The notes under the pieces: model-generated
Seen by the model: only the letters and a program-made list of their open reading frames with translations
Told to the model about the DNA's origin: nothing
The model's database searches: none
Made by a program: the position numbers and the translations under genes
NCBI GenBank assembly: GCA_900170005.1
Contig: LT827128.1
Location: 620,001-684,000, forward strand
Source: Gordonibacter massiliensis (ex Traore et al. 2017)
Lineage (GTDB): Bacteria; Actinomycetota; Coriobacteriia; Coriobacteriales; Eggerthellaceae
Direction: 5' to 3'
Length of the DNA stretch: 64,000 nucleotides
In this document: in pieces, positions 1-64,000 of the stretch
How positions within the stretch are numbered: position 1 is the first letter of the stretch
How the letters are laid out: each line of letters opens with the position of its first letter

Positions 1-293
1 CCCGTGGTGGTGATAACGTTTCCGCAGGCGGGGCATACGCGGAAGGCCGTGCGTTTCATGGTGCCTCCTTGGCGTTCGTCGGGAGCGAGGGCGCCGGCGA
101 GCAGCGTTTCGACCGTGGTGCCCAGCTCGTCGGCGAGCGCGGGCAGAAGCGACACGTCGGGGCATCCGCCGCCCCGCTCCCACTTCGAAACCGCCTTGTC
201 GCCCACGCCCACGCGCGCGGCCAGCTGGAGCTGCGTGAGCCCGCGCTCTTCGCGCAAGGATCGGATGAGCGCTCCGGTGCGCTTGGTGTCCAT
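1..293 (-). CDS. XRE-family helix-turn-helix regulator (3' end outside window)
   Basis: The gene starts with ATG at 293 and runs off the left edge, so only the first 97 codons are visible. Residues about 6-60 form a Cro/C1-type HTH (IRSLREERGLTQLQLAARVG, then KAVSKWERG), the usual XRE DNA-binding fold. After the HTH the chain reads MKRTAFRVCPACGNVI, whose CPAC pair suggests a zinc ribbon continuing outside the window. XRE proteins with a C-terminal ribbon are usually small cytoplasmic repressors; the target is unknown. Other frames here are open, but only this one gives a recognisable domain. Confidence 0.8.
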   Translation of the reverse strand, partial: MDTKRTGALIRSLREERGLTQLQLAARVGVGDKAVSKWERGGGCPDVSLLPALADELGTTVETLLAGALAPDERQGGTMKRTAFRVCPACGNVITTT

Positions 294-392
294 CGGTCTT
301 CCTCTCGTTCGGTTGGCGTGCCGTCCACGATACGCGACCCGAACGCCGCGTGCAATGAACGCTCCGTAGAGTCGGGGAGGGGGGCGGGTTCC

Positions 393-1223
393 CTAAGGGA
401 GCGGCTGGCAGGCGGGGCAGTAGTACACGCTGCCGCCCAGGTAGGGCTTCTTCTCGATCTCGCCGTGGCAGATGGGGCAGCCGTTCCTCCAGGTTTGCGC
501 CGACAGGATGCAGCGGTAGCCGCCCGGCTGGCCGTACAGGTCGCGCTCCACGTCGCGCCCGCCTTGCTCCGCCATGGCGGCCAGCGTGTTCTTCATGGCG
601 CGGAACAGGCGCGCGAGGTCGGCGTCGGAAAGCGCGTTCACCTTGGTTTTGGGGTTCAGGCGCGCGTTGAACAGGATGTCTTGCAGCACGCCGTTGCCGA
701 TGCCCGGGATGTGCTGCTCGGTGGCGAGCAGGGCCTTCACGCTCGCGCTTGGCGGCGCGGACGCGGCGAGGGCGCGGAACGCCGCCTCGTCGTAGGCGTC
801 CGAGAGCACGGGCGTGGCATTGCGGGCGGCCACGTAGTACTCGTCGTCGTCGGCGCCCGTGTCGGCTATGAGGAACAGGCCGTACATGGAGGCCGTGCAC
901 GCCAGGTGCGATCCGTCGTCGAACGCGAGCAGCAGCTGGTGCTTGGCGGGGACGGCCTCGCCCGGCGCGAGGTAGCGTGCCCTCACGCCTTCGCGCAGAA
1001 GCAGCGTCATGCCGTCGTCCAGGGGAAGCTCCACGTAGGGGCCGGTCGCCTTGGCGGCCTCGATGCGCCGGCCGTCCAAGCGCGCGCCGTAAGTGGCGGG
1101 GTCGCCCGTGAAGAACGCGAACTTGTGCGGGGAGGCGTTCGCCACGGCGTCCACGACGGTGCGGCCGACCAGGACGTCCGACATCTGGCGGGCAAGGGTC
1201 AGGGCTTCGGGCAGCTCGATCAT
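393..1223 (-). CDS. Fpg/Nei-family DNA glycosylase-like protein with atypical N-terminus
   Basis: A 276-residue protein with the Fpg/Nei layout: N-terminal MIELPEA, a helix-two-turn-helix region (GIGNGVLQDILFNARLNPKTKV, about residues 170-190) and a C-terminal zinc finger with two CxxC pairs (CPIC and CPAC). The family excises oxidised bases and nicks abasic sites. In Fpg and Nei the nucleophile is Pro2 after Met removal; here residue 2 is Ile, while Glu3 and the LPE motif remain. The activity may therefore be altered or absent. The start at 1223 places the family motif at the N-terminus and has GGAG upstream; an in-frame start 20 codons earlier adds only basic sequence. Confidence 0.85.
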   Translation of the reverse strand: MIELPEALTLARQMSDVLVGRTVVDAVANASPHKFAFFTGDPATYGARLDGRRIEAAKATGPYVELPLDDGMTLLLREGVRARYLAPGEAVPAKHQLLLAFDDGSHLACTASMYGLFLIADTGADDDEYYVAARNATPVLSDAYDEAAFRALAASAPPSASVKALLATEQHIPGIGNGVLQDILFNARLNPKTKVNALSDADLARLFRAMKNTLAAMAEQGGRDVERDLYGQPGGYRCILSAQTWRNGCPICHGEIEKKPYLGGSVYYCPACQPLP

Positions 1224-1299
1224 GGGACGCTCCTTCGCTCGGATGCCGCGGCGCTCGCGGCCGCGCTGCCGCAAGTATAGCAAAGGGGACGGGCTTTTC

Positions 1300-1839
1300 T
1301 CAGCAGCGGCGCGCCTCAGCCTTTTTCACGCGTTCCACGAGGAAGTCGCGCACGTTGTCGCGGTCGATGTCGAGCGACACGGAAAGCTCGTCGCACAGCA
1401 GGTTCTCGGCCAGGTCGAAGTACTTCTTGTCCGTGGCGGTGATCTGGCGCCCCGCGCCGGTGCGGCGCGCGGTGCGCTCGTGGACGGACTTCATGATGGG
1501 GACGAGGTCCTGGGGTGCGAACGTCTTGAGGCATTTATCGTACTCCTCTTTGATGCGGCGTTCGAGCAGCGTGGGCGTGTTCGCGCCCGGTTTGAGCGCT
1601 TCCTCGTCGATGGGCTCGGCGTCGGCGATGGAGTCGATGAGCGCGAGCGCTTCCTTGCGCGACATAGCGGGGCGCAGTGTGGGCGGTTCGGCCTCGTCTG
1701 CGGCTACGAACAGCTTGAGGGAGTTCTCGAACAGCGCGTGCAGCTCGAAGTAGTCCTTGCCTTCGAAGTACGCCTCGCGGACGGCGGCGACCTCGCAGAC
1801 GTGATGGCGGTAGACGACGATATCTCCAGGTGAAACCAT
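1300..1839 (-). CDS. CarD-family transcriptional regulator
   Basis: A 179-residue protein beginning MVSPGDIVVYRHHVCEVAAV, the RNA-polymerase-interacting (Tudor-like) domain of CarD/CdnL, followed by a helical C-terminal half (about residues 60-179) that in the family contacts promoter DNA. CarD proteins bind the RNAP beta subunit and stabilise open complexes, often at rRNA and stress promoters. Start at 1839 is preceded by GGAGG; an in-frame start 30 codons upstream would put non-family sequence before the domain. It appears monocistronic, with a GC-rich non-coding stretch upstream. Confidence 0.88.
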   Translation of the reverse strand: MVSPGDIVVYRHHVCEVAAVREAYFEGKDYFELHALFENSLKLFVAADEAEPPTLRPAMSRKEALALIDSIADAEPIDEEALKPGANTPTLLERRIKEEYDKCLKTFAPQDLVPIMKSVHERTARRTGAGRQITATDKKYFDLAENLLCDELSVSLDIDRDNVRDFLVERVKKAEARRC

Positions 1840-2025
1840 GGCGGCCTCCGATGCGCTCAGGTGGGGAAACGGTTGTGCGATTCCATAGCGTCGGAAGTGC
1901 GGCGCAGATCGGCACCTCGATTGTACCACCCGGAGCGGACGCGCCGCGCAAGTCGGTTCGGCGAACGGCGTAGCGGCGCGCGGGCGGCCGCGCCGAGGCG
2001 TTCGGCGCCAGCGCGGCAGCCGGTC

Positions 2026-2067
2026 GGCTCGAGGCGCGGTCTTGCCGCGAGCGTCGCGCCTCGAGCC
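2026..2067. repeat. Perfect 13-bp inverted repeat
   Basis: Arms GGCTCGAGGCGCG (2026-2038) and CGCGCCTCGAGCC (2055-2067) pair perfectly over a 16-nt loop. It lies downstream of the PPOX/ferredoxin gene (which ends at 2182 on the minus strand) and upstream of CarD. It could be a T-less terminator of the former or a protein-binding dyad. Confidence 0.6.
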
Positions 2068-2085
2068 GATGGATGCGTTTCCTGG

Positions 2086-2117
2086 GCCGACGGCGCGTCG
2101 TGCCGACGGCGCGTCGT
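2086..2117. repeat. 16-bp perfect tandem duplication
   Basis: GCCGACGGCGCGTCGT occurs twice with no spacer (2086-2101 and 2102-2117). It is intergenic and next to the 13-bp inverted repeat. Confidence 0.75.
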
Positions 2118-2181
2118 CGCGGCTCGCGTTCAGCGGATGGCGAGGGGCCGGGGCCGATGGGGCCGGGCTGGCCGAGGGCGC

Positions 2182-2865
2182 TTAGCGGCGCGGGAGGCCC
2201 TTGCCCGCCACGGCGTGCGCGGGGCAGACGTGGTAGCAGTTGCCGCACTCGTCGCAGCGCTCGCCGAGGATGGCGTAGGGCTCGCCGGGCACGATGGCCT
2301 TGAACGAGCAGGTTTCCAGGCATGAGCCGCACCCTATGCAGGCGTCCGTGATGGAGAGACCGGGCTCCTCGTAGGAATCGCCGCCGAAGGCGAAGCGCTC
2401 GCGGTAAAGTTTGTGGTCGCGGTTCACCATGGCGTAGTCGTAGTCGTACAGCTCGCCGTGGAAGCGGTGCAGCACGAACACGCGCGTCTCGGGGTACTTC
2501 GCGATGTCGTACACGGCCACGTTGAAGTTGCGGTCGTGCGGGGCCTTCGCCTCCACCTCGGCCATCGACAGCTCGCGCACCTCGCCGAAGACGCGCATCT
2601 GGTAGCCGGGCTTGAACAGGGGCAGGTTGTTCTCGTCGAACACCACCTTGGCCTCGGTATGCTCGCCCGACACGGCCAAGCGCCCGCTTTCCTTGAGCTG
2701 GCGGTAGAACGGCTTCACGTCCATGGTGCGCAGGTACAGCCCCTCGTCGTCGCAGGCGAAGAAGTGGGCGATGCGCGACTCGACGCCGCCGCGCCCGTCG
2801 GGCGTGGCGAAGCTGCAGCAGCCTATCTCGTCGAACCGGTCGAAGACGTCTTTGATGGTGAGCAT
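2182..2865 (-). CDS. Pyridoxamine 5'-phosphate oxidase-like flavin domain fused to a 2[4Fe-4S] ferredoxin
   Basis: 227 residues. Residues 1 to about 150 form a PNPOx-like split-barrel flavin-binding fold. The C-terminus (about 160-227) carries two 4Fe-4S motifs, CIGCGSCLETC and CDECGNCYHVCP. Putting a flavin and two clusters in one chain suggests a small soluble electron carrier or reductase; the family has no settled substrate. Start ATG 2865 has a GAAAGGAACC-type site upstream. The gene looks monocistronic. Confidence 0.85.
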   Translation of the reverse strand: MLTIKDVFDRFDEIGCCSFATPDGRGGVESRIAHFFACDDEGLYLRTMDVKPFYRQLKESGRLAVSGEHTEAKVVFDENNLPLFKPGYQMRVFGEVRELSMAEVEAKAPHDRNFNVAVYDIAKYPETRVFVLHRFHGELYDYDYAMVNRDHKLYRERFAFGGDSYEEPGLSITDACIGCGSCLETCSFKAIVPGEPYAILGERCDECGNCYHVCPAHAVAGKGLPRR

Positions 2866-2920
2866 GGGCGGGTTCCTTTCTTTCGTATGTCATGAGCGGA
2901 GGTGACGGAGGCTCCCTATT

Positions 2921-2960
2921 GTCATCCTGAGCGGAGCGCGCAGCGCGTAGTCGAAGGATC
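2921..2960 (+). repeat. Dispersed repeat GTCATCCTGAGCGG...GTCGAAGGATC, copy A
   Basis: A 40-bp element beginning GTCATCCTGAGCGGAGCG and ending AGTCGAAGGATC. It forms an inverted pair with copy B (3004-3043) around a 43-bp centre whose ends also pair (CCGTGCGG/CCGCACGG). Further copies lie at 49526 and 62211. Confidence 0.8.
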
Positions 2961-3003
2961 CCGTGCGGCGCCAGCTGAAAATCTTACCGTTGACACCGCA
3001 CGG

Positions 3004-3043
3004 GATCCTTCGACTCGGGCCTTCGGCCTCCGCTCAGGATGAC
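3004..3043 (-). repeat. Dispersed repeat, copy B (inverted; supplies the end of the ATP-grasp gene)
   Basis: The same element on the minus strand (GATCCTTCGACTC... to CGCTCAGGATGAC). The final residues and TGA stop of the ATP-grasp gene (ending at 3034) fall inside it: codons TTG TCA TCC TGA are the repeat's own GTCATCCTGA. Confidence 0.8.
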
Positions 3044-3909
3044 AAGGGACGTGGTTTTTGCAGCGCGTGCCAGCGGTGGGCGACGGCTTCGGCGTGGGCG
3101 CGCATGAGGTCGAGGTCGAGCAGCTCGGTGCAGTCCTCCGAGACGTTCGACACGGAGTTCGCGTCGATGATGCAGGGGCCGCGGCCGCCCTCGATGACGT
3201 CGAAGCTGCCAAGCTCGATGGAGAGCGCGGCTGAGGCGCGCTCCGCGGCGTCCGTGACCGCGCGGGGAACGTCGGGGTAGCTGGCGTAGGTGGAGCCGAA
3301 GCGGTAGGCCGACAGGCCGTTGCTTGCGACGGACCGCTTGACGACGAGCGCGCAGGCGCCGTCCACCACCTCGACGCGCGTGAGGAAGCCGAGCTCGGGT
3401 TCCACGTACTCTTCCGCGATGAACTCGATGGCGGGAGCCTCGGCCAGAAAAGCCCGGGCTTCTTCGGCGTTGCGCGCGATGGCGGTGCAGGTGGTGCGGC
3501 CGCCGCAGTTCGGCTTGACGACGCAGGGGTAGGAGAGGGCCTCCGGGTCGAGGTCGGCCGGCGTGCCGCAGGCGTGGACGACGGGCGTGACGAGGCCCGC
3601 GGCGGCCAGCGCCTCGGTTGCCAGGCGCTTGTCCACCTCGAAGAAGTGCGCGCGCCCGGGGTTCACGAGCGGGATGCCGCGCTCCTCGGCCGCGCTGATC
3701 AACCGGGGCATGCGCTCGAGCGACGCCTCGTGCCCGCGAAACCGGGCGCTGGCGAACACGCGGCTGACCAGCATCTCGCAGGCGAGCGCTTCCTCCTCGG
3801 CGGTTTCGTCTTCCATGTTCACCAAGCGTGCGGGCGCGCCGCACGCCTCGATCTCGGCTGCCAGCTTGTGGTCGGACCACTCGTCGGACTCGTACAGCAC
3901 GCCTATCAT
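3034..3909 (-). CDS. ATP-grasp family ligase-like protein
   Basis: 291 residues. The N-terminal third is a pre-ATP-grasp fold (MIGVLYESDEWSDHKLAAEI); the rest is an ATP-grasp domain with the nucleotide lysine in YPCVVKPNCGGRTTC, FIAEEYVE for the adenine pocket, and the Mg-binding end DVIEGGRGPCIIDANSVSN. The closest families are RimK-like or D-Ala-D-Ala-ligase-like, which join a carboxylate to an amine using ATP. It starts 85 nt after the amino-acid ABC ATPase on the same strand with GGAGG, so it probably belongs to that MarR-controlled operon and may act on the imported compound. The substrate is unknown. The last residues come from a dispersed repeat, so the natural C-terminus may have been replaced. 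Confidence 0.85.
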   Translation of the reverse strand: MIGVLYESDEWSDHKLAAEIEACGAPARLVNMEDETAEEEALACEMLVSRVFASARFRGHEASLERMPRLISAAEERGIPLVNPGRAHFFEVDKRLATEALAAAGLVTPVVHACGTPADLDPEALSYPCVVKPNCGGRTTCTAIARNAEEARAFLAEAPAIEFIAEEYVEPELGFLTRVEVVDGACALVVKRSVASNGLSAYRFGSTYASYPDVPRAVTDAAERASAALSIELGSFDVIEGGRGPCIIDANSVSNVSEDCTELLDLDLMRAHAEAVAHRWHALQKPRPLSS

Positions 3910-3994
3910 CGGGCGCCTCCGTTCTCGCGATGGCGCTCTCGGCCGATCCCGACCGCCTTGCCCGCCGCAAACGTCGCGGCGACGTGCGCGCCCA

Positions 3995-4718
<724 letters not shown>

Positions 4719-4729
<11 letters not shown>

Positions 4730-5516
4730 AGCCGAACCTCTTCTCGAAGCGCTTGCTCACGAACATGATGGGCAGCGTGAGGCACAGGTACAGCCCGCCC
4801 AGCAGCAAAAAACCGCCGAAGAAGTTGTAGTTCGTGGCCGTGATCTCGCGGACGGTCTGCGTGAGCTCGATGACCGCGATGACGGACAAGAGCGACGAGT
4901 CCTTCACGATGGTGGCGAACTGGCCCGTGAGCGCCGGCAGCGTGCGCGCCACCAGCTGCGGCAGCACCACGTGGCGCACGGTTTGCGCGCGCGTGAAGCC
5001 CACGGCGCGGGCGGCCTCCATCTGGCCCTCGTCGATGGAGAGCAGGCTGCCGCGCACGATCTCGGCTATGTAGGCGCCGGCGAACACGGACAGGATGACG
5101 ATGCCGGCCACCACCTTGTTGTCGATGCCCCAAGCCGTGCCGATGATGTAGTAGAACAGGTAGATCTGCACGAGCAGGGGCGTGCCGCGCACGAGCTTCA
5201 CGTACAGATCGCACAGGTAGCGCACCGGCAGCACGCGCGAGCCCTGCCCCGCGGCCACGGGCACGCCGACGAGCATGCTGATGACGAGGCTCGCCGCCGA
5301 CAGCTCCACCGTGAGCAGGAATCCGTCCGCGATGCGCGTGCGGTACTGCTCCACGAAGTCGAAGTTGAGGGCGATGCCGGCCATGCCGAGCGACAGCCAG
5401 AACACCGCGATCACGATAACGCAGACCAACAGGTAGTTCGCGACGGCTTTGACCGGCGGCGCCGCTTGCTTCGGCGCCGCCGTGAACGGGCGGGACAACA
5501 GAGAGAGAACGTGCAC
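4719..5516 (-). CDS. Amino acid ABC transporter permease
   Basis: 265 residues, with an N-terminal extension and about five membrane spans. The EAA loop (EAARAVGFTRAQTVRHVVLPQ, about residues 166-186) is the coupling site for the ATPase. The fold is BPD_transp_1 of the His/Glu/Gln/Arg-type permeases, which form homodimers. The start is GTG at 5516 with AAAGG upstream. It sits between the binding protein and ATPase genes. Confidence 0.92.
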
Positions 5517-5558
5517 GGCGGGCCTTTCGTCAAACGGTTCGAACGGGGAAGCTGCGGA

Positions 5559-6428
5559 CTACTCGAAGTCGAAGAACCACTTGAAGCCCAGTTCGTCGAA
5601 GGCGGCCTTCTCGGAGGAGAGGTACTTCTCGGTCAGACGGTCGAACTCGCCGTCGGCCTTGCTCTTGGCGATGAACTCGTTGAGCTGGCCCAGCAGCTCG
5701 TCGTTGCCTTTGGCCACGGCGATGCCCCACGACTCGGGGTCCTGGAACGGGATGAACACGGCCTTGGTGGTGTCCGGGTTCTTCTGGTTGTTGCGGTAGA
5801 TGGTGAGCTGGTCGTACAGGAAGCCGTCGGCCTTGCCCTGCACCACTTCCGTCACGCAGGCGCTCTCGTCGGCCAGGCGCACGATCTCGGCTTCTCCCAG
5901 GTTCTTCGTGGCGTACACGTCGCCGGTGGAGCCGGTTTTCACGGCGACCTTCTTGCCGGACTGGTTCAGATCGTCGATGCTGCCGATGCCGGATTGGGCG
6001 TTCGCCAGAATAGCCAGCTGAGCGCTCGCGTAGGGGTCGGAGAAGTCCACCGACTCCTTGCGCGCATCGGTGATGGTGATGGACGACATGAGGCAGTCGG
6101 CCTTGCCGGTTTGCACCATGGGGATAAGGCCGTCGAAGGCGGTGTTCTCGATGACCACGTCGTAGCCGTAGGCGTCGCCGAAGTCCCTCATGAAGTCGAC
6201 GGACACGCCGCTCGGCTCGCCGGCGTCGTCCTTCGTCTCGAACGGGGGATAGGCAAGCTCCATGGCCACGGTGAGGGTTTTGTCCTTGCCGTTGCCGCTG
6301 TTCGTGGGGTTGTCGGAGCCTTCGCTTGGCGACGAGCAAGCGGCAAGCGAGAGGAGTGCGACTGCTGCGAGCGCGAACGCAGCGAGGGTCGCCGCCAAGC
6401 GGCGGGGACGGGCGGGTGAGGTGTTCAT
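5559..6428 (-). CDS. Amino acid ABC transporter substrate-binding lipoprotein
   Basis: 289 residues, SBP family 3. A lipoprotein signal ends in LLSLAACSS (lipobox LAAC, about residue 30), followed by a Gly/Asp/Ser linker. The mature domain begins DKTLTVAMELAYPPFETKDDAG, a typical opening for amino acid receptors. ATG 6428 overlaps the marR stop (ATGA), so the receptor is translationally coupled to its probable regulator; a longer start would place the signal 32 residues inside. The receptor is anchored outside the membrane. The exact amino acid cannot be read from sequence. Confidence 0.92.
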   Translation of the reverse strand: MNTSPARPRRLAATLAAFALAAVALLSLAACSSPSEGSDNPTNSGNGKDKTLTVAMELAYPPFETKDDAGEPSGVSVDFMRDFGDAYGYDVVIENTAFDGLIPMVQTGKADCLMSSITITDARKESVDFSDPYASAQLAILANAQSGIGSIDDLNQSGKKVAVKTGSTGDVYATKNLGEAEIVRLADESACVTEVVQGKADGFLYDQLTIYRNNQKNPDTTKAVFIPFQDPESWGIAVAKGNDELLGQLNEFIAKSKADGEFDRLTEKYLSSEKAAFDELGFKWFFDFE

Positions 6429-6868
6429 GCGGGTTCTCCCTTCAGAGCGGTTTCGAAGTTCTCCTGCATCGTGCGAAGCGTGCGGTCGAAAGCTTCCAGA
6501 TCTTCGGCATCGAGCCCTTGGCATTGCACGGTCGTCAGCGCGTTCGAGATGGAGTCGAAAACGGGCTGGAGCTGGCGGCCCCGATCGGTGAGCTTCACGA
6601 GCACCACGCGCTTGTCCTCGGCCTGCTTCGCGGTGGTCACGTAGCCGCCGGCCGCGAGCTTCTTCACCAGCGCGGTGACGGTGGAGGGGTCTCGGCCGAT
6701 GCGCTGCGCCAGCTCGCTCATGGGCAGCTCGCCGTGCGCGAAGAGCTGCACGAAGATGTCGCCGTGCGACGGCGCGATGCCGTGCAGCCCCTGTTGTTCG
6801 AGCTGCTCGACCAGATAGCGGTTCGCCAGGGCGAGGGTGCGTGCCAGTTGGTTGACGGTGCCGCGCAA
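6425..6868 (-). CDS. MarR-family regulator, first gene of the amino acid ABC operon
   Basis: 147 residues with a winged helix: SELAQRIGRDPSTVTALVKKLAAGG is the recognition region and EDKRVVLVKLTDRG the wing. I choose the TTG start at 6868 because AAGGAGG lies 6 nt before it. The in-frame ATG at 6907 overlaps the -10 box of the promoter at 6903-6931 and so would not be transcribed. A perfect palindrome inside that promoter suggests autorepression and control of the whole operon (marR, binding protein, permease, ATPase, ATP-grasp). The ligand is probably the transported compound or a product (inference). Confidence 0.88.
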   Translation of the reverse strand: MRGTVNQLARTLALANRYLVEQLEQQGLHGIAPSHGDIFVQLFAHGELPMSELAQRIGRDPSTVTALVKKLAAGGYVTTAKQAEDKRVVLVKLTDRGRQLQPVFDSISNALTTVQCQGLDAEDLEAFDRTLRTMQENFETALKGEPA

Positions 6869-6902
6869 GGCGGCCTCCTTTCGATGCGTCGGATGCTCAG
6901 GC

Positions 6903-6931
6903 ATCATACTTTGACATCAAAGTATTGTCAA
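6903..6931 (-). promoter_or_regulatory. marR-ABC operon promoter with embedded palindromic operator
   Basis: On the minus strand, -35 TTGACA (6931-6926), 17-bp spacer, -10 TATGAT (6908-6903). A perfect dyad ATACTTTGA-TG-TCAAAGTAT (6906-6925) fills the spacer and touches the -10, the expected position for MarR repression. The transcript would start near 6896, about 28 nt before the TTG start codon. Confidence 0.85.
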
Positions 6932-7065
6932 GGCTACGACGCAGGGGAAGTATGGCGCGCGGCCGGCCGGTCGGCCTTCGCAGTCGTCTCGTGCGAGGTC
7001 GAACGGGTGCATCGTCGCCCGAAACGGTCGCCTTTGGGCGCAAAACCGACCGTTTCGGGCGGCGA

Positions 7066-7431
7066 TTACTTGTTGGAGGCCGCGCGGGCGGGGCTGTCGT
7101 CGCGGTGACGGTCGCCCCACTCGCACAGCGCGTCGAGGATGGGGATGAGCGAGGTTCCGCGCTCGGACAGGCGGTACTCCACCTTCGGCGGTATCTGCGG
7201 GTACTCGGTGCGCACGACCAAGCCGTCGGCTTCGAGCTCCTTGAGGGAGGAGCTGAGCGTTTTGTACGAGATGGTGGAAATGTAGCGCTTCAACTCGTTG
7301 AAGCGCACGACCTCGAATTCGAAAAGGCAATAGAGGATGGTCATCTTGTACTTGCCGTTGATGAGGGAGAGGGTGTAGCTGAACCCCGTCTCCGCGAACT
7401 TAGCTTCTTCGATGCTTTGGAAGCAGCCCAT
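7066..7431 (-). CDS. HxlR-family transcriptional regulator
   Basis: 121 residues, a single winged-helix HxlR domain: LINGKYKMTILYCLFEFEVVRFNELKRYI, then TLSSSLKELEADGLVVRTEYPQIPPKVEYRLSERG. Cys3 (MGCFQS) occupies the N-terminal position where redox-sensing HxlR members carry a sensor Cys. It is divergent from an FMN reductase, the arrangement seen for YodB-type quinone/thiol sensors. GGAG lies upstream of ATG 7431. Confidence 0.9.
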   Translation of the reverse strand: MGCFQSIEEAKFAETGFSYTLSLINGKYKMTILYCLFEFEVVRFNELKRYISTISYKTLSSSLKELEADGLVVRTEYPQIPPKVEYRLSERGTSLIPILDALCEWGDRHRDDSPARAASNK

Positions 7432-7451
7432 GCAACGCTCTCCTTTTGGTT

Positions 7452-7490
7452 AGTACTGCACTTCGATGTGCGTACTTGTACTTGCTTCCA
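7452..7490. promoter_or_regulatory. Putative HxlR operator between hxlR and the FMN reductase
   Basis: An imperfect dyad AGTACTGCAC...GTGCGTACT (7452-7476) is followed by GTACTTGCTTC (7478-7488). The latter 11-mer recurs at 34328-34338 in the intergenic region of the second HxlR gene of this window, supporting a family recognition element. Promoter boxes are not clear; TTGACA lies on the minus strand near 7508-7513. Confidence 0.5.
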
Positions 7491-7595
7491 CTATAGCGAA
7501 AATAGGGAGTGTCAAGCAAGCGCGCCGCCAAAACGGCGGCGGTGCGCGGGGCGGGGGAATCCGTCCTGCGCTGCTCGGGCGAGAAAGGGAAGACG

Positions 7596-8150
7596 ATGGC
7601 AAGGAAGATCGTGGTATTGAACGGCAGCCCGCGGGCGAAGGGCAACACGGCGGGGTTGGTTGAGGCGTTCGCGCAGGGTGCGCGGGAGGCGGGTGCCGAG
7701 GTGACGCGCTTCGATCTGCAGAAGCTGGACATCCGTCCATGCCTCGGGTGCTTCGGCGGCGGCAAGGACGAGGCGAGCCCCTGCGTGCAAAAGGACGGCA
7801 TGGGCGATATCTACCCCGCGTACCGCGAGGCCGACGTGGTGGTGCTAGCCTCGCCCTTGTACTATTGGACGATATCCGGCCAGCTCAAATGCGCGTTCGA
7901 CCGCCTGTTCGCCGTGGCGGAGTGCAACGAGGACTACGCCAACCCCGTGAAGGAGGCCGTGCTGCTCATGGCCGCCGAGGGCGACGGCTTCGAGGAGAGC
8001 GTGCACTGGTACGACCGCCTGATGGGACGCCTGGGGTGGACGGATCGCGGCAAGGTGCTCGCCGGCGGGGTCATGGACGTCGGCGACATCGCGGGCCATG
8101 CCGAGCTGACGGAAGCGGAAGCGCTCGGCCGCGCCGTGGCTCGGGGGTAG
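7596..8150 (+). CDS. NADPH-dependent FMN reductase / flavodoxin-fold oxidoreductase
   Basis: 184 residues beginning MARKIVVLNGSPRAKGNTAGL, the FMN phosphate loop of the FMN_red family. CLGCFGG (about residue 48) and PCVQKDGM match the cysteine pattern of iron-sulfur-flavoprotein relatives, though a full cluster site is not evident. SPLYYWTISGQLKCAFDR is the second flavin-contact segment. Probable role: NAD(P)H-dependent reduction of quinones or similar electrophiles, under the divergent HxlR regulator. The start at 7596 places the P-loop at the N-terminus; frame-open sequence upstream is not family-like. Confidence 0.88.
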   Translation: MARKIVVLNGSPRAKGNTAGLVEAFAQGAREAGAEVTRFDLQKLDIRPCLGCFGGGKDEASPCVQKDGMGDIYPAYREADVVVLASPLYYWTISGQLKCAFDRLFAVAECNEDYANPVKEAVLLMAAEGDGFEESVHWYDRLMGRLGWTDRGKVLAGGVMDVGDIAGHAELTEAEALGRAVARG

Positions 8151-8207
8151 CGTCGAGGGCGCGCCCTCGAATAATCCGCATCGGAAAGCCCTTGCGCAAC
8201 GAGCGGT

Positions 8208-8840
8208 TCAGGTGCCAAGGGCCTGCGCGATCTCGTCGTACAGGGCGATTCCCCGGTCGGTCAGGTACGGGTAGATCAAATCGTTCAGCCCGTCGTCGAG
8301 TTCGAACGAGGGCATGTCCTCGTCGTAGTAGGACGCGTCGTCCTGTTTCCAGAGAAACGAGACGCTGGCTATCGTGTAGGCGAGCGTCTCGTACTGCGCC
8401 TCCGAGATGTCGGATCGCATGATGCCGGATTCCTTCATCCGCATGAAGCTGGACAGGTAGAACCGGTTGTTCTTCAACCGGAAGTCCCTCATGTTCTCGG
8501 CCACGACGCTCGACTGCTGGCTCAACTCGACAATGTTGCGATAGAAGAACGCGTTGTCCTCCCTGTTACGCTTCGCCTGGCGAAACGATTGCAGGAGCCT
8601 TCGGAGGGCCATCTCGCCGTCGCCCTCGTCGGCCGAGTCGGTGTAGTCGTCCAGGTAATCGGCGTACAGCCCCTCCTGCATCGACAAGATAAGATCTTCC
8701 TTTTGCGGGAAATGGTAGGTGAGGTTTCCTATCGTCGTGCCCGCCGCTTCGGCGATCTCTCTCAACGACACGTTCCGATAGCCCTTCTTCTCGAAGAGCG
8801 CCTTCGCCTGCTCGATGATCTTTTCCTTTGAGTTGGCCAT
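8208..8840 (-). CDS. TetR-family transcriptional regulator
   Basis: 210 residues. The N-terminal TetR HTH reads KIIEQAKALFEKKGYRNVSLREIAEAAGTTIGNLTYHFPQKEDLI (about residues 6-50); the ligand domain follows, with several Met/Phe/Tyr-rich helices. ATG 8840 is preceded by GGAGGAG. The gene is divergent from a flavodoxin_2-type oxidoreductase (9064-9636) across a region containing duplicated palindromes, which are its likely operators. Confidence 0.9.
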   Translation of the reverse strand: MANSKEKIIEQAKALFEKKGYRNVSLREIAEAAGTTIGNLTYHFPQKEDLILSMQEGLYADYLDDYTDSADEGDGEMALRRLLQSFRQAKRNREDNAFFYRNIVELSQQSSVVAENMRDFRLKNNRFYLSSFMRMKESGIMRSDISEAQYETLAYTIASVSFLWKQDDASYYDEDMPSFELDDGLNDLIYPYLTDRGIALYDEIAQALGT

Positions 8841-8981
8841 CGCCTTCGCTCCTCCAACGTGTTTCTCCGGCGCCTCGGTCCGTCGAAGAGGGTCCGCGTC
8901 GCTTGCTTCCCGGTGCGTTTTCAGTTTACCGCACATTGTACTGAAATTGTGTTCCCGCCTGTTTCGATGCCCGTCAGGCCT

Positions 8982-9010
8982 TTGACATCGTTTCCAGTAC
9001 AGTGTACTAT
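8982..9010 (+). promoter_or_regulatory. Promoter of the flavodoxin_2 oxidoreductase gene
   Basis: TTGACA (8982-8987), 17-bp spacer, TACTAT (9005-9010). The left operator arm covers the spacer and -10, and the right arm lies past the expected start site near 9017. This fits repression by the divergent TetR. Confidence 0.65.
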
Positions 9011-9033
9011 AACGATACAGTACATTGTACTGG
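8994..9033. promoter_or_regulatory. Paired TetR operators (nested dyads)
   Basis: A large dyad has arms CCAGTACAGTGTACT (8994-9008) and AGTACATTGTACTGG (9019-9033), one mismatch, 10-bp spacer. Each arm is itself a palindrome, AGTAC-NNN-GTACT. A further half site, ACATTGTACTG, lies at 8933-8943 closer to the tetR gene. Confidence 0.75.
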
Positions 9034-9063
9034 AAATCGAAAACGAAGAAGCGGAGGAAACAT

Positions 9064-9636
9064 ATGATTACGATTGTTTACGCGCATCCCTTGGAAGACA
9101 GCCTGACGGCGAGCGTTCGCAGAACTATCGAGGACAGGTGCGAGAAAAGCGGCGCCGAGTACCGCGTGATCGACCTGTACAAAGACGGGTTCGACCCGGT
9201 TCTTAACGCGCAGGAGCGGGAGGGGTTCTTCACCGGCGGGACCACGCAGGACTCGCTGGTGGAACGCTACCAGGAGCTCTTGCGGAAAACCGACAGGCTG
9301 GTGTTCGTATTCCCGCTTTGGTGGAACGAACAGCCGGCGATAGTCAAAGGGTTCGTCGAGCGCGTCTGCCTGCCCGGCTTCGCCTACGAGTACACGCAGC
9401 GCGGGTTGGCCCCGCTCCTCACCAACGTCAAGCAGGTCGACGTGTTCACCAGCTCCAACTCGCCGACCATGGCGGTGACGAAGTTCTCGGGCAACATCAT
9501 CCAGAAGCAGTTCATCAAGAACATCATCCTCCCCATGACCGGGCTGAAAAGCGCCAACTGGGAGAACATCGGCTTGGCGGGCGCCTCCGAGGAAAAGCTG
9601 TCCGAGCATTTGGAGAAGATCGGCGAGCAGTTCTAA
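9064..9636 (+). CDS. Flavodoxin_2-fold NAD(P)H:quinone oxidoreductase-like protein
   Basis: 190 residues. MITIVYAHPLEDSLTASV is the FMN/FAD phosphate-loop start of the NQO/MdaB family, and LVFVFPLWWNEQPAIVKGFVERV the conserved flavin-contact helix. These enzymes perform two-electron reduction of quinones or nitro compounds. ATG 9064 follows AGCGGAGGAAACAT. It is transcribed from the TetR-flanked promoter at 8982-9010 and divergent from that regulator. Confidence 0.88.
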   Translation: MITIVYAHPLEDSLTASVRRTIEDRCEKSGAEYRVIDLYKDGFDPVLNAQEREGFFTGGTTQDSLVERYQELLRKTDRLVFVFPLWWNEQPAIVKGFVERVCLPGFAYEYTQRGLAPLLTNVKQVDVFTSSNSPTMAVTKFSGNIIQKQFIKNIILPMTGLKSANWENIGLAGASEEKLSEHLEKIGEQF

Positions 9637-9740
9637 TCGCAAAGCGCCGAGGGTCCTCGCGCTCGCGCGACTTTACGCTACACGAGCGCTTTCGCCTCCC
9701 TATGGTGACGCTCCTTTTGGCGAGGGCGCCCCTGCGCCGT

Positions 9741-10358
9741 CTACCTGGTGAGCTTCGCCGTCGCCTTCGGCCCTGTGTTGGGGGTGGGCGTGCTGGCGAC
9801 GGTGGCACCCTGCCCGAAATGCGCCTTGCCGTGCTCGCCGAGGGCCTCCAGCATGTCCCCCGCCACCTCGATGACCAGGGGGAAGTCGTTTTCGCAAAGC
9901 GGCAGCAGACTGAGGATGCCGTGCAGCACGAAAGAGGTCGTCATGCTTCCGCGCCTGTCGTCGACGGCGGGGTTGAGCTCGCTCAAACGCGCATGCATGG
10001 CGGTGGCGTACGCGTCTATGTAGCGGTGCAAAAGCCCGTTGCGCGCGATGTGCATGCCCTCCTCTCTGCGCTCCTCGAAGTCGGCCACGATGCTCGCAGC
10101 GAACCGTCGGGGTTCGGAGAAGTACTCGTCGAGGCAGTCCGTCTCGGCGACCTGCCGCTCGGCAACGTGCTGGACGTAGGCGTCCGCCAGTTCGTAGATG
10201 TCGCGGTAGTGCAGGTAGAACGTCGCCTTGTTGATGTCGGCCGCAGTTGACAGCGACGTGACGGTGATCTTGTCGAGCGGACGCTCGCGCAGGGCCGCGT
10301 CGAACGCTTCGAGCAGGAACCGCTCGGTTCGCCGATAGCGCAGGTCGGTGTTCGCCAA
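9741..10358 (-). CDS. TetR-family regulator of the adjacent DHA2 exporter
   Basis: About 205 residues. The HTH is RYRRTERFLLEAFDAALRERPLDKITVTSLSTAADINKATFYLHYRDIYEL. The C-terminal domain resembles the TetR_C/AcrR type, with a Thr/Pro-rich tail. I prefer the TTG start at 10358 (AAGGA 8 nt upstream, HTH at the N-terminus); ATG 10400 adds 14 residues and has no clear ribosome site. It is divergent from the MFS exporter, with overlapping promoters, so it probably represses both. Confidence 0.85.
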   Translation of the reverse strand: MANTDLRYRRTERFLLEAFDAALRERPLDKITVTSLSTAADINKATFYLHYRDIYELADAYVQHVAERQVAETDCLDEYFSEPRRFAASIVADFEERREEGMHIARNGLLHRYIDAYATAMHARLSELNPAVDDRRGSMTTSFVLHGILSLLPLCENDFPLVIEVAGDMLEALGEHGKAHFGQGATVASTPTPNTGPKATAKLTR

Positions 10359-10419
10359 CTCTCCATCCTTTTCTCGACGATTCGCCTCGTTCGGTCGCAT
10401 AGGCGACTCATCGCGTGCA

Positions 10420-10472
10420 TTGTCGCTTGCCGTTGTCTCTAAAATAATAGACGATAGTCGAGTAATAGACAA
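10420..10472. promoter_or_regulatory. Overlapping divergent promoters, tetR / DHA2 exporter
   Basis: Minus strand (tetR): TTGTCT (10472-10467), 17-bp spacer, TATTAT (10449-10444). Plus strand (exporter): TTGTCG (10420-10425), 17-bp spacer, AATAAT (10443-10448). The two -10 boxes share one AT-rich block. AATAGAC occurs twice (10446-10452 and 10464-10470) around CGATAGTCGAGT, a plausible operator covering both. Confidence 0.6.
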
Positions 10473-10491
10473 GCGACGAAAAGAGGAGTCT

Positions 10492-12186
10492 ATGGCTGCT
10501 ATGAGCAAGAAAGCAAGCGTGATGGCGGATGTCGGGAAGGAAGGGCCCGGCGAGATCGCGGCGGCCGCACCGGTTGCCGAAGCGGAGCAGGGCGGGGGCA
10601 TAAACAAGCGGGCCCTTGTGGCGGTGTCCTGCGGCCTTATGCTGGCCATGTTCGTGAGCTCGCTCGACCAGACCATCGTGTCCACCGCGCTGCCCACCAT
10701 CGTGGGCGACCTCGGGGGCGTCGACCACATGCTGTGGGTGACCACGGCCTACGTGCTGGCTTCAACGTGCATGATGCCCGTCTACGGGAAAGTGGGCGAC
10801 CTCGTCGGTCGCAAGCCCCTGTTCATCGCGGCGCTTGCGCTGTTCACGCTGGGATCGCTCGTCTGCGCGGTGGGCGGCAGCATGGCGGCGCTCATCGCCG
10901 GACGCGCTGTGCAGGGCCTGGGCGGCGGCGGACTCATGATCCTGTCGCAGGCCATCATCGCCGACGTGGTGCCGGCGCGCCAGCGCGGCATGTACATGGG
11001 GGTCATGGGCTCGGTGTTCGCCGTGTCGATGATCGTCGGGCCGCTTTTGGGCGGCTGGTTCACCGAGGTGGTGGGCTGGCGCTACATTTTCTGGCTGAAC
11101 GTGCCCATCACCCTTGCCGCCATCGTGCTCGCAGCCGTGTTCCTTCCGAAGGCGAAACGAAACGTCGCAGCGTTCAAGTTCGACACCCTGGGCACGGCGC
11201 TGCTCATGGGCGGCACCGTGTGCCTCGTGCTGTTCACCACCGTGGGCGGCGGCAGTGCCGGATGGGCTTCGCCTGAGGCGCTCGCGCTCGCGGCGGCGTG
11301 CGTCGTGTGCTTCGTGCTGTTCGTGCTGGTCGAGCGTCGGGCTGAAGAGCCCATCATGCCGCCGACGCTGTTCAAGAACAAGAACTTCCTCGTGGCATCG
11401 GCCGCAGGACTGCTCATCATGGTGGCCATGATGGGGACCATATCGTATCTGCCCACGTATCTGCAGATCGTCAACGGCGCGTCGGCCACAGAGTCGGGCT
11501 ACTCGATGCTGCCCACCATGATCGGCATGATGGTGATGTCGACCGTCGCAGGCGCCCTTGCCTCGAAGACGGGGCGTTACAAGTGGATGCCCATCGCCAG
11601 CTGCTTCGTGGCGGCGGTCGCCCTCGTGCTCATGTCCACCGTCGCCGTGGACACCAGCTCCATCATACTGTACGTCTATCTGTTCATCTTAGGCTTCGGC
11701 ATGGGGTTGGGTCAGCAGATCCTCGTGCTTGTCGTGCAAAACGAGTTCCCTCACGCCATGGTGGGCACGGCGACGTCGGCGAACAACTACGTCCGCGAGG
11801 TGGGCGCCACGCTGGGGGCGTCCGTGATCGGCGCGCTGTTCGCGTCACGGTTGGCCGAACAGCTTGCCGGCGCCGGGGAGGCGCTGACGAGCGGCGGCCT
11901 CGATGTCAACGCCATCACGCCGGCTATCGTGGCGCAGCTGCCGGCCGACATCCAGCTGCTCGTGCAGAACGCCTACCACGACGCGCTCGTGCCCATCTTT
12001 CTGTACCTAGCGCCGTTCTTGCTGGCAGGAGCCGTCCTGCTGCTGTTTTTGAAGGAGAACCCGCTGAAGGAAAGCGTCGAGGATCCGGCCGACGAGACCA
12101 TTGCGGGAGTCGCCGCTTCGGGTGACGCGTTGAAGCCCGAGCAGCCGCATGTCGGCCGAACGGCTCCGGTTGGCGCACGGGAGTAA
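10492..12186 (+). CDS. DHA2-family (EmrB/QacA-type, 14-span) drug exporter
   Basis: 564 residues with about 14 membrane spans. Motif A is GKVGDLVGRKP (about residue 102) and motif D1-like LDQTIVSTALPTIVGDLGG lies near 60; both are diagnostic of DHA2 multidrug exporters. Family members use the proton gradient to export hydrophobic compounds. ATG 10492 has AGAGGAG 4 nt upstream. A second ATG three codons later is possible. It is controlled with the divergent TetR. Confidence 0.92.
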   Translation: MAAMSKKASVMADVGKEGPGEIAAAAPVAEAEQGGGINKRALVAVSCGLMLAMFVSSLDQTIVSTALPTIVGDLGGVDHMLWVTTAYVLASTCMMPVYGKVGDLVGRKPLFIAALALFTLGSLVCAVGGSMAALIAGRAVQGLGGGGLMILSQAIIADVVPARQRGMYMGVMGSVFAVSMIVGPLLGGWFTEVVGWRYIFWLNVPITLAAIVLAAVFLPKAKRNVAAFKFDTLGTALLMGGTVCLVLFTTVGGGSAGWASPEALALAAACVVCFVLFVLVERRAEEPIMPPTLFKNKNFLVASAAGLLIMVAMMGTISYLPTYLQIVNGASATESGYSMLPTMIGMMVMSTVAGALASKTGRYKWMPIASCFVAAVALVLMSTVAVDTSSIILYVYLFILGFGMGLGQQILVLVVQNEFPHAMVGTATSANNYVREVGATLGASVIGALFASRLAEQLAGAGEALTSGGLDVNAITPAIVAQLPADIQLLVQNAYHDALVPIFLYLAPFLLAGAVLLLFLKENPLKESVEDPADETIAGVAASGDALKPEQPHVGRTAPVGARE

Positions 12187-12219
12187 CTGGACGGCCGGAT
12201 GAAAACCCCGCCCGCAAGG

Positions 12220-14880
12220 TCAAGCATGCTCTCCATGCTCCCTCAGTTCCTCCCGTCCGCTGACGGACAGCTTGGTGTAGATGTTGTTGCAGTGCGCGTG
12301 CACGGTGTTCTTCGATATGCCCAGATGGTCTGCTATCTCCTGGTAGCTCATCTTCTCGAGCAGAAGCTGGCGGATCTCCTTTTCCCGCCTCGTGAGGGGC
12401 TGGCCGGTCGCCGAGGCGGCCGTTCTGGGCGAGCCGTCGCCGGATCGCCCGACGTCGAGGACGCCCACGCCCAGCCGCGCGAGAAAATCGCGCACGGTTT
12501 CCGCCTCGATCGATTCCCCTATCCGTTTGGCGAAGCCGGCGCTTTCGAGCAGCGGTTTCAAAAACGGCAGCTCCAGCGCGAACGGCAGCAGGATGCGCTC
12601 CGCAAGGGCGCTTTTTACCGCATGGTGCAGCACGGCAAGGCAACGCTCCTCGTCGATGTTCGCGAGCGCGAGGGCGTCGTAAATGTCCACCGTCACCAAG
12701 CCTGCCGCATGGCGGGCCTCCCTCAGCCGGCCGACGATCTCGCCGCTCGCTTCCAAAGCCTCTTCGTCTCGCCCCTGTGCGATCAAGGTGCGCATGCGGG
12801 CGAGCGCCATGGACTTGCCCACGATGAAATCGTCGGATTGGCGTGCGAGCGGCTTTTGCCGTGCCGCCGGGCGCTCTTGCGGCCCGTTTTCGCGATGCGC
12901 GTTCAGGATGACGCGCTCGCACTCGGCCAAGGCCTGTGCGTGGAAGCAGGCATGCTTTGCGGCGTGGCGCGCCGCGTCGGACAGGATATCGCTTGCTTTT
13001 TCGAGGTTGCCGTTGACGGCCTCGAGCTTTGCCTTGACGATGAGGGCGTCGACGTAGAATTCGACGTTGCATCCGCTGCGGAGCTGCCGCGTTCCTCGGC
13101 GAAGATGCTCCCGGGCGTCCTCCGTCTCGAGCCTCTGCAGGTAGACGTCGGCGAAGCCTATGTCGAGAAGCCCGAGAGAAGGCAGGTCGGAGGGGAGGTG
13201 CCCCGCCGCCGACAAGGCATGCGTCAACACCGATTCCGCTCGCGAGGGTTTCCCCATGCCGAGGTAGTGGCGGGACAGCTGATACGAGGACAGCAGTACG
13301 ACGAGGTGGTCGCCTTTCTCCTCGGCAAGGGCGATCGACTCTTCGAACGAGTCGATCGCGGCATCGGACTGGGTGCTTCGGGAATACACGGCGCCCCTGC
13401 CCTTCGCCATCCACGCCCGCAGGCTGACATCCTCGTTGTCCGCCTCGAGGCTCAGCTGTTCCATGCAGCGCAGTCCTCCCGCCACATCGCCGGACTGTCC
13501 TTTGGCCAGTATCTCGAGCATGCTGGCCCAGCGCTTGATCTCGACGGCTACGTCGGCCTCGTAGGGTCCGCCGGCCTTCGCCACCTGCGAGATGAGCCGC
13601 TCGGCCTCGAGCGGGTTGTCCTTGCAAAGAGCGTGCGCGGCGAGCACCGAAAGCAGCAGGGGGTCTGTTTCGGTTGCTGCTTCGGTTTGCGGGCCGGACT
13701 CGACGTCGAAGCTTTGGAAGGCGGCTTGGATCGCCATGCGAACGCCTCTCTTCGGCATGGGCGTGACGGCTTGGGCGAACAGGGCCCAGCAGCCGTGATC
13801 GAGCGCCGTCTGGATTGCAAGGTCGTAGGCGTCGTGGTAGAGGTGCCAGCGAATGACGCGCCCGACGATCTGCCTCTCGCGACGGGCGCCGTAGGCCTTC
13901 GCATGGCGTTGGATGCACTTGAGGTAGAGCGGTATGAAGCGAATCGCGCCGTCCTGCCTGAGGAACACGAGTCCGGTTTGGTTAAGCCGTGAAATGCCGC
14001 CCAACGGAGTGTCGCCGAAGATGTCCCGATCCGCCTCGGGCGTCAAAACGGGAAGGAACGAACGCTCGACCACCGATGCGGCCTCGCTTTCGTCAAGCGT
14101 TGCCAGCGCGCATTCCACGAATTGATCGACGATGGACGAGGTTCCCTCGTCGAGTTCGCCGAAAGCGGAGTCGACGTTCTTCGCGCGGCCAAGGACGAGG
14201 CATATGAGCCTGAGCGCGAAGAGATGCCCCAGCGAGAGGGCCGCGATGCGGCGGATGCTCTCGTCGGGAAGCTCCGCGTTGATGCTCCGAGTGACCATGG
14301 CTTCGATTTCCCCATGGTTGAACAGCAGGTCGTCCGAGCCGATGATCGAGCAGCGCCCGGTTGCCAGGTAGAGTGCGAGCGGAATCCCCGCATCCGCTTC
14401 TTGTATGACGACGAGATGCGCGAAGGAGGGCGCGCTGTCTGCGATCTTTCCCACGAGCGTTGCTACGCCCCCTTTGGACGACAGCTTGTCGACGACCACC
14501 ACGAGGTGCCTTCCGTTGGAAGCCGCCATGTCGCACAGGCGTCTGAAATGGGCGAGGCAGCGGTTCTCGTAGCTGGCTTTCTTGCTTGCGGGGGGCTCGT
14601 CGCCGCCGAGCAACGACACCGCGCTTGCCAGGGATCTTTCAAGGTCTTCGAGGGTCTCGCCTTCGCGAGGAAGGGAGGCCCATACCGCGATGATCGCATC
14701 TTCCCGAAGCCGCCGCATGCACCAGTCGACGACGAGGGGCGTGGCCGTGTCTCCCTGGGGCGCATCAACGACAAGGAGAGGCCGCGCGAGGGCGTCATCG
14801 AGCATTTCGATGAGCCGGGCCCGGGGGAAATATCCGTGGGGGAGGTGGGGAAGGTTGCAGGAATCCCTGATCATGGTCAT
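12220..14880 (-). CDS. MalT-like large LuxR-family transcriptional regulator
   Basis: 886 residues: an N-terminal NTPase-like region, a long helical TPR-like middle (about 350-780), and a C-terminal LuxR HTH (LTRREKEIRQLLLEKMSYQEIADHLGISKNTVHAHCNNIYTKL, about 825-868). The Walker A position reads VVDAPQGDTATPLV, lacking the GK[ST] of true MalT/STAND proteins, so nucleotide binding is doubtful. The start at 14880 has GGAG 8 nt upstream. It is divergent from the SpoVA-like/molybdopterin enzyme operon, a common position for LuxR activators of inducible oxidoreductases in Eggerthellaceae (recollection), and probably controls it in response to substrate. Confidence 0.88.
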   Translation of the reverse strand: MTMIRDSCNLPHLPHGYFPRARLIEMLDDALARPLLVVDAPQGDTATPLVVDWCMRRLREDAIIAVWASLPREGETLEDLERSLASAVSLLGGDEPPASKKASYENRCLAHFRRLCDMAASNGRHLVVVVDKLSSKGGVATLVGKIADSAPSFAHLVVIQEADAGIPLALYLATGRCSIIGSDDLLFNHGEIEAMVTRSINAELPDESIRRIAALSLGHLFALRLICLVLGRAKNVDSAFGELDEGTSSIVDQFVECALATLDESEAASVVERSFLPVLTPEADRDIFGDTPLGGISRLNQTGLVFLRQDGAIRFIPLYLKCIQRHAKAYGARRERQIVGRVIRWHLYHDAYDLAIQTALDHGCWALFAQAVTPMPKRGVRMAIQAAFQSFDVESGPQTEAATETDPLLLSVLAAHALCKDNPLEAERLISQVAKAGGPYEADVAVEIKRWASMLEILAKGQSGDVAGGLRCMEQLSLEADNEDVSLRAWMAKGRGAVYSRSTQSDAAIDSFEESIALAEEKGDHLVVLLSSYQLSRHYLGMGKPSRAESVLTHALSAAGHLPSDLPSLGLLDIGFADVYLQRLETEDAREHLRRGTRQLRSGCNVEFYVDALIVKAKLEAVNGNLEKASDILSDAARHAAKHACFHAQALAECERVILNAHRENGPQERPAARQKPLARQSDDFIVGKSMALARMRTLIAQGRDEEALEASGEIVGRLREARHAAGLVTVDIYDALALANIDEERCLAVLHHAVKSALAERILLPFALELPFLKPLLESAGFAKRIGESIEAETVRDFLARLGVGVLDVGRSGDGSPRTAASATGQPLTRREKEIRQLLLEKMSYQEIADHLGISKNTVHAHCNNIYTKLSVSGREELREHGEHA

Positions 14881-14928
14881 GGGCGACTCTCCTTTTCTCA
14901 GACCCCGTTCCGGAGGTGCTAGGGACAA

Positions 14929-14979
14929 GTCTAGTCCTTTTCTTTTGATTTGCAATGAAAATTAATCGCATGACTAGAC
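14929..14979. promoter_or_regulatory. Inverted repeat GTCTAGTC / GACTAGAC in divergent region
   Basis: Perfect 8-bp arms at 14929-14936 and 14972-14979 separated by 35 bp of AT-rich sequence, between the LuxR gene and the molybdopterin-enzyme operon. It is the best candidate LuxR-type binding pair here. No clear -10/-35 could be assigned. Confidence 0.45.
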
Positions 14980-15025
14980 CTTTATGGACGTTACCCGTCA
15001 AGGCCTTGCCCAATAGACTGGTGGT

Positions 15026-15051
15026 CGATGCAAACAGGACGTTTTGCATCG
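15026..15051. promoter_or_regulatory. Inverted repeat CGATGCAAA / TTTGCATCG upstream of the SpoVA-like gene
   Basis: Perfect 9-bp arms (15026-15034, 15043-15051), 8-nt loop, followed by the palindrome GCCTAGGC (15052-15059). It lies about 40 nt before the first start codon, so it could be an operator or a leader hairpin. Confidence 0.5.
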
Positions 15052-15090
15052 GCCTAGGCTGCTATCGGTTTGAGAAGAAGGGGGATTTGC

Positions 15091-15510
15091 ATGGAGGCGA
15101 ATAAGGTTTCAGGGGCCGTGAAGGCGGTTGTCTTGGCCTTCGTGGTGGGTGGTTGCTTCTCGGTTGTCGGCCAGCTGCTTCTTATGGCCAGCGCTGCGCT
15201 ACTGGGCTCCGACTCGGCGCTCGTCGGCCCGTTGACGTTGGTGCTCGTGGGCCTTCTCGGCTTGCTGCTGTTCCTGCCCGGTTGGTACCAGAAGCTCATG
15301 AACGTGGGCGGCTTCGGCACGATCATGCCGTTTTGCGGATTGGCGTGCGCTTGCGCGGGGGAGTACCTGCAGGCGACGGCGGAGGGCGGCTCTGTCGGCA
15401 AAGGCGCGTGGGCGGCGTTCAAGCTGCTCATCTACGTGGCGGGCGTGGGCATCGTCTTCGCGCTGTGCTTCGCCCTCATCTACGTGTTCGCCGTGACACC
15501 GGCGGTTTAG
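15091..15510 (+). CDS. SpoVA-like small integral membrane protein (1)
   Basis: 139 residues, about four membrane spans. The N-terminus (VKAVVLAFVVGGCFSVVGQLLL) resembles the FxVGGxxxxxGQ start of SpoVAC/SpoVAE proteins, which in spore formers help move dipicolinic acid across the membrane. The likely host does not sporulate, so a different small-molecule transport role is more plausible. It is the first gene of a tight run with the next SpoVA-like gene and the molybdopterin enzyme. The family call rests on the opening motif, length and topology. Confidence 0.6.
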   Translation: MEANKVSGAVKAVVLAFVVGGCFSVVGQLLLMASAALLGSDSALVGPLTLVLVGLLGLLLFLPGWYQKLMNVGGFGTIMPFCGLACACAGEYLQATAEGGSVGKGAWAAFKLLIYVAGVGIVFALCFALIYVFAVTPAV

Positions 15511-15523
15511 GGGGTATTCGATC

Positions 15524-15874
15524 ATGGAATTCGTTTTGGCTTTCATCGTGGGCGGCTGCTTGTGCGGGTTGTTTCAGATCGTGATGACGATCACCAAGCT
15601 GCACCCGCCCGAGATGCTGATCATCGGACTTGCGATAGGGGCCGCTCTGCTGCCGACGGGGATCCTCGCCTGGCTCGAGGCGACGGGCGGTGCCGGCATG
15701 AGCATCATGGTGCTCGATGCGGGCGGTGCCATCATGGGTTCGCTCATGAGCCTTTTGCACGGCGATCCGTCCTCGTTCGCCATGCTCCTCGGCATCTTCG
15801 CCTTGCTGGCGCTGATCGGCATATGCGCAGGAGCCCTCTATCAGAAGATTCATCCGGCCGGCAAAGCCGAATGA
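15524..15874 (+). CDS. SpoVA-like small integral membrane protein (2)
   Basis: 116 residues, about four spans. MEFVLAFIVGGCLCGLFQIVMTITKLHPPEMLI has the same opening as its neighbour and matches the SpoVAEb-like subgroup. It begins 13 nt after the first SpoVA-like gene and ends 43 nt before the molybdopterin enzyme, so co-transcription is likely. The pair may form one channel moving the enzyme's substrate or product (inference). Confidence 0.6.
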   Translation: MEFVLAFIVGGCLCGLFQIVMTITKLHPPEMLIIGLAIGAALLPTGILAWLEATGGAGMSIMVLDAGGAIMGSLMSLLHGDPSSFAMLLGIFALLALIGICAGALYQKIHPAGKAE

Positions 15875-15917
15875 GCAAGCGTCGAGAAAAACGGGAAAAC
15901 GGAAAAGGAGAAGGTGT

Positions 15918-18629
15918 ATGAGCGAAGAGAAGCGTATCTACGGCCATTGTCGCGCCTGCCATATGAACTGCCCCGCGTACTATACGGTGCGCGACGGGCG
16001 CGTCGTGGACATCGAGGCGGCCTCCATGCAGGAGGGGGGCATAGGCAACCTGTGCCCGCGCGGCTATGCGAGCATGCAGTTCGAGTACAGCCCCACCCGC
16101 CTGCGCTACCCGCTTAAGCGCATGGGCGCTCGCGGCGAAGGCAAGTGGCAGCGCATATCGTGGGACGAGGCCGCAAAGGAGATCGCGGAGAAGATAGACA
16201 ACCTGGTGAAGACCTACGGCGCCGAGACCTTCGTGCTGCCCGGCCGCACCGGGCGCCAGGACATGGGCTGGATCGCGGCCAAGGTCGCCCGCACCATAGG
16301 CACCCCGAACAACTACTACGGCGTGTGCCAGCTGTGCCTGCTGCCGCAGTTCATCGAGGAGGTGCAGTACGGCAACTACTGCGCCCAAAAGGTGGGGTCC
16401 GACCCCAACACGCGCCTTCTCGTGTCCTACGGTCACGAGTTCACCTCGTACGCCGATCCGATCCTGAGCAAGTTCACCACCATGAACATCAACAACGGCA
16501 TGAAGACCGTCGCCCTCGACCCCGTGTGCGGTCCGGTGGCCTCCCATGCCGACGTGTGGCTGCCCATTCGGCCCGGCACCGATCTGGCGTTCAACCTGTG
16601 CCTGATCAACTACCTTATCGAGCACGACGCCTTCGCCGCCGACTTCATGAAGGAGTGGACCAACATGGCCTTCCTCGTGAACCCCGCGACGGGCGCGCTG
16701 CTCACGGAGAAGGACGTCAAGGTCGGCGGCACCGACCAGCGCTACCTGTTCTGGGATGCGAAGGGCGGCTCCCTTGCATGGTGGGACGCCGATGCCGTGC
16801 AATGGGAGGGCGGCAAGAGCGGGCGCGCCCACTATGACCGGTGCGTGAAACGCTGGAACGACAACATCGGCTCGACCGAGCTCTCTCCCGCGCGCCTGCC
16901 CGAGGACGTCGATCCGGCGCTGTTCGGCACCTATTCCGTGACGCTCAAAGACGGCACGACCCTTCAGATGAAGCCGGCTTTCCAGCAGATGGCCGACTAC
17001 GTCAAGGAATGGAGCATCGAGAAGACGGCGGCGATCACCACCATCCCCGCGGACAAGATCGTCGAGGCCTGCGAGCTGATCGCGGCCACCCATCCGGTCG
17101 AGTACTATCAAAGCGCCCAGTACATGGCCACGAACGTGTCCCAGTGGATGCTCTCCATCACCATGCTCAAGTGCATGTCGGGCGACTTCGAGGTCCCCGG
17201 CGGCACGTCGTTCGTGCAATGCTACCCCGTCGAGCCCATGGCCTTCCCCGGGGAGTGGGACATCTCCTACAACGAAGGCCTCGACATCTCCCAGAAGCGC
17301 AAGCGGCTCGGTTACTACGAGCATCCCATTTCCGCCGGTGCGTTCCACGACGAGTTCTGGACCAAGTGGCACCCCCAGCGCCCCGAGAACGCGGACGCGC
17401 TCAACAACGTCCCCGATATGGTGGGCGTGCTGGAGGCGGCCGAGACGGGCGAGCCCTACGAGGTGCACGGCATGATATCCATCAGCTCGAACTGGCTCAT
17501 GCACGACCCGGGCACGCCGCGCTGGCTCAAGCTTCTGAAGGACGAGAGCAAGATCCAGCTGCACGTGGTGGCCGACATGGTCATGACCCCGACCGCCGAG
17601 CTCGCCGACTACGTGCTTCCCGCAGCGTCGTGGATGGAGCGCAACTACCTGGAGTTCGGCACGACGGGCGCCACCCCCTACAAGAACTTCTACCGCAAGG
17701 CCGTCGACCCCATCGGAGAGGCGAAGCAGGATTACGAGCATTGGGCGCTTATCTTCGAGGAACTCGACAAGATCGACCCGAGCTACAACCACGACCAGCC
17801 GCTCAACCCCATGACGTCGCACTACTTCGCCGGCGAGCGCGGGACGCTGTGGGAAACCAAGACGATCGACGAGGAGCGCGACCGCCTCACCCGCCGGTTC
17901 TTCGGCAAGTCGTTCGAGGAATGCCTCGAGGAACGCCGCGTGTTCGCGCCGAACTACGAGCCCGGCGCGGCCGACCATCGCCACCTGGTGGCGGGGAGGT
18001 TCCCCACCGATACGGGCAAGATCAACGCCTTCTCCACGGTGCACCAGCACTTCGGGTTCTCGCCGCTGCCGGTTTGGGATGAGCCGATCGAATCCCCGGT
18101 GAGCCGACCCGATCTGGCCGAGGAGTACCCCCTCGTGCTGTCCACCGGCAAGCGCCAACCGGGTTTCTTCCACTCCGAGTTCCGCCAACTGCCCCTCATG
18201 CGCCAGCTGAGCCCGCAACCCGACGTGCTCATGAACCCCGACACCGCTGCGGAATACGGCGTGAAGCACGGCGACTGGGTGTGGGTCGAGGCTCCCGACG
18301 CCAACGGCCGCGGCGATTTGCGCCGCATCATGGGCCGGGTGAGCACGCGGCTGATGATGCGCCCTGGACAGGTCACGTACAGCCAGCATGCATGGTGGCG
18401 CCCCGAGAAGGGCGTGGAGGAGGATCTTCACGGCGCGTTGGAGTGGAACGCCGAAGTGCTTTGCACCGCTGCCAACGGCTGCCCTGAAACCGGAACGCTC
18501 GGCGTGCGCTCGATGCTGTGCAAGGTGTATCCCTGCTCTCCGGAGGATATCGAGAAGTACCGCCCCCTGATCACCCGCGAAGAACTCGAAGACATGATGC
18601 CCGATTACGGCATCGCAAAGGAGGCCTAG
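15918..18629 (+). CDS. Molybdopterin oxidoreductase, acetylene-hydratase/catechol-dehydroxylase-like, cytoplasmic
   Basis: 903 residues of the DMSO-reductase superfamily. An N-terminal [4Fe-4S] site is formed by Cys11, Cys14, Cys18 and Cys46 (CRACHMNC...LCPRG). There is no Tat signal, so it should act in the cytoplasm. From memory, the segments LCPRGYA, RYPLK, WQRISWDEA and the late MTPTAELADYVLPAASWMERN align with Pelobacter acetylene hydratase, the branch that also holds transhydroxylases and gut catechol dehydroxylases. The metal-ligand region is YGVCQLC (Cys137/Cys140), implying a Cys ligand. The FeS subunit follows after 2 nt. RBS AAAGGAGAAGG. The substrate cannot be read from sequence. 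Confidence 0.88.
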   Translation: MSEEKRIYGHCRACHMNCPAYYTVRDGRVVDIEAASMQEGGIGNLCPRGYASMQFEYSPTRLRYPLKRMGARGEGKWQRISWDEAAKEIAEKIDNLVKTYGAETFVLPGRTGRQDMGWIAAKVARTIGTPNNYYGVCQLCLLPQFIEEVQYGNYCAQKVGSDPNTRLLVSYGHEFTSYADPILSKFTTMNINNGMKTVALDPVCGPVASHADVWLPIRPGTDLAFNLCLINYLIEHDAFAADFMKEWTNMAFLVNPATGALLTEKDVKVGGTDQRYLFWDAKGGSLAWWDADAVQWEGGKSGRAHYDRCVKRWNDNIGSTELSPARLPEDVDPALFGTYSVTLKDGTTLQMKPAFQQMADYVKEWSIEKTAAITTIPADKIVEACELIAATHPVEYYQSAQYMATNVSQWMLSITMLKCMSGDFEVPGGTSFVQCYPVEPMAFPGEWDISYNEGLDISQKRKRLGYYEHPISAGAFHDEFWTKWHPQRPENADALNNVPDMVGVLEAAETGEPYEVHGMISISSNWLMHDPGTPRWLKLLKDESKIQLHVVADMVMTPTAELADYVLPAASWMERNYLEFGTTGATPYKNFYRKAVDPIGEAKQDYEHWALIFEELDKIDPSYNHDQPLNPMTSHYFAGERGTLWETKTIDEERDRLTRRFFGKSFEECLEERRVFAPNYEPGAADHRHLVAGRFPTDTGKINAFSTVHQHFGFSPLPVWDEPIESPVSRPDLAEEYPLVLSTGKRQPGFFHSEFRQLPLMRQLSPQPDVLMNPDTAAEYGVKHGDWVWVEAPDANGRGDLRRIMGRVSTRLMMRPGQVTYSQHAWWRPEKGVEEDLHGALEWNAEVLCTAANGCPETGTLGVRSMLCKVYPCSPEDIEKYRPLITREELEDMMPDYGIAKEA

Positions 18630-18631
18630 CC

Positions 18632-19252
18632 ATGACCCGCATGGGATATGTGTTCAACTGCGACACCTGCCTCGACGTCCGCGGCTGCCAAACAGCCTGC
18701 AAGCTGTACCACGAGACCCCGATGGGCATCTACCACACGGAAACGCAGACGAGCGTCGACCACTCGTCGTACCCGGATGCCAACGAGTACTTCCTGCCGA
18801 TCATCTGCCAGCAATGCGGCAATCCCTCGTGCGTGCCCGCGTGCCCTTCCGGCGCGCTCGAAAAGCTCGACAACGGCATCGTGTCGATTGCGAACCCCGA
18901 AGCCTGCAAGGCATGCGAATCGGGCGCTTGCGAGGAGGCCTGCCCGTACGGCGGCATTCATTTCGACAAGCCGACGGGTAGGGCGTACAAGTGCGACCTT
19001 TGCATCGAACGTCTTGAAAAAGGCCTCAACCCTCGCTGCGTCGACGGGTGCCTGACGCAGTCGCGTTTTTGCGGTGATTTTGACGACCCGAACAGCGTGG
19101 TGTCCCAAGCCGTCTCCAGCTGGGAAGGCTACGTCCACCAGCTCAAGCCCGAGACCGGCAACGAGCCCAACGTGTACTACCTGCTGAGCAAGAAACGCTG
19201 GGACGACATGAACAACCTCGTGACCACCCAGTGGCACAACCCTGCCGAATAA
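18632..19252 (+). CDS. DmsB-like four-cluster ferredoxin subunit
   Basis: 206 residues with four cysteine clusters in DmsB/PhsB order: CDTCLDVRGCQTAC near the N-terminus, CQQCGNPSCVPACP (about 57), CKACESGACEEACP (about 92), then CDLC with a downstream C...C pair. It would carry electrons to or from the molybdopterin subunit encoded 2 nt upstream. No membrane-anchor subunit follows, so the partner donor is probably soluble. ATG 18632 directly follows the previous stop, with AAAGGAGG upstream. Confidence 0.92.
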   Translation: MTRMGYVFNCDTCLDVRGCQTACKLYHETPMGIYHTETQTSVDHSSYPDANEYFLPIICQQCGNPSCVPACPSGALEKLDNGIVSIANPEACKACESGACEEACPYGGIHFDKPTGRAYKCDLCIERLEKGLNPRCVDGCLTQSRFCGDFDDPNSVVSQAVSSWEGYVHQLKPETGNEPNVYYLLSKKRWDDMNNLVTTQWHNPAE

Positions 19253-19266
19253 GGCAACCTCACGAC

Positions 19267-19305
19267 GGCGGGCTCCCGGCTGCAGGCTTGGGTGCCCGCC
19301 CTTTT
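19267..19305 (+). terminator. Terminator-like hairpin between FeS subunit and chaperone genes
   Basis: Stem GGCGGGC (19267-19273) with GCCCGCC (19294-19300), then CTTTT. The T-run is short, so partial read-through into the chaperone gene (19349) is likely, which would set a lower chaperone level. Confidence 0.6.
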
Positions 19306-19348
19306 ACAACTTTCTTTACGAGGGGCAAGAGCACCGAGGGGATGAAAC

Positions 19349-19987
19349 ATGAACGATACGCATAACGGAGAAGAGCTCGCCGCGCAGGCCTCGAGCCTCA
19401 GATGGCTCGCACGGGCGTTTTGGAACGTCCCGGACCAAGCGTGGCTCGATGCCTTCGACGGCGAAGAGCTGCGGGCTGCGGGCGTTTCGACGGATATCGC
19501 TGGTCGGCTTGCCGATGCGATATCAAGCGCAGGCGAAGGCTTCTTGCGGGATGCGGCCGTGGACTACACGTCCCTGTTCGCGAGCAGCGATCTTGCGGCC
19601 CCGCACCCCTACGAGTCGATCTACTTCGGACGCGCGCGCCAGATGATGCAGGGCTGTCGCGACGACGTGCTGCTTTGCTACCAAGCCGCCGGGTTCGACA
19701 GCGCATCGGCAGAGCCGTCGGAGGCCAACGAACCCGAGGATCACCTGAGCTACGAGCTCTGCTTTCTCGCGTATCTGCTCGACTTCGCAGTTTACGCCGA
19801 AAACGTTGAGGAGCGAGATCTTTACCTCGACGAGGCGGGGCGGTTCGCCGAAGAGCATCTCGGAGTATGGCTCGCCTCCTTTGTTTTCGAGGTATCCGAA
19901 CAAGCCGGCACCGAGCTGTACCGAGCGGTTGCGGCGACCCTCGAAGAACTCGTGAGATCCATGGAGGGCTCCCTCGGGCGAAGCTGA
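19349..19987 (+). CDS. TorD/DmsD-like molybdoenzyme assembly chaperone
   Basis: 212 residues, all-helical. Features of the TorD family include YTSLFASSDLAAPHPYESIYFG (the conserved Y..LF......PYESVY element, about residues 72-92) and the later EPEDHLSYELCFLAYLL (E.DH...EL.F). Such chaperones hold the apo-molybdoenzyme until cofactor insertion. Its position after the molybdopterin and FeS subunits supports a dedicated role. ATG 19349 is preceded by GAGGGGATGAAAC. Confidence 0.85.
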   Translation: MNDTHNGEELAAQASSLRWLARAFWNVPDQAWLDAFDGEELRAAGVSTDIAGRLADAISSAGEGFLRDAAVDYTSLFASSDLAAPHPYESIYFGRARQMMQGCRDDVLLCYQAAGFDSASAEPSEANEPEDHLSYELCFLAYLLDFAVYAENVEERDLYLDEAGRFAEEHLGVWLASFVFEVSEQAGTELYRAVAATLEELVRSMEGSLGRS

Positions 19988-20115
19988 GCGGGCTAGCGCG
20001 CCAACCCGCGCACAACTTTGTCGGAAGCGGGCGACAAACTCATTGATCGTTTTCCGGCATGTCGGGCGCGCTTCGTGCTCGCCGTCGTCGCGGACACGAA
20101 GCGCACCCGTGCTGC

Positions 20116-20895
20116 TTAGTCTGCTTGGCTCGCGGCTTCGTCCACGCAGCGCAGGGCGTTCAGGCTGCGCGGGTAGCCGATGTAGGGCAGGCACTGCGAC
20201 ACCACCTTCACGAGGAAGGCGTGGTCGTTGCCCAGCCGCATGTTGGCGGCGGCGTGGCTCGTGAGCTGGGGCTCGCAGCCGCCCTGCGCGGCCAGGAAGC
20301 AGAACGTGATCATCTCGCGCTCGGCCAGCGTGAGGCCGCCGCGCGTGTACCAGTCGCCGAAGCAGTTGCCGGCGAGCCAGCGGTTGACGTGGGCGGCGTC
20401 GCCCTCGCCCGACTTCCAGAAATCGCGCATGCCCTCGCCGAAGATGTCGACCTGCGCCTGGATGCCGGCCTCGAGGCGGGTGTCCGGCGTGGTGCGCGCT
20501 TGGGGCTCGAGCGGCAGCGCCACGCCGCGCTCGGCCAGCACCTCGTTGGTCGTCTTCAGAAACGGCAGGACGCGGCCGGCGCCCAGATAGGCCGTGGCCT
20601 GGTACACGATCTCCTTCGCCTCCACGGGCGTCACGCCCCGTTCGAGCGCGGCGTGCAGGAAGCTGCGGAAGGCGCCCGAGCCCTGGCAGCCCAACAGCGT
20701 GGCGAGGACGGCCATGAGGCGCGTGCGCTCGTCAAGGTCTCCGCCTGCGCCCTCGGTGTTCGGAACCTCGTCGAAGGCGAAGTTGTCGAACCGCTCGACG
20801 AACTCGGGATCGGTTTCCAGAAACGACGACGTGGCGTAACCGGGCGACATCCTCTCGCGGCAGGCGCGGGCGGCGTCGGTGATGGCTGGTTGCAT
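20116..20895 (-). CDS. Carboxymuconolactone decarboxylase (CMD)-family protein, two-domain
   Basis: 259 residues with two AhpD/CMD-type repeats: residues about 55-130 (RTRLMAVLATLLGCQGSGAF...ALERGVTPVEAKEIVYQATAYLG) and about 170-250 (EREMITFCFLAAQGGCEPQLTSHAAANMRLG). The fold covers decarboxylases and peroxidase-like proteins; the substrate is unknown. ATG 20895 has GGAG 6-7 nt upstream. Transcription comes from a MerR-type promoter at 20933-20963, grouping it with the aldo-keto reductases and cupin of this island. Confidence 0.85.
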   Translation of the reverse strand: MQPAITDAARACRERMSPGYATSSFLETDPEFVERFDNFAFDEVPNTEGAGGDLDERTRLMAVLATLLGCQGSGAFRSFLHAALERGVTPVEAKEIVYQATAYLGAGRVLPFLKTTNEVLAERGVALPLEPQARTTPDTRLEAGIQAQVDIFGEGMRDFWKSGEGDAAHVNRWLAGNCFGDWYTRGGLTLAEREMITFCFLAAQGGCEPQLTSHAAANMRLGNDHAFLVKVVSQCLPYIGYPRSLNALRCVDEAASQAD

Positions 20896-20932
20896 GATGT
20901 GCTCCAATCTTTCGCGTATTTGTTACGGTTAC

Positions 20933-20963
20933 AGTTAACACCTTGGAGCATGCTCCAAGTCAA
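20933..20963 (-). promoter_or_regulatory. MerR-type promoter of the CMD gene (19-bp spacer)
   Basis: Minus strand: TTGACT (20963-20958), 19-bp spacer, TTAACT (20938-20933). A perfect 18-bp palindrome CTTGGAGCATGCTCCAAG (20942-20959) fills the spacer. An over-long spacer with a central dyad is the classic target of MerR activators. Confidence 0.8.
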
Positions 20964-21187
20964 GGATATCTTGGAATCTCCTCAAGGTTTTCGCGGGAGC
21001 GCGCGCAATGCGGTTCGCGATCCGCTTCGGCGGCCCTGCCGCTCCCGGCTTCTCTCGAGCAGGCGGCGCGCAGGGCGCTTACGTTCGCCGCGGCTTTCCC
21101 CGCCTGTTTCGCAAAGAAATGCATCAAAGGCATTTCTCATAATGATAATTAAGTATTAGACATATCTTGCCACGCGCTTTATAACTG

Positions 21188-21218
21188 AGGTGCCCCTGAA
21201 CGAGGCACCTTGTTTTTT
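21188..21218 (+). terminator. Intrinsic terminator-like hairpin in the leader of the flavin reductase operon
   Basis: Stem AGGTGCC (21188-21194) with GGCACCT (21204-21210), 9-nt loop, then TGTTTTTT. It lies only about 20 nt before ATG 21239 and no plus-strand gene ends nearby, so it may act as a leader attenuator. No competing antiterminator was identified. Confidence 0.6.
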
Positions 21219-21238
21219 GCGACGAATGGAGAAGGCGG

Positions 21239-21616
21239 ATGTCGAAGGAAGAAGTATGCGCGCGCTACGGGATACCGCCCGAGGTGCTTGACGAGTGCAA
21301 GCGCTGGGGGCTGTGCGACGCCGCGAAGGCGGTGATGGAGGGTTGGCGCTACGACGGTCACGATATGGAGGTGCTCGGCATGGTGCTGACGCTGCATGAC
21401 GTGGGCTTCGCGACCGAGGATGTTGAGAAGTACATGCGCCTCGTTCTGGAAGGTCCGGCCACCCGCGCGGCGCGTTTGCGCATGCTCGACGGGAGGCGCG
21501 ACAAGACGCTCGCCGCGATGCACGAGCTCGAGGACCGTTTGACGAAGATCGACCATCTGAGGTACGAGACGCGCCACGAAGACAGCGGCGCGCAAGCGAA
21601 AGGAAAGATCGCATGA
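21239..21616 (+). CDS. MerR-like HTH protein, atypical
   Basis: 125 residues. EEVCARYGIPPEVLDECKRWGLC and YDGHDMEVLGMVLTLHDVGFATEDVEKYMRLVLEG follow the MerR layout (winged helix then helix spacing), and the C-terminal helix (TLAAMHELEDRLTKIDHLRYET) looks like a MerR dimerisation coil. The usual MerR start (T..vA...gvs..tlRyYe) is degenerate, so this is a distant member. Its last codon overlaps the flavin reductase start (ATGA), indicating translational coupling. It could regulate the operon or the 19-bp-spacer promoters nearby (inference). Confidence 0.7.
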   Translation: MSKEEVCARYGIPPEVLDECKRWGLCDAAKAVMEGWRYDGHDMEVLGMVLTLHDVGFATEDVEKYMRLVLEGPATRAARLRMLDGRRDKTLAAMHELEDRLTKIDHLRYETRHEDSGAQAKGKIA

Positions 21617-22164
21617 AAAAGGATATTGGCTCGGTATTGGCGCTCTACCCCACGCCGGCGGTGGTGGTGGGCGCGATGGTAGACGGCAAGCCCACGTGGA
21701 CGCTCGTGGCGCATGTGGGCGTGATCGGCCACGACCGCATTCTGGTTAGCCTGGCGAAGCCGCACTACATCAACGCGGGCATCAAGGAAACGGGCGCGCT
21801 CTCGGTCAACGTCGTGGACGAGGGCATCCTCGAGCAGGCCGACTGCGCGGGTTGCGTCAGCGGCGCCAAAACCGACAAGTCCGAGCTGTTCGCCTGGAGC
21901 GCCGGAGCTGACGACGCGCCGCTCGCCGACGAGGCGAAGCTGACGATGGAGTGCACGGTGGAGGACGTCTACGACACCAAGAACTTCGACAACTTCATCT
22001 GCTCCATCGGCCATACCTACGCCGACGAAGAGATCCTGGGCGAGAACGGCAAGATCGACTACGACGCGTTCAAGCCGGTGCTCTTCGAGATGCCCGGCTA
22101 CACCTACCTGAAAACCGGCGAGACCATCGCGAAGTGCGCGAGCTTCGGCAAGGCGCGCGCGTAG
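21613..22164 (+). CDS. Flavin reductase-like FMN-binding protein
   Basis: 183 residues with the flavin-reductase-like split barrel: YPTPAVVVGAMVDGKPTWTLVAHVGVIGHDRILVSLAKPHYIN (about 12-54) is the FMN-contact core, and GALSVNVVDEGILEQADCAGCVSGAKTDKSELFAW the following segment. Such proteins bind FMN and reduce small substrates or free flavin with NAD(P)H. Coupled by ATGA overlap to the upstream MerR-like gene and followed by an aldo-keto reductase 45 nt later. Confidence 0.9.
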   Translation: MKKDIGSVLALYPTPAVVVGAMVDGKPTWTLVAHVGVIGHDRILVSLAKPHYINAGIKETGALSVNVVDEGILEQADCAGCVSGAKTDKSELFAWSAGADDAPLADEAKLTMECTVEDVYDTKNFDNFICSIGHTYADEEILGENGKIDYDAFKPVLFEMPGYTYLKTGETIAKCASFGKARA

Positions 22165-22209
22165 GCGAGCAGGGACAACGCAACGAATCGGAAAGCGAGG
22201 AGCAAGATT

Positions 22210-23160
22210 ATGGCAGAAGCGAAATCGGCGCCTATCGCGCTGGGAACATGGTCGTGGGGCACGGGTGCCATAGGTGGCGACCAGGTGTTCGGCAACCATT
22301 TGGAAGAGGCCGACCTGAAGCCCATCTTCGATGCCGGCATGGAGGCCGGCTTGAACCTCTGGGATACCGCCGTGGCCTATGGCCTGGGCGCTTCGGAGCG
22401 GATACTGGGCGCTCTCGCGCAGGCGTACCCCCGCGAGGACGTCGTTTTGTCGACGAAGTTCACGCCCCAGATCGCCGGCGACTCGGCCGATCCCGTGGCG
22501 GACATGTGCGAGGCGAGCCTCGAGCGCTTGGGAACCGACCATATCGACCTGTACTGGGTGCACAACCCTGCCGACGTCGAGCGCTGGACCCCGCTTCTGG
22601 TGTCGCTCGTGAAGAGCGGCAAGGTGGGCCGCGTGGGCGTGTCGAACCACAACCTCGACCAGATCAAGCGCGCCGAGGATATCCTGTCCGCCGAGGGCGT
22701 GCACGTCTCCGCCGTTCAGAACCACTACAGCCTGCTGTACCGCTCGTCGGAGGATGCCGGCATTCTGGACTACTGCCACGAGAACGGCATCGAGTTCTTC
22801 TCTTACATGGTGTTGGAGCAGGGGGCGCTGAGCGGCGCCTACGACACCGAGCATCCGCTTCCCGAAGGCAGCCAGCGCGCCGAGACGTACAACCCGCTGC
22901 TGCCGAAGATCGAGCGGTTGACGGCCGTCATGGTCCAGATCGGCGCGGCGCACGACGCCACGGTGGCGCAGGTGGCCATCGCGTGGGCCATCGCCAAGGA
23001 GACGACGCCCATCATCGGCGTCACGAAGGCCCGCCACATCACCGATGCCGCGCACGCGGCGCAGATCGCGTTGACGCAGGACGAGCTGGCCGTTTTGGAG
23101 CAGGCGGCGGCCGAGACGGGCGTTGACACGCGCGGCTCGTGGGAAAACCCTATGGCTTAA
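22210..23160 (+). CDS. Aldo/keto reductase
   Basis: 316 residues, (beta/alpha)8 AKR fold. The tetrad is visible: Asp and Tyr in LWDTAVAYG, Lys in LSTKFTP, His in YWVHNP. NADPH-contact sequence GVTKARHITDA is near the C-terminus. It reduces aldehydes or ketones with NADPH in the cytosol. It is third in the MerR-like/flavin reductase operon, RBS GAGGAGC. The substrate cannot be assigned. Confidence 0.92.
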   Translation: MAEAKSAPIALGTWSWGTGAIGGDQVFGNHLEEADLKPIFDAGMEAGLNLWDTAVAYGLGASERILGALAQAYPREDVVLSTKFTPQIAGDSADPVADMCEASLERLGTDHIDLYWVHNPADVERWTPLLVSLVKSGKVGRVGVSNHNLDQIKRAEDILSAEGVHVSAVQNHYSLLYRSSEDAGILDYCHENGIEFFSYMVLEQGALSGAYDTEHPLPEGSQRAETYNPLLPKIERLTAVMVQIGAAHDATVAQVAIAWAIAKETTPIIGVTKARHITDAAHAAQIALTQDELAVLEQAAAETGVDTRGSWENPMA

Positions 23161-23220
23161 GGGCGTCAACGCGGGATGAAGCGCGCGGGCTCTGTTGGAG
23201 AACGAGAGGGAGGAATCGAT

Positions 23221-23706
23221 ATGAAGAAGAAGGCGTTGGTGGCGTACTTTTCCGCCAGTGGGACCACGCGGCGGGCGGCGAAGGCTCTTGCCGCGGCGAT
23301 CGGCGCGGACGTGCACGAGATCGTGCCCGCGCAGCCCTACTCGGCGGCCGATCTGGACTGGAACAACCGTGGGAGCCGCAGCTCGGCGGAGATGAACGAC
23401 CCGGCGGCCCGCCCGGAGATAGCGGGCAAGGTGCGCGGCATGGACGGCTACGAGGTGGTGTTCGTGGGCTTTCCCATCTGGTGGTACGTGGCCCCGCGCA
23501 TCGTCGAGACGTTCCTGGAGAGCTACGACTTCTCGGGCAAGACGGTGGTGCCGTTCGCCACGTCGGGCGGCAGCGGCATGGGCGGCACCGAGGCCGTCCT
23601 GAAGAAGTGCTGTTCCGCCCAGACCGCGTGGCTGCCGGGCAAGATGCTGAACGGCCGGCAGTCCGACAAGGTCCTGCGCACGTGGGTCGAGGGGCTGGGG
23701 CTGTAG
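23221..23706 (+). CDS. Cytosolic flavodoxin
   Basis: 161 residues. The phosphate loop FSASGTTRRAAKALA is at the N-terminus (about residue 9), the first flavin-side loop near IWWYVAPRIVETFLESYDFSGK and the GGSGMGG loop near residue 120. There is no signal sequence. It begins 60 nt after the aldo-keto reductase with GAGGGAGG upstream. It should shuttle electrons between reductases of this island. It is a paralogue of the exported flavodoxin domains at 24406 and 25089. Confidence 0.9.
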   Translation: MKKKALVAYFSASGTTRRAAKALAAAIGADVHEIVPAQPYSAADLDWNNRGSRSSAEMNDPAARPEIAGKVRGMDGYEVVFVGFPIWWYVAPRIVETFLESYDFSGKTVVPFATSGGSGMGGTEAVLKKCCSAQTAWLPGKMLNGRQSDKVLRTWVEGLGL

Positions 23707-23736
23707 GCGCGCCCCTCGGCGGCGTGTCGTCGGCCG

Positions 23737-24189
23737 TTAGTATCGGTTGACGCCGCAGCGCTTCTTGATCTCGCGGATGTCGGGCGGCATGTCCTCAGGG
23801 TCCATCGAATGCGGCACCTCGGTGGTTCCCGCTTCGAGGGCCTTGTCGTAGAACCAGCACTTGTACGTGATGAAATCGAGCGTCTGTTGCAGCTCGGCCA
23901 TCTGCCGCTCGACCGCTTCGCGCCGGGCGTAGATGAGCTCGCGGCGCTCCTCGATGGTGGAGTCGCCCTGCAGGTAGAGGTCGACGTAGCGTTTGATCTC
24001 CTTGATGGGCAGGCCGGACGTCTTGAGGCGCTCGATGAAGTGCACCCATTCGAAGTCGTCTTCGGTGAACATGCGGATGCCGCCGTTGCTGCGGGTCACA
24101 TGGGGGAGCAGGCCCTCTTTGTCGTAGTAGCGCAGCGCCGAGGCGGGAATGCCCAGCTCCTTCGCCGCGTCGCCGATGGTGTAGAGCAT
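23737..24189 (-). CDS. MerR-family transcriptional regulator
   Basis: 150 residues. The MerR HTH is complete (MLYTIGDAAKELGIPASALRYYDKEGLLPHVTRSNGGIRMFTEDDFEWVHFIERLK), followed by a long coiled helix (TIEERRELIYARREAVERQMAELQQTLDFITYKCWFYDKAL) and a short tail with CGVNRY. The HTH and YKCWFYDKA signature match regulators of aldo-keto reductase and flavodoxin genes in gut anaerobes (recollection). It is divergent from the exported flavodoxin operon, whose promoter has a 19-bp spacer. It is the likely activator of that promoter and perhaps of the four related ones. Confidence 0.92.
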   Translation of the reverse strand: MLYTIGDAAKELGIPASALRYYDKEGLLPHVTRSNGGIRMFTEDDFEWVHFIERLKTSGLPIKEIKRYVDLYLQGDSTIEERRELIYARREAVERQMAELQQTLDFITYKCWFYDKALEAGTTEVPHSMDPEDMPPDIREIKKRCGVNRY

Positions 24190-24227
24190 GTCGTCCTTCT
24201 TTCGCGGAGTGTTCACCGTTTTTCCAT

Positions 24228-24258
24228 TTGACTTAAAGCGAGCTTTAAGTATTAGTAT
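24228..24258 (+). promoter_or_regulatory. MerR-type promoter of the exported flavodoxin operon
   Basis: TTGACT (24228-24233), 19-bp spacer, TAGTAT (24253-24258). The perfect dyad ACTTAAAGC-GA-GCTTTAAGT (24231-24250) sits in the spacer. It lies about 40 nt upstream of the divergent merR start. The leader to ATG 24406 is about 140 nt. Confidence 0.8.
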
Positions 24259-24405
24259 CGAACTTGAGGTGCATGCGGGATCATACCAGTGCCGAAGCCC
24301 CTTGTCCACTGCCTGCAATGCTCGGTGGAAAGGCTGCGGCGATCGAACCCGGCCTGAACCCGACCGGCCCGAAATCGTGAAATTCGAATCGACAGGAGTA
24401 GTTCC

Positions 24406-25092
24406 ATGAATGAACGTACAGCTGCCATTATCAACCGTCGCCGCTTTATCGGACTTGCCGCCACGGCCGGTGCGACGGCGCTCTTCGGCGGCGCGCTTGC
24501 CGGATGCTCGTCCGAGAGCACGGAGCCGCGCGCTTCGCAGAGCGCCGCCGACGAGGCTGCGCCCGAACGGCCGACCGACACCGGTGCGGCGGCATCTCCC
24601 GAGGCTACCGCGTCCTCCCAGGCGCTCGTGGCCGTGTTCTCGTGGTCGGGGCATACCGCGCAGGTGGCCGACCGCATTCACGAGCTGGTGAAGAGCGACT
24701 ACTTCCGCATCGAGCCGGCCGAGCCGTACACGGACGACTACAACGCGCTGCTCGACGTGGCCCAGCGGGAGCAGGACGAGGACTACCGCCCCGCGCTGGC
24801 GGCCTCGGTGGATAACTGGGACGAATACGACACGATCTACCTGGGCTTTCCCGTGTGGTGGTACCACGTGCCGCAGATCATCAAAACGTTTGTGACCGAG
24901 CACGACCTGACGGGCAAGACCGTCGCGGTGTTCGGCACGAGCGGCGGCAGCAGCGTGGCGAGCACGCTGGGCAACATCGAGGCGCTGTGCCCGGGCGTGG
25001 CCTTTGCCGGCAACCTCACGCTCGACGGCGACGCGGTGGCCTCGCAGCTCGACCGCGTGGACACATGGCTTGGCGACTTGGGGCTGCGATGA
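24406..25092 (+). CDS. Tat-exported flavodoxin lipoprotein
   Basis: 228 residues. The signal has a twin arginine (NRRRFIG, about residue 11) and a lipobox ALAGCSS (Cys34), then a Ser/Ala/Glu-rich linker to about residue 70. The mature domain is a flavodoxin: VAVFSWSGHTAQVADRIHE, FPVWWYHVPQIIKTF, FGTSGGSSVASTL. A Tat route implies export folded with FMN bound, so it should carry electrons on the outer face of the membrane. ATG 24406 follows AGGAG. It overlaps the next gene by 4 nt (ATGA). Confidence 0.9.
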   Translation: MNERTAAIINRRRFIGLAATAGATALFGGALAGCSSESTEPRASQSAADEAAPERPTDTGAAASPEATASSQALVAVFSWSGHTAQVADRIHELVKSDYFRIEPAEPYTDDYNALLDVAQREQDEDYRPALAASVDNWDEYDTIYLGFPVWWYHVPQIIKTFVTEHDLTGKTVAVFGTSGGSSVASTLGNIEALCPGVAFAGNLTLDGDAVASQLDRVDTWLGDLGLR

Positions 25093-26594
25093 GCGGCCTG
25101 CCCATGCCCCGGCGGTCCTTCTTGAAGGCGGGGGCCGCGCTGGGAGGAACGGCGCTGCTGGGCGTCCTCGGGCTTTCGGGCTGTTCGTCGTGGACGCCCC
25201 GATCGGCGTCGTCGGGTGATTCCTCGGGCTTCGATGCGGAACAGGAGGCGAATGCGATGAATGCGGCAACGACGCCGTCCGACGTGCGGGACGGGCTGGT
25301 TTCCATCCCCGGCGGCACGTTTTCCATGGGAAGCCCTGCGGACGAGGGTTGGCGCGGGGAAGACGAGGCGCTTCACGAGGTGGAGGTGTCCGGCTTCTTC
25401 TTGGCGTCCTTCGAGACGACGCAGGCCGACTACGAGCGGCTCATGGGCGCGAACCCGAGCGCCAACGCCGGCGCCGGCCTGCCGGTGGAAAGCGTGACCT
25501 GGTACGACGCGGCGGCCTACTGCAACGCGCTCTCCGCCGAGGCGGGCCTTTCCCCCGCCTACGCCATCGACGGGGCGACGGTGACGTGGGATCTGTCCGC
25601 CGACGGCTACCGGCTGCCCACGGAGGCCGAATGGGAGTACGCTTGCCGCGCCGGCACGACCACGCCCTTCAACACGCAGACCTCCATCAGCCCCGACACC
25701 GAGGCGAACTACTACGGAACCTACCCCTACGGCATCGAGGAGAACTACTTCTCGCAGGGCGGCCTCGAAACCCGTCCGGGCGTGTACCGCCAGACTCCCA
25801 TCGAGCCGGGCAGCTTCGCGCCGAACGCCTGGGGGCTCTTCGACATGCACGGCAACGTGGCCGAATGGGTGTGGGATTACTACGGCCCCTACGACGAGGC
25901 GGTGCAGATCGATCCCACGGGCGCGCCGACGGGAGCTTTGCGCGTGAACCGCGGGGGCGGCTGGAACGACTTCGCCAAGAGCCTGCGCAGCGCCTACCGC
26001 GCGGCCCTGCCGGCCGACGGTGCGAGCCCCAGCGTGGGCTTCCGCGTGGCGCGCAACGCCGCCGCCAAGACGGGCGTGCTGGGCGCGCAGGTGGCGACGA
26101 CGGCGACGGGCGACGGCGATGTGCTGGTGGCCTTCTTCTCGTGGAGCGGCAACACGCGCGGCATCGCGCAGGAGATCGCGCGGCAGACCGGTTTCGACGT
26201 GGTGGAGTTGGAGTGCGAGCAACCGTACTCATCCGACTACAACACGGTGCTCGAAGAGGCGCAGCGCGACCAGAACGTCCAGGCGCGCCCCGCGCTGGCG
26301 ACGCGCGTGGGCGACATGGACCGCTACGGCACCGTCCTTCTGGGCTATCCCAACTGGTGGGCGTCCATCCCCATGCCCATCGCGTCGTTCTTGGGAAGCT
26401 ACGACTTCTCGGGCAAGACCATCGTGCCGTTCTGCAGCCACGGCGGCGGCAGGCTCGGGCAGAGCGTGTCGGCCATCTCGAAGCTGGCGCAGAACGCGAC
26501 GCTGGGCGAGGGGCTGTCGGTGCACTACTCCGGCGGGTCGGGCCTCGCGGCCGACGTGTCCGCCTGGCTCGAGCGAAACGGGATAGGGCGATGA
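25089..26594 (+). CDS. Tat lipoprotein: SUMF1/FGE-like domain fused to a flavodoxin
   Basis: 501 residues. Tat motif PRRSFLK and lipobox GLSGCSS (about residue 32) open the chain. Residues about 65-320 are an FGE-sulfatase (SUMF1) domain: VSIPGGTFSMGS, YRLPTEAEWEYACRAGT, FDMHGNVAEWVWD, RVNRGGGWNDF and GFRVAR. In true formylglycine-generating enzymes the copper Cys pair follows RGGSW; here that stretch (WNDFAKSLRSAYRAAL) has no Cys, so catalysis is unlikely. Residues about 340-501 are a flavodoxin (AFFSWSGNTRGIAQEI, PNWWASIPMPIASF). I recall no described protein with this combination. Coupled by ATGA on both sides. Confidence 0.88.
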   Translation: MSGLPMPRRSFLKAGAALGGTALLGVLGLSGCSSWTPRSASSGDSSGFDAEQEANAMNAATTPSDVRDGLVSIPGGTFSMGSPADEGWRGEDEALHEVEVSGFFLASFETTQADYERLMGANPSANAGAGLPVESVTWYDAAAYCNALSAEAGLSPAYAIDGATVTWDLSADGYRLPTEAEWEYACRAGTTTPFNTQTSISPDTEANYYGTYPYGIEENYFSQGGLETRPGVYRQTPIEPGSFAPNAWGLFDMHGNVAEWVWDYYGPYDEAVQIDPTGAPTGALRVNRGGGWNDFAKSLRSAYRAALPADGASPSVGFRVARNAAAKTGVLGAQVATTATGDGDVLVAFFSWSGNTRGIAQEIARQTGFDVVELECEQPYSSDYNTVLEEAQRDQNVQARPALATRVGDMDRYGTVLLGYPNWWASIPMPIASFLGSYDFSGKTIVPFCSHGGGRLGQSVSAISKLAQNATLGEGLSVHYSGGSGLAADVSAWLERNGIGR

Positions 26595-27409
26595 GCGCCG
26601 CATCCGCGCCGCATGTGCGCACGGCCCGGCGAGCCTCCGCGGGAAGCGCTTCGGGCGCATGCGGCTCCGCTCTGCCGAAACGCTTTTCCATGCCCGACGA
26701 ACATGGGCGGGGCGCGTCGCGAAGAGGCGCGAGCCGGCGTCGGCACCGCACGCTGCGCCTCGCGGTGGACGCCTGTTTGGCTGCGGTGTTCGTGGCGCTT
26801 ATGACCACGGCCACGGTGGAGGAGTTCGCGCACGAGTGGTTGGGCATGGCCGCCTTCGCGCTGTTCGTGGTGCACCAAGTGCTGAACCGGCGCTGGTGGA
26901 CGGGTCTGGTCAGGGGACGCTACACCGCGCTGCGCGCGCTGGGCACGGTGGTGAACCTGGGGCTTGCGCTGTGCATGGTCGGGCAGATGGCTTCGAGTTT
27001 GGTGCTGTCCGAGCACGCGCTGTGGTGGCTTCCCGCCCTCGACGGCGCCTGGTGGGCCCGTGTCGTGCACCTTCTGTGCTCGTACTGGGGTTTCGTGCTG
27101 GCGGCGATCCATGCGGGTCTGCACCTCGTCGGAGCGGCCCGCACCCTCGCGCGGCGCGGCGGCGCGCTTGCGTGGGGCGTGCGCATCGCCTTCGTGGCCG
27201 TCGCGTGCTTCGGCGCGTGGTCGTTCGTGCAGCTCGACCTAGCCACGTACCTGACCTTGAGCTCGCAGTTCGTCTTCGTGGACCCTGCGGTGCCGCTCGG
27301 CTTGACGGCGGCGGAGTACGCCTCGGTCGGGGTTCTGCTGGCGGCGGCCGCGCACGGCGCCGCGAGGCTTATATCCCCTCGGACGGCGCGTTCGACCTGC
27401 ACTTCTTGA
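26591..27409 (+). CDS. DUF4405-type membrane cytochrome-like protein
   Basis: 272 residues. A basic, signal-less N-terminus of about 55 residues leads into membrane helices carrying paired His: EEFAHEWLGMAAFALFVVHQVLNRRWW and RVVHLLCSYWGFVLAAIHAGLHLVG. This His layout is typical of DUF4405 and resembles di-heme b-type membrane subunits. DUF4405 proteins are recurrent in flavin-based extracytoplasmic electron-transfer clusters (recollection). ATG 26591 overlaps the upstream stop. It would hand membrane electrons to the two exported flavodoxins (inference). Its 3' end overlaps the convergent LysR gene by 41 nt. Confidence 0.8.
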   Translation: MSAASAPHVRTARRASAGSASGACGSALPKRFSMPDEHGRGASRRGASRRRHRTLRLAVDACLAAVFVALMTTATVEEFAHEWLGMAAFALFVVHQVLNRRWWTGLVRGRYTALRALGTVVNLGLALCMVGQMASSLVLSEHALWWLPALDGAWWARVVHLLCSYWGFVLAAIHAGLHLVGAARTLARRGGALAWGVRIAFVAVACFGAWSFVQLDLATYLTLSSQFVFVDPAVPLGLTAAEYASVGVLLAAAAHGAARLISPRTARSTCTS

Positions 27410-28259
27410 CGAACTGGATGAACGCGGCGGTGACGGGCGAGAACACCTGGTGCTCCTTCCAGATGAGCATGGTGCCCATGTTGAACCTCTGGGCAAGCGG
27501 CACGATGCGCAGCCCGTCGTAGCGGCCGTCCAGCCTCAGGCCCACGCCCACGCCCATGCCCGACCGCACCAGGATGGCGCCGTTGTACAAAAGGTTGTAC
27601 GTGCAGGCCACGTCCATGTCCGCAGCGCAGTCGCCGAACCAGCTCGTCAGGGCGTTCTGCGCCGATTCGCTTTTCGACACGATTAGGGGATACCCCGCAA
27701 GATCCTCGGGGCGCACGGACTCCTTGCTCGCAAGCGGGGAGTCGTCGCGCACGAGGACTCCCCACTCCTCCGTGCGCTCCATGCGCACGAACTCGTAGGT
27801 GCGCACGTCCACCGGTTCGCTGACCAGCCCTATGTCGAGCTCGCCCGCCTCGATCCGGCGTTTGATGCCAGCGGTGTTTCCGCTGTGCATGTCGAACGCG
27901 ACCAAGGGGTATTTCCTGCGGAAGGCCGTCATGATCTCGGCCAGCTCGCCCATGCTTAAGAATTCCCCGCAGCCGATGGCCACCTCTCCGGCAAGGGAAT
28001 CTTCCTCGTGGGAGATTTCCTTCACGGTCTTGTCGGCCAGGGCCAAAAGCTCCTGGGCGCGGCGTTTGAGCAGGACGCCCTCGTCGGTGAGCACGATGTT
28101 GTGGCTGCTGCGCGTGAACAGCTTCACGCCGAGCTCCCGCTCGAGCTGGGCGAGCTGGCGCGAGAGCGTGGGTTGGGTGACGTGCAGCTGTTGGGCGGCG
28201 CGCGTGATGTTCTCCTCGCGCGCCACCATGAGGAAGTACTGCAGGACGCGCAGTTCCAT
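27369..28259 (-). CDS. LysR-family transcriptional regulator
   Basis: 296 residues. The N-terminal HTH is MELRVLQYFLMVAREENITRAAQQLHVTQPTLSRQLAQLERELGVKLF, followed by the linker helix and the LysR_substrate domain (GEVAIGCGEFLSMGEL...). ATG 28259 puts the HTH at residue 1; the longer open frame is not family-like. It is divergent from an aldo-keto reductase gene whose promoter is MerR-type, so LysR may regulate itself and possibly that operon. The effector is unknown. Confidence 0.9.
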   Translation of the reverse strand: MELRVLQYFLMVAREENITRAAQQLHVTQPTLSRQLAQLERELGVKLFTRSSHNIVLTDEGVLLKRRAQELLALADKTVKEISHEEDSLAGEVAIGCGEFLSMGELAEIMTAFRRKYPLVAFDMHSGNTAGIKRRIEAGELDIGLVSEPVDVRTYEFVRMERTEEWGVLVRDDSPLASKESVRPEDLAGYPLIVSKSESAQNALTSWFGDCAADMDVACTYNLLYNGAILVRSGMGVGVGLRLDGRYDGLRIVPLAQRFNMGTMLIWKEHQVFSPVTAAFIQFVKKCRSNAPSEGI

Positions 28260-28341
28260 GGGTGCCTTCTTTCGCGTTCGTTTCGGGTTGGACGGGCTCC
28301 GTCGTGCGCTGCGGCAACGCCGTGCGTCGGCCTTGACCACA

Positions 28342-28361
28342 AATGCCTTAAAAGCATTATA
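28342..28361 (-). promoter_or_regulatory. LysR promoter -10 and candidate LTTR box
   Basis: TATAAT is read on the minus strand (28361-28356). It overlaps AATGC-N7-GCATT (28342-28358), which contains a T-N11-A LysR-type box. This is the expected position for autorepression. The -35 is weak. Confidence 0.55.
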
Positions 28362-28451
28362 AGGGATATGATATAGGTATTGGATATCGTTCGACCTCCC
28401 TTTTAGGGTCGAAGACGGGAGCCGGACCACTCCGGTACACATAATCACCAT

Positions 28452-28482
28452 TTGACTTGTAGTTAACTTCAAGTATTAAGAT
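28452..28482 (+). promoter_or_regulatory. MerR-type promoter of the aldo-keto reductase / lipoprotein operon
   Basis: TTGACT (28452-28457), 19-bp spacer, TAAGAT (28477-28482). The near-perfect dyad ACTTGTAGTT/AACTTCAAGT (28455-28474, 9 of 10 pairs) fills the spacer. The TTGACTT start and AAGTATTA after the dyad are shared with the promoter at 24228. Confidence 0.78.
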
Positions 28483-28563
28483 CGAACTCGGGATACGCGG
28501 AGTGCGAGAGGCTTCGCCGAAGGTTTCGGACGCGTCCCGCGTATCGCGAGAAAGGACACCGTC

Positions 28564-29616
28564 ATGAACGAGCAGGGCATGCGCCGCGCGAAGCTGGGAA
28601 GCACCGACCTTGAAGTGTCGGACATCTGCCTGGGCTGCATGGGCTTCGGCGACGCTTCGCGCGGACAGCACTCGTGGACGGTGGACGAGGACGCCTCCCG
28701 CGCCATCGTGAGAAGCGCGCTCGACGCGGGCATCAACTTCTTCGACACCGCCATCGCCTACCAGAGCGGTACGAGCGAGCAGTTCCTCGGCCGGGCGCTG
28801 CGCGACTTCGCACGGCGCGACGAGGTGGTGGTGGCCACGAAGTTCCCGCCGCGCACGGACAAGGAGATCGCCGAGGGCATCGACGGGCGTGCGCACGTCG
28901 GGCGCATGCTGGATGCGAGCCTGCGCAACCTGGGGATGGACCACGTCGACCTGTACATCTACCACATGTGGGACTACCGCACGCCCATCCGCGAGATCAT
29001 GCAGGGTTTGGCCGACGCGGTGGCGCAGGGCAAGGCGCGGCACGTCGGCATCTCCAACTGCTTCGCCTGGCAGCTGGCGCAGGCGAACGCGCTGGCCGAC
29101 GCCGAGGGCTTCCCGCGGTTCGTCTCGGTGCAGGGCCATTACAACCTGCTGTTCCGCGAGGAGGAGCGCGAGATGGTGCCCCTGTGCCGGCAGGAGGGCA
29201 TCGCGCTCACGCCGTACAGCCCGCTCGCCGGCGGGCGGTTGTCGAAGCGCCCCGGCGAGGAGTCGAAGCGTTTGCGCGAGGACGCCTACGCGCGGCTGAA
29301 GTACGACGGCGCCGCGGCGCTCGACCGTCCCGTGATCGAGCGTGTGTCTCAGCTGGCCGACGAGCGCGGTGTTTCCATGGCGCAGGTGGCGCTCGTGTGG
29401 CTTCTGGCGAAGGGCGCGGTGCCCGTGACGGGCGCGACGAAGACGCGGCACGTGCAGGATGCCGCGCGGGCGGCGGCCCTGCGCCTTTTGCCGGACGAGA
29501 TCGCCTATTTGGAGGAACCGTACCTCCCCCATGCGCTCGTGGGCGTCATGGCGCAGAACGTTCCGGACGCGGAAGGGGGCGAGCGCGCATGGTCGACGGG
29601 CGACCAGCAAATATAG
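28564..29616 (+). CDS. Aldo/keto reductase
   Basis: 350 residues. Tetrad residues: Asp/Tyr in FFDTAIAYQ, Lys in VATKFPP, His in YIYHMWD. GATKTRHVQDA forms the NADPH pocket. The N-terminus MRRAKLGSTDLEVSDICLGCMGFGD is standard for this subgroup. It is first in a run driven by the MerR-type promoter; RBS AAAGGA. Its 3' end overlaps the next gene by 28 nt. Confidence 0.92.
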   Translation: MNEQGMRRAKLGSTDLEVSDICLGCMGFGDASRGQHSWTVDEDASRAIVRSALDAGINFFDTAIAYQSGTSEQFLGRALRDFARRDEVVVATKFPPRTDKEIAEGIDGRAHVGRMLDASLRNLGMDHVDLYIYHMWDYRTPIREIMQGLADAVAQGKARHVGISNCFAWQLAQANALADAEGFPRFVSVQGHYNLLFREEEREMVPLCRQEGIALTPYSPLAGGRLSKRPGEESKRLREDAYARLKYDGAAALDRPVIERVSQLADERGVSMAQVALVWLLAKGAVPVTGATKTRHVQDAARAAALRLLPDEIAYLEEPYLPHALVGVMAQNVPDAEGGERAWSTGDQQI

Positions 29617-30383
29617 GGCGCTTCGAGCTGCCGGCTCTGGCACTCGCCATCGCGTTGGTCCTGCTGTCCTCGGTGGGGTGCGTCGTGACAAGCGCATGGG
29701 GCGAATCGCCCGCGCATCGGGACGGCGCCGCTGCGACGGCCGGAGTATCGGCGGACACGTGGGGCGCGGGCGGAGAGGGCTCGGGGGATGCGGCCGGTGC
29801 GGCCGGCGATTCCGCAGGCGAAGGGTCCGCCGACTATTCGTCGCGCGTTTTCGAGCTGCTGCAGTTCCCGGACATGCCCGCCGGATGCGAGGCGTATTCG
29901 CTGGCGGCGGTGCTGAGCGCCTTGGACTACGAGGCCGATCCCCGCGAGATCGTGGCTGCGGACTTGCCCTTCGCATCCGACGGCGGCGTGTCGGCGGACG
30001 TCTACGCGGGAGACCCCTACACGGCGGGCGAGGGGCTTCCGCCGGCGATCGTCGCGGCGGGCAACTCGTATGCGGCCCGCGTCGGCGGTGCGGAGCAGTT
30101 CGTCGACGCCACGGGCGCTGCGTTCGACGAGCTTCTGGCGCGGGCCGACGGCGGGAGCCCCGTGCTCGTGTGGACGACGACGTATCTGCGCGACCCGGGG
30201 TTCGCCGAGCCGCTTTCCGCTTACTCCTTCTACGACCTGGAGCATTGCGTGGTGCTGCTGGGAAGCGAGGGCGAGCGGGTGCGGGTGATGGACCCGATGG
30301 TGGGTCTGACCGACTACGACCGCGCGTGGTTCGCGCAGGTTTACGAGCTGTGCGGCAGCATGGCGGTTGAGATCGCGGATTGA
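29589..30383 (+). CDS. Membrane-anchored C39-like papain-fold protein
   Basis: 264 residues. An N-terminal hydrophobic helix (LPALALAIALVLLSSVGC) is either an anchor or a poor lipobox, followed by an Ala/Gly linker. The C-terminal domain matches peptidase C39-like proteins: Cys in MPAGCEAYSLAAVLSAL, His in YDLEHCVVLLG, Asp in VMDPMVGLTDY. It probably cleaves or binds peptides outside the cell; no substrate is known. The start at 29589 lies within the end of the aldo-keto reductase gene, so translational coupling is likely. Confidence 0.8.
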   Translation: MVDGRPANIGRFELPALALAIALVLLSSVGCVVTSAWGESPAHRDGAAATAGVSADTWGAGGEGSGDAAGAAGDSAGEGSADYSSRVFELLQFPDMPAGCEAYSLAAVLSALDYEADPREIVAADLPFASDGGVSADVYAGDPYTAGEGLPPAIVAAGNSYAARVGGAEQFVDATGAAFDELLARADGGSPVLVWTTTYLRDPGFAEPLSAYSFYDLEHCVVLLGSEGERVRVMDPMVGLTDYDRAWFAQVYELCGSMAVEIAD

Positions 30384-30408
30384 TGGAACCGGCGAAAGGA
30401 AAACGGCT

Positions 30409-30957
30409 ATGAGGAAATTGATAGCACTCGCTCTGTTGGCATTGGGCTTGTCGGCAACCCTGTGCGCCTGCTCGGGCGCGGCCGAGCAGGCGGGGTCGGA
30501 GCCGAGCTCGTCGGCGGGTCAGACTTCTGCGGTTGTGCCCGACGAGCAACCCGAAGCGGAGGATGACACCGGCGCTGCCGCTGCTCCCGTCGATTCTGCG
30601 GCAAGAATCGTGCGCGCGACGTTTGCCGACCGCACTGTTCTCATCGAGCTTGCCGACAACCCAACGGCGGACGACCTGTACGTGCGGCTACCCTTCGAGG
30701 TGCAGTTCAACGACTTCAACCATACCGAGAAGATAGGCTACCCCGACGAGCCGTTCGACCTCGAGGGCTCGCCCGACGCGTGCGACCCCGAGTCGGGGGA
30801 TCTGGCCCTGTACGCGCCGTGGGGCAACCTCTCGCTGTTCTACGAGGACTTCCGCTATTCGGAAGGGCTCGTTCCCCTGGGAAAGACGGTGGAGGGCCTG
30901 GAATTCCTGTCGGAGATATCCGACGGCGAAACCGTTGCATTCGAACGGGCGGAATAG
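30409..30957 (+). CDS. Cyclophilin-like-fold lipoprotein
   Basis: 182 residues. The signal ends with lipobox TLCACSG (about residue 21). The mature domain (about 65-182) carries the cyclophilin-like pattern VRLPFEVQFNDFNHTEKIGYP, GDLALYAPWGNLSLFYEDF and LVPLGKTVEGLEFL. This family often accompanies aldo-keto reductase and flavodoxin genes in anaerobes (recollection); biochemistry is unclear. ATG 30409 has GGAAAA upstream and sits 25 nt after the C39-like gene. Confidence 0.85.
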   Translation: MRKLIALALLALGLSATLCACSGAAEQAGSEPSSSAGQTSAVVPDEQPEAEDDTGAAAAPVDSAARIVRATFADRTVLIELADNPTADDLYVRLPFEVQFNDFNHTEKIGYPDEPFDLEGSPDACDPESGDLALYAPWGNLSLFYEDFRYSEGLVPLGKTVEGLEFLSEISDGETVAFERAE

Positions 30958-31082
30958 GAGGCCGGCGGGCGTGAGGGCCGTGTTGGCCATGCGGTTCAAG
31001 TAAGGGATGCACGAGAGAGGGCGAAGGCCCTGCCCCGTGGCCGTGATCGCGCGGGTGGGGTCGTTTCGGGAAAGGATGCGAC

Positions 31083-32132
31083 ATGGACGGCAAGCTGGAT
31101 AGACGCACGTTTTTGATGGGTTCGGCGGGCATCGGCATGGCGGTGCTGGCGGGCGGGGCGCTTGCGGGGTGCGCCGCCGGAGAAGAACCGGCTCCGGCCG
31201 AGAGTGCGCCGCAGGAGGCTGCGCCCGAGCAGGCGGGGGAAGCGGCGCGCCCGCAGCCTTCCGCCGCAGACGCGCCGCAGGTGTTCTTCACGACGGACAT
31301 CAGCGCCGCCGGCCTCGTGCGCGCGTTCGAGGCGCTGGGAGTGCAGCCAGCCGGCAACGTGGCGGTGAAGCTCTCCACCGGCGAGCCGGGCGGGCACAAC
31401 TTCCTGCAGCCCGACCTGATAGCCGACCTGGTGCACGGCGTGGGCGGCACCATCGTGGAATGCAACACAGCCTACGGCGGGCGACGCGGCACCACCGAGA
31501 GCCACCGGCAGGCTGCCGCCGATCACGGCTTCACGGCTATCGCCGAGGTGGACATCATGGACGCCGACGGCTCGATGAGCCTGCCCGTGACGGGCGGCAC
31601 GCACCTTTCCGAGGACTTGGTGGGCGCGCATCTGGCGAACTACGACTACGTGGTGTCGCTCGCGCACTTCAAGGGCCATGCCATGGGCGGCTTCGGCGGC
31701 GCGCTGAAGAACTGTTCCATCGGCATCGCCTCGCGCGAGGGCAAGATGCTCATCCACAGCGCCGGCGCGTCCAGCACGAGCTGGGGAAGCCCCGCGCAAG
31801 ACGACTTCCTGGAGTCCATGGCCGAGGCCGTCAAGGCCGTGAGCGACCATATGGGCGGTGCCCTGTGCTACGTGAACGTGATGAACCGCCTGTCGGTGGA
31901 TTGCGACTGCGACTCCAACCCGGCCGAGCCGGACATGGCCGATATCGGCATCCTGGCCTCGACCGATCCCGTGGCGCTCGACCGCGCCTGCGTGGACCTC
32001 GTGTACGCCGCCCCCGACGGCGCCTCGCTCGTGCGCCGCATGGAGTCGCTCAACGGCCCGCACATCCTGGAGCACGCCGAGGCCATCGGCCTGGGCACCC
32101 AGAGCTACGAGCTGGTTGATTTGGACGCGTGA
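31083..32132 (+). CDS. Tat-exported DUF362 lipoprotein
   Basis: 349 residues. Tat motif DRRTFLM and lipobox ALAGCAA (about residue 30) are followed by a Pro/Ala/Glu linker. The mature part is DUF362: VAVKLSTGEPG, YDYVVSLAHFKGHAMGGFGGALKNCSIGIASREGK and DIGILASTDPVALDRACVDLVY. DUF362 domains are usually linked to ferredoxins; here there is no cluster motif, but Cys-rich NRLSVDCDCDSNP is notable. It is the fourth gene of the probable operon starting at 28564. Confidence 0.85.
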   Translation: MDGKLDRRTFLMGSAGIGMAVLAGGALAGCAAGEEPAPAESAPQEAAPEQAGEAARPQPSAADAPQVFFTTDISAAGLVRAFEALGVQPAGNVAVKLSTGEPGGHNFLQPDLIADLVHGVGGTIVECNTAYGGRRGTTESHRQAAADHGFTAIAEVDIMDADGSMSLPVTGGTHLSEDLVGAHLANYDYVVSLAHFKGHAMGGFGGALKNCSIGIASREGKMLIHSAGASSTSWGSPAQDDFLESMAEAVKAVSDHMGGALCYVNVMNRLSVDCDCDSNPAEPDMADIGILASTDPVALDRACVDLVYAAPDGASLVRRMESLNGPHILEHAEAIGLGTQSYELVDLDA

Positions 32133-32185
32133 AAGGCTCGGCGTGGTATGCGCCGGGCGGGCGATACGGCGGATTGGAGAGGAAC

Positions 32186-32314
32186 ATGCTAGCTATTTGG
32201 ATTGCGCGAGGCGTATTTGCCATAGCAGCGGTGCTCGTCGCCTATGCGCTTCTCAGACGGCCCAGCGAAGAGGAGCTCCGCCAGCGCGAGGAACTCGAGT
32301 GGCGGCTGAGGTGA
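32186..32314 (+). CDS. Small single-span membrane protein
   Basis: 42 residues: MLAIWIARGVFAIAAVLVAYALL is one hydrophobic helix, followed by a charged tail (RRPSEEELRQREELEWRLR). GGAGAGGAAC precedes the ATG. It is located between the DUF362 lipoprotein and a DASS transporter. Its function is unknown; it may be an accessory peptide for a membrane neighbour. The ribosome site and hydrophobic-then-amphipathic layout argue against a chance open frame. Confidence 0.55.
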   Translation: MLAIWIARGVFAIAAVLVAYALLRRPSEEELRQREELEWRLR

Positions 32315-32393
32315 CGGGGCGGCACGGCTCGAGCGTCGCCGATGGGCGGGTCTGGACAGGCGGCGTGCTGCGCGGCGCGCCGCTGCACGACGA

Positions 32394-33896
32394 TTGATGG
32401 ATCCCGCAATGAGTATTAGGATAGTGCGCGTTGGTTTGAAAGCGAAGAGGGGCGGGGCGGCATGGCTGCGAGGAAGAAGTGCGTCGGCGCGGCGCTCGGG
32501 GTGGGCGGGGGTGGGCGTGGGGCTCGTCGTCGCGCTCGCTCCCATCGAGGGCCCGACTCCGCAGGCGTCGCTGACGCTCGGCATTCTGGCGTGGGCCATC
32601 GTGTGGTGGGTCGCCGGCGTGTTCCACGAGACGGTGACGGCGCTCATTATGGCGGTGCTGTTCTTGGCGGTGGCGAACGTGCCCACCGACCGGGTGTTCG
32701 AGGCGTTCTCGGGCTCCACGTGGTGGCTTTTGATGGCCGCGTTCGGGCTGGGCCTGGGCATGAAGGAGAGCGGGCTGGTCGACCGCATCGCCCTGGCCAT
32801 CCTCACCCGGTTTCCGGCGCGGTTCGAAAGCCAGGCGTTCGCGCTCATGGCGGCGGGCACGGTGGTGGGGCCGCTCATTCCCAGCATGACGGCCAAGCTC
32901 GCCGTGCTGGAGCCGCTCGCCTTGGGCATCAGCGACTCGCTGGGGTACCCCCGCAAGGAGCGCGGCGCGAACGGCCTGTTCCTGGCGGCGCTCGTGGGCG
33001 TGCGCAACATCGGCCCCGCCGTCATCAGCGCTTCCATCATCGGCTACGCCCTGGTGGCGCTCTATCCCGAGTCCGTCCGCGAGCAGTTCAACATGGTCAC
33101 GTGGTTTTTGAGCGCGCTGCCGTGGTTCGCAGTGGTGTCGGTGCTGAACTTCGTCGCCATCGTGGCGCTGTACAAGCCGAAGGGCGAGCGCGCCGAAGGC
33201 GCCGGGGCCGCCGACGCGGGCGCGCCCTCGGCATCGCCCGCCGCGCGCGAAGGGCGCGGGCCTTTGAGTTCCAAGGAAAAGAAGATGCTCGCCATCATCG
33301 TGGCAACCGTCACGCTGTGGGTGCTCGAACCGTTCCACGGCATAGAGGCGTCGACGGTGACGCTGGGGGCGCTCTGCCTGTGCCTCGCGTGCGGGATATT
33401 CGATTTGAAGCGGTTCCGCTCGGGCATGAACTGGGAGTCGCTGTTCTTCATCGGCATCGTGATGGGCCTCTCGCCGGTGTTCGCCTACACCGGCGTCGAC
33501 CAGTGGGTCGTGGGGATATTCGGGCCGGTCATGGAGGGGCTCGCGTTCTCCCCGTACGCGTTCGTGCTGGGCATCGCCGTCGTCACCGTGCTTTTGCGCT
33601 TCGTCATCGTGTCGGAGATGGCGTTCGTGAGCATCTTCATGGCGTTCATGCTGCCCATGTCGCTGTCGCTCGGCATCAACCCCTGGGTGGTGGGGTTCGC
33701 CGTCTACGCGCTGGTCAACCCCTGGTTCACGCTGTACCAGAACCCGGTGTACCTGGCGGCGTTCTACTCGGTGGACGGCCAGATGGTGCGCCACGCCGAC
33801 ATGGCGAAGTACTGCGTGCTCTACGTGGCCATCTGCATGGCGGGCCTGGCCGTGTCCGTGCCGTACTGGCAGATGCTCGGGCTCTTCTCGCTGTAG
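32394..33896 (+). CDS. DASS-family (SLC13-like) anion transporter
   Basis: 500 residues with 11-12 membrane spans and a soluble linker near 250-290. VGPLIPSMTAKLAVLEPLALGIS and ISASIIGYALVALYPES match the first SNT-type motif region; NPWFTLYQNPVYLAA is the second. The family carries di/tricarboxylates or similar anions with Na+. ATG 32394 or 32409 could be the start and neither has a clear ribosome site. It may extend the operon from 28564. Confidence 0.85.
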   Translation: MMDPAMSIRIVRVGLKAKRGGAAWLRGRSASARRSGWAGVGVGLVVALAPIEGPTPQASLTLGILAWAIVWWVAGVFHETVTALIMAVLFLAVANVPTDRVFEAFSGSTWWLLMAAFGLGLGMKESGLVDRIALAILTRFPARFESQAFALMAAGTVVGPLIPSMTAKLAVLEPLALGISDSLGYPRKERGANGLFLAALVGVRNIGPAVISASIIGYALVALYPESVREQFNMVTWFLSALPWFAVVSVLNFVAIVALYKPKGERAEGAGAADAGAPSASPAAREGRGPLSSKEKKMLAIIVATVTLWVLEPFHGIEASTVTLGALCLCLACGIFDLKRFRSGMNWESLFFIGIVMGLSPVFAYTGVDQWVVGIFGPVMEGLAFSPYAFVLGIAVVTVLLRFVIVSEMAFVSIFMAFMLPMSLSLGINPWVVGFAVYALVNPWFTLYQNPVYLAAFYSVDGQMVRHADMAKYCVLYVAICMAGLAVSVPYWQMLGLFSL

Positions 33897-33938
33897 GGGC
33901 GCGTGCGCTTCTCCTTGCGCGCTTCTGCCGCGCGGGGG

Positions 33939-34289
33939 CTATCGGGCGTTCTCGCCGGTTGCGTGCAGGTAGTCGATGTACTCGTTGCCCCATGTTTCCA
34001 GTTCGACCAGAACGCTTTTGAACTTTTCGCCGATCCCGCTCAGGCGGTACTCCACCTTGGGCGGGATCTGCTGGTACTCCGTCCGCACGATCAGGCCCTC
34101 GCTCTCCAGGGTCTTCAGCTGCCGCGACAGCGTCGTGTGCGTCATCTCCTCGGGCATCCTGCGCTGCAGCTCGTTGAAGCGCACGGGGCCGTCCGACAGC
34201 AGATAGAGAAGGTACATGGACCATTTCCCGGTGAGGACCTTCTGCGCCGTGACGTACGGGCAGCGTCCGAACAGGTTCTTCTCCTCCAT
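33939..34289 (-). CDS. HxlR-family transcriptional regulator (second)
   Basis: 116 residues, a single HxlR domain. RCPYVTAQKVLTGKWSMYLLYLLSDGPVRFNELQRRM is the start, with the conserved redox-sensor-type Cys (RCPY, residue 10). It is divergent from a flavin-binding PPOX-family gene. GGAG is part of the start region (ATG GAG GAG). Likely senses oxidants or electrophiles and represses the neighbour. Confidence 0.9.
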   Translation of the reverse strand: MEEKNLFGRCPYVTAQKVLTGKWSMYLLYLLSDGPVRFNELQRRMPEEMTHTTLSRQLKTLESEGLIVRTEYQQIPPKVEYRLSGIGEKFKSVLVELETWGNEYIDYLHATGENAR

Positions 34290-34305
34290 GCGCACGTTCC
34301 TCTCT

Positions 34306-34353
34306 GATACCGGTATCAAAAAATATCGTACTTGCTTCAAAAATCCTACGATA
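34306..34353. promoter_or_regulatory. Dyads in the hxlR / PPOX intergenic region
   Basis: A perfect 12-bp palindrome GATACCGGTATC (34306-34317) is followed by an inverted repeat TATCGTA (34324-34330) / TACGATA (34347-34353). Between them lies GTACTTGCTTC (34328-34338), also present beside the first hxlR gene at 7478. CATAAT at 34354-34359 may be the -10 of the PPOX gene. Confidence 0.6.
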
Positions 34354-34411
34354 CATAATGATGCCTGCAACCAGGCGAAAAGGCAAGCCTGAACGAAAGG
34401 AGATCTGAACG

Positions 34412-34807
34412 ATGGAAGAAGCGCTGGAGTACCTGAAGGCATGCGGGACGTTCTACCTTGCGACGAACGAGGGGGGCCAGCCCCGCGTCCGCCCGTTCGG
34501 CGCCGTGTGCGGTTTCGAAGGGAAGCTCTACTTCGTGACGAACAACCAGAAGGACGTGTACCGCCAGCTGAAGGCGGACGGCCGGGTGGAGATCTGCGGC
34601 ATGAGCAAGGGCACGTGGATGCGCGTTGCCGGCGAGGTCGTCGAGGATACGCGTCGCGAGGCCCGCGTCGCGATGATGGACGCCAACGAGAAGGCGCTCA
34701 GCAGCATGTACACGGTCGACGACAACCTCATGACCGTGTTCCGCTTCGAGCACGGCACCGCGACCGCGTACTCGTTCACGACGGAACCGAAGGTAGTGGA
34801 GTTCTAG
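34412..34807 (+). CDS. Pyridoxamine 5'-phosphate oxidase-family flavin-binding protein
   Basis: 131 residues. The single split-barrel domain has LATNEGGQPRVRPFGAV and LYFVTNNQKDVYRQLKADGRVEICGM, typical of the small PPOX-like group in anaerobes that bind FMN or F420. The enzymatic role is unknown. It is regulated with the divergent HxlR and ends at a strong bidirectional terminator. Confidence 0.9.
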   Translation: MEEALEYLKACGTFYLATNEGGQPRVRPFGAVCGFEGKLYFVTNNQKDVYRQLKADGRVEICGMSKGTWMRVAGEVVEDTRREARVAMMDANEKALSSMYTVDDNLMTVFRFEHGTATAYSFTTEPKVVEF

Positions 34808-34842
34808 GACTCGCGCTGTAGGCCCTGCTACGCGGCAAGTTG

Positions 34843-34876
34843 AAAACGGGCGGCATCCTGCGATGCCGCCCGTTTT
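34843..34876. terminator. Bidirectional intrinsic terminator
   Basis: A perfect 10-bp stem GGGCGGCATC (34848-34857) with GATGCCGCCC (34862-34871), CTGC loop. AAAAC on the left and GTTTT on the right allow termination on both strands: after the PPOX gene (plus) and the Fe-S aldo-keto reductase gene (minus). Confidence 0.9.
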
Positions 34877-34917
34877 ACGTGGAAGGGCCCTCGCCCTGCC
34901 CTTTCCCGCAGCGTCCG

Positions 34918-36060
34918 CTAGGCGAACAGTTCCGCCGCTTGCTCCATGCGGCTTGCGATTGCCACGCCGAAGGGGCAGCGGGACTCGCACGCTTGGCAGC
35001 CGATGCAGTCGGCGGCGTTCGCGTCGAGCGCCTCGTAGTGGGCGCGCACGGAGGCGGGCACCTCGCTCTGCATGAGCGCCAGGTCGTAGAACTTGTTCAC
35101 TAGGGCGATGTCGATGCCGGAGGGGCAGGGCGCGCAGTGGCCGCAGTACGTGCACTGGCCGAAGTAGGCGTGCCTCGGCGCGCCGGCCAGGGTGCTCGCG
35201 TAGTCGCGCTCCTCGTCGGCGGCGGTCTCGTAGGCGCAGGCGTCGGCCACGTGTGCGACCGTGTCGAAGCCGGCCATGATGCTGGCGACGGCGGGGCGGG
35301 TGAGCGCGTAGTGGATGCACTGCACGGGCGTGAGCGCCACGCCGAAGGGCGATGCCTCGGCGCTGAAGAGCCGCCCGCCCGCGTAGCCCTTCATGACGGT
35401 GAGCCCCACGCCCTCGCGCTCGCACAGCGCGTAGAGCTCGGCGCGAGCTGGGTCCATGCCTCCCAGCGCGTTGTCGTAGTCGAACGTGAACGCCTCGTCC
35501 AGGCTGGCCGTGGCGGGCAGCAGGTCGAAGGCGGGGTTCACGCTGAACATGACGGCCTCGATCTCGCCGGAGAGCGCAGCCAGCTTCGCAACTTGGGGGC
35601 TATGGGTGGAAAGCCCGATGTGACGCACGGTGCCCGCCGCCTTGAGCTCGCGCACGTAGGCGATGAAGTCGCCGGCCATGATGCCCTCGTACTCCTCCAC
35701 GTCGTCCACGTAGTGGATCATGCCCAGCTCCACGTGGTCGGTGCCCAAGCGCGCGAGCAGGTCCTCGAAGGCGGGGCGCACCTTCGCCATGTCGCGCGTG
35801 CGCACGTACTGGCCGTCCTGCCAGGTGGAGCCGATGTGGCCCTGGATAATCCAGCGGTCGCGCGAACCCGCGATGGCCGCGCCGAGGTTGCTGCGCACCT
35901 CAGGCCCCGCCATCCAGCAGTCCAAGATGTTGATGCCCGCCTCGGCGCAGGCGTCCGTGACGGCCCTCACCTCGGCGGCCGACTTCTTCTCCATCCACTC
36001 GGCCCCGAAGCCGATCTCGCTCACTTCCAGGCCGGTTTTGCCCAGCATGCGATAGCGCAT
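34918..36060 (-). CDS. Aldo/keto-reductase-fold protein with C-terminal 2[4Fe-4S] ferredoxin domain
   Basis: 380 residues. An AKR-like barrel (MLGKTGLEVSEIGFGAEWMEKKS) is followed by CTYCGHCAPCPSGID and CIGCQACESRCPFGVA near the C-terminus. The tetrad appears incomplete: the D-x-x-x-Y region reads LDCWMAGPE with no Tyr, and the Lys position reads IIQGHIG, while the His (IHYVD) remains. Electron transfer through the clusters may replace normal NADPH chemistry. Transcribed from the MerR-type promoter at 36135-36165. Confidence 0.9.
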   Translation of the reverse strand: MRYRMLGKTGLEVSEIGFGAEWMEKKSAAEVRAVTDACAEAGINILDCWMAGPEVRSNLGAAIAGSRDRWIIQGHIGSTWQDGQYVRTRDMAKVRPAFEDLLARLGTDHVELGMIHYVDDVEEYEGIMAGDFIAYVRELKAAGTVRHIGLSTHSPQVAKLAALSGEIEAVMFSVNPAFDLLPATASLDEAFTFDYDNALGGMDPARAELYALCEREGVGLTVMKGYAGGRLFSAEASPFGVALTPVQCIHYALTRPAVASIMAGFDTVAHVADACAYETAADEERDYASTLAGAPRHAYFGQCTYCGHCAPCPSGIDIALVNKFYDLALMQSEVPASVRAHYEALDANAADCIGCQACESRCPFGVAIASRMEQAAELFA

Positions 36061-36134
36061 GGTTCACTCTCCTATCTTGGTAACGGCCCGACGTCTTCGC
36101 TCGACCGCTTTGTGGTTGGATTCTCTGCACGATC

Positions 36135-36165
36135 ATTAAACACCATGGAGCGCACTCCAAGTCAA
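36135..36165 (-). promoter_or_regulatory. MerR-type promoter of the Fe-S aldo-keto reductase gene
   Basis: Minus strand: TTGACT (36165-36160), 19-bp spacer, TTTAAT (36140-36135). The spacer carries TTGGAGTGCGCTCCA, nearly the same dyad as at 20942 and 36930. Confidence 0.8.
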
Positions 36166-36341
36166 GGAATCGGGCCGGAGCGTTGTTCGGAGATGAGCCG
36201 AAGAAGCCTGCAAAAAGTGCGCTTGCTTGTCAGCGGTCGAGGAGTCAATCCAATCATGCGCTGGCGGGTGGCGGCTGACGGGGCGATGTAGAGAATGGCG
36301 TGACTGTTTCTCGAGATATGCTTTGCGGCTCGTGGGGCTGG

Positions 36342-36404
36342 GCGTCAGGTATACCTTGCACTTTCCCGATTTTTTGCCAAAGTGTCAGGTATATCTGACA
36401 CTTT
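36342..36404. repeat. Two REP-like palindromic units (GTCAGGTATA)
   Basis: Unit 2 (36379-36404) is a 26-bp near-perfect palindrome: AAAGTGTCAG, GTATAT, CTGACACTTT. Unit 1 (36342-36364) is a decayed copy (GCGTCAGGTATACC...CACTTT). The GTCAGGTATA cores start exactly 40 bp apart. Unit 2 could also act as a weak terminator after the cupin gene. They resemble REP units moved by RayT-type transposases (inference); no transposase gene is in the window. Confidence 0.6.
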
Positions 36405-36430
36405 TACAGGGTCTGCGAAGGCGTTCGCAG

Positions 36431-36835
36431 CTACAGCGCGGCGTACTCCTTGTCGCTTACGGGCTCGCACCACTCGTTCGAGCCGTTCACGGCGGGCACC
36501 TCCACGGCCAGGTGGCAGAACCAGCTGTCGGCGGCGGCACCGTGCCAGTGCTTCACGTTGGCGGGGATGTTCACCACGTCGCCTTGCTTAAGCGCGCGGG
36601 CGGGCTTCCCCCACTCCTGGTACCAGCCGCGCCCGCCCGTGACCAGCAGGATCTGTCCGCCGCCCTCGTCGGCGTGATGGATGTGCCAGTTGTTGCGGCA
36701 TCCCGGCTCGAACGTCACGTTGCCCACGCCCACCTGTTCGGTGGAGAGCATGTTCAGGTAGCTCTGGCCGATGAAGTACTGGCTGAAGGGGTTCTTCTCG
36801 CCGCGCGGGAACACGTCGTTCAACTCGTTGTCCAT
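36431..36835 (-). CDS. Cupin-domain protein
   Basis: 134 residues, one cupin barrel. Metal ligands are visible in NNWHIHHADEGGGQILLV (HxH and Gln/Glu) and IPANVKHWHGA (His), with a typical inter-motif region. Small cupins of this kind accompany CMD proteins and aldo-keto reductases in anaerobes (recollection). AAGGAGG precedes ATG 36835. It has its own MerR-type promoter at 36921-36951. Confidence 0.9.
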   Translation of the reverse strand: MDNELNDVFPRGEKNPFSQYFIGQSYLNMLSTEQVGVGNVTFEPGCRNNWHIHHADEGGGQILLVTGGRGWYQEWGKPARALKQGDVVNIPANVKHWHGAAADSWFCHLAVEVPAVNGSNEWCEPVSDKEYAAL

Positions 36836-36920
36836 GATGGGGCCTCCTTGGATTTCCGTCTTGCGGTTTGGGCGGGCATCGCATCAGCTAGCGGTGCCCG
36901 CTGTCCGTTTTTGCGCATCC

Positions 36921-36951
36921 ACCATATCGCTTGGAGCATACTCCAAGTCAA
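36921..36951 (-). promoter_or_regulatory. MerR-type promoter of the cupin gene
   Basis: Minus strand: TTGACT (36951-36946), 19-bp spacer, TATGGT (36926-36921). The spacer holds CTTGGAGTATGCTCCAAG (reading the minus strand, 36947-36930), almost identical to the operator at 20942. Confidence 0.8.
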
Positions 36952-37037
36952 GGGGCGAATATTCGACGATGCGATGTTTTCGCCGTCGCGAGGCTCTTGC
37001 GTTGCGAGGTTTCCGCAAAGCGTGCGGCGCGCGTTCG

Positions 37038-39506
37038 CTATCGAGCCTCCAGCGCCATGCGCAGGAAGTCGGCCGTGGCGCCCTCGCCGTGCTTCACGAG
37101 GTCGGCGGGCGTTCCCGCGAACATCACGCGGCCGCCCGCCTCGCCGCCTTCGGGGCCGAGGTCGACGACCCAGTCGCTCGCGCATACCACCTGCTGGTTG
37201 TGCTCCACTACCACGACGGAGTTGCCGCCGTCCACCAGGCGGTTCAGCAGCGCGAGGAAGTGTTCGACGTCCTGCGGGTGCAGGCCACTCGTGGGCTCGT
37301 CCAACAGGTACAACGTGCGCGTGCGTCCTGCGGTCAGCAGCTCCTTCGCCAGCTTGAGGCGCTGCGCCTCGCCGCCCGAGAGCTTGGTGAGCGGCTGTCC
37401 CAGCTGCAGGTAGCCCAGTCCCACGTCCTGCAAAAGGCGCAGCGGGCGGGCGATCTTCGGGCGGTCGGCGAACGCGGCGGCCGCCTCGCTCACCGAGAGC
37501 GCCAGCGCATCCACGATGGAGAGGCCGTTCAGCCGCACCGACAGCACGTCGTCGTGGAACCGCTGCCCGTGGCAGGTGGGGCAGGGAACCTCGGTGTCCA
37601 GGAAGAACAGCAGGTTGTTCGCGACGGTGCCCATGCCCTCGCACGTCTCGCAGCGCCCGCCCGGCGTGTTGAACGAGAACGCCTTGGCCGCGAGGCCGCG
37701 GGCGCGCGCCGCGTCCGTGCCGGCGAACGCGCTTCTGATAGGGGCGTACGCGTCGATGTACGTGGCCACGTTCGAGCGCTTCATGCGCGCAAGGGGCGAT
37801 TGTCCCACGGATGCGATGCGGTCGAAGCGCTCGCAGCCGGTCACGACGTTCTCGGGTCCTGCAGCATTGCCGCGGGCCAGGACCTCGAACACGAGGGTGG
37901 ACTTGCCCGAGCCCGACGGCCCCGTGACGGTGACGAGGCGCCCGGCGGGGACGTCCACGTCGAGATGGCGCAGGTTGAACCGCGTGGTGTTGCGGATGCG
38001 GAAGGGCGGGTCGTCCGGCGTGCGGACCTCCCGCTTCAAGGCGGGCTTCCGCGCGAGGAAGCGTCCCGTGGCCGAGTCGGGCGCGGCGGCCAGATCGGCC
38101 AGCGACCCCTCGGCCACCACGCGCCCTCCGCAGGCGCCCGCGCCGGGGCCCAGGTCCACCAGATGGTCGGCGGCGCGCATGACGTCCGGGTCGTGCTCGA
38201 TGACGAGCACGCTGTTGCCCAAGTCGCGCAGGCGGCGCAGGGTGTCCACGAGCCCCGCCGTGTCCCGCGGGTGCAGGCCCGCCGTGGGCTCGTCCAGGAT
38301 GTAGACGACGCCGGTAAGCTCCGAGTCCAGGATGGCCGAGAGGCGCAGCCGCTGCAGCTCGCCGCCGGAGAGCGTGACCGTGGCGCGGTCGAGCGTCAGG
38401 TAGTCCAGCCCCACGGCGGCGATGCGCGAGAGCTTCGTGGACAGGTCCAACAGGTAGTCCTCCACGAGCGTCCGTCGCGTGCCGCCCAGCTGGGCGTCGA
38501 GGTTCCGCACCCAGGTCGAGAGCCCTCGCAGCGTGGCGCCGGACAGCTCCGGCAGCCGCGTGCCCGCCACCGTGATGGTGCGGCTTCGCGCACGCAGGCG
38601 CTCGCCGCCGCACTCGGGGCAGGGGGCCTGGACGAGGTAGGGGCGCACGTTCCTCGCGTCCGCGCCGTGCTCGGCTGCCCGCCGCATGAGCTGCGGGACC
38701 ACGCCCTCGAAGCGCCCTTCGGCCACCTTCTTCGGGGGCTCTGCGCGCGGCAGCGCACGCGCGAGGGCGTCGGCTTCCGCCCCTTCGTAGAGCAGGGCCT
38801 TCTGCAACTCGTCGAACGCGGCCACGGGCACGTTCGCGGGGTCGGGCAGGCCGAAGTGCCGGCACGCCGCGCGGAACACCCCTATCTGGTAGTCGCGGTA
38901 CTTCGCCGCCCAGAAGGCCACGGCGCCGTCCTCGAGCGATTTGCCCTCGTCCACGGCGGCGGCGCGGTCCACCGCGAGCGCGTGCCCGAAGCCCTCGCAG
39001 GTGGCGCAGGCGCCCTCGCGCGTGTTGAACGAGAAGTCGGTGCGCGTGATCTTGTCAACGCGCTCCCCGCACGCGCTGCAGTGCATATACACGTGGAAGT
39101 CGTCGCCCACGCGCTCGGTCTCCTCGAGGCAGTCGGCCGCGCAGATAGTCTTCCCGCAGCACGGGCAGGGGTATTCGCCCAGCTTCTCGTAGACCATGCG
39201 CAGAGCGGTGTACACGTCGGTGAGCGTGCCCACGGTGGAGCGCGGGTTCTTGTTCGCGTCGTTTTGCAGGATCGCGATAGCGGGGGAGGCGCCCTTCACG
39301 CGCTCGACGGCGGGCTTGCGGATGCCCTGCAGCGACAGGGCCTCCAGGTAGAGCCGCTGGCATTCGTTGAACAGCACGTCCACGAGCAGGGTGGACTTGC
39401 CCGACCCCGAAACCCCCGTGAACACGACCAGCCGGTTCTTGGGGATGCGCAGCGTCACCTCGCGCAGGTTCCCCTCGCGCGCGCCGATGATGGAAAGGGT
39501 TTCCAT
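37038..39506 (-). CDS. UvrA-like ABC ATPase (UvrA2-type, drug-resistance-like paralogue)
   Basis: 822 residues, shorter than genuine UvrA (about 940). Two ABC modules: Walker A GVSGSGKST (about 31) and GPSGSGKST (about 520), signatures LSGGELQRLRL (about 380) and LSGGEAQRLKL (about 715). Zinc-finger cysteines include CPCCGKTICAADC, CATCEGFG, CPECGGERL and CETCEGMG. The reduced size and VTGVSGSGKSTLLVDVLFNE start fit the UvrA2 group seen with DNA-damaging antibiotics. It would bind damaged or drug-modified DNA. It lies near nth and mfd but is not in an operon with them. Confidence 0.88.
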   Translation of the reverse strand: METLSIIGAREGNLREVTLRIPKNRLVVFTGVSGSGKSTLLVDVLFNECQRLYLEALSLQGIRKPAVERVKGASPAIAILQNDANKNPRSTVGTLTDVYTALRMVYEKLGEYPCPCCGKTICAADCLEETERVGDDFHVYMHCSACGERVDKITRTDFSFNTREGACATCEGFGHALAVDRAAAVDEGKSLEDGAVAFWAAKYRDYQIGVFRAACRHFGLPDPANVPVAAFDELQKALLYEGAEADALARALPRAEPPKKVAEGRFEGVVPQLMRRAAEHGADARNVRPYLVQAPCPECGGERLRARSRTITVAGTRLPELSGATLRGLSTWVRNLDAQLGGTRRTLVEDYLLDLSTKLSRIAAVGLDYLTLDRATVTLSGGELQRLRLSAILDSELTGVVYILDEPTAGLHPRDTAGLVDTLRRLRDLGNSVLVIEHDPDVMRAADHLVDLGPGAGACGGRVVAEGSLADLAAAPDSATGRFLARKPALKREVRTPDDPPFRIRNTTRFNLRHLDVDVPAGRLVTVTGPSGSGKSTLVFEVLARGNAAGPENVVTGCERFDRIASVGQSPLARMKRSNVATYIDAYAPIRSAFAGTDAARARGLAAKAFSFNTPGGRCETCEGMGTVANNLLFFLDTEVPCPTCHGQRFHDDVLSVRLNGLSIVDALALSVSEAAAAFADRPKIARPLRLLQDVGLGYLQLGQPLTKLSGGEAQRLKLAKELLTAGRTRTLYLLDEPTSGLHPQDVEHFLALLNRLVDGGNSVVVVEHNQQVVCASDWVVDLGPEGGEAGGRVMFAGTPADLVKHGEGATADFLRMALEAR

Positions 39507-39741
39507 GGGCAGTCCTCTCGCCGAAGAAGGTTTTGGGAACCTTACACCTTACCACAGCCGCGGGCGCAGGTCGCCGGGGAAGCGCGTCGCATGCTTCGCC
39601 ATGCGGGCGAATGCGGCGTACACGCGGCGGCGGCTTGTCCCTTCCGTTCGTCCGGCTGAGGAAGCGCCGGGCGTTTTCCAAGGTGCCGGCTCTCGCTCGG
39701 AGGCGCTACACTACGAGCGATTCCGTCGACAGGGGGACGCC

Positions 39742-41634
39742 GTGAAAACAACCTGCATTCGTCAACTCCGCGCTGCGGCATGCGTGCTGACGGCTTTCGC
39801 ATTGGCCGCGACGCTTCCTTTGACGTCCGCTTTCGCCGACCCCGTCGACGGCCTTTCGACGAAGGCTCCTTTGGGCGAGGTCGTTCAAACCGAACGCGGA
39901 CCCGTGTTCAGTCTGTACGACACGTCGCTGCTGAACGCCGGGTCGAACATTTCCCGGTACGCTAAACTGCCGGAGAAGTTCGATTTGCGCAATGCGGGTG
40001 GCGCGAGCCTCGCCACCGGCGTGAAGAATCAGAACCCTTACGGTGATTGCTGGGCTTTCGGGGCGCTCTCTTCGCTGGAGTCCGGCCTGATCGTGAGCGG
40101 CCACGCGGCGCCGGACGTCGACCTTTCGGAGCGTCATCTCGTCTGGTATGCGTACAACGGCGCGGACGACAGCGAGGATGCGAGCCTCTGGGCTGGCGGG
40201 GACACGTTCGTCACCGACGGCGATCCGTACAATGTCGGAGGACTCCGATGGAAGTCGGCTCCCACGCTCATGCGCTGGTACGGGGCTGTGGACGAGGCGA
40301 CCGCGCCGCAAAGCAGCGAGCCGGGGATGGGCGCGCCCGACCCCGACGTTCGCACGGAATCCTACCTGCACGTGCAAAACGTCGTTTTCCTGCCCGGGCC
40401 GAACGTCTATGTTCGGAAGGGAGACGGTTCGCTGGACTACCGCCATGACGCCGCTGCCGTCGACGCCGTCAAGGCCTTCCTCATGGACAACGGCGTGCTG
40501 AGCGTGGGCTATTGCGCCGACGACGCGCAAGCCGATCCTACGGGATGGTCGTCTGTCTACTGGAACCACGAAACGAACGCCTATTGCTATACCGAAACGG
40601 ACGAGGACGCAGCCATACTCGCGAACCACGAGGTTTCCATCGTCGGCTGGGACGATACGTTCTCCAAGGAAGAGTTCTCCACGCCGCCTGTGGGCGATGG
40701 CGCATGGATCATCAAAAACAGCTGGGGGACCGGCTTCGGCGAGGAAGGTTACTTCTACCTTTCCTATTACGACACGTCGTTCAGCCAGCCGACGTTCTTC
40801 GAGGCGGAGGACGCCGACTACCGCGGAGTCGAGACCGACCACGTCTACGACGGCATCTACCAGTACGACGGCGCGGGCTTCGGCGACGTTGCGTACGACA
40901 GCGATACCCCGATGTGGTTCGCCAACGTATTCACGGCGCGCGATTACGAGACGGTTCGGGCGGTGGGCGCCATCGTCAGCGTGGCGGGCAGCCAGGTGGA
41001 TATCGCGGTGTACAAGAACCCTGCCGGCGCCTCGCTCACCGGTCGACTCGATCCGTGCAGCGGCGAGCAGATGTGGAGCATGTCGGAAACCCTCGGGAAC
41101 GCGGGCCACTTCACGTTCGACCTCGGCGAGGACGCTTTCGAGGTGGCCCCGGGCGACACGTTCAGCGTGGTGTCCTCAATCCGCTATCCGGACGGGAAGT
41201 ACCAGCTGTCGGCCGAAATCGAGGACGAGGGCATTGGAAGCGTCGATCTGGCATGCGACCCGGGGCAGAGCTTCTACGCCGACGCCGTGACGGGCGGGAA
41301 GGATTACTGGTACGATCTGGCTTTGGACGACATGGACGGCGAAGGCGAGGGCGTGAGCGCGGGCAACGCCGTTCTGAAGGCGTACACGACCGCGAGCTCG
41401 GCTCCGATCGACCCGATCCCCGACCCCGGTCCCCAGCCCGACCCCGGCGATCCCGGCCTCCAACCGCTTCCCGACGCCGACGCGACGCAAGTGGGCATGC
41501 CGCAAGCGAAGCGCACGGCGCTCGCCCCGACCGGGGACTCCGCCGTCGTGCCGTTGGCCGTGGCGGGCGCGCTCGCAGCGGTCGCCACGGCGGGCCTTGC
41601 TGCGGGGACGAGGCGCTCGCGGCGCTCTCGATAG
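39742..41634 (+). CDS. Secreted papain-family (C1A) protease with LAPTG wall-anchor signal
   Basis: 630 residues. A signal peptide (AACVLTAFALAATLPLTSAFA, cleaved about residue 32) precedes a C1A catalytic domain: Gln/Cys in VKNQNPYGDCWAFGALSS, His in ILANHEVSIVGWDD, Asn in IIKNSWGTGFGEEGYFYLSY. A lectin-like beta domain follows (about 370-540), then a Pro/Asp-rich spacer and the C-terminal LAPTGD with hydrophobic helix and RRSRRSR. LAxTG is the preferred signal of class E sortases in high-GC Gram-positives. The GTG start at 39742 has AGGGGGA upstream. No sortase gene is in the window. Confidence 0.9.
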   Translation: MKTTCIRQLRAAACVLTAFALAATLPLTSAFADPVDGLSTKAPLGEVVQTERGPVFSLYDTSLLNAGSNISRYAKLPEKFDLRNAGGASLATGVKNQNPYGDCWAFGALSSLESGLIVSGHAAPDVDLSERHLVWYAYNGADDSEDASLWAGGDTFVTDGDPYNVGGLRWKSAPTLMRWYGAVDEATAPQSSEPGMGAPDPDVRTESYLHVQNVVFLPGPNVYVRKGDGSLDYRHDAAAVDAVKAFLMDNGVLSVGYCADDAQADPTGWSSVYWNHETNAYCYTETDEDAAILANHEVSIVGWDDTFSKEEFSTPPVGDGAWIIKNSWGTGFGEEGYFYLSYYDTSFSQPTFFEAEDADYRGVETDHVYDGIYQYDGAGFGDVAYDSDTPMWFANVFTARDYETVRAVGAIVSVAGSQVDIAVYKNPAGASLTGRLDPCSGEQMWSMSETLGNAGHFTFDLGEDAFEVAPGDTFSVVSSIRYPDGKYQLSAEIEDEGIGSVDLACDPGQSFYADAVTGGKDYWYDLALDDMDGEGEGVSAGNAVLKAYTTASSAPIDPIPDPGPQPDPGDPGLQPLPDADATQVGMPQAKRTALAPTGDSAVVPLAVAGALAAVATAGLAAGTRRSRRSR

Positions 41635-41670
41635 AAGCCCGCGCCTCGAGCGCCGGGACGCCGGATGCCC

Positions 41671-42333
41671 CTACGCCTTCCCGCAGCTGGGGCAGAGGTC
41701 GCAGACGAAGCACTCGGCGCACTTCGGCTTGCGGGCGATGCACGTTTCGCGACCGAACAGCACCCATTGGTGGTTGATGGGCCCCCAGCACTCGCGCGGG
41801 TACAGCTTGAGCAGCGCGTCCTCGGTCTTCGCCGGCGTGTCGGCGGAGGGGCCCGCGAACTTCAGGCGATGCGCGATGCGGAACACGTGCGTGTCCACCG
41901 CGATTCCCTCCACGATGCCGAACGCTTCGTTCAGCACGACGTTCGCCGTCTTGCGGCCCACGCCGGGCAGCTTCTGCAGCTCGTCCATGTCGCGCGGGAT
42001 CTCGCCGCCGTACTCGCTCACCACGATGCGGGCGCACTTGATGATGTTGGCGGCCTTCGTGTGGTAGAAGCCGATGGTGCGGATGATGTCCTCCACGTCA
42101 CGTACGTCGGCGGCCGCGAGGTCGGCCGGCGTGGGGTAGCGCTCCCAGAGGGCTGGCGTCACCTTGTTCACGCCCTTGTCGGTGGTCTGCGCAGAAAGCA
42201 ACACGGCGATGGTCAGTCGGAACGGGTCGCCCCAATAGTGCAGCGCGCATTCGGCGGCAGGGTAGTGCTCGTTCATGCGCTCGGCCACCGCAAGCGCGCG
42301 CTCGCGCTTGGCCTTCATCGTCTCTCGCGGCAT
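41671..42333 (-). CDS. nth: Endonuclease III
   Basis: 220 residues of the HhH-GPD family. The helix-hairpin-helix LQKLPGVGRKTANVVL contains the catalytic Lys, and IAVDTHVFRIAHRL the catalytic Asp. The C-terminal [4Fe-4S] site uses the Cys series CIARKPKCAECFVCDLC. It removes oxidised pyrimidines and cleaves abasic sites. AAGGAGG precedes ATG 42333. It begins 9 nt downstream of the Fic gene on the same strand, so they may share a transcript. Confidence 0.95.
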   Translation of the reverse strand: MPRETMKAKRERALAVAERMNEHYPAAECALHYWGDPFRLTIAVLLSAQTTDKGVNKVTPALWERYPTPADLAAADVRDVEDIIRTIGFYHTKAANIIKCARIVVSEYGGEIPRDMDELQKLPGVGRKTANVVLNEAFGIVEGIAVDTHVFRIAHRLKFAGPSADTPAKTEDALLKLYPRECWGPINHQWVLFGRETCIARKPKCAECFVCDLCPSCGKA

Positions 42334-42342
42334 GGGGCCTCC

Positions 42343-43083
42343 TTAGTTTAGATTCGATCGGTGCAGGTCGTCGATGAGCCGGGCAACCCCGCGCTGCCGC
42401 ATCTTTTCGTCGAAGCGGCGCTGGCAATCGGCCAGGGTTTGTTCGAGGTAGGTGAGGTTGCCGGTTGTCTGCGCGACTTCGAGCCAGGCTTTGTACGGTT
42501 TTTCGAACTCCTCGTCGACGACGATGAGGTCGACGTCCGACTCGACGCATTGCTTGAGCATGAGGAATCTTCCGATGCGGCCGTTGCCGTTTTGAAACGG
42601 GTGCAGATGCTCGAAACGGGAATGGAACGCGACGATGTCGTGGAACGTCATGCTTCCCGGTGTGTTGGCGCTCAAAAGTTCGGGCATTGCCGTGGGGATA
42701 TCCGAGGGCAGGGCCAGCTGCACGGATGAGCCGCTTATTCTGTTCGCTATGTGCTTGTAATGCCCCGAAAAACCGTTCGCTTCCTCGGTGGTGCCCCTGA
42801 ACAGGCGCTCGTTCATGTCGAACAGCAGGCGGCGGTCGATAGGTTCTCCCAAGGTGTCGATAGTGTAGTCGAACACGTCCACGGAGTTTTTCGTCTCCAT
42901 GACGTCGTCGAGGGAGTGGCTGCCTTCGACGATGCCGTGTTCGACCAGCTTGACCAACTCGTCCTCGCTGAACGTCGAGCCTTCCAGCTTGTTGGAGTGG
43001 AACAGGAACTCCGGCTTGATGTCGTTGTAGGCGGAGTTCGGCGTCTTCTTCAACACTTTGAACTCCGAAACGCTGATCTTCAT
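42343..43083 (-). CDS. Fic-domain protein with N-terminal inhibitory motif
   Basis: 246 residues. The Fic motif is intact: HLHPFQNGNGRIGRFL (HPFxxGNGRxxR), which supports AMPylation or related nucleotide transfer. Near the N-terminus HSNKLEGST contains S-x3-E-G, the (S/T)xxxE(G/N) inhibitory helix, placing it with self-inhibited class II Fic proteins that need no separate antitoxin. ATG 43083 puts this helix at about residue 30. An extended -10 (TGGTATAAT) lies upstream. The target is unknown. Confidence 0.92.
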   Translation of the reverse strand: MKISVSEFKVLKKTPNSAYNDIKPEFLFHSNKLEGSTFSEDELVKLVEHGIVEGSHSLDDVMETKNSVDVFDYTIDTLGEPIDRRLLFDMNERLFRGTTEEANGFSGHYKHIANRISGSSVQLALPSDIPTAMPELLSANTPGSMTFHDIVAFHSRFEHLHPFQNGNGRIGRFLMLKQCVESDVDLIVVDEEFEKPYKAWLEVAQTTGNLTYLEQTLADCQRRFDEKMRQRGVARLIDDLHRSNLN

Positions 43084-43131
43084 AGCGGACTCCCTCGTGC
43101 GCGTGCTCGGTTGCGTTGCGATTTGCGAGGG

Positions 43132-43140
43132 ATTATACCA
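43132..43140 (-). promoter_or_regulatory. Extended -10 promoter of the Fic gene
   Basis: TGGTATAAT on the minus strand (43140-43132), a TGn extended -10. There is no clear -35. Start expected near 43125, about 42 nt before the ATG. Confidence 0.65.
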
Positions 43141-43277
43141 TTGGCCCATGAAGTTTCGGGGCCGTTTGGACGTTGGCCATCGTTCGCCGCCGCGGACGAA
43201 CGGGCGGCCGTCCCGCATATTTTCGAGAGAAAACGTTCCCTGCTCGTGTCAGCGCGGCCGTCGGGCGGCTGCGCGCC

Positions 43278-44552
43278 TTACCCCCGCATGGGCTTCGCGT
43301 GCTTCTTGCGGAAGCCGAGGGCGGCCAGCACGAAGAACAGCACGATGAAGCCCCATACCATGGCCAGGTCGAAGCCCACGTCGGCCAGCCCCGCGCCGCG
43401 CAGCATGACGGCGCGCAGGGCGTCCACGCCGTAGGTGACGGGGAAGCACTGGCCGAGCGCCTGCAGCCAGCCGGGTGCGCCCGACAGGTCGAACAGGCCC
43501 GAGAGCAGGATCTGCGGCACCACGAACAGCAGCATGAGCTGGATCACCTGGAACGCCGTGGAGGCCAGGCCCGACACCAGCAGGCCGAGCGTCACCGAGG
43601 CGATGGCCATGGACACGGCGGCGAACACCACGAGCGCCAGGTTCCCCTCGTTGGGAAAGCCGATGAACCCGAGCGCCACCACGAGGATGACGGCCGTCTG
43701 CACGAGCGAGAGCGCGCCGAAGCCGATGGCGTAGCCGCCCAGTATCTCCGCCGGCTTGATGGGCGTAGCCAAAAAGCGCGTCATGGTGCCGGCGCTGCGC
43801 TCGTTCACCAGCGACATGCCGCTCGTGATGAACGTGAACGCGAACAGGAAGATGGCGATGAACACCGGGCCGTAGAAGTCGAACATCTTCCAGTCCTCGT
43901 TGCCGTGGAGGTACTCCACCTCCACGTCCTGCACGGGCATATAGGACGCCGGGTCGATAGAGAGGTCTTCGACGGACAGGGCGCCGTCGGACGAGGCGTC
44001 CAGGGCGTCCTGCAGCGACGAGGGGAGGCTCGCCTTCGCGGCATCGGGCAGCGCGAGCATGATCTGCTCGATGGACGCCTTCATCTCCTCCTGGGCGGCC
44101 TTCGCGTCTTCTTGCGCCTGCTCGATCTCGGCCTTCTTGTCGGCTATGTCGGCCTCCATGCGCTCGGAGGCGTCCTTTTGCAGGTCGTTCAGCGCGGCGG
44201 ACACCACGGCCACGGCCGCCTGCGTCTTGGTGGAGTCGCTGCCCTCGGCCCATACCTCCAGCGTGGAATCGTCGGCCATGCGCAGCACGGCCGCCACCTC
44301 GTTGTTGCGCAGCAGGTCCTCCGCCTCCTGCTCGGACACGTCGCTCACGCGCGCGTCCTGCTGCTCGAGGGCGGTTTGGAAGTCGGCCGGCAGGTTCACC
44401 GTGGCCAGGCGCGGCCCGTAGGCGTCGGCGCCCAGCAGCACGGAAAGCAGCCACAACACCACGATGGGCGCCACGAACAGAAGCGCCAGCGTGCGCTTGT
44501 CGTGCGCGAACTGGGACAGGATGCGCCTCGATACTGCGAGCGTCCTACGCAT
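43278..44552 (-). CDS. ABC-2 type exporter permease
   Basis: 424 residues. One N-terminal span (TLALLFVAPIVVLWLLSVLL), a large extracellular segment with a coiled coil (about 125-165, rich in Glu/Lys/Ala: ADIADKKAEIEQAQEDAKAAQEEM), then five C-terminal spans including MSLVNERSAGTMTRFLATPIKP. The layout is that of YhgE/Pip-like and ABC2_membrane_3 exporters. It overlaps the ATPase gene by 8 nt. Confidence 0.9.
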   Translation of the reverse strand: MRRTLAVSRRILSQFAHDKRTLALLFVAPIVVLWLLSVLLGADAYGPRLATVNLPADFQTALEQQDARVSDVSEQEAEDLLRNNEVAAVLRMADDSTLEVWAEGSDSTKTQAAVAVVSAALNDLQKDASERMEADIADKKAEIEQAQEDAKAAQEEMKASIEQIMLALPDAAKASLPSSLQDALDASSDGALSVEDLSIDPASYMPVQDVEVEYLHGNEDWKMFDFYGPVFIAIFLFAFTFITSGMSLVNERSAGTMTRFLATPIKPAEILGGYAIGFGALSLVQTAVILVVALGFIGFPNEGNLALVVFAAVSMAIASVTLGLLVSGLASTAFQVIQLMLLFVVPQILLSGLFDLSGAPGWLQALGQCFPVTYGVDALRAVMLRGAGLADVGFDLAMVWGFIVLFFVLAALGFRKKHAKPMRG

Positions 44553-45324
44553 GGCGCGCCTCCTCTCCCTCCGCGTCGTCCTCCAAGGCGAGGAAGGCGT
44601 CCTCGAGGTTGTCCGTTTTCGTGCGCTCCATGATGGCGGCTGGGGAGCCGGTGGCGATGACGCGGCCGCCGTGCAGCATGGCGATGGAGTCGCAGCGGGC
44701 GGCCTCGTCCATGACGTGCGTGGTGACGAGCAGGGTGGCGCCGCCTGCGGCCAGCTGGTCGAACCTCTCCCAGATGCGGCGGCGGTGGTCGGGGTCCAGG
44801 CCCACGGTGGGCTCGTCCAGCACCAGCAGGTCGGGCTCGTGCAGCATGGCCACGGCCAGCGACAGGCGCCGCTTCATGCCGCCGGAGAACGCGCCCACCA
44901 GCTTGCGGCGATCCTGCTCCAAGCGCGAGAAGGCGAGCATCTCGTCGATGCGGCGCTTGAGCGCGTCGCCCGCCAGGCCGTTCATGGTGCCGAAGAAGCG
45001 CAGGTTCTCCTCGGCGGTGACGTCGTCGTAGAGCGCCTCGTCCTGCGGCATGAAGCCGATGCGCGGGCGCGCCGCAGGGTAGGGCGCGAGCTCGCCCATG
45101 ACGCGCACCTCGCCGGACACGGGCACGGTTACGCCCATGACCAGGTTCACCATGGTGGTCTTGCCGCAGCCCGACGGCCCCAGAAGGCACAGGATGCTCC
45201 CGCGCGGCACCGCGAGGTCCACGTGGTCGAGCACGACGCGCCGCTCGTCGGCGAGGGGCGTCTTGCGGCCGAAGCTCTGCACAACGTCCTTGAATTCGAT
45301 CATCGGCGCGGCTGGTGCGTCCAC
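44545..45324 (-). CDS. ABC-2 exporter ATP-binding protein
   Basis: 259 residues: Walker A GPSGCGKTT (about 48), signature FSGGMKRRLSL (about 150), Walker B LLVLDEPTVGLDPDH and His switch TTHVMDEA. I choose GTG 45324 (AAGGAGG 6 nt upstream) rather than ATG 45303, which would lose the ribosome site. It works with the permease at 43278. The substrate is unknown; such pairs often export drugs or peptides. Confidence 0.92.
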   Translation of the reverse strand: MDAPAAPMIEFKDVVQSFGRKTPLADERRVVLDHVDLAVPRGSILCLLGPSGCGKTTMVNLVMGVTVPVSGEVRVMGELAPYPAARPRIGFMPQDEALYDDVTAEENLRFFGTMNGLAGDALKRRIDEMLAFSRLEQDRRKLVGAFSGGMKRRLSLAVAMLHEPDLLVLDEPTVGLDPDHRRRIWERFDQLAAGGATLLVTTHVMDEAARCDSIAMLHGGRVIATGSPAAIMERTKTDNLEDAFLALEDDAEGEEARHA

Positions 45325-45586
45325 GGCGGCCTCCTTGTTCGCGGGTGCGCTTGCAAGGCGAGCATAAACCAAACAGCGTGTCGGAAGAAATAGACGGATA
45401 TGCCGAAGATGTATAGTTTTGCTGGAGGAGGCTTGCCGCCGGCGAGCTTGGCGCGGTGCCTGATGCGATGCGCATCGAGGGCGCGTTCCGGCATCTGGCT
45501 CTGCGGCCATCAAGCGCAGCTCGGGCGTGCGATTGATGGGGTGGTGTGCCCGACGGTTCGGGGCGCAGTTTTGACGACACCCGGAT

Positions 45587-45749
45587 TGCACGAAAATCAC
45601 CGATGCCCCCCTCTGAAAACTCGTACGCGCGTTTCGCGGTGCTGTTTCTACATTCAAGCACGTGCGTTTTCCCAGCTGACGAGAAGGCGTGCCATTCAAG
45701 TCGGAGGGATGGGGCGGTCTCGAAGGGGGACATCGGTGATTTTCGTGCA
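45587..45749. mobile_element. MITE-like element, 25-bp terminal inverted repeats
   Basis: Left end 45587-45611 begins TGCACGAAAATCACCGATG; the right end 45725-45749 is its reverse complement with one mismatch in 25. The 163-bp unit has no open reading frame of note, and no target-site duplication was found. It is a candidate non-autonomous element or structured repeat. Confidence 0.6.
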
Positions 45750-45881
45750 GAACTCCTTGGCGAGATGCTCATCGGCTCCTGAAACCCGCCAGCGGGATGC
45801 GGCCGCGGCTGCATCCCGCCGGCGCGCCTGTGGTTTCTCCTTCACGGGGCGTCATCGGACGCCGTGCGAGGCACCTTCGGG

Positions 45882-45962
45882 TGGTAGAATCGACGGCGCC
45901 GTTCGCGTCCGTGTGCGAACGGGGAGCAGAAACCCTGCATGAAGCCGCATTTCGCGGCTTTT
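45882..45962 (+). promoter_or_regulatory. mfd promoter and structured leader
   Basis: Extended -10 TGGTAGAAT (45882-45890). The leader then has GTTCGC/GCGAAC (45901-45920) and AAGCCGC/GCGGCTT (45942-45960) followed by TTTT. The second hairpin resembles an intrinsic terminator and may attenuate mfd or end a short RNA; the tail is brief. Confidence 0.55.
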
Positions 45963-45994
45963 CGTGCTGTTCGCGTACGGAAGAGGACACCGCC

Positions 45995-48900
45995 ATGCTC
46001 ATAGACTCGCTCACCTTCACGCTGGAGAAATCGGGCTGCCTCGACGCATTCTGGGGCAAGCTGGACGCGGGCGAGGACGGCACGCTGGGCGTGGCCTCGT
46101 CGGCGCGGCCCTTCCTGGTGGCGGCACGGTTCGCGCACAAGCCGCAAACGACGCTCGCGGTGGTGGCGGGCGAGGACGCGGCCGTGGCGTTCGCGCGGCA
46201 GGTGGCGGCGTATCTGGGCGACGAGCGCGTCATGCGCTTCCCCGAGCGCACCGACTACCCCTTCGCCCCCAAGCCGAGCGACCCGGCGCAGGTGGCGCGC
46301 CGCATGGAGGCCGTGCACGCGCTGGCGTCGGGGCGCGAATGCGTGGTGGTGGCGAGCGCGCGGGCGCTCGTGCGCATGCTGCCGCCGGCAGGGTCGAACG
46401 TGCACCTGCCGCTCACGTTCGAGGCCGGCCGCGAGCTCGCCGACATAGAGGGCGCCAAGGCGGCGGGCGTGGCCGAGTTCGGCGACGTGGCGCGCGCCCT
46501 CGAGGAGCGCGGCTACCTCAACACCGGCGAGCTGGACGGCCCCGGCACGTTCGCCGTGCGCGGCGGCACCATCGACGTGTTCCCCGGCAATCTGGTGTAT
46601 CCCGTGCGCCTGGATTTCTTCGGCGACGAGCTGGACGAGATCCGCCGCATCGTGCCCACCACGGGGCAGACCATCGCCGCGCTGCCCCGCGCCGACGTGT
46701 ACCCCGTCGTGGAGTTCGCGGCCACGAAGAGCGCCCTCGCCCGCGCGCGCCAGAAGCTCGAGCGCCCCGCCGCCACGAACGCCGCCCTGCGAGACGTGCT
46801 GGAGAAGCTGGACGGCGGCCTGCGCTTCGACGGCGCGGACGTGCTCTTGCCCTACCTGTACAACACCACGTCGACGCTCGGCGACTACGTGCGCCCCGGC
46901 GCGCTCACCGCGCTCGTGGAGCCGCGCTCGCTGTTCGACGACATGGCGCACGCCCACGACGACATCGCGGGGCGGGCGAAGGGAACGGGCCTCGCGCTGC
47001 AAGGCTTGTACGCCGAGCCCGGCGACGTGAGCTTCGGCGACGGCCAGCGGGCCACCTACGTGTCCATCATGCGCGTGGGCGGGCAGATCGACGACGAGCT
47101 GCCCGTGAAGCGCGTGGAGGTGGCGGGGCACCCCGACAAGCTGTACGGACGCTTGCGCTCGCTCGTGGACGGCGACTACACGGTGGTGTTCAGCGCGCCG
47201 AACTTCCGCGCCCGCCAGGACATGAAGCTGGCGTTCGTGGACCAGGGCCTGCCGATTCAGGAGTCGCTGGACGTTGAAGAAGATTGCCATCCTAATGTCC
47301 CAATTGGGGACAGTCCCCAATTGGGACATTTCGAAACGCCCGGTGCCGCCAAGCGCCGCCTACGCCGCGGCGTGGTGAACGTGGTGGACGTGGACATCCC
47401 GCTCGGCATGATCATCCCGAAGGCGAAGCTGGCGCTGGTGAGCGTGTCGGACACGCAGGGCGCCTCCACGGCGCGTCCGAGCCGCCACATCGACATCACC
47501 GAGATCACGTTCCCCTACAAGCCGGGCGACTACGTGGTGCACGCGGCCCACGGCGTGGCGCACTTCAAGGAGCTCGTGCGGCGCGACGTGGACGGCACGG
47601 CGCGCGACTACCTGCTGCTGGAGTACGCCGAGGGCGACAAGCTGTACGTGCCGGTGGAGCAGCTCGACCGCGTGACGCGCTACGTGGGCCCGGAGGGCGC
47701 TTCCCCGCGTCTCACGCGCCTGAACACGGCCGACTGGTCGCGCGCCATGAAGAAGGCGCGCGCGGCCACGAAGAAGCTCGCGTTCGACCTCGTGGACGTG
47801 TACACGCGCCGCGCCACGGTGCAGGGCTACCGCTTCGGGCCCGACACGGCGGCCCAGCGCGAGATGGAGGAGGCGTTCCCCTACCAGGAGACGCCCGACC
47901 AGCTCTCCGCCATCGCCGACGTGAAGGCCGACATGCAGTCCGCCAAGCCCATGGACCGGCTCGTGTGCGGCGACGTGGGCTTCGGCAAGACCGAGGTGGC
48001 CATCCGCGCCGCGTTCAAGGCCACGCAGGACTCCAAGCAGGTCATGGTGCTGTGCCCCACCACCATCCTCGCGCAGCAGCACTACACCAACTTCAAGGAG
48101 CGCTGCGAGCCCTTCGGCGTGCGCGTGGAGGTGCTCTCGCGTTTCCGCACGCCCGCGCAGCAGGCCGAGGCGCTCAAAGGCTTCCAAGAAGGCGACGTGG
48201 ACATCCTCGTGGGCACGCACCGGCTGCTGTCGCGCGACGTGAACCCGCACGATCTGGGGCTCGTCATCATCGACGAGGAGCAGCGCTTCGGCGTGGGTCA
48301 CAAGGAGCAGCTGAAGAACCTGCGCGAGTCCATCGACGTGCTCACGCTGTCGGCCACGCCCATCCCGCGCACCATGCAGATGTCGCTGTCGGGCGTGCGC
48401 GACATGAGCCTCATCCTCACGCCGCCCGACGAGCGCCGCCCCGTGGAGGTGCACGTGGGCGAGTGGGACCCCGACCTGGTGAGCGCCGCCATCCGGCGCG
48501 AGCTCGCGCGCGGCGGGCAGGTGTACTACGTGTCCAATCGCGTGCGCACCATGGAGGAGGCCGTGGGCCGCGTGGCGGCGGCCGCCGGCGAGGCGCGCGT
48601 GGGCGTGGCGCACGGCCAGATGTCGAAGGAGGAGCTCGAGCGCGTGATGGAGGACTTCTCCGCCGGCGAGCTGGACGTGCTGGTGGCCACCACCATCATC
48701 GAGAGCGGCATCGACAACCCGCACACCAACACGCTCATCATCGAGGACTCCCAGCGCTACGGCCTGGCGCAGATGTACCAGTTGAAGGGCCGCGTGGGCC
48801 GTTCGTCCACGCAGGCCTACGCCTACTTCATGTTCCCCGAGCACGTGAGCCTGACCGAGGAGGCGCAGGCGCGCCTCACCGCGCTCGACGAGCACACCGA

Positions 48901-49519
48901 TCTGGGCAGCGGCATGCGCATCGCCATGCGCGACCTGGAGATTCGCGGCGCGGGCAGCCTCATGGGCGCCGAGCAGTCGGGCAACATGTCGGCCGTGGGC
49001 TTCGACCTGTTCGCGCAGATGCTGTCGCAGGCGGTCAGCGCCACGCGCGAGGGCGACCTCAAGGCCATGGACCAGCTGCCGCCCGCGCTCTCGGACATCA
49101 CGGTGAACGTGCCGGGCCACACCTACCTGCCCGAGGACTACGTGCCCGACGCCGACGAGCGCGTGCTGTGGTACCGCAAGATCGCGTCGGTCGCGACGGA
49201 GCAGGCCGTGGAGGACGTGGCCGCCGATCTGGCGGGCAAGCGTCCCGACATGCCGCAGGCCGCGAAGAACCTGCTGGAGCGCGCCCGCATCAAGGCGTTC
49301 GCGAACGAGCGCCACATCAAGACGGTGTCGGTGACGGGCGGCCGTTTGGTGGTGGAGCCCATCGACGTGCCGCGTGACAAGATGACGGGCCTGCGCCGCT
49401 CGGGCGGCCGCTACCTGGCCGACAAGCGCAAGCTGCAGCTGCCGCTGCGCCACTTCAAGCTGGACGAGGACGACAACCTGCTCGCGCCCGTGTTCGCGTT
49501 CTTGAAGGAGCTGGCATGA
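45995..49519 (+). CDS. mfd: Transcription-repair coupling factor Mfd
   Basis: 1174 residues. Domains in order: UvrB-like N-terminal region (about 1-350, [14 protein letters not shown]), a variable linker, RNAP-interacting domain ([16 protein letters not shown], about 505), RecG-like helicase with Walker [10 protein letters not shown] (about 655), [17 protein letters not shown] and motif VI (QLKGRVGRS), and the TRCF C-terminal domain. It removes stalled RNA polymerase and recruits UvrA. Residues about 434-445 ([12 protein letters not shown]) are encoded by a 37-bp palindrome inserted in frame in the linker. The stop overlaps the downstream ATGA. Confidence 0.96.
47294..47330. repeat. 37-bp near-perfect palindrome inside mfd
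   Basis: Arms AATGTCCCAATTGGGGAC (47294-47311) and GTCCCCAATTGGGACATT (47313-47330) around a single A. It is translated in frame as part of Mfd between the UvrB-like region and the RNAP-interacting domain. It resembles intergenic REP-type palindromes, so it is probably an inserted mobile palindrome that kept the frame open. Confidence 0.85.
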
Positions 49520-49527
49520 GCGTGCGT
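49504..49527. repeat. 24-bp direct repeat, left copy (mfd end)
   Basis: Identical over 24 bp to 50856-50879. It spans the last codons of mfd (KELA and stop) and the following ATGAGCGTGCGT. Bases on either side differ between the copies. Confidence 0.9.
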
Positions 49528-49566
49528 CATCCTGAGCGGAGCGCCGTAGGCGCGGAGTCGAAGGAT
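49526..49566 (+). repeat. Dispersed repeat GTCATCCTGAGCGG..., copy C
   Basis: Begins directly at the end of the left direct repeat: GTCATCCTGAGCGGAGCG, a short stem, then GGAGTCGAAGGATC. Same family as copies at 2921, 3004 and 62211. Confidence 0.8.
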
Positions 49567-49622
49567 CTCGCACAGCGCCGGCCGGCGGCTCAGCCCGAAT
49601 CGTTGAATCGCGGGGCGCTGCA

Positions 49623-49631
49623 TGCTATAGT
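49623..49631 (+). promoter_or_regulatory. Extended -10 upstream of the RNA repeats
   Basis: TGCTATAGT, a TGn-type -10. It is followed by a small hairpin (GCATT/AATGC, 49640-49652) and later by CCGGGGTCC (about 49687-49695), which may be a decayed third copy of the tandem RNA unit. Confidence 0.45.
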
Positions 49632-49728
49632 TGGCGCATGCATTAAGAATGCACTGTGCAGGAAGGCGAGCGATCGTTCCCTTGGCCGGGGTCCGTTTCC
49701 TGATCGACGGGGAGGGGAGACGGCTGCC

Positions 49729-50871
49729 ATGGGCCATGAGGGGAACGAGGGCGGAAAAGCGTTTGACGACGCAGCCGATTGTGCTACACTGCAAAGCGAC
49801 AGTACCCCGCACGCCTCTCCCGGAAACGGTGAAGCGGACCAAGCGGGGTCGTTTTGTTTGTCCGGCGCGCCGGCTTCTTCCGATGATGCGTTGTATGGTA
49901 AACTCGTAGCCAACAGTACCCCGCACGCGCGCGTCAGCGACGCAGCGAACCAGGCGGGGTCATTTCATCTTCTCGATAATCCTGTCCTTTCCGTTTCTGA
50001 ACAGGTTGCGCATCTTCGCGGCAAGGGGTTGCTCGTGCCCTGCGAGGAGGAAGCCGTTTCGGGTTTAACGAGCGTGAACTACTATCGTCTGCGGGGCTAT
50101 TGGCTAACGCTCGAATCGAATGGGCGTTTCGGGCAAGATGTTGCTTTTCAAGATGTTTGGAATGTTATGCAGGTTGATTCTGGCTTGAGGAATTGGGTGA
50201 GTTCTGCCATCGAGCCGGTGGAGATAATGCTCCGCGCTCAATTCGCCCAACAGCTCGCCATGTTGCATGGGCCATATGCGCTCGAACGTTCAGAGCTGTT
50301 CAAGAATATTGATCGTTACAAAGGTTCGTTGGGAAGCTTGGATCGAGAGATCAAGCGAGCTTTACGCGACGGGGTTCCCTTCGTCGTTCATCATATGGAA
50401 AAGAACGGCGCATTGCCCGTATGGGCGGCTGTCGAAGTGGCTTCTCTCGGAACCTTATCCAAGCTGTACGGCAATTTGAAAGAAGCGTCTGCGCTGCGTG
50501 GGATTGCTTCGGCATTTGGTACCAAACCGTATTATCTTAAAAGCTGGATCGAGCATTTGACGTACGTGCGAAACGTCTGCGCCCATCACAGTAGATTCTA
50601 CAATCGGCTTATGACCAAGCGACCTGTTCTTTACCAAGAGGATAGGCCGTTTGGCGGAAAGAAGGAATTCCCCACCTTTCTTGTGCTGCGGCAGCTTCAT
50701 CTGCGCTCGTGGCCTCAAGCGTGGCCCGAGCGGTTCGCGCGGCTGTGCGAGATCGTGGACCGGTATCCCTCGGTCGATCTGGTGCCGATGGGGTTTCCGA
50801 AGAATTGGCGGACCGTTCTCGGTGCGGGTTTGGCCGAGGGCGGGACCGATAGGGCGAAGGAGCTGGCATGA
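49729..50871 (+). CDS. Abi_2 (AbiD/AbiF-type) HEPN protein
   Basis: 380 residues from ATG 49729 (GGAG 9 nt upstream); the Abi_2 domain proper begins near 49990 (LSVSEQVAHLRGKGLLV...VNYYRLRGYW). The HEPN ribonuclease motif R-x4-H is intact (VRNVCAHHSRFYNR), so it should cut RNA as in abortive-infection and toxin relatives. The first about 84 codons overlap two structured RNA units and are low-complexity, so the true start is uncertain: ATG 49516 (coupled to mfd), ATG 49729 and TTG 49891 are in frame, and none lies just before the domain. The final KELA-stop duplicates the mfd end. The body (50000-50700) is lower in GC than its neighbours, suggesting transfer. Confidence 0.85.
   Translation: MGHEGNEGGKAFDDAADCATLQSDSTPHASPGNGEADQAGSFCLSGAPASSDDALYGKLVANSTPHARVSDAANQAGSFHLLDNPVLSVSEQVAHLRGKGLLVPCEEEAVSGLTSVNYYRLRGYWLTLESNGRFGQDVAFQDVWNVMQVDSGLRNWVSSAIEPVEIMLRAQFAQQLAMLHGPYALERSELFKNIDRYKGSLGSLDREIKRALRDGVPFVVHHMEKNGALPVWAAVEVASLGTLSKLYGNLKEASALRGIASAFGTKPYYLKSWIEHLTYVRNVCAHHSRFYNRLMTKRPVLYQEDRPFGGKKEFPTFLVLRQLHLRSWPQAWPERFARLCEIVDRYPSVDLVPMGFPKNWRTVLGAGLAEGGTDRAKELA
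49797..49858 (+). ncRNA. Candidate structured RNA unit 1 upstream of the Abi_2 gene
   Basis: Promoter TTGACG (49763-49768), 16-bp spacer, TACACT (49785-49790) with TGn. The transcript would contain AGTACCCCGCACGC, a GAAA-capped hairpin (CCG-GAAA-CGG, 49820-49829), ACCAAGCGGGGTC, then GTTTTG. The outer stem ACCCCGC (49804-49810) pairs with GCGGGGT (49843-49849), forming an intrinsic-terminator-like end. Identical first 14 nt with unit 2. Confidence 0.65.
49911..49970 (+). ncRNA. Candidate structured RNA unit 2 upstream of the Abi_2 gene
   Basis: Extended -10 TGGTAAACT (49896-49904). AGTACCCCGCACGC (49915-49928) and ACCAGGCGGGGTC match unit 1; the outer stem is 49918-49924 with 49954-49960. 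The inner hairpin differs in sequence but is kept (GCGTC-AGC-GACGC, 49931-49943), which suggests selection on structure. The tail CATTTCATCTT is a weak terminator and would allow read-through into the Abi_2 domain. Confidence 0.65.
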
Positions 50872-50879
50872 GCGTGCGT
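50856..50879. repeat. 24-bp direct repeat, right copy (Abi_2 end / EamA start)
   Basis: Identical to 49504-49527. Both copies encode KELA-stop overlapped by ATG AGC GTG CGT. The intervening segment is about 1.33 kb and contains the whole RNA/Abi_2 unit. Confidence 0.9.
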
Positions 50880-51926
50880 TCGGTTCAAGGCAGCGAGTCG
50901 CCCGGCGCGGGCGTGCGGGTCGGCGCGCGCTTCTTCAAGCAACGGTTCTGGCGCGGGATCGTGTGCGCGCTCGTGGGCGCGGGGCTGTGGGGGTTCTCGG
51001 GGGCGTGCGCGCAATTCCTGCTGTCGAACTACGACATCACGCCGCCGTTTGTCACGGCCGTGCGCATGCTGGGCGCGGGCCTGCTGTTCCTCGTCGTGCT
51101 CGCGGTGCGGCAGCGCGAGCGGCTCGCGGCCATGCTGCGCGATAGGCGCACGGCGGGGCGGCTCGTGGTGTTCGGCGCGGTGGGCCTGTACCTGTGCCAG
51201 ATCACCTACGCCATCGTCATCGACTACACGAACGCGGGCACGGCCACGGTGCTGCAGTGCACGGGCATCGCGTTCGTCATGCTGTTCACCTGCGTCATCG
51301 GGCGCACGCTGCCGCGGGCGAAGGAGTTCGTCGGACTGGTGGCGGCCATGTTCGCCACGTGGCTCATCGCCACGCAGGGCGACCCGTCGGCGCTGTCGCT
51401 GCCGCTGCCGGGCTTGGTGTGGGGTATTGCGAACGGGCTGTCGGTGGCGTTTTACATCATGTACCCCAAAAGGCTCTTCGCCGAGTGGGGCAGCTTCGCG
51501 GTCACGGGCGTCGGCATGTTCGTGGGCGGCGTGGCGGCCGCGTTGGTGTGGCTGGCGGGCGGGCTCGTGGGCGGCCAGTCGCTCGCGCTGCCGACGCTCG
51601 ACGCGGCGGGGTTCCTCGTGTTCGGCCTCATCATCGTCGTGGGCACGTTCGCGGCGTTCGCGCTGTACCTGCACGGCGTGTCCATCGTGGGCTCGGTGAA
51701 GGGGAGCCTCTTGGGAGCCATCGAGCCGGTGAGCGCCACGCTGTTCTCCGCGCTGTGGCTGGGCACGGCGTTCTCGGGCGCCGACTGGGCGGGCTTCGTG
51801 CTCATGATAGCCATGATATTCCTGGTCACCGGCGAGAAGCCGCCCAAGGAGGAGAGCGGTGCCGCCGCGGTGGACGGCGCTGCGGCTTCGACGAAGATAC
51901 AAGACGGACGAGGAGGGGCGGCATGA
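50868..51926 (+). CDS. EamA/DMT-family transporter
   Basis: 352 residues with ten predicted spans and two EamA repeats (about 30-165: CALVGAGLWGFSGACAQFLL; about 180-315: GLVWGIANGLSVAFYIMYPKRL...GSVKGSLLGAIEPVSATLFSALWLG). Such proteins export metabolites or amino acids. The basic N-terminus (about 28 residues) is longer than usual. ATG 50868 overlaps the Abi_2 stop (ATGA). It overlaps the next gene by 4 nt (ATGA). Confidence 0.92.
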   Translation: MSVRSVQGSESPGAGVRVGARFFKQRFWRGIVCALVGAGLWGFSGACAQFLLSNYDITPPFVTAVRMLGAGLLFLVVLAVRQRERLAAMLRDRRTAGRLVVFGAVGLYLCQITYAIVIDYTNAGTATVLQCTGIAFVMLFTCVIGRTLPRAKEFVGLVAAMFATWLIATQGDPSALSLPLPGLVWGIANGLSVAFYIMYPKRLFAEWGSFAVTGVGMFVGGVAAALVWLAGGLVGGQSLALPTLDAAGFLVFGLIIVVGTFAAFALYLHGVSIVGSVKGSLLGAIEPVSATLFSALWLGTAFSGADWAGFVLMIAMIFLVTGEKPPKEESGAAAVDGAAASTKIQDGRGGAA

Positions 51927-52369
51927 TCAAGTACGTGCACACGAACGTCATCGCACGCGACCCGCAGCGGCTGGTCGCCTTTTACAAGAAGGCGCTCGGC
52001 TGCAAGAGCATCGGGGAGGAGCGCGATCTGCGCGGGGAGTGGCTCGACCGCATGACGGGCATTCCCGGAGCGCATCTCGTGGGCGAGCACCTGCTGCTTC
52101 CCGGTTACGGCGTCGACCATCCCACGCTCGAGGTTTTCTCCTACGACGAGATGGAGACGGCCAGCGACCCTCGGGTGAACCGCTGCGGCTTCGGGCACCT
52201 GGCGTTCGAGGTGGACGACGTGGAGCAGACGCTCGCGCTCATGAAGAGCGAGGGCGGCGGGCAGCTGGGAGAGGTCGTGCGTGCGGAGTACGAGGACGGC
52301 CGGCGCGCCGTGTTCGTGTACGCGACCGACTGCGAGGGCAACGTCGTCGAGCTGCAGAGCTGGCAGTAG
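51923..52369 (+). CDS. VOC/glyoxalase-family protein
   Basis: 148 residues with two beta-alpha-beta-beta-beta modules: MIKYVHTNVIARDPQRLVAFYKKALGCK and FGHLAFEVDDVEQTLALMKSEGG, ending in VFVYATDCEGNVVELQSWQ. The metal-ligand positions (His6, Glu in VVELQ) are present. Possible lyase or dioxygenase fold; substrate unknown. Translationally coupled to EamA. Confidence 0.9.
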   Translation: MIKYVHTNVIARDPQRLVAFYKKALGCKSIGEERDLRGEWLDRMTGIPGAHLVGEHLLLPGYGVDHPTLEVFSYDEMETASDPRVNRCGFGHLAFEVDDVEQTLALMKSEGGGQLGEVVRAEYEDGRRAVFVYATDCEGNVVELQSWQ

Positions 52370-52417
52370 GGGCGCGACGGCGGCGACGAGGGACGTTCGA
52401 GGGAAGGCGGTTTGGAT

Positions 52418-52894
52418 ATGGAAACGACGTTCAGGTACGCGGAGCGCGGCGACGAAGCGCTCATCTTGGAGTTCATCAAGGGGCTCGCGGAGTACGAGCA
52501 CCTGTCCGACGAGGTCACGGCGACCGAGGAGCTGTTGGAAGAGTGGATCTTCGACAAGGGCAAGGCGGAGGTGCTGTTCGTCCTGGCCGACGGGATCGAG
52601 GCGGGGTTCGCCCTGTTCTTCCACAACTTCTCGACGTTTTTGGGCAAGGCGGGCATCTACTTGGAGGACCTGTTCGTGAAGCCGGAGTTCCGCAGCCGCG
52701 GCTTGGGCAAGGCGCTGCTGAAGGAACTGGCCCGCATCGCGAACGAGCGCGGTTGCGGCAGGTTGGAGTGGTCGTGCCTCGATTGGAACCAGCCGAGCAT
52801 CGACTTCTACCTGGCCATGGGCGCCGAGCCCATGGACGGCTGGACCGTGTACCGCGTGGCCGGCGAGGGCCTGCGCCAGCTGCCCCAGCGGTAG
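52418..52894 (+). CDS. GNAT-family N-acetyltransferase
   Basis: 158 residues. Acetyl-CoA loop VKPEFRSRGLGKALLKELARIA (motif A, about 90-111) and LEWSCLDWNQPSIDFYLAMGA (motif B) resemble spermidine/thialysine acetyltransferases. The substrate is not determinable. ATG 52418 with GGAAGG upstream; TTG 52412 is an alternative. It lies 48 nt after the VOC gene on the same strand. Confidence 0.92.
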   Translation: METTFRYAERGDEALILEFIKGLAEYEHLSDEVTATEELLEEWIFDKGKAEVLFVLADGIEAGFALFFHNFSTFLGKAGIYLEDLFVKPEFRSRGLGKALLKELARIANERGCGRLEWSCLDWNQPSIDFYLAMGAEPMDGWTVYRVAGEGLRQLPQR

Positions 52895-53160
52895 GGAAAA
52901 CCTGCAAGGACGGGTTTGCGCTCTGGTTGGCCACGGCGGGTCGCCGCATGCCCGCGTTTGAGCGCATGGGTGCGTGGGCGCGGCCTCGGGCTCGATCGGC
53001 CGGCTTCGCGCTTGCCCTGGATGCTTTGTGTTCGTTGCCGCCTGCGCGCGGGCGAAAAGGGCTTGCAGATATACTAAACAATCGCGAAAGCTCGCGGCCG
53101 CCGGGTTCGACGCCTGCGTCGGCACCGGTTGCCATCCGATCGTAAGAGGAAGGTGCGAAC

Positions 53161-53712
53161 ATGGGTTTCGACGCGCTGATCGTCGTCGACATGCAGACCG
53201 CGCTGGTCGGTCGTCATCCCCGCAACGAGGGGGAGGTGGTCGACTCCATCGGCGAGCTTGCCCGCGCCTGCCGTGCGGCCGGCGTGCCCGTGCTGTACGT
53301 GCGCCACGACGGTGGGGCCGGCGACGAACTGGAGGCGGGAACGCCCGGTTGGGAGATCTGCGCCGAACTGGCTCCCCTCGAGGGCGAGCGCGTGTTCGAA
53401 AAGCGCTTCAACAGCGCGTTTCGCCAAACGCAGCTGCACGACCATCTGCAGCGCGTCGGGGCGCGTTCCCTCGTCATGTGCGGCATGCAGACGGAGTTCT
53501 GCTTCGACGTGTCGGTGAAGGTGGCCTTCGAGCTGGGCTACGAGGTTACGGTGCCGAAGGGATCCGTGACGACGTTCGACTCCGACTTCGCCGAAGGCGG
53601 CGCGCTGACGGCCTACTTCGAGGACCGCATCTGGAACGGCCGTTACGCGCGGGTGCTTCTCCTCGACGAGGTGCTGGCGGAATTGGAGTGCGGGCCGCGC
53701 GCGGACGGCTAG
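53161..53712 (+). CDS. Isochorismatase-family cysteine hydrolase
   Basis: 183 residues. The Asp-Lys-Cys triad is visible: Asp10 in LIVVDMQ, Lys in VFEKRFNSAF (about 81), Cys in MQTEFCFDVSV (about 119). The family covers nicotinamidase-like and amide hydrolases. AGAGGAAGG precedes ATG 53161; TATACT at 53070-53075 may be the -10. The 266-base gap before it shows nothing else. Confidence 0.92.
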   Translation: MGFDALIVVDMQTALVGRHPRNEGEVVDSIGELARACRAAGVPVLYVRHDGGAGDELEAGTPGWEICAELAPLEGERVFEKRFNSAFRQTQLHDHLQRVGARSLVMCGMQTEFCFDVSVKVAFELGYEVTVPKGSVTTFDSDFAEGGALTAYFEDRIWNGRYARVLLLDEVLAELECGPRADG

Positions 53713-53753
53713 GGCGGGCTCAAAGGCGGGACGCGCGCTCGGTGCCGGCCTCT

Positions 53754-54293
53754 TCACGTCCGCGCGGGAAACAGCTCGTCGGGTCGAAGCCCTTGCAGCG
53801 CGCGCAGGACGTGCAGGTCGCGGTCGACCCAGAAGCGGTACCCGCTCTCGAGCACGCGCTCGTTGCGGCGTATCGCCTGGTCGATGGACACGGTCGCCAC
53901 ATCGATCCCGTGAGCCGCCTCGCGAGCGTCCAGATGCTGGCCTGCCGCCTTGCGGGCTTCGCACACGAAGAAGCTGTTCATCTGGTGCAGGTTGACCGCT
54001 CCGAACCTCTCGTGCTGCCGCACGACCTCGACCGTGCACAGCCTTTCGATCGATTCCTCGGCTATGAGGAAGCCGGTTTCCTCCAGAACCTCGCGCACGA
54101 GCGTCTCGACGTCGCTTTCGCCGGGGTTCTTGCGCCCGCCGGGAAAGCCGAACTCGCCGTACTGGGGCGTGGTGATCATCGTGAGCGTTCCGTCGGCGTT
54201 GACGATCATGGCGCGCGACGCGTCTTGGTAGCGGTCGGCGAACCCCTGGTCCGCCGCGCCGATGACGATATCCGGTACGGGCATGCGGGTCAA
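53754..54293 (-). CDS. Nudix hydrolase
   Basis: 179 residues. Nudix box G-x5-E-x7-REVLEETGF is complete (about 52-74: GGRKNPGESD...REVLEETGFLIAEE). It hydrolyses a nucleoside-diphosphate-linked substrate. The TTG start at 54293 has AGGAGAAGG 6 nt upstream; ATG 54284 is an alternative. It is convergent with the isochorismatase gene. Confidence 0.9.
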   Translation of the reverse strand: MTRMPVPDIVIGAADQGFADRYQDASRAMIVNADGTLTMITTPQYGEFGFPGGRKNPGESDVETLVREVLEETGFLIAEESIERLCTVEVVRQHERFGAVNLHQMNSFFVCEARKAAGQHLDAREAAHGIDVATVSIDQAIRRNERVLESGYRFWVDRDLHVLRALQGLRPDELFPART

Positions 54294-54424
54294 AGCCTTC
54301 TCCTATCCGAGCTTTCCGGTGCGTCCTCTTTGCCGCTTCGAAAATACGAGTTTACCACGCGCGCCTGCCGAGGCCGAGCGTTTGGATATACTGGGGAATG
54401 CCGGATTCGAGAAAGGACGCTGCC

Positions 54425-55543
54425 ATGGGGCTGTTCGTGACGTTGGAGGACGCGGCTGCCGAGGAGACGGCCCGCCTACGGGACGCGGGCGCGCTCGCGC
54501 AGGAGGCGGGCGCTGCGGCGCACGGCGGGTCGCCTACGCGTTTGCGGGTGTTCGACCTGCACTGCGACACGCTCGACCGGCTGGCGTTCCACGGGGACGC
54601 GTCGGTGCCCGGCGGGTTCGCGGAGCACGACGCGCACGTGCCGGCCGGCCGCTTGGACACGCTTGCGGACAACGACGCGCACATCTCGCTCGCGCGCACG
54701 GCGGCGTACGATTGGTGCCAGTGCTTCGCGGCGTTCGTTCCCGACGAGGTGCGCGGCGATGTGGCTTGGGGGCTGTTCGGGCGCGTGCGCGTGGTATGGG
54801 AGCGCGAGCTCGAGCGGTGTGCCGACCGCCTCGCGCCCGCGCGGCGCATGGCCGACGTCGATGCGGCTCATGCCGCGGGCAGGACGGCGGGGCTGCTCAC
54901 GGTGGAGGGCGCGTCGTTCCTCGAAGACGACGGTGCGGCCGAAGCCCGCCTCGACGCGCTCGCCGAGGCGGGCGTGTGCATGGTCACGCTCACGTGGAAC
55001 GGCCCGAACGCGCTCGGCAGCGGCAACGACACGGAGGAGGGCCTGACGGCGTTCGGCCGCGCTTGCGTGCGCGAGCTGGAGCGCCGCGGCATCGTGGTGG
55101 ACGTGTCTCATCTCAACGTCGCGGGTTTCAAGGACGTGTGCGACGCGGCCGCGCGGCCGTTCGCCGCCTCCCACTCCAACGCGCGCGCCGTGTGCGAGCA
55201 CCCGCGCAATTTGGCCGACTGGCAGCTGCGCGAGCTGGCCGATCGGGGCGGCATCGTCGGCCTGAACTTCTGCCGGGACTTCTTGAGCGACGCGCACGCC
55301 GATCCCACGCCCGACGACGTGCTGCGTCACGTGGACCACGTGCTGGAGACGGCGGGCGAGGACGTGCTCGCGCTCGGCAGCGACTACGACGGCTGCGACG
55401 TGCCCAGCTGGCTCGATCCCTGCGACCAGGTGGGCGGCCTGCACGCGCTGCTCGCGCGCCAGTTCGGGCGCACGGTCGCCGACAAGGCGTTCTTCGACAA
55501 CGCGGCCGCGTTCTTCGCCCGCGCGGAGGCCCGTCAGGCATAA
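54425..55543 (+). CDS. Membrane dipeptidase-family (M19) metallopeptidase
   Basis: 372 residues of the renal dipeptidase fold. Zinc ligands: HxD in FDLHCDTLDRL (about 46), Glu in LLTVEGASFLED, His in VVDVSHLN and AASHSNARAV; Asp in ALGSDYDGCD. It hydrolyses dipeptides, including those with D-residues. No signal peptide is seen, so it should be cytoplasmic. ATG 54425 has AAAGGA upstream; TATACT at 54387-54392 is a -10. Confidence 0.92.
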   Translation: MGLFVTLEDAAAEETARLRDAGALAQEAGAAAHGGSPTRLRVFDLHCDTLDRLAFHGDASVPGGFAEHDAHVPAGRLDTLADNDAHISLARTAAYDWCQCFAAFVPDEVRGDVAWGLFGRVRVVWERELERCADRLAPARRMADVDAAHAAGRTAGLLTVEGASFLEDDGAAEARLDALAEAGVCMVTLTWNGPNALGSGNDTEEGLTAFGRACVRELERRGIVVDVSHLNVAGFKDVCDAAARPFAASHSNARAVCEHPRNLADWQLRELADRGGIVGLNFCRDFLSDAHADPTPDDVLRHVDHVLETAGEDVLALGSDYDGCDVPSWLDPCDQVGGLHALLARQFGRTVADKAFFDNAAAFFARAEARQA

Positions 55544-55692
55544 GGCATCGCGATGGGCCCGAGCTCGTCTTCGCCGGCTGCGTGGCGCATCGAAAGCGCT
55601 TGCCGCGGGTCGCGCGCCTCGGAAGGGGCGGTCACCGCCATGGACGTATCCGCAGCGATGCAAATGCGTTCGTGGATGCTTCATGGACGCGC

Positions 55693-55746
55693 TTGACGCG
55701 TATCCGGTTTCGGACTTAAATACCACAGGTACGAAATCGGACTTAA
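55693..55746 (+). promoter_or_regulatory. marR-MATE promoter with repeated sites
   Basis: TTGACG (55693-55698), 17-bp spacer, TTAAAT (55716-55721). TCGGACTTAA occurs twice, at 55710-55719 (over the -10) and 55737-55746 (past the start), the likely MarR sites. Confidence 0.65.
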
Positions 55747-55773
55747 GAATCGAGCAACGGAGGACGCGCCGCC

Positions 55774-56229
55774 ATGGACGCACGTATCGTTCGCGCCAAC
55801 CGCGAGTACGGCAGCCTGTATAGGAGCAGCAACGAGCTGTACCACCATATCGCCACGAAGATGGGCCTGTCCGACAGCGCCTTCGACATCCTGTACGCCT
55901 TGGACGGCTTGGGTGACGGCTGCCTGCAGAAAGACGTGTGCGCGGCTTCGGGCATGACGAAGCAGACGGTGAACACCTCGGTGCACAAGCTGGAGCGCGT
56001 GGGCGCCGTGGAACTGCGCGTCGAGCGCGGGCGCGGCACTCACCTCCACCTCACCGAAACGGGTCGCAAGCTGGTGGAGGCGTGCATCCGCCCGGTGGTG
56101 GATGCCGAGGAGGCCGCGTTCGCCGCGATGTCGCCCGAGGAATGCGAGGAGCTCTTGCGGCTCACCCGCGCCTATCTGGATCACCTGCGCGCGAAGGCGG
56201 AAGCGCTTCCGTATCCGGAAGGGTGGTGA
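55774..56229 (+). CDS. MarR-family transcriptional regulator
   Basis: 151 residues. Winged helix: LQKDVCAASGMTKQTVNTSVHKLERVGAVEL and wing RVERGRGTHLHLTETG. It is the first gene before a MATE exporter whose GTG start overlaps its stop. The repeated TCGGACTTAA sites in its promoter suggest autorepression of both genes. Confidence 0.92.
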   Translation: MDARIVRANREYGSLYRSSNELYHHIATKMGLSDSAFDILYALDGLGDGCLQKDVCAASGMTKQTVNTSVHKLERVGAVELRVERGRGTHLHLTETGRKLVEACIRPVVDAEEAAFAAMSPEECEELLRLTRAYLDHLRAKAEALPYPEGW

Positions 56230-57566
56230 TCGACGTGGCCATCAAGCTTTCGGACCACTTCTCCTACGGAAGGCTCGTGCGCTTCGCGCTGCCCTCCATC
56301 GCCATGATGATATTCACGTCCATCTACAGCGTGGTGGACGGCCTGTTCGTGTCCAACTTCGCCGGCAAAGAGGCGCTTGCGGCCGTGAACCTGGTGTTTC
56401 CGCTGGCCATGGGACTGGGCTCGGTGGGCTTCATGCTGGGCACGGGCGGCGCGGCCCTCGTGGCCAAGACGATGGGCGAGGGCGACGCCGTGCGGGCGAA
56501 CCGCCTGTTCAGCTTCATCTCGCTCGCGGCCGTGGCGGCGGGCGTGCTTCTGGCGGTGGTGGGCGTGGCCGTGCTGGAGCCGCTGCTCGCCGTGCTGGGC
56601 GCGCAGGGCTCGCTCATGGACCAGGGCCTTCTGTACGGGCGCATCCTCGTGGTGGCTCTGCCGCTGTTCATCGTGCAGAACGTGTTCCTGAGCTTCTTCA
56701 TCGCGGCCGAGAAGCCGCAGATGGGCCTCGTGGTGACGGTGGCGGCGGGCGTGACGAACATCGTGTTGGACTACCTGTTCATCGCGGTGATGGGCTGGGG
56801 CATCGCCGGTGCCGCGGCGGCCACCGCGGCCGGCCAGGCGCTCGCGGCCGTGGCGGCCGCCGCGTTCTTCGCGCGCAGCAAGACGAGCCGCCTGCGCTTC
56901 ACGCGCCCCCTCGCGGACTTCCGCGCGCTGGGAGCCGCCTGCGTGAACGGGTCCTCCGAGCTCATGACCGAGGTGGCGGCTTCGGTGGTGAGCATGCTGT
57001 ACAACTACCAGCTCATGATGCTGGCCGGTGCGGACGGCGTGGCGGCGTACGGCGTGATCATGTACGTGAACTTCATCTTCACGGCCGTGTTCTTCGGCTT
57101 CTCCATGGGAACGGGGCCGGTGGTGAGCTTCCATTACGGCGCGAAGAACCAGCCCGAGCTCAAAGGCCTGTTCAAGAAGAACATGCTGTTGGTGGGCGGC
57201 ACGGGCGCGGCCATGCTCGCGGCCTCCCAGCTGCTCGCCGGGCCGCTCGTGGGCGTGTTCGTGGGCTACGACCCCGAGCTCGCCGCCATGACGCTGCACG
57301 GGTTCCGCATCTACGCGGTGTCGTTTCTGGTGTGCGGGTTCAACATCTACGGCTCGGCGTTCTTCACCGCGCTCAACAACGGCAAGGTGTCGGCGCTCAT
57401 CTCGTTCATGCGCACGCTCGTGTTCGAGACGTCCACCGTCATGCTGCTGCCCTTGGCCTGGGGCATCGACGGCGTGTGGAGCGCCATCATCGTGGCGGAG
57501 GTCTGCGCCCTCGCGCTGACGACGGCTTTCCTAGTGGGCCTGCGGAAGCCGTACGGCTACGCGTAG
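56226..57566 (+). CDS. MATE-family efflux transporter
   Basis: 446 residues and 12 spans in two MatE repeats: LVRFALPSIAMMIFTSIYSVVDGLFVS and VNGSSELMTEVAASVVSMLYNYQLM. It exports drugs or metabolites using Na+ or H+. Start GTG 56226 overlaps the marR stop (GTGA), with GGAAGGG upstream; GTG 56235 is possible. Confidence 0.92.
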   Translation: MIDVAIKLSDHFSYGRLVRFALPSIAMMIFTSIYSVVDGLFVSNFAGKEALAAVNLVFPLAMGLGSVGFMLGTGGAALVAKTMGEGDAVRANRLFSFISLAAVAAGVLLAVVGVAVLEPLLAVLGAQGSLMDQGLLYGRILVVALPLFIVQNVFLSFFIAAEKPQMGLVVTVAAGVTNIVLDYLFIAVMGWGIAGAAAATAAGQALAAVAAAAFFARSKTSRLRFTRPLADFRALGAACVNGSSELMTEVAASVVSMLYNYQLMMLAGADGVAAYGVIMYVNFIFTAVFFGFSMGTGPVVSFHYGAKNQPELKGLFKKNMLLVGGTGAAMLAASQLLAGPLVGVFVGYDPELAAMTLHGFRIYAVSFLVCGFNIYGSAFFTALNNGKVSALISFMRTLVFETSTVMLLPLAWGIDGVWSAIIVAEVCALALTTAFLVGLRKPYGYA

Positions 57567-57636
57567 GGGGGCGGCCTGCGCGCGGGAAAGGCGATGTTCT
57601 TATCGGATGCGCCAGCTGCGGCGGGCTCGCTTTGCC

Positions 57637-57642
57637 TATAAT
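57637..57642 (+). promoter_or_regulatory. -10 of the membrane LuxR gene
   Basis: A perfect TATAAT in a GC-rich gap, 64 nt before ATG 57706. No clear -35. Confidence 0.55.
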
Positions 57643-57705
57643 GGCTGTCGTGCGTTGCCGGGGCACCCGGCGGACGCGGCGGCAAGGAGCGAAAGGGGCG
57701 GCGCG

Positions 57706-59211
57706 ATGGCGAGGGCGTTCGGCGGGTTTCCGCTGCGATGTTGCATCGCGTTGGCGGCGCTCGTGCTGGGCGCGCTTGCGCTCAACCTGTTCGTGGTCCC
57801 CTCGACGGGATCGTATCCCTCGTACGCGGGCTTCGCCGCCGCGCTGGCCGCCGTGGCGGCGTATGCCGTCCTGTTCGCGCTCGCGAGGAGGAGCCCCGCC
57901 GTCTTGGACCGCCCGTTGGCGTCGTGGGTCGGCCTGGGCTCGTTCGCCGCAGGCTCCTGCCTGGTCGGCTTGGGGTACGCGGCCGAGTCGACGCCGGCCT
58001 CGCTCGCGGGGTGGCTGCTGGCGTCGCTGGGCACGGCGTGGGCCGTCGTCCTCGCAGGTTCGGCGCTCGCGCGCCTCGAGCCCTCCAAGGGCCTCGCTCC
58101 GGTGCTCGCGGCGTTCGCCGCCGTCTACGTCGCGTCTTCCGTCTTGGTTCCGTTGCTGGAATCCGTCCGTCCGACCCGCTTGGCGCTGCTTGCGCTTTAC
58201 GTCGTCGCGTACCTCGTGGCACTCGCGTGCGTATGGAAGCCCGGCCGCGCGGCGTTCTCGTTCTTCGCGCAGCAGCGCGCAGCCGATGACGAGCGCGGCG
58301 ACGATCGCCCGCGCGTTTCCCGGCCGCGCGCCTCGGTGCTGATCGCGGTCATGTTCGCCTTGGGGCTGGTGTGCGGCTACACCGCCTTCGTCGTGTACGG
58401 CTCGCGCGAGAGCGCCGGGGTGAGCTACGTGGCGGTGGCCGCCGCGATGCTGGGCGTGATCGCGGCGTCGCGGTTCGCGAAAAGCCGCACGGACGTCGTG
58501 TTCCACTTCGGCTTGCTGCTCGTGCTGGCCGGCCTTCTGGTGGTGCCGTTTGTGGCCCAGACGGCCAGCGGCGAGCGGGTGGCCCTCGTGCACGTGTCGA
58601 ACACGCTGCTGGCGGCGGGCTCGGAGTGCTTCGCCATGCTGGTCTGGATCGTGCTGGCCTCGTGCGGCGCGCGACGGCCTTCGCAAGCCCTCTCGCTTTT
58701 GCTGGGAGGACGGCTCTCCGTGGCGGGCGGCATGCTGGGCGGGCTGGTGGTGGGCGCGTGCGCGAGCTCGCTTTCCGTGGTGAACCCGCTCGTGCCCGAC
58801 GTGGTGGCCGTGGGGTTCGCGTTCGCCCTCGTGGCCTACGCCCTCGTGGGCCTGCGGCGTTTCAGCTTCGAGGACGCCGTGGCCGGTGCGGGCGATGACA
58901 CGCCGGCCACGGCTGCGGCGGCCGCAATCGAGGCGGAGGCCGCGCCGGAGGCGCCGGAGGGCCGGGAGGGGCCGACCGCGGCCATCGAGCGCAACTGCGA
59001 CGCGCTGGCGTGCAAGGGCGGGCTCACCGGCCGCGAGACCGAGATACTGAAGATGCTCGCCCGCGGCCGCAGCGCGCCTTTCATAGCCCAGGAGCTCGTC
59101 ATCTCGCCGAACACGGTGAAGACGCACGTGAAGCACATCTACGCGAAGTTGGACGCGCACTCCCAACAGGAGATCATCAACCTGGTGGACGGGGGCCGTG
59201 CCGCCGAGTAG
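57706..59211 (+). CDS. LuxR-family regulator with multi-span membrane sensor
   Basis: 501 residues. About 12 hydrophobic helices (residues about 10-385) precede a charged linker and a C-terminal LuxR HTH (GGLTGRETEILKMLARGRSAPFIAQELVISPNTVKTHVKHIYAKL, about 440-485). This architecture is abundant in Eggerthella and Gordonibacter, where such proteins lie beside reductase clusters (recollection). Here the nearest partners are MATE and thioesterase genes, so its target is unclear. Start at 57706 with AAGGGG upstream. Confidence 0.92.
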   Translation: MARAFGGFPLRCCIALAALVLGALALNLFVVPSTGSYPSYAGFAAALAAVAAYAVLFALARRSPAVLDRPLASWVGLGSFAAGSCLVGLGYAAESTPASLAGWLLASLGTAWAVVLAGSALARLEPSKGLAPVLAAFAAVYVASSVLVPLLESVRPTRLALLALYVVAYLVALACVWKPGRAAFSFFAQQRAADDERGDDRPRVSRPRASVLIAVMFALGLVCGYTAFVVYGSRESAGVSYVAVAAAMLGVIAASRFAKSRTDVVFHFGLLLVLAGLLVVPFVAQTASGERVALVHVSNTLLAAGSECFAMLVWIVLASCGARRPSQALSLLLGGRLSVAGGMLGGLVVGACASSLSVVNPLVPDVVAVGFAFALVAYALVGLRRFSFEDAVAGAGDDTPATAAAAAIEAEAAPEAPEGREGPTAAIERNCDALACKGGLTGRETEILKMLARGRSAPFIAQELVISPNTVKTHVKHIYAKLDAHSQQEIINLVDGGRAAE

Positions 59212-59231
59212 GGTGCGGACGTCCCGGGCGC

Positions 59232-59633
59232 CTAACGGTAGCAGGTGGCCGTCATCTTCGCGATGTCGCGGCCCAGGTCGTCTGTGACGGTGACGGTGTA
59301 GAAGCCCAGGTGGCGGCCCGGCTTGTCGCACACGGCCGTGGCGGTGAGCTTCGTGCCCTTCGTGGTGCGGAAGAAGCTGATGTTCGAGTCGACCGACACC
59401 GTGGGCTCCTCGCCGATGTTGCAGCATATGGCCAGCGCGAAGTCGGCCAGTGTGAAGATGGCCCCGCCCATGACGTTCTCCATGGCGTTGCGGTGGACGT
59501 CGGCGAGCTCCATCTCGCACACGGCGCGCCCGCGCTCGCCCGACACGATGCGGCAGCCGGTCGCCTGGGTGGCGAACCGGTCGTTGGCGAACACGGCTTC
59601 GATCTGCTCGAGGGTGGGGTTGTCGGGGAGCAT
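59232..59633 (-). CDS. PaaI-type hotdog thioesterase
   Basis: 133 residues, single hotdog domain. HRNAMENVMGGAIFTLADFALAICC contains the H-G-x...HGG-like and D residues of the PaaI group, and FFRTTKGTKLTATAVC the following strand. It hydrolyses acyl-CoA esters. ATG 59633 with GGAAAGGAAC upstream; stands alone. Confidence 0.92.
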   Translation of the reverse strand: MLPDNPTLEQIEAVFANDRFATQATGCRIVSGERGRAVCEMELADVHRNAMENVMGGAIFTLADFALAICCNIGEEPTVSVDSNISFFRTTKGTKLTATAVCDKPGRHLGFYTVTVTDDLGRDIAKMTATCYR

Positions 59634-59744
59634 GTCCGTTCCTTTCCGGAGTGCGGCGCCTGCGGCTGGGCGCGGGCGCGAGGTGGTTTCACGAGGCGAG
59701 CGCCCCCGACGGACGGCGGCGCTCGAGAGTCGGTTGGGCTCGCG

Positions 59745-60880
59745 CTACGAGGCGCTCTCCTCCGCTGCCGGAGCGGCCGTCGTGCCGTACAGCTCCAGAT
59801 AGTCGCCGTCCTTCACCGTGACGGTCTGCGATCCGCCGTGCGCCACGTACTTCGTGTCGGTGATGGAGTCGTCGTCGAAGTCGAGGTCCTTCATGACGAA
59901 CGCCGCGCAATCCTGCTCCGCCGCGTCGGCTGCGGCGGCGTTGACCGTCACGGCGTACGTGCCGGCGGGGATGTCCGTGCCCACGCGGTACAAGCCGCTG
60001 GCGTACGGGGGGCCGGCCGGCTTGAAGTCGGCTTGGGACAGCGGGTAGAAGCGCAGGTCGTCGGCTGCGTCGAACGCGACGACGTCGCCTTCTTCCAAAT
60101 CGGCGAAGTAGTTGCCGAAGTACACGACCGCCTCGCCGAGGCTGTACGAGCCGTCGCCCTCGCCGTCGAACACGTAGAAGTTCGCTTCCTGGTCTTGGCT
60201 GCCTTCGAAGTAATAGCGGCCCGGTTCGATGTCCTTGCCGACTTCGAACACGCCCGGTGTGCAGCGTCCGTCCTCGACCTTGCCCGGGTCGCCATCGAAC
60301 GCCTCCTCGATGTCGGAGAGCGTGAACAGGCCGATCGTTCCGCCGTCGGAGGAATCGCCGTAGTCGTAGCCGTACGGGTAGTCGTACCGGTTGCCGTATC
60401 CGTACCGGTCGTTCGCGACGTCGGATATGACGGTGCAGGCGGTGCAGCTCACGCAACCGCCGATGCCCAGCAAAAGGATGAGGAGCAGGCATCCGGAAAG
60501 AACCCAGGGCCACGCCTTCTTCTTTTCCGGTTGCTGGGGGGTCGCGGGGTACGGCTGCGCCGGGTAGGGCGGAACGGGCGGTTGCGGCCCTGCGCCGTAG
60601 GGCGGATACGGCGGCTGTTGGCCTCCGCCGTAAGGCGGCGTCTGGCCCGTCGGGGCTTGGCCCGTTTGCGCGAAAGGGTTTTGCTGCTGGTAGGGTTGCG
60701 GGGGCTGCTGGGCCGGGTAGACCGGCTGCCCGTAGGGCGGCTGCGCGGGCTGAGGCGGACAGGCCTGCCCGTAGGGCGGCTGATGAGGCGGGTAGGGGGC
60801 GCCGTATGGCGCAGGGGGCTCGGAGCCGGGCAGCGGAGGCTGCTCGTAAGGGGGGGGTTTTGATGCTCGGAATCGGTCAT
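59745..60880 (-). pseudogene. Proline-rich membrane protein, interrupted by a C8 tract (possible phase variation)
   Basis: From ATG 60880 (AAGGAG 6 nt upstream) the chain opens MTDSEHQNP, then meets a run of eight C (60857-60850 on the minus strand) that shifts frame. In the other frame the protein continues: Pro/Tyr/Gln/Gly repeats (PPYGQ, PYPP; about residues 12-120), a membrane helix (WVLSGCLLLILLLGIGGC), then about 230 residues of soluble beta-rich sequence (GRYYFEG, GLYRVGTDIPAGTYAVTV) ending at 59745. Nine C would restore the frame. Function not recognised; the outer domain resembles repeats that follow DUF4190-type Pro-rich N-termini. A start inside the helix (60473) is not credible. 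Confidence 0.8.
60850..60857. repeat. G8/C8 homopolymer in the coding region
   Basis: Eight consecutive G on the plus strand at codons 8-10 of the proline-rich protein. Slipped-strand gain of one unit restores the frame, so the tract can act as an ON/OFF switch. Confidence 0.85.
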
Positions 60881-61040
60881 GGAAGGCTCCTTGCCTGTAG
60901 CGGTCGGCCCCATCTTACCACAGCCGCTCGCCGCCGCTTTTCGACCGCACAGAGACTACAGGCGCGCATGCAGGCGGGCGTTCTTCGCCGGAGAGCGCGA
61001 CTTGCCGGCGCGGGCCGGCTCGTAGCGCGGCGGCCTCGCG

Positions 61041-62333
61041 CTACGCCTCAGCTTCGCCGCCCCCTGTTCCCAGCAGCGCTTCCGCCGTGACTTCCACCAG
61101 GTCGACGGCGCCTTCCGGGCACGCGTTCGCGCACAGGCCGCAGCCGATGCAGTAGCGCGCGTCGTAGGCGAGCGTCCCGTCGGCCGGGTCGGGGCGGCGC
61201 GCGCCCGTGGGACAGACCGCAGCGCAGGCCAGCGCGTTCGTGCAGCGTTCGCAGTCGGTTTCCGACACCACGAGCGGCACGCGCTCGGCGATGCCCGGAT
61301 CGCGGTCGAGCGCCTCCAGCAGCATCTGCCGCTTCGGCCACATGGTCTTCTTCGTGCGCCCCTCGGGCACGAAGTCGTTGAACTCGGTGCCGTTGCCCAG
61401 GTTCAGGCGCGCCAGCGCCCGGGAGCGCTCGCGCCGCTCGTAGAACTCCTGCAGCACCTCGGAGTTGCGCAGGCGGCGCTTGCCGGAGGCGATGTCGCCC
61501 ACGTCGCCCACCAGGTTCGCGAACGCGCTGCGCCGATCGACGCCTACCGGGTTCGCCAAGTCCTTGACCAGGTTCTCCTTCTCGGGAATGACGTCGGTGA
61601 AGCCCACGGGGCGCCCGCTCCACGCCTCGGCGGTCTCCACGGCGTGGGAGTACAGAAGCTCGCCCATGTCGCCGGCGCGCTCGCAGTCGGCGCAATAGGA
61701 CAGGTCGGCTGCGATCTCCACGTCGATGTTCTCGGCCAGCACGAGCGTCCAGAACTCGGGCGACAGGCACGCCAGGCACGGCAGCACCACGACGTTCGCC
61801 GCCGGCTCCAAGCCGGGGAACACGTTCTCCTTGCAGGTGAGCACCACGGTCTCGCCGCGCAGGGCGATGCGGCGGATGCGGGCGTGCAAGTCGGCCATCG
61901 TGACGCGCGTCGACGAGAACGCGTCGCATACGCCCAGGCAGATGTCGCAGCGCGAGCAGGCCCCGGCGTCGATGACCGGGACGCCGTCATCGGAGAACGA
62001 GATGGCTCCATGGGGGCAGGCCAGCGCGCACCGCTCGCAGTCGGCGCCGTGCGCGCGCATGCAGAAGTCTCGCAGCACCACGATGCGCTGCGGGCGCTCC
62101 GGGGCGTCCGCAGCCGCGTCGGCGGCAGTGGGCGAGGGCGCCCCGGACGCGTCGGCGGCAATCGCGGCGGCGCCCGCGGTCACCACGTCGGCAGGCGAAG
62201 CGCCCTCGTTGTCATCCTGAGCGGAGCGAAGCGGAGTCGAAGGATCTTCGGCCGCCGCCGGCGCGCCGTCTTGCCGGGAGCCCGCCCCTGCGGGGTCGCC
62301 GGGAGCCCTGGTGTCTTCGGCCTTGTCAGCCAC
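61041..62333 (-). CDS. 4Fe-4S-binding protein with multiple ferredoxin domains
   Basis: 430 residues. After an Ala/Pro/Asp-rich N-terminus (1 to about 80) come CxxC..C clusters: CMRAHGADCERCALACP, CSRCDICLGVC, later CERCTNALACAAVCP and CIGCGLCANACPEGA. The middle includes CLACL and YCADCERAGD. The layout suggests an electron-transfer hub, partner unknown. GTG 62333 overlaps the gltX stop. Residues about 29-41 (EDPSTPLRSAQDD) are encoded by dispersed repeat copy D. Confidence 0.88.
   Translation of the reverse strand: MADKAEDTRAPGDPAGAGSRQDGAPAAAEDPSTPLRSAQDDNEGASPADVVTAGAAAIAADASGAPSPTAADAAADAPERPQRIVVLRDFCMRAHGADCERCALACPHGAISFSDDGVPVIDAGACSRCDICLGVCDAFSSTRVTMADLHARIRRIALRGETVVLTCKENVFPGLEPAANVVVLPCLACLSPEFWTLVLAENIDVEIAADLSYCADCERAGDMGELLYSHAVETAEAWSGRPVGFTDVIPEKENLVKDLANPVGVDRRSAFANLVGDVGDIASGKRRLRNSEVLQEFYERRERSRALARLNLGNGTEFNDFVPEGRTKKTMWPKRQMLLEALDRDPGIAERVPLVVSETDCERCTNALACAAVCPTGARRPDPADGTLAYDARYCIGCGLCANACPEGAVDLVEVTAEALLGTGGGEAEA
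62211..62247 (+). repeat. Dispersed repeat GTCATCCTGAGCGG..., copy D, inside a coding sequence
   Basis: GTCATCCTGAGCGGAGCGAA then GCGGAGTCGAAGGATCTT. It lies in frame in the low-complexity N-terminus of the 4Fe-4S protein. Confidence 0.85.
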
Positions 62334-63897
62334 CGAACACCTCGCTCGTCACCTGGTCGATGCGCGCGAGCACGTCCTCGCGGGGCAGCAGCTCGATGCT
62401 CTCGAACAGCGGCGGCGACACCATGTTGCCGCACACGGCCACGCGCAGCGGCTGGAACAGCAGCTTCGGCTTGATCTCCAGGCGCTCGCCCTCGGCGCGG
62501 CACGCCTCCTGCAAGGCCTCGGCCTCCCAGGCCGTGCCCTCGTCGGCCAGCACGCCGCGGCAGGCGGCCAGCGCCTCGTCGGCGCGCGCGCCCTCCTTCT
62601 TCAGCACCTTGTTGACGCTCTTCTCGTCGAGCTGCACGTTCTTGCTCCAGAACATGAAGGCCAGCTTGTCCACGACCTCGTCCAACCGCGTCAGGCGCTC
62701 GGAGACGAGCGGGTACAGGTCGCAGTACCAGACCGCGCGCTCCTGTACGTCGCCCAGCGCGGACTCGATGGCCGCGCCGTCGAAGGCGGATTCGCGCGCT
62801 TCGGGATCGATCGGCGACCCCGCGGCCACGGCGCTGCCCAGGATGTTCGCCTGCGCCAGCCACAAAAGCGACGATCGCACCCATGCGTTCGGCCCCATGT
62901 CCTTGATGTACTGGGCGTTCATCCAGTCGAGCTTCGTCTCGTCGAACACGGCGTCCTTCTTCGTCACGCGCTCCAGGCTGAAGTTCTCGCACAGCGTCTC
63001 GCGGTCGATGATGGTGGTCTCGCCGTCGAGCGACCAGCCCAGCAGCGCCAGGAAGTTCACCATGGCGTCGGGCAGGTAGCCACGCTCGCAGAACTCCTCC
63101 ACCGAGGCCGCGCCGTGGCGCTTCGACAGCTTCTTGCCGTCGGGGCCCAGGATCATGGACAGGTGGGCGAAGGTGGGCACGTCGAAGCCCAGCGCCTCGT
63201 AGATGAGGATCTGGCGCGGCGTGTTGGACAGGTGGTCGTCGCCGCGGATGACGTGCGTGACGCCCATGTTCGCGTCGTCGCACACCACGGCGAAGTTGTA
63301 GGTGGGCGATCCGTCGGTGCGCACGACGATCATGTCGTCCATCACCTCGGCCGGGAAGCTCACGTGGCCGTACACGGCGTCGTCGAACTCGATGGCGCCG
63401 CGGTTCTCGGGCACGCGCAGGCGCCACACGTGCGGCTCGCCGGCCTCGATGCGCGCGGCCGCCTCGGCCGGGTCGAGGTCGCGGCAGGTGCGGTCGTAGC
63501 CCGCGTAGCCGCCCTCTTCCGCCTCGGCCTTGGCGCGCTTGGCGTCCAGCTCGTCCTTCGTGCAGAAGCAGGGGTACACGCTGCCGCGCTCCTTCATGAG
63601 CTCGAGCGCCTGGGCGTAGGTGTCCGTGCGCTGCGTCTGGAAGTAGGGGCCGGCAGCTCCCCCCACCTCGGGGCCCTCGTCCCAGTCCAGCCCCAGCCAC
63701 TTCATGGCGTTGAGGATGACAGCCACGTTCTCCTCGGTGGAGCGCTCGGGGTCGGTGTCCTCGATGCGCAGGATGAAGTCGCCGCCCGTGGCGCGGGCGA
63801 ACGCCCAGTTGTAGATGGCCGTGCGGGCCCCGCCCACATGCAGGCGCCCGGTGGGCGAGGGGGCGAAGCGGACGCGTACTTTCTTCTTCTCAGTCAT
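62326..63897 (-). CDS. gltX: Glutamate--tRNA ligase
   Basis: 523 residues. Class I signatures: HIGH region APSPTGRLHVGGAR (about 13-24) and KMSKS-like KKLSKRHG (about 262). The catalytic core is followed by the C-terminal anticodon-binding helices. It charges tRNA-Glu with Glu; in Actinomycetota it may also charge tRNA-Gln. ATG 63897 with GGAGG 11 nt upstream. The 4Fe-4S gene overlaps its 3' end by 8 nt. The 103 bases to the window end show no gene. Confidence 0.96.
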   Translation of the reverse strand: MTEKKKVRVRFAPSPTGRLHVGGARTAIYNWAFARATGGDFILRIEDTDPERSTEENVAVILNAMKWLGLDWDEGPEVGGAAGPYFQTQRTDTYAQALELMKERGSVYPCFCTKDELDAKRAKAEAEEGGYAGYDRTCRDLDPAEAAARIEAGEPHVWRLRVPENRGAIEFDDAVYGHVSFPAEVMDDMIVVRTDGSPTYNFAVVCDDANMGVTHVIRGDDHLSNTPRQILIYEALGFDVPTFAHLSMILGPDGKKLSKRHGAASVEEFCERGYLPDAMVNFLALLGWSLDGETTIIDRETLCENFSLERVTKKDAVFDETKLDWMNAQYIKDMGPNAWVRSSLLWLAQANILGSAVAAGSPIDPEARESAFDGAAIESALGDVQERAVWYCDLYPLVSERLTRLDEVVDKLAFMFWSKNVQLDEKSVNKVLKKEGARADEALAACRGVLADEGTAWEAEALQEACRAEGERLEIKPKLLFQPLRVAVCGNMVSPPLFESIELLPREDVLARIDQVTSEVFGG

Positions 63898-64000
63898 AGC
63901 TGCGGTGATCCTCCAGGTTGAATATCGACAACGATGTTCGCGCAAGCGGTCTGTGCGGGAATATTCCGCGCGCAGATTCCGCACGAGCCAAACAGCCCAG

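Follow-up and report, generated by a model that had tools for sequence, protein, structure and literature searches.

A five-gene stretch of a Gordonibacter genome opens with two genes for small membrane proteins related to components of the SpoVA channel, and continues with a molybdopterin enzyme and its accessory proteins. That channel is known from spores, inside which its mechanism of transport is difficult to study. The locus raises the question of what such a pair does at the head of a molybdoenzyme operon. In what follows, the window is the whole stretch of 64,000 nucleotides that was analysed, corresponding to positions 620001-684000 of a genome of 3.95 Mb present as a single contig.

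Organization of the operon

The five genes at 15091-19987 are a single predicted operon. All of them lie on the plus strand, with intergenic gaps of 13, 43, 2 and 96 bp, and a large regulator gene is divergent from them. The features are as follows:

12220-14955, minus strand: divergent LuxR regulator of the MalT type, 911 aa (Pfam: TPR_MalT PF17874, 65 bits; GerE HTH PF00196, 50.6 bits)
15072-15084, plus strand: purine-rich ribosome-binding site ahead of the SpoVAC-like gene (sequence inspection)
15091-15510, plus strand: membrane protein of 139 aa, SpoVAC-like, the first of the pair and in the S clade described below (PF03862, 46.5 bits; TIGR02838, 37.3 bits; hydrophobic spans)
15524-15874, plus strand: membrane protein of 116 aa, SpoVAEb-like, the second of the pair (PF03862, 23.2 bits; TIGR02839, 28.5 bits; four hydrophobic spans)
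15918-18629, plus strand: cytoplasmic molybdopterin enzyme of the bis-MGD type, 903 aa (PF00384, PF01568 and PF04879 over cut-off; Cys ligand; one [4Fe-4S] motif, CRACHMNC; no Tat motif)
18632-19252, plus strand: FeS electron-transfer subunit, 206 aa, DmsB/TtrB-like (Fer4_11 PF13247, 71.9 bits; NCBIfam ArrB 125.6 and TtrB 123.5 bits, both under cut-off)
19349-19987, plus strand: TorD/NarJ-type assembly chaperone, 212 aa (PF02613, 68.2 bits)

The initial annotation had described two SpoVA-like genes heading an operon with a Cys-ligated molybdoenzyme, its FeS subunit and a chaperone, and a large LuxR regulator divergent from it. All of these were found where it had placed them, the regulator being the 911-residue protein with MalT-type TPRs and a LuxR HTH. 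A promoter scan found none, and terminators were uninformative.

Two features beyond the operon are recorded here. A gene of the carboxymuconolactone decarboxylase family (20116-20907, minus strand) is convergent with the operon. Further on, as judged by eye, a long reading frame (24855-26594) contains a SUMF1-like and then a flavodoxin-like stretch, with two more flavodoxin-like genes nearby.

The SpoVA-like pair

The cut-off for PF03862 is 25 bits, so that the first protein is a member of the family and the second falls slightly short of it. Of the NCBIfam models, the first protein matches SpoVAC better than SpoVAE (22.9 bits), and the second matches the SpoVAE model only. The equivalog cut-offs are 164 bits for SpoVAC (TIGR02838) and 131 bits for SpoVAE (TIGR02839). 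Both proteins score far below them, and we therefore regard the pair as relatives of SpoVAC and SpoVAEb and not as orthologs.

SpoVAD is essential for the uptake of dipicolinic acid (DPA) in spores. No SpoVAD (PF07451) was found in the window's genome, and none of 137 Eggerthellaceae genomes has a match over cut-off. As described in excerpts of PMC13059800, SpoVAC and SpoVAEb are predicted to form a membrane complex in spores through which DPA, a small aromatic dicarboxylate, passes, with SpoVAD as its plug; the SpoVA complex serves for DPA import and probably for export too.

A tree of 55 SpoVA rows splits into a slowly evolving clade of fused proteins (F, 26 rows) and a fast clade (S, 29 rows, of which 21 are from Eggerthellaceae and eight from other Coriobacteriia); a 22nd Eggerthellaceae locus, L096, is cut by a contig end and was left out. 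The F clade has a conserved neighbourhood of its own: at 11 of its 26 loci (L042, L044-L048, L050, L051, L055, L056 and L095) the fused protein lies beside an EF-G-like GTPase, often together with an amidohydrolase.

In the alignment of the 29 S and 26 F rows, the conserved positions are mostly Gly, Phe and Gln. The position corresponding to Lys68 in the window is occupied by Lys or Arg in all 29 S rows, as against 6 of the 26 F rows. The models that AlphaFold gave for a natural fusion and for the first protein had low confidence (mean pLDDT 42 and 59), and searching the PDB by sequence with the SpoVA alignment yielded no believable match.

The molybdopterin enzyme

The best relative of the window enzyme in the PDB is acetylene hydratase (2e7z, 222.7 bits), with 140.3 bits for ethylbenzene dehydrogenase and 132.2 bits for thiosulfate/polysulfide reductase. 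The Cys in its motif QLCLLP aligns with the Cys that serves acetylene hydratase as metal ligand. Directly after its second cluster Cys, the window enzyme has His (CRACH), where acetylene hydratase has Asp, the catalytic Asp13.

An enzyme tree was calculated from 31 rows, namely five PDB chains and 26 Eggerthellaceae enzymes. In it the window enzyme groups with four orthologs (support 100/100). Acetylene hydratase is placed within the Eggerthellaceae sequences and away from both polysulfide reductase and the formate dehydrogenases; support for this is modest (82/76 and 92/94), and the branches are long. The initial annotation had assigned the enzyme to a branch of acetylene hydratases and catechol dehydroxylases, as distinct from formate dehydrogenases or polysulfide reductases. 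The distinction agrees with our results, the PDB scores being clear and the tree support weak (82/76). Of the branch assignment, acetylene hydratase as nearest relative stands, again with clear PDB scores and a weak tree; placement with the catechol dehydroxylases would come through acetylene hydratase and the genus context only.

We infer from excerpts of the published descriptions, and from the loci examined here, that a small FeS subunit of about 110 aa marks the Gordonibacter-type catechol dehydroxylases. The FeS subunit in the window has 206 aa and thus lacks this mark; a subunit of about 110 aa is present beside many other pair-linked enzymes. At three SpoVA-linked loci (L035, L085 and L086), Glu and Trp replace the cluster Cys of the enzyme at two aligned N-terminal columns, and the N-terminal FeS cluster may have been lost there.

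The first start codon of the window enzyme after the upstream stop is at 15918, and the protein has no twin-arginine motif. The same is true of all the Eggerthellaceae enzymes in the tree: a Tat motif was found in none of the 26 rows. We therefore conclude that these enzymes act in the cytoplasm, and that their substrates must be brought in. In excerpts of PMC7028382, PMC12771579, PMC11887054 and PMC11585353, the cytoplasmic catechol dehydroxylases of Gordonibacter are described as adjoining LuxR regulators and MFS genes, the latter being thought to import the substrates.

Transporters beside orthologous enzymes

Orthologs of the window enzyme, at 53-55% identity, were found in four other genomes of the 396 searched, and none of the four has a SpoVA-like pair beside it. 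Two of them (L074 and L075) have the gene order enzyme-FeS-TorD-MFS, a third (L073) has enzyme-FeS-TorD-second enzyme-MFS, and in the fourth (L072) enzyme and FeS genes are followed by two CitMHS/DASS genes. The idea of a conserved SpoVA partner for this particular enzyme is therefore rejected, and the absence of the pair from the four orthologs found indicates that the pairing is modular.

The enzyme at L032 provides a comparison between closer relatives. The pair lies beside this enzyme and beside its 93% relative at L081, in two Gordonibacter genomes. Orthologs at 92-93% identity are present in the window's genome (92%) and in genome G153. Each of these has an adjacent polytopic protein, and a homology scan found no SpoVA match beside either of them; in the window's genome, the gene directly upstream on the same strand is an MFS gene (Pfam).

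It appears from these gene orders that pairs and classical transporters tend to hold comparable places in otherwise similar operons. We scanned for polytopic proteins within 6 kb of 22 S pairs and identified ten proteins by Pfam. The neighbours comprise membrane LuxR regulators, proteins such as SecY, CitMHS (L087), MFS (L092 and L094), SSF (L039) and EamA (L094) proteins, and the window itself has an MFS gene beyond the divergent regulator. Since other transporters occur near some S pairs, the exchange is a tendency and not a rule.

Orthologous enzymes carry MFS or CitMHS/DASS genes where the window has the pair, and this indirectly supports the suggestion of an organic or aromatic acid as the compound that the pair moves. 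The pair probably moves a small-acid substrate or product of the adjacent molybdenum enzymes, and the compound transported is probably anionic. The direction of movement is a separate matter. We consider it unlikely that the pair, as exporter or pressure-release channel, lets the product or a toxic substrate out instead of being an importer. In favour of export, SpoVA complexes have been implicated in both directions in spores (excerpts of PMC13059800), and the pair at L038 and L040 comes after genes whose products would form a free acid; the MFS genes beside cytoplasmic catechol dehydroxylases, on the other hand, are read as substrate importers in PMC12771579.

Recurrence of the association

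Among 296 Coriobacteriia genomes, 32 contain PF03862. When 138 Eggerthellaceae genomes were searched with a profile made from the first SpoVA-like protein, 49 of them matched, at 65 places; in a scan of the phylum the profile's matches were confined to Eggerthellaceae (2 of 396 genomes), and only five loci were obtained from named genomes scanned with a SpoVA alignment. We examined the surroundings at 48 of the 65 places. The other 17, fused-like by score and frame length, were left out (one of these lies inside L061 and was not counted). Loci were annotated by homology on stop-to-stop frames, as self-trained codon usage chose shadow frames at high-GC loci.

A molybdoenzyme gene lies nearby, within the fetched stretches, at 18 of the 22 S loci of the Eggerthellaceae (that at L082 being a truncated remnant), as against 5 of the 26 F loci. 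By Fisher's test p is 2.8e-5, rising to 1.1e-4 if L082 is scored as lacking a molybdoenzyme; related loci are treated here as independent, and the values serve as a guide only. In nine of the 18 (the window, L032, L081, L037, L084, L087, L039, L090 and L082) the pair immediately adjoins the enzyme genes and has the same orientation. It is divergent from the enzyme at four (L091, L092, L093 and L096), and at five a regulator or other genes lie between the two (L035, L085, L086, L094 and L098).

The partner enzymes of the S pairs occupy three places in the enzyme tree: the window group, L039, and a clade of 17 rows, 14 from S loci and three from F loci. The partners at L082, L090 and L091 were too incomplete to be included. 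The pairing thus recurs elsewhere, as the initial annotation had supposed, and does so in at least three enzyme lineages. We found no paper joining SpoVA with such molybdoenzymes in the literature searched.

At the remaining four S loci of the family, the fetched stretch contains no molybdoenzyme gene. Nothing was found at L034 and L083. At L088 and L089 the pair adjoins URO-D-family enzymes, with contig ends near; CobW and MFS genes are also present at L088 (2769-8360). No molybdoenzyme was found at the eight S loci outside the Eggerthellaceae. Two of these, L038 (8279-12150) and L040 (4188-9411), have S-clade genes after genes for an acyl kinase and for phosphotransacylase-like and BbsA-like proteins, with an acyl-carrier-like protein also at L040. 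It is possible that these sets encode an acid-forming, ATP-yielding pathway. The URO-D and acyl-kinase neighbourhoods are again small-molecule operons, and we count them in favour of transport.

These loci also bear on a different role, in which the SpoVA-like proteins would be a membrane anchor or quinol-oxidising subunit connecting the electron transport chain with the FeS subunit in the cytoplasm. The small membrane proteins do share an operon with the FeS subunit, and the window operon has no NrfD/DmsC-type anchor. We nevertheless consider such a role quite unlikely, and reject it on four grounds. No conserved His that could be a heme ligand was found in the 29 S rows, which speaks against a heme-carrying anchor; L039 has a DmsC anchor as well as the pair; S pairs are present in the URO-D and acyl-kinase operons, in whose stretches no molybdoenzyme was found; and the genes with which the pair is exchanged are MFS and CitMHS genes, not anchors.

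That the pairing is a by-product of molybdoenzyme-crowded genomes, with no common function, is very improbable: although such genes are very numerous in Gordonibacter (34 matches at E < 1e-100 to one Gordonibacter molybdoenzyme in the 3.95 Mb of the window's genome) and four S loci of the family lack one, the sister F clade in the same family only seldom has one nearby, the pair often lies right next to the enzyme genes in the same orientation, and the association repeats across separate enzyme lineages and in several arrangements.

Proposed function

We consider it likely that the pair is the two-subunit core of a SpoVA-type channel, repurposed as the dedicated transport module of a molybdoenzyme operon. 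In favour of this transport function we count the recurrence of the association, the several enzyme lineages involved, the exchange with other transporters, the lack of Tat motifs, the invariant Lys/Arg, and the passage of DPA through SpoVAC/SpoVAEb. Against it we count the four orthologs without a pair, the poor AlphaFold models, the absence of SpoVAD, and the presence of other transporters near some pairs.

The operon would then work as follows. The divergent LuxR/MalT-type regulator would sense a small organic substrate, and the operon would be induced. The SpoVAC/SpoVAEb-like heteromer would let the substrate (probably an organic or aromatic carboxylate) in, and/or the product out. The TorD-like chaperone would assist assembly of the molybdoenzyme, which would use the substrate as electron acceptor, fed via the FeS subunit. 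The operon, the family assignments, the Cys ligand, the lack of a Tat motif, the recurrent pairing and the exchange with MFS or CitMHS/DASS genes are seen in the sequences themselves; what we infer is that the pair forms a channel, that it carries a substrate or product of this enzyme, that the compound is anionic, how the regulator acts and which way the electrons flow.

A wider proposal, which we put forward tentatively, is that heteromers of the SpoVAC/SpoVAEb type are general facilitators for small carboxylates or phenolic acids, of which the movement of DPA in spores would be one specialised use. In gut Coriobacteriia they could have diversified into an interchangeable transport cassette that serves cytoplasmic molybdoenzymes, as well as URO-D or acyl-kinase pathways, in the metabolism of aromatic acids from the diet or the host. 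A minimal two-protein version of SpoVA, if it works in vegetative, cultivable gut bacteria, would offer a simple system for the movement of small aromatic acids. It would also supply the missing transport step of a group of gut molybdoenzymes, whose substrates may become easier to predict once the transporter is identified.

Comparison with known systems

The window pair resembles the SpoVAC/SpoVAEb core of the DPA channel of Bacillus and Clostridium in consisting of two adjacent small membrane proteins that match PF03862. It differs from the spore system in lying far below the equivalog cut-offs, in occurring without SpoVAD, and in having molybdoenzyme partners. The fused SpoVA-like proteins of the F clade (Eggerthellaceae, about 290-400 aa) are from the same Pfam family, with two repeats per chain, but unlike the pair they evolve slowly, are often beside EF-G-like, amidohydrolase or LemA genes, and mostly lack the basic residue at the Lys68 position.

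For the enzyme, acetylene hydratase (2e7z) is the closest solved sequence and has its Cys ligand at the same position. The window enzyme is unlike it in having His in place of Asp, together with an FeS subunit and a chaperone, and the relationship is across a long branch with weak tree support. The catechol dehydroxylases of Gordonibacter (Dodh and Eadh), compared by their description in excerpts of PMC7028382, PMC12771579 and PMC11887054, come from the same genus as the window operon and, like its enzyme, have an FeS partner and no Tat motif; in both cases the cluster also contains a transporter and a LuxR-type regulator. On the same descriptions, the window operon is set apart by its SpoVA-like pair in place of MFS, its FeS subunit of 206 aa, its own TorD, and its MalT-type TPR regulator.

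Follow-up and report, generated by a model that had tools for sequence, protein, structure and literature searches.

Results

Reading frames at the locus

The gene considered here lies on the minus strand of the window, i.e. the whole 64-kb stretch of DNA that was analysed, and reads from right to left. It starts with an ATG at position 60880, preceded by an AAGGAG ribosome-binding site (60887-60892) in the arrangement AAGGAG-N6-ATG; the relatives share this site and the start. Further upstream on the same strand, the sequence TAAGAT (60912-60917) is a probable −10 element of the extended type (TGTGGTAAGAT), as judged from its match to the consensus; the upstream sequence around it is conserved across the genus. 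Indeed, the 75 nt preceding the start, including the TGTGGTAAGAT element and the ribosome site, are conserved in the relatives together with the first codons (alignment L002, L004, L009). The encoded N-terminus reads MTDSEHQN up to a run of eight C residues on the coding strand (G8 on the plus strand; 60850-60857), which extends from the final base of codon 8 through the first base of codon 11 and disrupts the reading frame. In a homopolymer scan this was the sole run of at least seven residues in the window.

With eight C residues, the ORF read from the conserved ATG (60449-60880, minus strand) encodes an Arg/Pro-rich product of 143 residues without any sign of function, terminating at the stop at 60449. 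The frame of the conserved protein is found directly after the tract, running from 60848 to a stop at 59745 (minus strand) through 367 open codons uninterrupted by stops. The sequence-only reading of this DNA had described a good start and ribosome site followed by a frame-breaking C8 run, all of which is confirmed, including the early position of the run and the long intact remainder; its count of 370 out-of-frame codons was slightly too high.

An alternative start in the correct frame was considered and rejected: the long frame contains no ATG, GTG or TTG upstream of the tract and the first candidate past it is a TTG inside the transmembrane helix. Some full-length product might instead arise from the C8 allele through slippage of the ribosome or of RNA polymerase on the C run, and the CCC-CCC codon pair would permit re-pairing after such a shift. 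However, the tract is present in no relative (see below) and hence is not a conserved recoding site, which makes a rescue by frameshifting very improbable.

The encoded protein

The long frame encodes a cytoplasmic segment rich in Pro, Tyr and Gln, a single transmembrane helix (the WPWVLSGCLLLILLLGIGG region, 60459-60509, minus strand) and an extracytoplasmic region composed of two β-rich domains of the Rv1352/Rv1906c type (59760-60335, minus strand). The AlphaFold2 model has a mean pLDDT of 83.5, with values mostly above 90 in the ectodomain. The NCBIfam profile NF053833 (Rv1352/Rv1906c domain) matches the ectodomain in two stretches with 43.9 bits, well above the curated cut-off of 25 (E 2e-11). 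Mycobacterial members of this family are small secreted proteins, whereas the product of the tract gene is predicted to be anchored in the membrane and to carry a Pro-rich cytoplasmic part. A Pfam search of the protein gave no match, a sequence search against solved structures returned nothing significant, and a fold search yielded generic β-sandwich matches only, with a top TM-score of at most ~0.24 (query-normalised). The predicted architecture suggests a role in the cell envelope, and the view of the gene product as a proline-rich, surface-like membrane protein is borne out by the predicted membrane helix and extracytoplasmic domains. Of the 138 Eggerthellaceae genomes searched, 60 yielded homologues, in some cases through weak matches to low-complexity parts.

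Integrity of the gene

The closest relative in the search set is Gordonibacter sp. 28C, and we accordingly take the window genome to be that of a Gordonibacter (Coriobacteriia). Compared with 28C, the gene shows a dN/dS of 0.24 over 367 codons and of 0.18 in the part comprising the transmembrane helix and ectodomain, and 70 of the 128 differences fall on third codon positions. The branch leading to the window genome carries 17 synonymous and 16 nonsynonymous changes versus 11 and 9 on the sister branch; the two are similar and reveal no extra relaxation. The 367-codon remainder contains no other lesions, and the gene is thus intact and under selection apart from the tract. The dN/dS values and the absence of further lesions rule out an old degenerate pseudogene. 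Over ~28.8 kb of coding sequence aligned with the 28C contig, non-triplet indels otherwise occur only as compensated neighbours, the uncompensated exceptions being the tract gene and one alignment edge close to where the gene at 393-1274 begins. The idea of a generally error-ridden assembly thus finds no support. The intact upstream region, the purifying selection and the lone frame break together imply that this break is very recent, reversible or an error.

Origin of the tract

In the three Gordonibacter relatives whose start region is readable (28C, G065 and G068), the frame is intact and the tract is missing from this locus. In these genomes 30-32 codons separate the ATG from a shared YERPPLPG-like motif while the distance is 32 nt in the window gene, so that the relatives possess 20-odd extra codons where the tract is found here. 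A further relative, G066, is represented by a gapped 3.6 Mb assembly of 82% completeness with a stretch of N at the start of the gene. Since none of the three relatives has the tract, it is specific to the lineage and does not represent a switch maintained throughout the genus. The C8 run coincides with the junction of a deletion specific to this lineage, and the comparison suggests that the loss of about 63-64 nt (64 compared with 28C) between C-rich stretches created it. An orthologue from another genus (G085, L149) likewise seems to change frame in its Pro-rich N-terminal part, with several apparent breaks located at short C runs.

The deletion alone could have broken the frame. The gene may thus have been killed recently and for good, either by the 64-nt deletion, whose size is not a multiple of three, or by a single slippage event, with no switching involved. 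The coincidence of the tract with the deletion junction is compatible with such a loss, and the family is absent or below detection in 78 of the 138 Eggerthellaceae genomes, which indicates that the gene is dispensable. On the other hand, the lack of a second lesion, the unrelaxed selection on the branch and the intact promoter region mean that any loss would have to be very young, and a C8 run can slip back. We regard a fixed loss as unlikely on balance.

C/G tracts throughout the genome

The window genome is assembled as a single contig of 3.95 Mb with a completeness of 99.8%. It contains 544 C/G runs of at least 6 nt, 87 of at least 7 and 57 of at least 8 (loci L068-L120). The numbers of runs of exactly 6, 7, 8, 9, 10, 11, 12, 13 and 14 nt are 457, 30, 11, 12, 16, 7, 7, 2 and 2, respectively, so that a fast decay gives way to a second population around a length of 10. 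From base composition alone, ~2.8 C/G runs of at least 8 nt would be expected per 64 kb, but the actual genome is far poorer. Of the 57 tracts of at least 8 nt, a crude codon model places only about 3-4 inside genes; nearly all others are intergenic. Given this poor spectrum and the scarcity of tracts within genes, a C8 run in coding sequence is unusual in this genome. It is also among the shortest of the long tracts, and slip rates climb steeply with tract length.

Eight tracts have positional counterparts with well-aligned flanks in Gordonibacter sp. 28C. The length pairs at these sites are 11/12, 8/9, 12/10, 10/12, 12/12, 10/10, 9/12 and 12/12, with the indels at three of the eight being less clean than a plain change in run length. 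Ten genes adjacent to tracts were picked by eye and scanned for protein families, nine of them giving matches (two Bac_transf, three GGDEF/EAL, a LysR regulator, an NTP-transferase/HAD, a GNAT acetyltransferase and a Big_2 protein), a list that is no measure of enrichment. Two capsule-type sugar transferase genes (L092:740-1474 and L095:623-1393) are each closely preceded by a C/G tract whose position is conserved in 28C. A GNAT-domain gene of 423 codons contains a G10 run in frame (L099:1495-1504), possibly a coding contingency tract. A dispersed repeat of the type GTCATCCTGAGCGGAGCGAAGCGGAGTCGAAGGATC is found at 62210-62252, in the N-terminal part of a ferredoxin-like gene, and other copies of this repeat type (L069, L102, L115) flank C/G tracts.

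One of the GGDEF-EAL genes (G000:C1 about 750,763-750,790; L081:1484-1511/L211) carries a G11 run at codons 6-10 and is in frame, while its relative in the sister species G066 (L212) has an ATG followed by G9 and is out of frame, with homopolymer errors being possible in this gapped, 82% complete assembly. From its sequence, this gene is a better candidate for phase variation than the C8 gene.

A second break in coding sequence was encountered 8 kb beyond the window, where a C7 run disrupts the frame near the C-terminus of a D-Ala-D-Ala-carboxypeptidase-like gene (L127 ~1502; G000:C1:692440). At this site the C run of Gordonibacter sp. 28C is shorter and interrupted, and the frame is open. Such a break may reflect either real slippage or miscalls at C runs in the assembly.

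The second option also applies to the C8 gene: the true tract could have an in-frame length and the gene would then always be on. A single-base break falling precisely on the only long homopolymer of the window, in a gene otherwise intact and constrained, is what a sequencing or assembly miscall would produce, and the other coding break found is likewise in a C run. However, the same assembly reports C/G tracts of up to 14 nt, implying that long runs are not simply compressed; moreover it is nearly complete, and the ~29 kb of coding sequence that could be compared contains practically no further frame errors. A miscall thus appears rather unlikely, if still a serious contender.

Mismatch repair

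Neither MutS1 nor NucS was detected in any of five Gordonibacter genomes, while the search controls were matched. This agrees with the report that all analysed Coriobacteriia are devoid of NucS and MutS-MutL (PMC5290159). Without MutS1 and NucS, slippage should be poorly corrected. The absence of both proteins and the differing lengths at shared tracts define a genome background that is permissive for slippage.

Discussion

We have found that a conserved gene for a predicted envelope protein is put out of frame by a C8 tract shortly after its start codon. The best explanation, to which we assign a probability of a little under one half (roughly 0.47), is that the C8 run is real and represents a slip-prone OFF state of a gene behaving as, or drifting into, a phase-variable one. 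According to this scheme, the Pro-rich N-terminus, a part of the protein under little constraint, would have lost ~63-64 nt of its coding sequence, and this deletion would have fused two C-rich stretches into one long C run. Without MutS1 and NucS, slipped-strand mispairing would then add or remove bases in the run at a much higher rate than elsewhere. The genome sequenced would correspond to the OFF configuration, in which translation starts normally but enters a junk frame, and consequently the transmembrane segment and the ectodomain would not be made. The full protein would be produced by cells whose tract has an in-frame length. The existence of C8 in the cells, slippage at the tract, its reversibility and any benefit are what we infer from these comparisons; the sequence suggests that the tract is slip-prone and the gene possibly phase-variable.

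Several observations speak against a switch. At 8 bases the tract is short, it is not conserved in the genus and the 64-nt deletion alone yields the same sequence. The C7 break in the carboxypeptidase-like gene may hint at miscalled homopolymers, and as most long tracts are intergenic, a switch within coding sequence would be atypical of this genome. The sequence is accounted for about equally well by a miscall, a recent fixed loss or a switch. The original proposal of a slipped-strand switch is therefore sustained in part: the gene architecture, the intact remainder, the repair-less genus, the length-variable tracts and the GGDEF-EAL parallel favour it, while the absence of the tract from three relatives, its location on a deletion junction and its shortness do not.

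The arrangement resembles the contingency loci of Campylobacter, Neisseria and Bordetella (PMC8355987, PMC1891110) in that a long C/G run in the 5′ coding part of a surface-type gene sets the frame, and in that many tracts in the genome are close to surface and regulatory genes. In contrast to those loci, the tract described here is not conserved and is known from one genome sequence, and the other tracts are mostly intergenic. Because the tract is not kept at this locus in the relatives and one genome per species was compared, the C8 gene is no proven member of the slipped-strand class. In the inlA gene of Listeria monocytogenes, frameshifts in an early homopolymer reversibly switch off a surface protein (PMC2831843); there, however, the tract is a poly(A), the frameshifts have independent origins and their frequencies were measured, whereas the C8 gene is known from sequence alone. 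Within the same family, surface phase variation occurs at the Eggerthella lenta capsule (PMC13174815), where the mechanism consists of megabase DNA inversions and not slippage.

On a broader scale, we tentatively consider that the genus, and perhaps other Coriobacteriia without mismatch repair, may possess a repertoire of slip-prone poly-C/G contingency tracts to which the C8 gene would be a newly arisen recruit. Such tracts would be located mostly upstream, and sometimes in the first codons, of genes for capsule sugar transferases, c-di-GMP enzymes, regulators and surface proteins. This is quite conceivable, though somewhat short of an even bet. In the literature searched, which included few subscription papers, neither homopolymer phase variation in Gordonibacter or the Coriobacteriia nor a tract repertoire of this kind is described.

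Should the C8 run turn out to be an artefact, it would call for caution when genes of GC-rich anaerobes are declared pseudogenes on account of a C run. If it is real, it would capture a surface gene turning phase-variable after an accidental deletion, in a lineage that has neither MutS nor NucS. Gordonibacter inhabits the human gut and is known for metabolising polyphenols, and a real C8 run would point to a repertoire of tracts near its capsule, c-di-GMP and surface genes.
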